NCBI GenBank assembly: GCA_024741835.1
Contig: JAENRP010000587.1
Location: forward strand, 1 to 16,286
From: Diplocarpon mali
Lineage: Eukaryota > Ascomycota > Leotiomycetes > Helotiales > Drepanopezizaceae
DNA length: 16,286 bases
Reading direction: 5' to 3'
The translations under genes were made by a program, and so were the position numbers. Under the pieces are notes generated by a model. The model was not told the origin of the DNA, did not search any database, and saw only the letters and a program-made list of their open reading frames with translations. The stretch's first letter is position 1, and every line of letters begins with the position of its first letter. Below, one piece after another: positions 1 through 16,286 of the stretch.

Positions 1-56
1 CTTTAAAGATCACTTTATAATTATTATTTATAAACTATATAAATTGATTATTAAAA
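1..56. repeat. Left copy of an imperfect 56-bp repeat shared by both window ends
   Basis: Positions 1-56 match 16231-16286 in the same orientation with 4 differences, 3 of them transitions. Positions 21-56 are identical to 16251-16286. Both copies lie in the protease region of copia elements read on the minus strand (NNQFI...FINNNYK), so they are homologous parts of two copies of one family (copia-L and copia-R), not LTRs or target duplications. Confidence 0.85.
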
Positions 57-1480
57 ACTCTTATATAATTTAACTTTATATAAATCTTATAATTAAATAA
101 AAGATTAATACTTAAGCTAAGTATAAAGAGAACATTTTATAAAAGGAAAGAAACGCTAGCGATATTCATTTTTATTATACCTATCGAATCTATATATAAC
201 CTTTTACTACTAACCTTAATAGAGCGCCTTTTTATTTTAAGAAGCAGGCCTTTAAATAAGTAGGGTTTATTAGTTATATATACTATATAATTAGTATTAT
301 TATACTAATCGGATTCAAGGATCTTATAAAGATCGGCTTTTAAAACGTAGGCATCTTTATTATAATTATTATTTAAATTATTAGAAGTAGATTTAGGTTC
401 AAATGACCTATTATTATTATTAGAGGTATCTGCTGAAGTTTTGGCTAAATAGCCTTTTCCTTTGCCTTTGCCTTTCTTTAATAGTTGCAGCCTTTGGTAG
501 GATAAGGGCAGTTTGCTTTTTAACTTTTGCTTTAATTGCTTCTTAATATTAAAGCTAGCGACTATATTGATTAGTTGCCTTCTAACTTTACAATTAGTAA
601 TATTATAAGTACTATTATAGAAGTAGCATCCCTAATAAACTTAAGGGCTCGTCCCGCGCTCCTTCCTCTTCTCAAGCTTATCGTTGCCCTATAACGTAGC
701 ATTTGCCGATTTAAAGCGTCCTTTAAGGTCTTACTTAATAGTTCAAAGGAGGTCGATCTTCTTATAAATCTTAAAGTTAGGTTAGATAAGAAGAGATTAT
801 TTTATAATAGCAAACTTAAGAGGGAGGCTATTAAGTAGGAAACTAAAAAGCTAAGTTTCCTTAAAAGTCATAGCTATCTTAGGATCTATAACTCTTACTC
901 TCCTCCTTACTTTATATAATATAGATTAAGTAGAGTTTATATTTATATCTATATCCTTGCTATCTTTATCTTTTCTATACTAAAATGAAGTGATCTACTA
1001 TAGCAGATACTAAGTATTAAAGGCAGTTATCTAAGAGTATTTTGCCTTTAAAGTATCCTATCTTATCTTCGCATTATTATAAATTCAAATAAAATCTCAA
1101 TCTTTATTACTTAAACCTTTATTAATCTTAAGCTTATATTTAACTAAGGCCAGCCTATACTCCTTCTCCTTTTCTATATTTAAAATTTGCCTTTAGGATT
1201 CTCAATTATTATCTATTAAAGCTCTTAAGCTAAGCTTATTTAGTATATCTAGCAAATCCTTAGCAATTATATTAGTTATTAAAGTAGAAGTAGATAAATC
1301 AATAGAAGGAGTATAGGAGGCTATTCTCGCGTATTTAACAAGTGTCTTTTAAATTGCTATTTCGATGCCTTTGCTCTTAAAGTAAAGCTCTAAATCGTCG
1401 AACCATTATTGCTAGTTCTTTTAAGAGAGTTAGAGGTCTTTAGGTCTGGTGTTTCAATCGGAATCGGAAGCTATTGCTAT
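1..1480 (-). pseudogene. copia-L gag-protease remnant, RIP-inactivated, cut by window edge
   Basis: This is the N-terminal part of a Ty1/copia polyprotein, the capsid and protease used for particle assembly. One minus-strand frame (codon starts equal to 1 mod 3) stays readable from about 1480 to the window edge, roughly 490 codons, broken only by stops that revert to Gln or Trp by one transition. A Gag domain with WFDDLELYFKSKGIE is followed by a degenerate zinc knuckle at 628-590 (C-x2-Y-x3-Y-x4-C, where Y replaces Cys or His). A Lys/Gly-rich stretch follows (KKGKGKGKG). The protease C-terminal segment then reads NVLFILSLSINLL, close to the copia signature NVLYVPxLxxNLLS. The protease Asp-Ser/Thr-Gly is not recognisable. 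The start is probably an ATG turned into ATA at 1480. The rest of pol lies beyond the left edge. Copia-R is a second copy of this family. Confidence 0.85.
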
Positions 1481-2072
1481 TTCGAATCGAATTGCGTTAA
1501 AATCAAATAAATTAAATAGTTAAAGGCACTTCTCCTATCGAAAAGTTAAAATGATTAAATAGCAGGTATTATAAAAGTATTAAATAGGGAGGAAGTCCTC
1601 TTATCGAAAAGGGTTTTTTAAGCTATAACGCAGGGAATCATACCTCTTACGAAATATAGTAAAGCAAGGAATTATACCTCTTGTAGTACTAAAGGGGTTA
1701 TAAAGCAAGGAATCACACCTCTTATAATATAGGTTAGCTAAATAAGGAATCATACCTCTTATTCGCCGATTGCTCGCCTCTTACTACAAGTCTTATTCAA
1801 CTTCCTACTAATAGTTACGGCGCAAGTGCTTTCCAAGGGAAGTCAATAATCTATTATCAGTTTATCTAAGGCTTATAACCTATTGAACTTAAGTAAGTCG
1901 GCGCAATAGGTAAAGGAGGCTTCTAAAGGTCGATAGTCGATATATTAGTAAGAGTTAAGGAAGGAAGGTTACCCCTTTCTTCCCTATAGCTATATACGTA
2001 TCAATATCCTACTGACTAAGCAGTAGGGTCATATAACAATACATCGGAGTGATAGCTGTATCACCCATCTCA
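1481..2072 (-). repeat. Probable 5' LTR and leader of copia-L
   Basis: This gene-free stretch lies between the broken gypsy chromodomain (ending about 2073) and the copia-L gag, both on the minus strand. The expected content is the copia-L 5' LTR plus leader. The LTR start is inferred at 2072, where minus-strand TGAGATGGG follows directly after the last recognisable chromodomain residues (Trp-Tyr). It holds two perfect hairpins, CCTACTG/CAGTAGG at 2008-2027 and GTGATA/TATCAC near 2050-2065, a TATATAG tract near 1990, and four spaced repeats at 1629-1761. The LTR end and primer-binding site could not be fixed because the partner LTR is outside the window. It could instead be gypsy 3' sequence, but it does not match the gypsy 5' LTR at 13200-13490. 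Confidence 0.5.
1629..1761. repeat. Four spaced copies of a ~21-bp repeat in the copia-L leader or LTR
   Basis: Copies of AGCAAGGAATCATACCTCTT lie at about 1629-1649, 1663-1682, 1703-1723 and 1741-1761, with starts 34, 40 and 38 bp apart and unrelated spacers. Nearly all differences between copies are transitions. Their position between LTR start and gag suggests a repeated leader or U5 motif. No function can be assigned. Confidence 0.75.
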
Positions 2073-2799
2073 ATAAGTACTAACTTAAATTAGGATTATA
2101 ATTAGTCCATTTGACCTAATACTTTAAGTTCCTTTAAGATAGGCGTACACTTAATATCTTAGGTACTTTATACTCTTCTTACTTAGCGATCCTTTCTATA
2201 ATAGGCCGGAGTTATTCCTAACTTAGTAAAGGGTTCTATAAATCCTTAAATAGTAGCTCTAGCGCGAAGATATTATATATTATAGAACCTATAGACAGCT
2301 TGATTTAATATAAATTGCCTACCTTTTTAAGAACCTTAAAAAGGCCGTCCTATTAATTAGCCAGTTTCCTACTAAGGCGGTAGTTCTTAAGATTTTTCAT
2401 CAAAAGGTAGACTATATCTCTAGGTTTCTAATCAATTTCCCTTTAATACTAATTTGTAAACTTACGCATTTTCTCTTAAGCACGTTTTATATTGCTTTTA
2501 GCTACTTCTTAAGCTAAGTATATCCTTTCTACTATTGGCTTAGCTTTTACTTAGTTTAATCTTTCTTATAAGCTTGACGTTTTTAAAAAGATCTAGTCTT
2601 AACTTATTTAAGGCGCAACTCTATACTTAAGCTAATATAGGGTTATACTAATAGAAGTATAAAGGAGAATCAATTGCGCATAATCCATTAATAGAATTAA
2701 TTTACTTTAATTATCTTAATAGTAATTAATAAAAGGCTATAGCCTTAAATTAATATACTTATTTATAATCTCTATTTGACTATTAGTCTTTTTATAGTA
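2073..2799 (-). pseudogene. Gypsy pol, 3' segment: integrase C-terminal part and truncated chromodomain
   Basis: This continues the gypsy integrase from the other side of copia-M. Minus-strand text begins just past the breakpoint with KKTNSQIEIINKYI, the family motif around TDxQTE-x-x-N; its Glu codon, at 2772-2770, is the third residue of the D,D,E triad. INYY-D-N-SK and LMDYAQLILL follow, conserved in fungal Ty3 integrases. The C-terminal GPF/Y-like part (DGLFKVLKKVGN) lies near 2330. The chromodomain (EEYKVPKILSVRL, then LKY-VKWTNYNPNLS) runs from about 2180 to 2075 and ends at Trp-Tyr, with the Trp now TAG. Its C-terminal half is missing. Stops are RIP-type. The role in life was insertion of cDNA into chromatin. 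Confidence 0.88.
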
Positions 2800-2804
2800 C
2801 ACTA
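2800..2804. repeat. Target site duplication CACTA, left of copia-M
   Basis: CACTA lies immediately before the left LTR and is repeated at 8464-8468 immediately after the right LTR. A 5-bp duplication is normal for copia integrases. Removing one copy plus the element rejoins the gypsy integrase reading frame exactly, which fixes both element boundaries. Confidence 0.95.
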
Positions 2805-3051
2805 TGTTGCAGGTATGCCTGTCACATATTTGTCATATGATCTGTCACATGACACATTATATATATGATATGTCATATGACTTACCATATGACTTAGCGC
2901 CTTCACTAAGAAGGCCGCTTACCTTAAATAGCTCCTAGTTAGAGAGCTCTTATAAATCAAGACACCTAACATCGTCGTTTGTACCTTATACTTCTTCGTA
3001 CCCTCTTTTAGTTTACTATTAAGTTTACTATTAGAGAACCTCCTTGCTATA
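2805..3051 (+). repeat. copia-M 5' LTR
   Basis: The LTR begins TGTTGCAGG and ends CTTGCTATA; the mate at 8217-8463 begins TATTGCAGG and ends CTTGCTACA, so each copy keeps one canonical TG/CA terminus and lost the other by a RIP-type change. Both are exactly 247 bp. The first third carries repeated TCATATGA palindromes (also as GTCATATGAC), possible U3 control sites. No TATA box can be assigned with confidence in this AT-rich DNA. Confidence 0.95.
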
Positions 3052-3066
3052 GGTTATGAGCCCCGC
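3052..3066 (+). promoter_or_regulatory. copia-M primer-binding site, initiator-Met half-tRNA type
   Basis: GGTTATGAGCCCCGC starts directly after the LTR. Its reverse complement contains GGGCTCATAACC, the anticodon-loop region (anticodon CAU) of eukaryotic initiator tRNA-Met, rather than a tRNA 3' end. Drosophila copia and yeast Ty5 are known to prime from an internal iMet fragment in this way. The identification is from remembered tRNA sequence and the exact tRNA of this fungus is not visible here. Confidence 0.75.
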
Positions 3067-3162
3067 ATGCCTATAAATAGCATTTGATAAATTCCATCGA
3101 TTAGAGTCTCCCTTATAAATGAAAAGGCTAATCGATATTTTTTTTAAGTTTTTTACTCAACT

Positions 3163-3184
3163 AATGACGCACGATAGCGTCATT
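3163..3184 (+). other. Perfect 8-bp hairpin in the copia-M leader
   Basis: AATGACGC and GCGTCATT flank the 6-nt loop ACGATA. The stem lies about 100 nt after the primer site and before the gag frame, the usual zone for packaging or dimerisation structures. It survives intact in a RIP-mutated element. Function is inferred only from position. Confidence 0.6.
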
Positions 3185-4517
3185 TTAATAATAAAACAGT
3201 AGCTACTCCCCTTCTGGAGCGCTATGTAATAATCTAAGCTTACGCAAGATTTGTCACTATAGCTGAATCATTAGGACTGATAGCTAAGATTACTAGCTTA
3301 ATTGCTAAAAGTACTCTACTGCCTGAATCACCTAATTTTAAAGGGACTAATATATAGTACCCTAAACTCGAATTCAATAGTTTATCTCCTCCTCCTCCTC
3401 CTTCTTTACCTTCTCCTTTCGATAACTCTATATATAAATATATAAATAAGATGTTGTTATTATCTTTAGCTGCCCTTAGCCTCCTTGAGTCTTAAAAGCT
3501 TAAAGGCGCAGAGGACTATAGCTAATAGAGGAATAAGGTTTTGAACCTTATAAAGTCAAACGCCTTAACTATATATCTTTATATAAAAGCTAGAATATAT
3601 GCTCTACCTAAGGTTGACTTATAAGACTGTTCTATTACTCTTAAGGAAAGGGATAATTGGATTAGATAAGAAGCTAAGGAATCTCAGATAAAGCTTGCTA
3701 TTATACTTAATTGTAAACTAGGCCTATTAGCTTATATAGAAGGCGACAAATCTGCCTTAGATATATAAGAAGCTCTTTAAAAATAATATAAAGGATCTGA
3801 AATAGTGCTTAAATATAATGCTATATAGACCTATGTCACTATCAAATATAACGACTTCAACTCACTTAAAGCTTATATCGTCGCTTTTAGACTTTCAATT
3901 ACTAAATTAGAAGCTCTCGACTCTGCCCCTCCCTCTTACTAGCATCCTATTATATTTATTGCTAGCTATTCTAGTAGATGGCCTATTTAGGCAGATCGAT
4001 AATACTCTAACCTTCGCTTAGCTATAGCAGCTGGACGAAAATCAAAGATCACGCTTAAAGCTCTTATTAAAGATATTACTAATAAAGCTCGAGCTTTATA
4101 GAGTTTAAAAATAAACGGAACTATCTTATATAGTAACATATCGGCTAGTAAGCCGCATTTATCTAACTATAAGAAGTCAGAAAACAAAGGAGGTTTTAAA
4201 GACTTAAAGAAGAGCACCTTTAAGAATACTACCAATTCCTTTAATTCCCCTAACTCCCCCTATCCTTATTATAAGCAACTAGAGCCATACTATAAGGCAG
4301 AAGATTGCTTTGCAATTAATAAATCGAAAAGAGAGGCCTAGAAGAAGGATTTAGGAAAGAAGTATATATTCTATTACCTTAAAGGCAAGGACGATAAGTC
4401 CTTGCTATTATTACTAAAAGGTAAGAAGCCTTTTAAGAAGATTCAAAAGGAAGATAAAGAGTCAGATAATAACCTCTTTAGGCATACTATACTATTACTA
4501 ACCCTAGGGCTAATTCT

Positions 4518-4596
4518 CACTTGCGAGCTGGGCCTAGGAGTCAATTCCGACTCCTCTCTAAGGCCAATTTCCACTCGCGGGCCGGGCCTAGGAGTC
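4518..4596 (+). repeat. Two GC-rich units in reverse orientation after the gag zinc knuckle
   Basis: Units at 4518-4542 and 4572-4596 (54 bp apart, a multiple of 3) read GCGGGCCGGGCCTAGGAGTC, the reverse complement orientation of the units at 5985-6153. They encode T-[RC]-[GE]-[PL]-GLGV followed by [NS]S, in frame with gag-pol. Between them CCGACTCC and the preceding GAGTC form a small inverted repeat. A weaker partial unit may lie just upstream (CCTAGGGCTAATTC, about 4503). Confidence 0.9.
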
Positions 4597-5984
4597 AGTT
4601 CTTCTACCTCTTACTTCTTATCAAAATTGAGGAATCGTTAGCTATACAATATAAGTACTAGTAAGCATATCTCTAATAATCTCTCTAAGTTTACCTCTTA
4701 TACTACTTAAGATAATCTACCCTCTTTAAGTATAGTTAATAGATTTATTTAACCTCTTGGCGTTAGCACTTATAAAGTCAATGCACTTAAATCTAATAGA
4801 AAGGTATATATTCTTAAGTTAATTAATACTCTTTATATACCTTAATTACCTATCTGCCTATACTTAGGTAGTAAACTTAATAAAATCAAAGGCTTTTATT
4901 AAAATAGTAAGCTATTTCTATCTAATAAGAAGGAAATTTGCACTATTAATAATAATATATATATTAATAAGGAATAGCCTTCTATTAACTCCTCTAGTTA
5001 TATAAGTGGATATGCTCTCTTAGCTACTATTAAGAATAGACCTTTTAATATTAAGCTCTGGCACTATCGATTAGGCTATACTAGCTTACAAACGGTTAGA
5101 AAGACCTAATCTATTATTACTAATATATAGATTAAGGAAACAAAATCAAGAAAGACGCGAATCTATGCTCCTTGCAAGAAAGGCAAACTTCTTTAATATA
5201 TTAATAAACGTTTAGCTCGCCCTTGACCTACGAAGGCACTTAATAAGCTATACGTCGATGTTATTTATTTAAAGCCAACTAGCCTTAACGGCTATAAATA
5301 CACTTCTATCTTTACTTATTTAGCTATAATAGTTAAATGGGAATAGACTTATATAAATAAATCTAATGCCTTTAAGGCAAATAAGAAGATGATCAGCCTT
5401 TTACAAACTTAGTATAATCGTATAATTAAGCGATAGAGAACTAATAGAGGCAAGGAGTACTCTTTTATATAGATGCGAATACTTATAGAAAACCTTGGTA
5501 TAATTTTAAAGGAATCTATTCTATATATACTAGAATAATATAGTAGATCGGAACGATTAATTCGTATACTAATGGAAAAGTTGCAAATAGCTATAATTAA
5601 TTAAAATATCCCCTCCTTTCTCTAGCCTTACCTCCTTCTTTTAGTAATATATATTACTAATCTTACCGCCTTTAATATTCTAAGTGGTAAGACTCTATAT
5701 AAGGTCTTTTAGGATAATATTAAGCTTAATAAGCCTTATACTCCCTTAGTCAAGCATCTTCGAGTACTAGGCTATTACGTCTATATACTAATTAAGAAAG
5801 AAAAGCGAACTTAAAGTAATAAACTTACTTTAAGAGCAAAGGTAGGTACTCTTATTAGATTTAATAGCAGAAGTATCTATTAGATCTATATACTATTATA
5901 AATAGATGAAAAGATTATTCGATTATCTTATATTCGATTTGATAAAGACGGCCTAATTATAAAGCCGCAATTAAGAGGTGATTT

Positions 5985-6153
5985 GACTCCTAGGCTGGGA
6001 CTGCGAGTCAATTCTCACTTTTATAATTTCACTCTTAAGCCGGGACCGCGAGTCAATTCTGACTCTCCCGATTTCACTCCTAGGCCGGGACCGCGAGTCA
6101 ATTCTAACTCTTACGATAACGATAATTTCACTCCTAGGCCGGGACCGCGAGTC
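5985..6153 (+). repeat. Four in-frame GC-rich units between integrase and RT
   Basis: Units of 25 bp at 5985-6009, 6030-6054, 6075-6099 and 6129-6153 share the core CTAGGCCGGGACCGCGAGTC. Starts are 45, 45 and 54 bp apart, all multiples of 3 and 9. Each encodes TPRPGPRVNS or a close variant (TPRLGLRVNS, TLKPGPRVNS, TPRPGPRVDL), joined by short polar spacers. The region is a hydrophilic linker where copia polyproteins tolerate length change. The units are strikingly GC-rich against the AT-rich surroundings and carry few RIP changes; units 3 and 4 are almost identical. Confidence 0.95.
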
Positions 6154-7950
6154 GATTTAAAAGAAGCTAATAAAGCTGAGCTTCTAACTCTAAGAAAGAG
6201 AGGAAGACCTCTTAGTTTAAAGAATAAGGCTTACCCTTAGCCTTTTGAAAAGAGAGCTACTCGCTTAACTTATACTCTTAGATTTAAAGCTAATAACTCT
6301 AATAATAAGGAAGCCTATTTAGGCGCCTTCTATATGGCCTTACTCGACTCTCCTTACCTAAATGACCTGAAAATAGTCGAATAAGCCCTCTCTTATACTA
6401 ATGCTAATAAATAGCGATCTGCGATCAACTTTAAGTACAATTCTCTTGCTTATAAGAATATATAAGTAGTAGTAAAACGCTTAAAACTCTCTAAAGACAA
6501 TAGAGTACTTAAATTAAGACTTATCTTTAAAACTAAAAGAGACTAAAATAGGGAAATCTCCTAATAGAAGGTCAAATTCGTTATATAAGGCTATATATAA
6601 TAATAAGGTCGAGATTACAACTAAACATTTGCTAGAGTTTGCAAATCTGCAATTTGGAAGATTGCAATTGCGCTAGCAGCGCTATATAACTTTAAGCTAG
6701 ATTAATTCGATATTAAAATAGCTTTCCTTAATTTAGAAGCTGATTCTAATATCTATATCAAGTTACCTCTTAGATATACTTAAGATAAGGTCGTTCTTTT
6801 ACCTTAAGACTACTATCTTAAGCTTCTTAAGGCCTTATATGGCTTAAAGTAATCTTTACAATTATAATAAGAAAAGCTATAGTCCGAGCTATAAAAGCTC
6901 GATTTTCAACCTCTTAATACTAACAATTATATATATATCAACTGCGCCTCTCGGATTCTTATTATCACTTACGTTAACGACTTCCTTATAGTAGTTAAAA
7001 AAGGTGATATATATAATAAGTTTAAAAGAGATCTTCGCAACCTCTTTAAGATTATAGGTAGCAAATTGGCTAACTACTTCTTAAAAGTATATATAGTTAG
7101 AGATCGATAAAATAGAACGATCTTACTTTATTAAAACGCTTATATTAATAAGGTTCTTAAACGTTTTTATATAACTAATTGTAAAAGCGTACTAACGCCT
7201 TTTGCTAATGGCTATAAAGTTCATATAGTCAAATTTGAAGGCTAAGCCACTTTATAAGAAGTGAAGCTATACTAAGAGATCTGTAGTTCTCTATAGTACC
7301 TTGCGCATTATACGCGTTAGGATATACTATACTACTACTCTATTCTTAGCAAATTCCTTACTAACCCTTTACTATAATATATGGCAGCTTTAAAACGAGT
7401 TTTATAATACTTGTAAGGAACGCGATTCTATTATACTACCTTCGGAAGTAAAACAATTGACCTAGAGCTTTAGAAATTATATAGCTACTGCGATTCTAAT
7501 TAGGCAGGTGATAGAGGAAGTAAAGCCTTTTATTCTAGGGCTATCTTCTTCCTTAATAATAGCGTAATTACCGCCTCCTTTAAGCGATAGACTATTATCG
7601 CTCTCTTATTTATAAAAGTAGAGTATATTGCTATATGCAAATTCGCATAAGAAGCCTCTTAGATACGCTAGGTACTTAAAGAAATAGGCTACGCTAGCGA
7701 TGATACTACTAAAGTCGAGATGATTTGCGATAACTAAGGAGCCCTTTATCTTATTGAAAACCCCGAATATTATTAGAAAATAAAGCATATTAATATCAAG
7801 TTCTATTATATTTAGCAAAAGCTTTAGAAAGGCCATTTGGACCTTTAGTATACAAATACTAAAGATAACGCTACCGACGGCCTTACTAAGAGCTTAAATA
7901 GCTCTAACTACGCCGCCTTTATCAAATTGTTAAATATAAAGGTTCTGTAC

Positions 7951-8038
7951 CTCGATTAAGGGGTGATTTTTTTTTGCACCTCTATTATAGGGTGATTTTT
8001 TTTTTTGTACTTCTATTAAGGGGTGATTTTTTTTACTC
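7951..8038 (+). repeat. Three tandem copies of a ~29-bp poly-T repeat at the end of copia-M pol
   Basis: Copies at 7951-7979, 7980-8010 and 8011-8038 follow [CT]TC[GT]ATTAAGGGGTGA plus 8 to 11 T and then GCAC/GTAC. The first overlaps the pol stop codon. Length differences lie only in the T run, suggesting slippage. The AAGGGGTGA motif resembles the element's own polypurine tract (AGAGGGGTG at 8208-8216), so the copies could act as extra PPT-like sites; that is speculation. Confidence 0.9.
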
Positions 8039-8058
8039 CTGGGCCAGGCCTGCGAGTT
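8034..8058 (+). repeat. Single GC-rich unit in the copia-M 3' untranslated region
   Basis: CTGGGCCAGGCCTGCGAGTT is a seventh copy of the GC-rich unit found in the polyprotein linkers, in the orientation of 5985-6153. Here it lies beyond the stop codon, after the poly-T repeats. Its presence outside the frame shows the unit is not only a protein-coding repeat. Confidence 0.85.
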
Positions 8059-8216
8059 GATTTTGACTTACTAAGGGGTAGATTCGCGCTAGCGAACTCT
8101 ACTCTATTTCCTATATCTGCAGGTTGATCTTTTATGCGAAACTGTAAATTATAATAAAAGTTATGATATTATATATATTGCTAGCGAGTACCTTTAAAGG
8201 TCTCCCTAGAGGGGTG
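8059..8216 (+). promoter_or_regulatory. copia-M 3' untranslated region ending in a polypurine tract
   Basis: This stretch has no coding content. It holds a 5-bp stem TTCGC/GCGAA at 8083-8096 and ends with AGAGGGGTG at 8208-8216, directly before the right LTR. A G-rich purine run in this place is the plus-strand primer of LTR retrotransposons. Confidence 0.8.
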
Positions 8217-8463
8217 TATTGCAGGTATGCCTATTATATATTTGTCATATGATCTATTATATAATATATCATATATATGATATATCATATGACTTGCTAT
8301 ATGACTTAGCGCCTTCACTAAGAAGGCCGCTTACCTTAAATAGCTCCTAGTTAGAGAGCTCTCATGAATCAAGACACCCAATATCGTCGTTTGCACCTCA
8401 TACTTCTTCGTGCCCTCTTCTAGTTTACTATCAAGTTCACTATCAGAGAACCTCCTTGCTACA
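8217..8463 (+). repeat. copia-M 3' LTR
   Basis: This 247-bp LTR is the mate of 2805-3051. The two differ at 26 positions, all C/T or G/A, with no indel. The right copy carries more changes in the first third (U3 palindromes), the left copy more in the last third, so both were mutated independently after insertion. Confidence 0.95.
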
Positions 8464-8468
8464 CACTA
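8464..8468. repeat. Target site duplication CACTA, right of copia-M
   Basis: CACTA follows the CA terminus of the right LTR and matches 2800-2804. Gypsy integrase coding sequence resumes here on the minus strand. Confidence 0.95.
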
Positions 8469-11400
8469 TAAAGAGTTTAATCTTAATACTAATAATATGG
8501 CAAAACTCTCTCTAAAATAAGGAGACGAATTAGGGGCCTCGGTCCGAGATAATTATCTTTAGGGTATAGCCGAATCGATAAATCCATTAAACGAATAATT
8601 GGGCAGTTCCTTAAGCGTTAATATCTTTTTAATAAGGGATCGTAATAGCGCTTTTACTAAGTCGGTCTATAAATACTAGAATCCGATCAAAGCTGTGCTT
8701 ATTAGAAGGGAAATCCTTAAAATCTATATATAAGTGCTATATAGGATAGTTAGGAATAGGAAAGGGCTATAAAAGGCCTTATTATTTAATTATCTTCGAA
8801 TATAAGAATTGATAAGGTCTATAGTTTATAATAAATCTTTTATAATCCGAACCTATCCTAATCTAATAGTACTTAAAAGCGAATAACTAATAGGTCTTTA
8901 AGCTACTAGGGTGCGCGCTTAAAGGTTAATTATAAGCTTCTTAAATTAGATAAGTGTATAAGAGAGTATTATAGCGTACGCAAAGACGCTCTTTAAAGTA
9001 AAGCAATCTGTCTTTTAAAGAGTAGTTTTTAAGGAGGTCGGCGCAAGTCTCTTAGAAGGATTCGCAATTGTTTTAATAAAGCTTCTTAATTAAATTTAAG
9101 GAATCCTTAGGTCGATTTAGGGTCGAATTAGAAGTATCGGTTAATATTAGGATAAGGGTTCTCTTAGCGGATTCGGCGAGAAATTTATCAGCTAGTTTAG
9201 TTTTAATTCGAAGGTCCAATTAAGTAGGAGAAATCAGAACTTAAGATCGGCTATCTAGCTTTGCTTATTTATAAACTGGCATATCCTACTCTTAGCAGTT
9301 AAGAATATCAGCCTTCTAGTTGTCTTTGCTAAAAGTATATATAATTCGAAAATTAAAGTTAAATAAAAATTCTATCTATTAGTACTATTTCATAGTTAGA
9401 ACCTTAATAATTATAAAGTACTTAAGGGAGCGGTGATCTGAGTAAATATCAACTTGCTCCTTAAGTAATATAAGCTTAAGCCTCTATTTATAGTAGGATT
9501 CTATAATAGCAAAGAGTTCCTTATTATATATTTCCTAATTAGGTTTATAATTAAAGAGTACGTGCGAATAGAAGCCAATTAGGTACTATTGCTTATTAGA
9601 GTATTGCTAAGAAAGTACTTTAGCGATAATACTATTAGAAGCGTTAGTTTCCAGCTTTATAAGCAAGTCGGGGTCAAAATAGTATATCTGCTAAATTAAG
9701 AGCAACTGCTTGCGAAGCTCTTTAAAGGCGATTCGGCACTCTTTTATCTAATCCTAAGGTACTATCAGTTAAGTTAAAATAGAAAGAGGTTTAGCGATTA
9801 GCTTAAAGTTGCAAATGAATTATCAATAGAACTTATAAAATCTTAAGTAGGACTTTATTTTAGTAATAGTTTTCAAATACTTTTAATTGCTTAATAGTTC
9901 GACCTTTTTAAGGTCTAGTTCGATCTTAGTTATTATTAGAATATATTTAAGATATTAAGTTTAAGTAATATAGAACTTACACTTCTTAATATTTACTTAA
10001 AGGCTAGCCTTAAAGAGTCGTTTTAGTACCTTTTTAATATAATCCTAATACTCCTTTATATTCTTAAAGTAAATTAAAATATTATTTAAATACGCTATAT
10101 AAAAATCATTTAAGTAATTCAAAAGAACGTTATTTATATACTACTAGTAAGTACTAGGTCTATTATAAAGGCTAAATAGGAGAACCTTATATTTATAGGA
10201 TCTATACCTTATTTGAAAGGTAGTATATTCCTTTGATTTAAGGTCTATTTATATTCGATCAAAAGCGGCTTAAATATCCAATTTTATAAAAATCTTAGAT
10301 TTAGATACTCGCCTTAAGAGCTCGTCTATCCTTAGAATCGGGTAAGCGTCTTTTTAAGTTAATGCGTTTAGCTTTCGGTAGTTTATATAGAATCAGAGGC
10401 TACTATCGGCCTTCTTTATAAATAGTACTAGCGAAGCAAAGGGGCTAATACTTATCTTAATAAAGCCTTTGTCTAAATTCTTAAGTAAGTACTCCTTTAT
10501 AACCTTAAGCTCCTTAATAGATTGACGGTAAAGGGGCGAATAGGCGTTAGGCAAGGGCCCTTTTAGCTATATCTTATAATTATAATACTAATAGGAAAGA
10601 AGGGTATCTGCATCCCTTTTTAAAAAGGCTTATCTTAAAGATTAGTACTATTTTAAAAGTCGATTATTAATTAGCTTTTCGATATTAGGCTTCTTAGGCT
10701 TATATCTTTCCTTTAAAATCCTATTTACTTTATAAATGCTAGTTTAAAAGAACTCAATCTCTTTATAATTTATATTATAATAAAAGGCGTTAGTATTAAT
10801 TTCGCAAATAGGAACTGCTACTTTAGGGCATTTGCAAATAGGGTTAGAACGTAATCGATTTATATTAGCTAGATCTAGCTTAATTATAAGCGGGGGCATT
10901 GGCCTAGTAATAGCAATAAGGATCTTGCGCCTAGTTAAAACTATTAAATTAATATAAGACTATCTTTTATTAATCTATTAAGCTTTATCTATAGCTATTT
11001 CCTATTCTTTACAATTAATATTAGCTTAATAATCGGATTAGATCTAGAGTCCTTTAAAAGGGAAAAGACGAATAACGATTTCCTTTGCAAATCGGGGAGA
11101 TAAGGGGTAATATAAAAGCTATATAAATCGGTTTTCCTTCGGATTAAGTTTAAATTAAAATCGATATATCCATTTAACTATAATAATAGTATTACGCTGG
11201 CCTAAGTCGAGAATAAGTTAAGGGCAATTATAAATACGCCTTCTATTAATTATTAAGTAAAAGCATATATAGTATATAACTTGCGCGCAAATAGTATTTT
11301 AAAATCTATAAATAGGAATAGGGGCTAGAAGAGGAAGAATTTTAAAGCTAATTACTTTTAAAAGATATATAAAAAGGGAACGATTTAAAAATAGGTAACT

Positions 11401-11535
11401 AAGGGCTTTAGTATCTATTAAAGCTAATAATAATACTCTAAGTCCATTTATACTAATAGTATAAAAGGTTAGGAATTGCTTCCCTCCTATTAAAGAGTTA
11501 AGATCTAGCTTTAATAAGTCGCACTTTCGTAGGCC
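8464..11535 (-). pseudogene. Gypsy pol, 5' segment: protease, RT, RNase H, integrase N-terminal part
   Basis: One minus-strand frame (codon starts equal to 0 mod 3) with RIP-type stops. Protease: LLLALIDTKALSYLF near 11420; the family has Asp-Thr-Gly and Gly is now Lys. RT: KDAYPILRIDELL near 10340, IKLDI-AAFDRI near 10280, and YLNN at 10092-10081 where the family has YLDD, so both catalytic Asp are Asn. RNase H: LETNASNSIIAKVLS near 9650 (family TDASD). Integrase: the HHCC finger near 8940-8820 with His and Cys partly Tyr (LSAH, Y-x2-Y), the first Asp in IDFKDF at about 8724, then the ISDRGP-F motif ending about 8530 with Asp intact. Copia-M then interrupts KIKL...Y. Pol is readable from about 11535 and overlaps the gag end in the -1 frame. 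Confidence 0.93.
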
Positions 11536-12875
11536 TAAGTAGGAGTCTTTTCCTAGGCCTATTCGTTTTCCTAATCTTCTTCTATTTCGACCCTATTCTT
11601 AATTAAGTCTAAAATCGGATTAGCTTCTTTTACTTCTTTTAAAGTATTAATCTTGCCTATAAAAGGGCACTTAGTTTTATAATAGCCAGTTTTACTATAA
11701 GTCTAGTAAGTGGCTTGCTTAAAGGGCAAAGTAAGAGAACTAGCCTTAGCTAGCATATCTTGGCAAAAAGGGGTAATAGGCTTTAGGGCTAGTTGCCTAG
11801 AAGCTTAAATGGTACTTCTAGCGCTCGGACCGCAAGCGGTTTTATTAAAGAGTAAATTAGATATCTTTTAATATAATACTAAAGTCGCCTTACTTTTAAT
11901 TAAAGGGTTAAGGAGTTAATTACTTTAGCATTTAGTATTAAGGGCGTTTAATTAATTAATTATAATAGTATAGTCCTTCCTTTAAAAGGCCTTTACTAAG
12001 GCGCATATAGCTTTAAGTTAAAGGATAATCTTATTCTATATAAAGAAGAACTACTTAGATCTTAAGATCTCTCTTTAGATCGCAGTTAATTAGAATCGGA
12101 CTTGAAATTAAGGAAAAGTTTCTTTAAAATGACCAGCTTCTCTTATATAAAGGTAATAGAAAGTCGATCGGAATAGGTCTACCTCTTAGCTAATTAAAAA
12201 GAAACTACTTAGCAGTTCTATTATTTCTTAATAATTTCGAAAGGGATTGGTTTTTAAAAGGTACTAAGGTTTAAGGTACATTTAGGCTTATCTTATAATA
12301 GATCTTTAAATAAAGGCTTAGTAAGCTCGCTTATTCGGATATAAGTCAGCGTTGACTTATAATCGGTCTTAGACGGAAGCTAACTACTGCTTATATATTA
12401 AAGAGGTCCTATTATTAAAGGGAGTGATCTTTTCGATTAGTTGAATTTTTATCTATTTCGCATTTATATCGACTTTTAAAGGAGGCTAGGTCTTACTTTA
12501 TTAAAGATAGGTAGATTCTCACTTAATAGTTTAATATACGCGCTAAGCCGTCTCTTAGCTTTAACAAGCTAGAGTCTTTAGGCTAAAGATAGCCTAAGTA
12601 ATCCTATTAATCTCGCTTTACAATTATCAATTAGATTAATCTTAGTATTATAAAGATTCCTTTAGACCTAAGACTATTCCTTATAAGATATTCGGGTTTA
12701 AAAAGTCTTAGTTATCTTAGTTAGCTTAACTATAGCGTTATTATCTCTTGCCTTTAGCGGCAGAGGAAGGTCTAGCCCTAAGGGCTAGGATAAGGGTACT
12801 CCCTATAGAAGCTGCTTCTTTAAAAGAATTAGGTATATTCTATACTTGCTAACTTCCGGCTAATAGGGAATTCAT
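11469..12875 (-). pseudogene. Gypsy gag, RIP-inactivated
   Basis: This is the capsid/nucleocapsid gene of the gypsy element, which packages the RNA in virus-like particles. A minus-strand frame (codon starts equal to 2 mod 3) begins at ATG 12875 (MNSLLAGS) and reaches TAA at 11471-11469, about 468 codons, with many RIP-type stops. The N-terminal part is helical and Leu/Lys-rich (KLTKITKTF, SLYKE-like segments). A zinc knuckle lies at 11708-11667 with perfect CX2CX4HX4C spacing; the first and second Cys and the His are now Tyr, the last Cys remains, and S-K-T-G sits in the middle. An acidic tail (EIEED-EN) follows. The start was chosen because the ATG is in frame with the knuckle and follows a leader of about 325 nt after the LTR. 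The last stop may be natural or RIP-made. Confidence 0.82.
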
Positions 12876-13199
12876 TTTACCGATTTTAGTTTTAGTAGTG
12901 ATTCGGTTAAAAAGGAGTTCTATAGAAAAAGGGTTCTAATAGTATAGTGCTCTCTTAACTTCTGCCTATAGCACTTTTATAAAAGGAGTAATTAAGAAAA
13001 TCCGACAAATAAAAGCGTTCCTTAATTATATTAGTTAATAAGCTATACTTAAGCTTTTAGTTTATCTAAGAGATCTTTAAGATCCTAACTCTATTAAAAG
13101 TCGAAATAACTATAAATCGATTTTCAAAAGGGGTAGGATATTATTAAAAGCCGTCCTTAGCAAAGAAGAAATTCTTCGTTTAATATAATAATATAGAAC
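12876..13199 (-). other. Gypsy leader between 5' LTR and gag
   Basis: AT-rich untranslated sequence of about 324 nt with no recognised gene. The primer-binding site should start near 13199; minus-strand TAGTTCTATATT could be a RIP-altered TGGTTCTA-type site, but no tRNA could be named. Confidence 0.5.
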
Positions 13200-13490
13200 T
13201 ACTAAAGTGCAAGATCAAGTATAGTAGCAAGAAGTAGTGCAAAAGGCGTATTCTATAGGTCTAATACAAAAGAAATAAAGAAGTTAAAGAACTCTCCTTA
13301 TAAGAGAGCCCTTCTCCCTTATATATATAAGCAGCTTAAGGCTCTTTACCCATTTATATAATACTATATAAGAATATCCTTTTGCACCTTTAAGGTCGAT
13401 TCGAAATAACCCTATATCGAATCGAGATTGCAAAACCTTAAAACGCCGTACTCCTAGGTAATTGCACCAGTTGGGGGTGCGGCCGTTATA
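13200..13490 (-). repeat. Probable gypsy 5' LTR (291 bp)
   Basis: On the minus strand it begins TATAACGGCCGCACCCCC, consistent with TGTAACGG altered by RIP, exactly where the copia-R integrase frame breaks off. It ends ...CACTTTAGTA near 13200 and contains a TATA-like tract and purine/pyrimidine stretches typical of an LTR promoter. No mate is in the window, because the gypsy 3' end lies beyond copia-L. AGAAC occurs at both 13195-13199 and 13491-13495, so a solo LTR is possible, but copia-R coding does not resume after it while a gypsy leader and gag do. Confidence 0.65.
13318..13331 (-). promoter_or_regulatory. Candidate TATA box in the gypsy LTR
   Basis: Minus-strand CTTATATATATAAG lies about 160 nt into the LTR and is followed by GGAGAAGGGCTCTC. 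Placement fits a U3/R boundary. TA-rich runs are common here because of RIP, so the call rests mainly on position. Confidence 0.35.
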
Positions 13491-13495
13491 AGAAC
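13491..13495. repeat. Probable target duplication AGAAC at the copia-R/gypsy junction
   Basis: AGAAC adjoins the outer end of the gypsy LTR. The matching copy should lie past the gypsy 3' LTR beyond the left edge. The AGAAC at 13195-13199 may be coincidence or part of the primer-binding site. Confidence 0.4.
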
Positions 13496-13930
13496 CTTTA
13501 TATATTATATTTAGTTTATAATAAACTCCTTATTTTACCTATTTATTAAGCTTTACCTTAATCTCTAATGTATTATTAAACCTAATAGCTATTAGCTTTA
13601 ATTAAGTCTAGCGTTCCTTTATTACTTTTTAAGTTTCTAGCTTTTCTATAAGCTTAGATTTAGTCTTAGTATAAATAGTCTTTATCTATTAAGTAAAGTT
13701 ATCTATTATTTAAGAAAACTAATTATTTCCTTTAATTAAGGTTATAAATAGTCTAATAGTATTAATAGATATTAGCGCTAGTATTAAATCTTTTTATAAG
13801 CTAAGCTTAATTTGCATTCAATTTCGAAGTTTTATTAGCTTATAAATTCGGTATATTAAGCGATCCTTTAGTATTTAAATCTTCTATCTTAAAGTTAAGA
13901 CCTTATATAAGCCCTTTAATTTCTTTAGCC
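13491..13930 (-). pseudogene. copia-R integrase remnant, cut by the gypsy
   Basis: This is the integrase core of a copia polyprotein on the minus strand, directly after the gag-only element. Text includes KDRLIYRIYKLIKLRN near 13855-13880 (the zinc-binding C-x2-C now Y-x2-Y), LALISINTIRLF near 13765 (family SIDT-GPF, first catalytic Asp turned Asn, codon 13763-13761), IIDNFT near 13710, IAIRFNNTLEIK near 13580 (second Asp also Asn), and LNIIYKGS ending at 13491. The family continues with an NGxAER motif, but here the gypsy LTR begins. The downstream RT and RNase H are expected to the left of the gypsy, outside the window. All stops are RIP-type. Removal of the gag-only element plus one TTAGA joins this frame to the pre-integrase domain at 15567-15707. 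Confidence 0.88.
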
Positions 13931-13935
13931 TTAGA
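13931..13935. repeat. Target site duplication TTAGA, left of the gag-only element
   Basis: TTAGA directly precedes the TG of the left LTR and recurs at 15562-15566 directly after the CA of the right LTR. Confidence 0.95.
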
Positions 13936-14065
13936 TGTGACGATTCGTCACCCGCTTAGGTAAGCGTGGCCCGTGCGCGCACTACAGGTGTATATCTGTA
14001 TATAGAGGCACCGTAGTATACCTGCTCCCTAATTGATTATTCTTATACTATACCCGACCGTTATA
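13936..14065 (+). repeat. Left LTR of the gag-only element
   Basis: It starts TGTGACGATTCGTCACC and ends CCGACCGTTATA (the mate ends TTACA). It contains the 13-nt palindrome TGACGATTCGTCA at its start and the perfect palindrome GTGCGCGCAC. The GC-rich first half stands out from the AT-rich surroundings. Confidence 0.95.
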
Positions 14066-14186
14066 TTATAATCAATTCCCTAGTTGCGTGCTGCGGTATA
14101 CGTACGTTTGTTTATCTACGTTTATTTGTTCGATACGCTATAATACGATACGTTTATACGTTTGTTTATACGTTTGTTATATTACG
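14066..14186 (+). repeat. Leader of the gag-only element with short tandem repeats
   Basis: About five copies of a TACGTTTGTTTAT-like unit lie at 14099-14180, between LTR and gag. The primer-binding site should begin at 14066 (TTATAATCAATTCCC), but no tRNA match was recognised. Repeated leader sequence might serve packaging; this is inference. Confidence 0.65.
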
Positions 14187-15347
14187 ATATGCCCCTTTAC
14201 CCCTTTCAACGGTTATTCCTATCAACTTCCGAACTACCCTCTTACCGGCAGCTTTGCAAAATAGCTACTAACCAATTTTACTTCTTTTATACCTTTCGTT
14301 TTTATTATATTTACTATAAGCAATACAGCTACCGAGCTCTTAGAGCAGTTAGTCAAAATATAGCTCTCCCTTCTCAACCGGCCCGCACTTAGGCTGAAAC
14401 TAGTACTTTCGGAACCCGAAAAATTCAATAGTATACTAGTTAAGTAGGATACTTGGTTACCTTTGATTAAAGCAAAACTATAAGTCGATAGCAAAGCGAT
14501 TAGTGACTTAATAGCGCAGTTCTATTACGTATATTTGAACCTCGAATCTATAGCGCAAGCTCTTATACTCCTTTAGCTCGCGGCCGTAGAAGCTTTAAAT
14601 ATATAGAATTATAATTCGATTCTCGACTAACTGTCGCTAGCTTACCATTTGCCGAATAAGGTATAAGAAGCAGAAGATAAGCTGTATAAGTGCAGCTAAG
14701 GTAGCGATTCGATTCTTATATATATCGCGCGTTTCAAGCGTCTTCTTTTCAAAGCTTAGAATCAAGGTCTTGCTAATTATATTAAAATCGCAATTTTCAA
14801 GCAAGGCTTAAACTCGATAATATAGAATCGACTTACTACGCAGCTTAAGCTTCCCTTTGATTATACAGAATACCTTTCGATTATATAATAGCTTTTTGCG
14901 CGCTTTATACACTTTAGACCGTCTGCGTCTTCGTCTTCTTTTATACCTTATATGATATACCCCTGGCCTTACTCTCGATCGCACTCTTAGCCTTATAACG
15001 ACCCTATAGATACGTCATTAGGGTAGGTAGAAACTGCTAGCAATAGCAGTATAGGGATTTTAACAATCGAGATCAACTACCTTAAGGAGATATTAGTACC
15101 GAAGCTAGGCATAAATACAATTATAGAAGATACGCAGTCAAGGCTTAATGTAATCAAAGGCCGAAGGTACGCCTCTCCCTTATAATAAGAGCGATAGCGC
15201 CGTTAAGGCAATTGTATGAATTGCGGCGATTATAACTATTAGGCGAACGAATGCCTATATCAACGCGAGGTTGTTAGCTTAAAAGAGCTGCGCAGCCGAT
15301 ATAAAGCTTAGGAATCTGCGTTATCGGAAGAAGATAAGGATTTTTGA
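14187..15347 (+). pseudogene. Gag of the non-autonomous element, RIP-inactivated
   Basis: A plus-strand frame (codon starts equal to 0 mod 3) is readable for about 387 codons to TGA at 15345-15347, with only RIP-type stops. The capsid region contains AEDKLYKCS, then GSDSILIYIARFKRLLF and IKIAIFKQGLNS followed by RLTTQLKLP, the retrotransposon Gag pattern of gypsy-like elements (roughly residues 150-230). A Ser/Pro-rich linker follows (RPSASSSSFIP). The zinc knuckle at 15213-15254 is CMNCGDYNY...ANEC with CX2CX4HX4C spacing; His is now Tyr and a Trp or Gln is TAG. A basic/acidic tail ends at the stop. The start is probably an ATG changed to ATA at 14187; this is uncertain. Alone it could only supply capsid, so transposition needed RT and integrase from another element. 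Confidence 0.88.
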
Positions 15348-15416
15348 TTTGATTTTTTAATACGCCTTTATTTCCTTATTATTATTCTTTATAAGCTAGG
15401 GACAGCTCGCTTTTTC

Positions 15417-15431
15417 GAAGGGGGGGGGTAG
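15417..15431 (+). promoter_or_regulatory. Polypurine tract of the gag-only element
   Basis: GAAGGGGGGGGGTAG, with nine G in a row at 15420-15428, ends directly before the right LTR, the position of the plus-strand primer. A run of nine G is exceptional in this AT-rich window. The 69 nt between the gag stop and this tract show nothing else. Confidence 0.9.
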
Positions 15432-15561
15432 TATGACGATTCGTCACCCGCTTAGGTAAGCGTGGCCCGTGCGCGCACTATAGGTGTATATCTGTATATA
15501 GAGGCACCGTAGTATACCTGCTCCCTAATTGATTATTCTTATACCATACCCGACCGTTACA
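15432..15561 (+). repeat. Right LTR of the gag-only element
   Basis: This 130-bp mate of 13936-14065 starts TATGACGATTCG and ends CCGACCGTTACA. The four differences are G/A at base 2, C/T in CTACAGG, C/T in ATACCATAC and C/T in the last CA, each at a CpA or its complement. Confidence 0.95.
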
Positions 15562-15566
15562 TTAGA
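15562..15566. repeat. Target site duplication TTAGA, right of the gag-only element
   Basis: TTAGA matches 13931-13935 and lies directly after the CA of the right LTR. Removing the element and one copy joins copia-R pre-integrase coding to its integrase in frame. Confidence 0.95.
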
Positions 15567-15707
15567 TATACGAATCTTTTATATATTAGCTAGTACCTTA
15601 ATAGGCTTTTGGCTTTAAATAGCTTTAATAGCCTATTATTAATTAATACTTTATTATTAATAGTTAAAAAGGAATAGTAATAGCAGTTTAAGGTTTTGCC
15701 ATTTTCT

Positions 15708-16240
15708 AATTGTAAGCCTAGCTTAAAAGTCGTTTTTAATAAAGCCGTAAGATCTACCTATAGTCTTAGCTTAAGAGTCGACTTTTTAAAAATAGCAAGA
15801 TCTACTTATAATCTTAGCTTAAGAGTTATTTCTAATGAATTTGCGAAGTTTACTTATAGTCTTAGCTTAAGAGTTATTTTCGCGAATTTCACTTGCAATT
15901 CTAGCTTAAAAGTTATTATTAGCAAATCTATAGAATGTACTTATAATCTTAGTCTAAGAGTCATTTTTATCAAATTTACTTATAATCTTAGCTTAGGAGT
16001 TATCTTTAAGGATATCTTATAATTTACTTATAGTTTTAACTTAAGAGTTATCTTTATAACTTTCGCTTGCGATCTTAACTTAAGACTTTATCTATTTTCT
16101 TGATCTTTACTTAATTATATTAAGGTAGAGAGTGTACTTTCTTTAAAGGAATCCACTTATAGGTTTAGCTTAAGAGGTAATTTTTATAATATTATTTCTA
16201 AGATAATATAAACTCTATTTTTAATTTTAGCTTAAAAGAT
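15708..16240 (-). repeat. Twelve-unit RIP-degraded array of the GC-rich unit in copia-R
   Basis: Units of about 24 bp start (plus coordinates) near 15708, 15756, 15804, 15852, 15891, 15939, 15978, 16026, 16065, 16109, 16155 and 16217. Starts are mostly 48 or 39 bp apart, multiples of 3 differing by 9; the unit near 16109 is degenerate. In sense (minus) orientation the core TTAAGCTAAGACTATAAGT aligns with CTAGGCCGGGACCGCGAGT of copia-M with nine transitions and no transversion or gap. The protein read is TLKLRL*V against TPRPGPRV. Array and coding frame coincide throughout. Confidence 0.88.
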
Positions 16241-16286
16241 TATTTTATAGTTATTATTTATAAACTATATAAATTGATTATTAAAA
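16231..16286. repeat. Right copy of the 56-bp repeat shared by both window ends
   Basis: It matches 1-56 with four differences and lies in the copia-R protease region. It overlaps the last unit of the array, so the array in this family begins right after this conserved protease stretch. Confidence 0.85.

Follow-up and report, generated by a model that had tools for sequence, protein, structure and literature searches.

Protein-coding palindromes are known from bacteria and an archaeon (PMC2996958). Rickettsia palindromic elements (RPE) and the palindromes of Wolbachia and Methanocaldococcus lie in frame in unrelated open reading frames (ORFs), encode a peptide and are tolerated in unstructured segments, features shared by the unit described here (PMC10969869, PMC2996958). 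RPE are ~150 bp long, bacterial and located in cellular genes (PMC10969869), whereas the fungal unit measures 23-35 bp, lies, in the cases seen, in ORFs and UTRs of retrotransposons, and forms tandem arrays. Yeast mitochondrial GC clusters (GC42 and others) are likewise short GC-rich hairpin palindromes scattered in AT-rich DNA; they are mitochondrial, mostly intergenic and associated with AG target nucleotides, and GC42 has 42 nt (PMC4478555). In contrast, the fungal unit lies in LTR retrotransposons and preserves the frame in coding arrays; its flanks are RATTY-like. Palindromic amphipathic repeat coding elements (PARCEL) also consist of dyad DNA encoding tandem peptide repeats, are associated in certain taxa with mobile elements and carry a 25-residue amphipathic DUF285-like motif (PMC2996958). 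The fungal unit, in contrast, spans 7-8 codons, and no DUF285-like PARCEL family was found among the Pfam matches of the unit loci (E up to 0.01 or 0.05). MITEs resemble the unit in being short and non-autonomous and in having inverted repeats; usual MITEs are far longer. Palindromic or hairpin repeats reportedly occur also in the mitochondria of Fusarium and of sponges.

The unit, ACTCSCGGKCCNGGMCCGSGAGT, is an almost perfect palindrome of 23 bp. On each side it has 6 bp of loosely conserved flank, and it occupies 23-35 letters in the genome without or with these flanks. We analyzed a 16,286-nucleotide stretch of Diplocarpon mali DNA (the window), in which a sequence-only reading had noticed the repeat by its core, CTAGGCC. 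This core is real, but the window unit is a RIP-decayed version of ACTCSCGGKCCNGGMCCGSGAGT, as the little-RIPped gypsy copies show. Across 221 units, C>T and G>A changes account for 838 of the 864 deviations from ACTCSCGGKCCNGGMCCGSGAGT; the quoted core is therefore a RIP product. The count is somewhat biased because the scan charged transitions half, but the scan also admitted as many as four changes of other kinds in each unit. The differences not of RIP type number 26 in 5,083 positions, and the unit was nearly uniform before RIP. A little-RIPped gypsy-A copy (L051, L052; G000 C48) is present among heavily RIPped ones; its GC content is ~51%, and two of its stretches match P0008, a protein of D. 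coronariae, at 95-96% identity and contain three stops each. It contains the near-palindrome ACTCCCGGTCCCGGACCGCGAGT and a second form, ACTCCCGGTCCCGGCCCGCGAGT, in which one and two, respectively, of the 11 pairs are mismatched, and a perfectly symmetric palindrome is located at C644:448. Because the unit is a nearly symmetric palindrome, its occurrence in two orientations, previously presented as a separate feature, is for the most part a consequence of its symmetry.

When folding was compared with that of shuffled sequences, four of five little-RIPped units gave z scores of -3.1 to -4.5 and the fifth -1.7, and two decayed window units did not stand out from the shuffles (z +0.85 at 6124 and -1.0 at 8029). 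A search for covariation at core pair 9/15 in the 221 units gave no support for it, with 107 paired, 113 unpaired and one other. The GC-rich palindromic hairpin is set in AT-rich DNA, whose AT-richness RIP has probably caused. Sequence information is limited to the 23 bp plus ~6 bp per side, RATTYN and NRAWTY (24 sites, several of them from one array or element); beyond ~6 bp, no flank is common to different unit sites. The in-frame translation is T-P-G-P-G-P-R-V or T-R-G/E-P-G-P-G-V, mainly Pro, Gly and Arg.

The arrangement of units in the window (Table 1), with four between integrase and RT, two after gag and one in the 3'UTR of the element copia-M, agrees with the earlier description. The 20-mer used there occurs exactly at 6080 and 6134, with two mismatches at 5990 and 6035, and with three at 4572 on the minus strand; the largest count in 200 shuffles was 0. 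The units of the IN-RT array follow each other at 45, 45 and 54, and the two gag units are 54 apart. Since 19 of 20 genome loci matching the 20-mer contain copia-M copies (86-91%), most of its matches in the sampled loci are copies of this element. The copia-R array, previously counted as 12 degraded copies, is real; ten units, starting from 15708 to 16155, are recoverable at a score of ≤6.5 against 0.66 expected from the reversed sequence, with spacings of 48/48/48/39/48/39/48/39/90, and the count of 12 is reached at ≤7.5, where 2.8 are expected. A homologous, less decayed array is found in L049, where SH3 and RVT_2 share its frame, and also in the protein P0001. Beside the window array, a small LTR element is nested; its 131-bp terminal repeats are 97.7% identical, and by eye it has a gag-like zinc-knuckle reading. 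The window also holds a RIP-decayed Ty3/gypsy element, in which no palindrome unit scored 4.5 or better. The window starts and finishes in the same repeat, because its ends have a 56-bp direct repeat in common (92.9%).

Table 1. Coordinates of the palindrome units and of the elements around them. Positions refer to the window unless a locus or contig is given.
Feature	Position	Strand	Basis
copia-M, Ty1/copia LTR retrotransposon, RIP-decayed	2807..8461	+	LTR pair; Retrotran_gag_2, SH3, RVT_2 in frame 3400+3n
copia-M LTRs, 243 bp	2807-3049 and 8219-8461		90% identical
Palindrome unit, gag-PR linker, phase 0	4519..4541	-	23-mer scan, Pfam frame; relatives without insert
Palindrome unit, gag-PR linker, phase 0	4573..4595	-	20-mer and 23-mer scans, Pfam frame
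Palindrome unit 1, IN-RT array, phase 0	5986..6008	+	20-mer and 23-mer scans, Pfam frame
Palindrome unit 2, IN-RT array, phase 0	6031..6053	+	20-mer and 23-mer scans, Pfam frame
Palindrome unit 3, IN-RT array, phase 0	6076..6098	+	20-mer and 23-mer scans, Pfam frame
Palindrome unit 4, IN-RT array, phase 0	6130..6152	+	20-mer and 23-mer scans, Pfam frame
Palindrome unit, copia-M 3'UTR, ~75 bp past stop matching the P0009 end (by reading)	8035..8057	+	
Ty3/gypsy element, RIP-decayed	8500-10419	-	RVT_1, RNase H, integrase domains
Nested LTR element	13938-15564		131-bp terminal repeats
Array in copia-R; 10 decayed units could be recovered, at spacings of 39/48/90	15708..16177	-	scan against reversed sequence
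Direct repeat, 56 bp	1-56 and 16231-16286		92.9%
copia-R UTR units	L049:225 and 291		by reading
Giant gypsy element, copy 1	G000 C1:394937-406603		
Giant gypsy element, copy 2	G000 C1:430263-441925		
Giant gypsy element, copy 3	G000 C4:2865-14535	reversed	

The sampled units that could be classified belong to four families of LTR retrotransposons, of which two are copia (copia-M, copia-R) and two Ty3/gypsy (gypsy-A, gypsy-G), assigned by Pfam domains or by a genome spacing ladder. The presence of the unit in several unrelated families, previously proposed for two copia families, was thereby upheld, but the limitation to copia was not. Seven coding sites are anchored by Pfam domain frames: gag-PR and IN-RT in copia-M; a site upstream of SH3 in copia-R; the gag N-terminus, PR-RT and RNaseH-IN in gypsy-A; and a gypsy-G site flanked by RNaseH and the zinc domain of the integrase. 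Further units were placed by eye in open frames of gypsy-G gag, Y1, Y2, W1 and W2, and UTR units include the one of copia-M and two of copia-R (Table 1). The spacing ladder (~1009/1916/162/1967/2698/1386/876-885/1644-1648), which agrees with distances in L050, L023 and L053, indicates that clusters F3, Z, Y and W are parts of one giant gypsy element; because the ladder joins them, the host families number four, and an estimate of six or seven was dropped. In each of three copies of the giant element, nine palindromes keep their distances from one another across 11.7 kb; by eye, the element also has apparent extra open frames downstream of integrase. Pfam searches (E up to 0.01 or 0.05) gave no domain in L021, L024, L053 or the initial 1.7 kb of L018. 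One isolated unit place, at L056:1171-1532, proved to be a diverged retrotransposon, a gypsy-G relative of ~65% identity (RIP included); it has a unit at the aligned site, and the gypsy-G insertion is therefore old.

The genome search that allows C-to-T and G-to-A changes, suggested by the sequence-only reading, gave 4,976 forward and 4,951 reverse matches in the 49.4-Mb genome and none on either strand in the control. Since 63 of the 100 matches listed (from three contigs) are distinct places, we estimate ~6,000 distinct units genome-wide. Published D. coronariae assemblies measure 50.7-54.5 Mb (PMC11527701). Reversed-pattern controls were zero in all six genome pattern searches, which rules out chance or a simple repeat as the origin of the units. 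An initial scan of the 20-mer loci and the window found the same 23 bp in further contexts, with none in the reversed sequence at that threshold. Flank clustering of 221 units from 45 loci (258 kb), picked for containing units, gave 20 clusters, and 218 units fall in 17 convincing contexts with identical 23-bp borders; three single-unit clusters (scores 3.5-4) were set aside as possible chance. The distinct zero-mismatch places, all 43 of 43, fit known retrotransposon contexts when their 6-bp flanks were judged by eye, for a pattern whose end letters leave out places having G there. Among the sampled loci and zero-mismatch places, no unit outside retrotransposons was met. The likeness to RPE put forward by the earlier reading extends to the palindrome and the in-frame peptide but not to the ~150-bp length; a spread through ordinary genes was not seen at the 43 zero-mismatch places. 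The hosts are spread over many contigs, one of 560 kb, and are not mitochondrial. The exact unit pattern had no match in viral contigs and none in bacterial and archaeal genomes (collections without fungal genomes).

The spacing in multiples of three was corroborated. In the four best-supported coding arrays it holds for 111 of 111 spacings (copia-M IN-RT, 38/38; copia-M gag, 17/17; copia-R coding array, 50/50; gypsy-A PR-RT, 6/6), compared with 2/9 in the copia-R 3'UTR array; the spacings are not independent, as the copies have a common history, and the distinct values in the four arrays are 39, 45, 48, 54, 66 and 90. The remaining sets are gypsy-A gag (3/3 at 75 bp, with weak second matches), gypsy-A RNaseH-IN (3/6, where the misses of 31, 61 and 62 resemble weak chance matches), gypsy-G gag (0/1), the copia-M 3'UTR (5/5, a single value of 54) and unclassified units (0/2). 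In-frame insertions encoding the peptide are present in retrotransposon ORFs, with 1 to 10 units per site. ACT is a codon, i.e. the unit is in one phase, at six of the seven domain-anchored sites, the exception being RNaseH-IN of gypsy-G (L054:1503), and at all five open-frame sites judged by eye. The chance of six or seven of seven sites being in one phase is ~0.02 by a hand calculation that assumes independent sites. Stop avoidance was ruled out as the cause of the common phase, because each of the three phases of the un-RIPped palindrome, by reading, is free of stops.

When proteins were searched with the copia-R array, three of 4,893 candidates passed E ≤ 10, all from D. coronariae: P0001 (copia-R), P0008 (gypsy-A; E 0.24) and P0009 (copia-M; E 0.46), the latter two accepted despite these values because their peptides match; candidates were ~532-1,694 residues long, and single units score too low to show in such a search. 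The peptide motif is present in three of 128 compared proteins, all Diplocarpon coronariae, and in 0 of 15 aligned copia-M relatives. The gag-PR linker of P0009 has 76 residues against 46, 49 and 45 in P0010, P0011 (Rhynchosporium graminicola) and P0013 (R. agropyri), an excess of 27-31 residues, roughly the length of two units; in P0012 and P0021 this linker is longer although the motif is absent. The IN-RT linker of P0009, which carries units, is not longer than those of relatives (111 versus 121, 115 and 121), which counts against the insertion reading. The comparison of copia relatives with and without units, suggested along with the original observation, thus identified relatives without the motif at the protein level, but no empty site in DNA: copia-M sites in this one genome, window included, were filled in 18/18 (gag), 16/16 (IN-RT) and 19/19 (3'UTR) cases, and no empty site was found in the gypsy element of the window. 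Direct repeats flanking the unit at its own site exceed those of permuted pairs (133/5000 in the plainest test and 23/5000 in the best of eight; 20 sites), which is suggestive of target duplications; no single duplication length stands out in this excess. Inverted flank repeats show no excess over permuted pairs at the 20 sites, and no inverted flank symmetry per site.

The reading that we prefer, and hold to be about as likely as not, is that a palindromic coding element of very small size, comparable to RPE or GC clusters, made its way into several families of retrotransposons and was multiplied along with them. Single palindromes, selfish or mobile, would insert into retrotransposons on repeated occasions, at RATTY-like sites, perhaps via an enzyme supplied in trans or via hairpin copying. 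Insertions would survive where the frame stays open, mainly in polyprotein interdomain linkers and also in UTRs; some may then expand in tandem, and the host retrotransposons would multiply the units to thousands, with RIP decay afterwards. The off-phase gypsy-G site counts against this reading, as do the uniformly filled copia-M sites and the direct-repeat excess that has no one length. Confinement to retrotransposons, equally expected from exchange between them, counts against a mobile element. A more specific version, namely a self-spreading ~25-bp palindrome that is specialised on LTR retrotransposons, keeps the frame and mostly one phase, places Pro-Gly-Arg tracts in polyprotein linkers and has parasitised copia and gypsy lineages of one fungal genome, can be offered tentatively and is in our opinion doubtful; to our knowledge, no eukaryotic mobile element is as small as ~25 bp.

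In the main rival explanation, RT template switching or hairpin gene conversion copies short stretches among co-expressed LTR elements, and the palindrome itself is immobile. That all classified contexts are LTR retrotransposons, together with the zero-mismatch places assigned by eye, suits such exchange, as does the hairpin-forming RNA of the unit. Array linkers of some different families also align (e.g. copia-R and gypsy-A, with TCTGC.AA.TCG at the same offset), but this similarity is not clearly above shifted controls (0.33 in register versus 0.366 at shift -7). With the flanks differing beyond ~6 bp and each element having units in several unrelated sites, we regard exchange as possible rather than probable. 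Selection could instead maintain a cis-element that benefits the retrotransposons, either a dyad to which a protein of the host binds or a hairpin in the RNA that acts in packaging, dimerisation, export or silencing escape. Such an element would fit the near-perfect dyad, the very low non-RIP divergence and the units in several element parts, UTRs included, yet it appears unlikely, given that sites hold from one to ten units and that the coding phase hardly varies, a regularity not required of a site in DNA or RNA; moreover, identical borders in unrelated contexts would favor common descent over convergence. Vertical descent of a repetitive linker ancestral to the families, or chance GC-rich coding repeats, is very improbable and largely refuted. 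The copia-M units are indeed ancestral to the copies sampled, and one gypsy-G site is common to the ~65% relative; nevertheless, copia and gypsy polyproteins differ, the gag-PR, IN-RT, PR-IN, PR-RT, RNaseH-IN and UTR sites are non-homologous, which rules out an ancestral linker as the source, all 15 aligned copia-M relatives are without the motif, and the pattern controls of zero speak against chance repeats. Confinement to one clade by tandem expansion of a common linker, or spacing without a 3-bp bias, named by the sequence-only reading as evidence against itself, was looked for and not found.

The earlier statement that no description of such a repeat was known agrees with our literature search, which gave no description of such palindromes in the fungal nucleus or in retrotransposons, in a body of literature that leaves most subscription papers outside; the stem 'palindrom' is absent from the main texts of two Diplocarpon genome papers (PMC11527701, PMC5628827). 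The fungal case offers thousands of copies in four host families, with some little-RIPped copies and with RIP marking the decayed ones, and both the movement of a palindrome and the addition of a peptide to proteins would become testable by assembly comparison. A very short palindromic coding element of this kind would reveal that retrotransposons have parasites much smaller than the non-autonomous elements that are normally considered.
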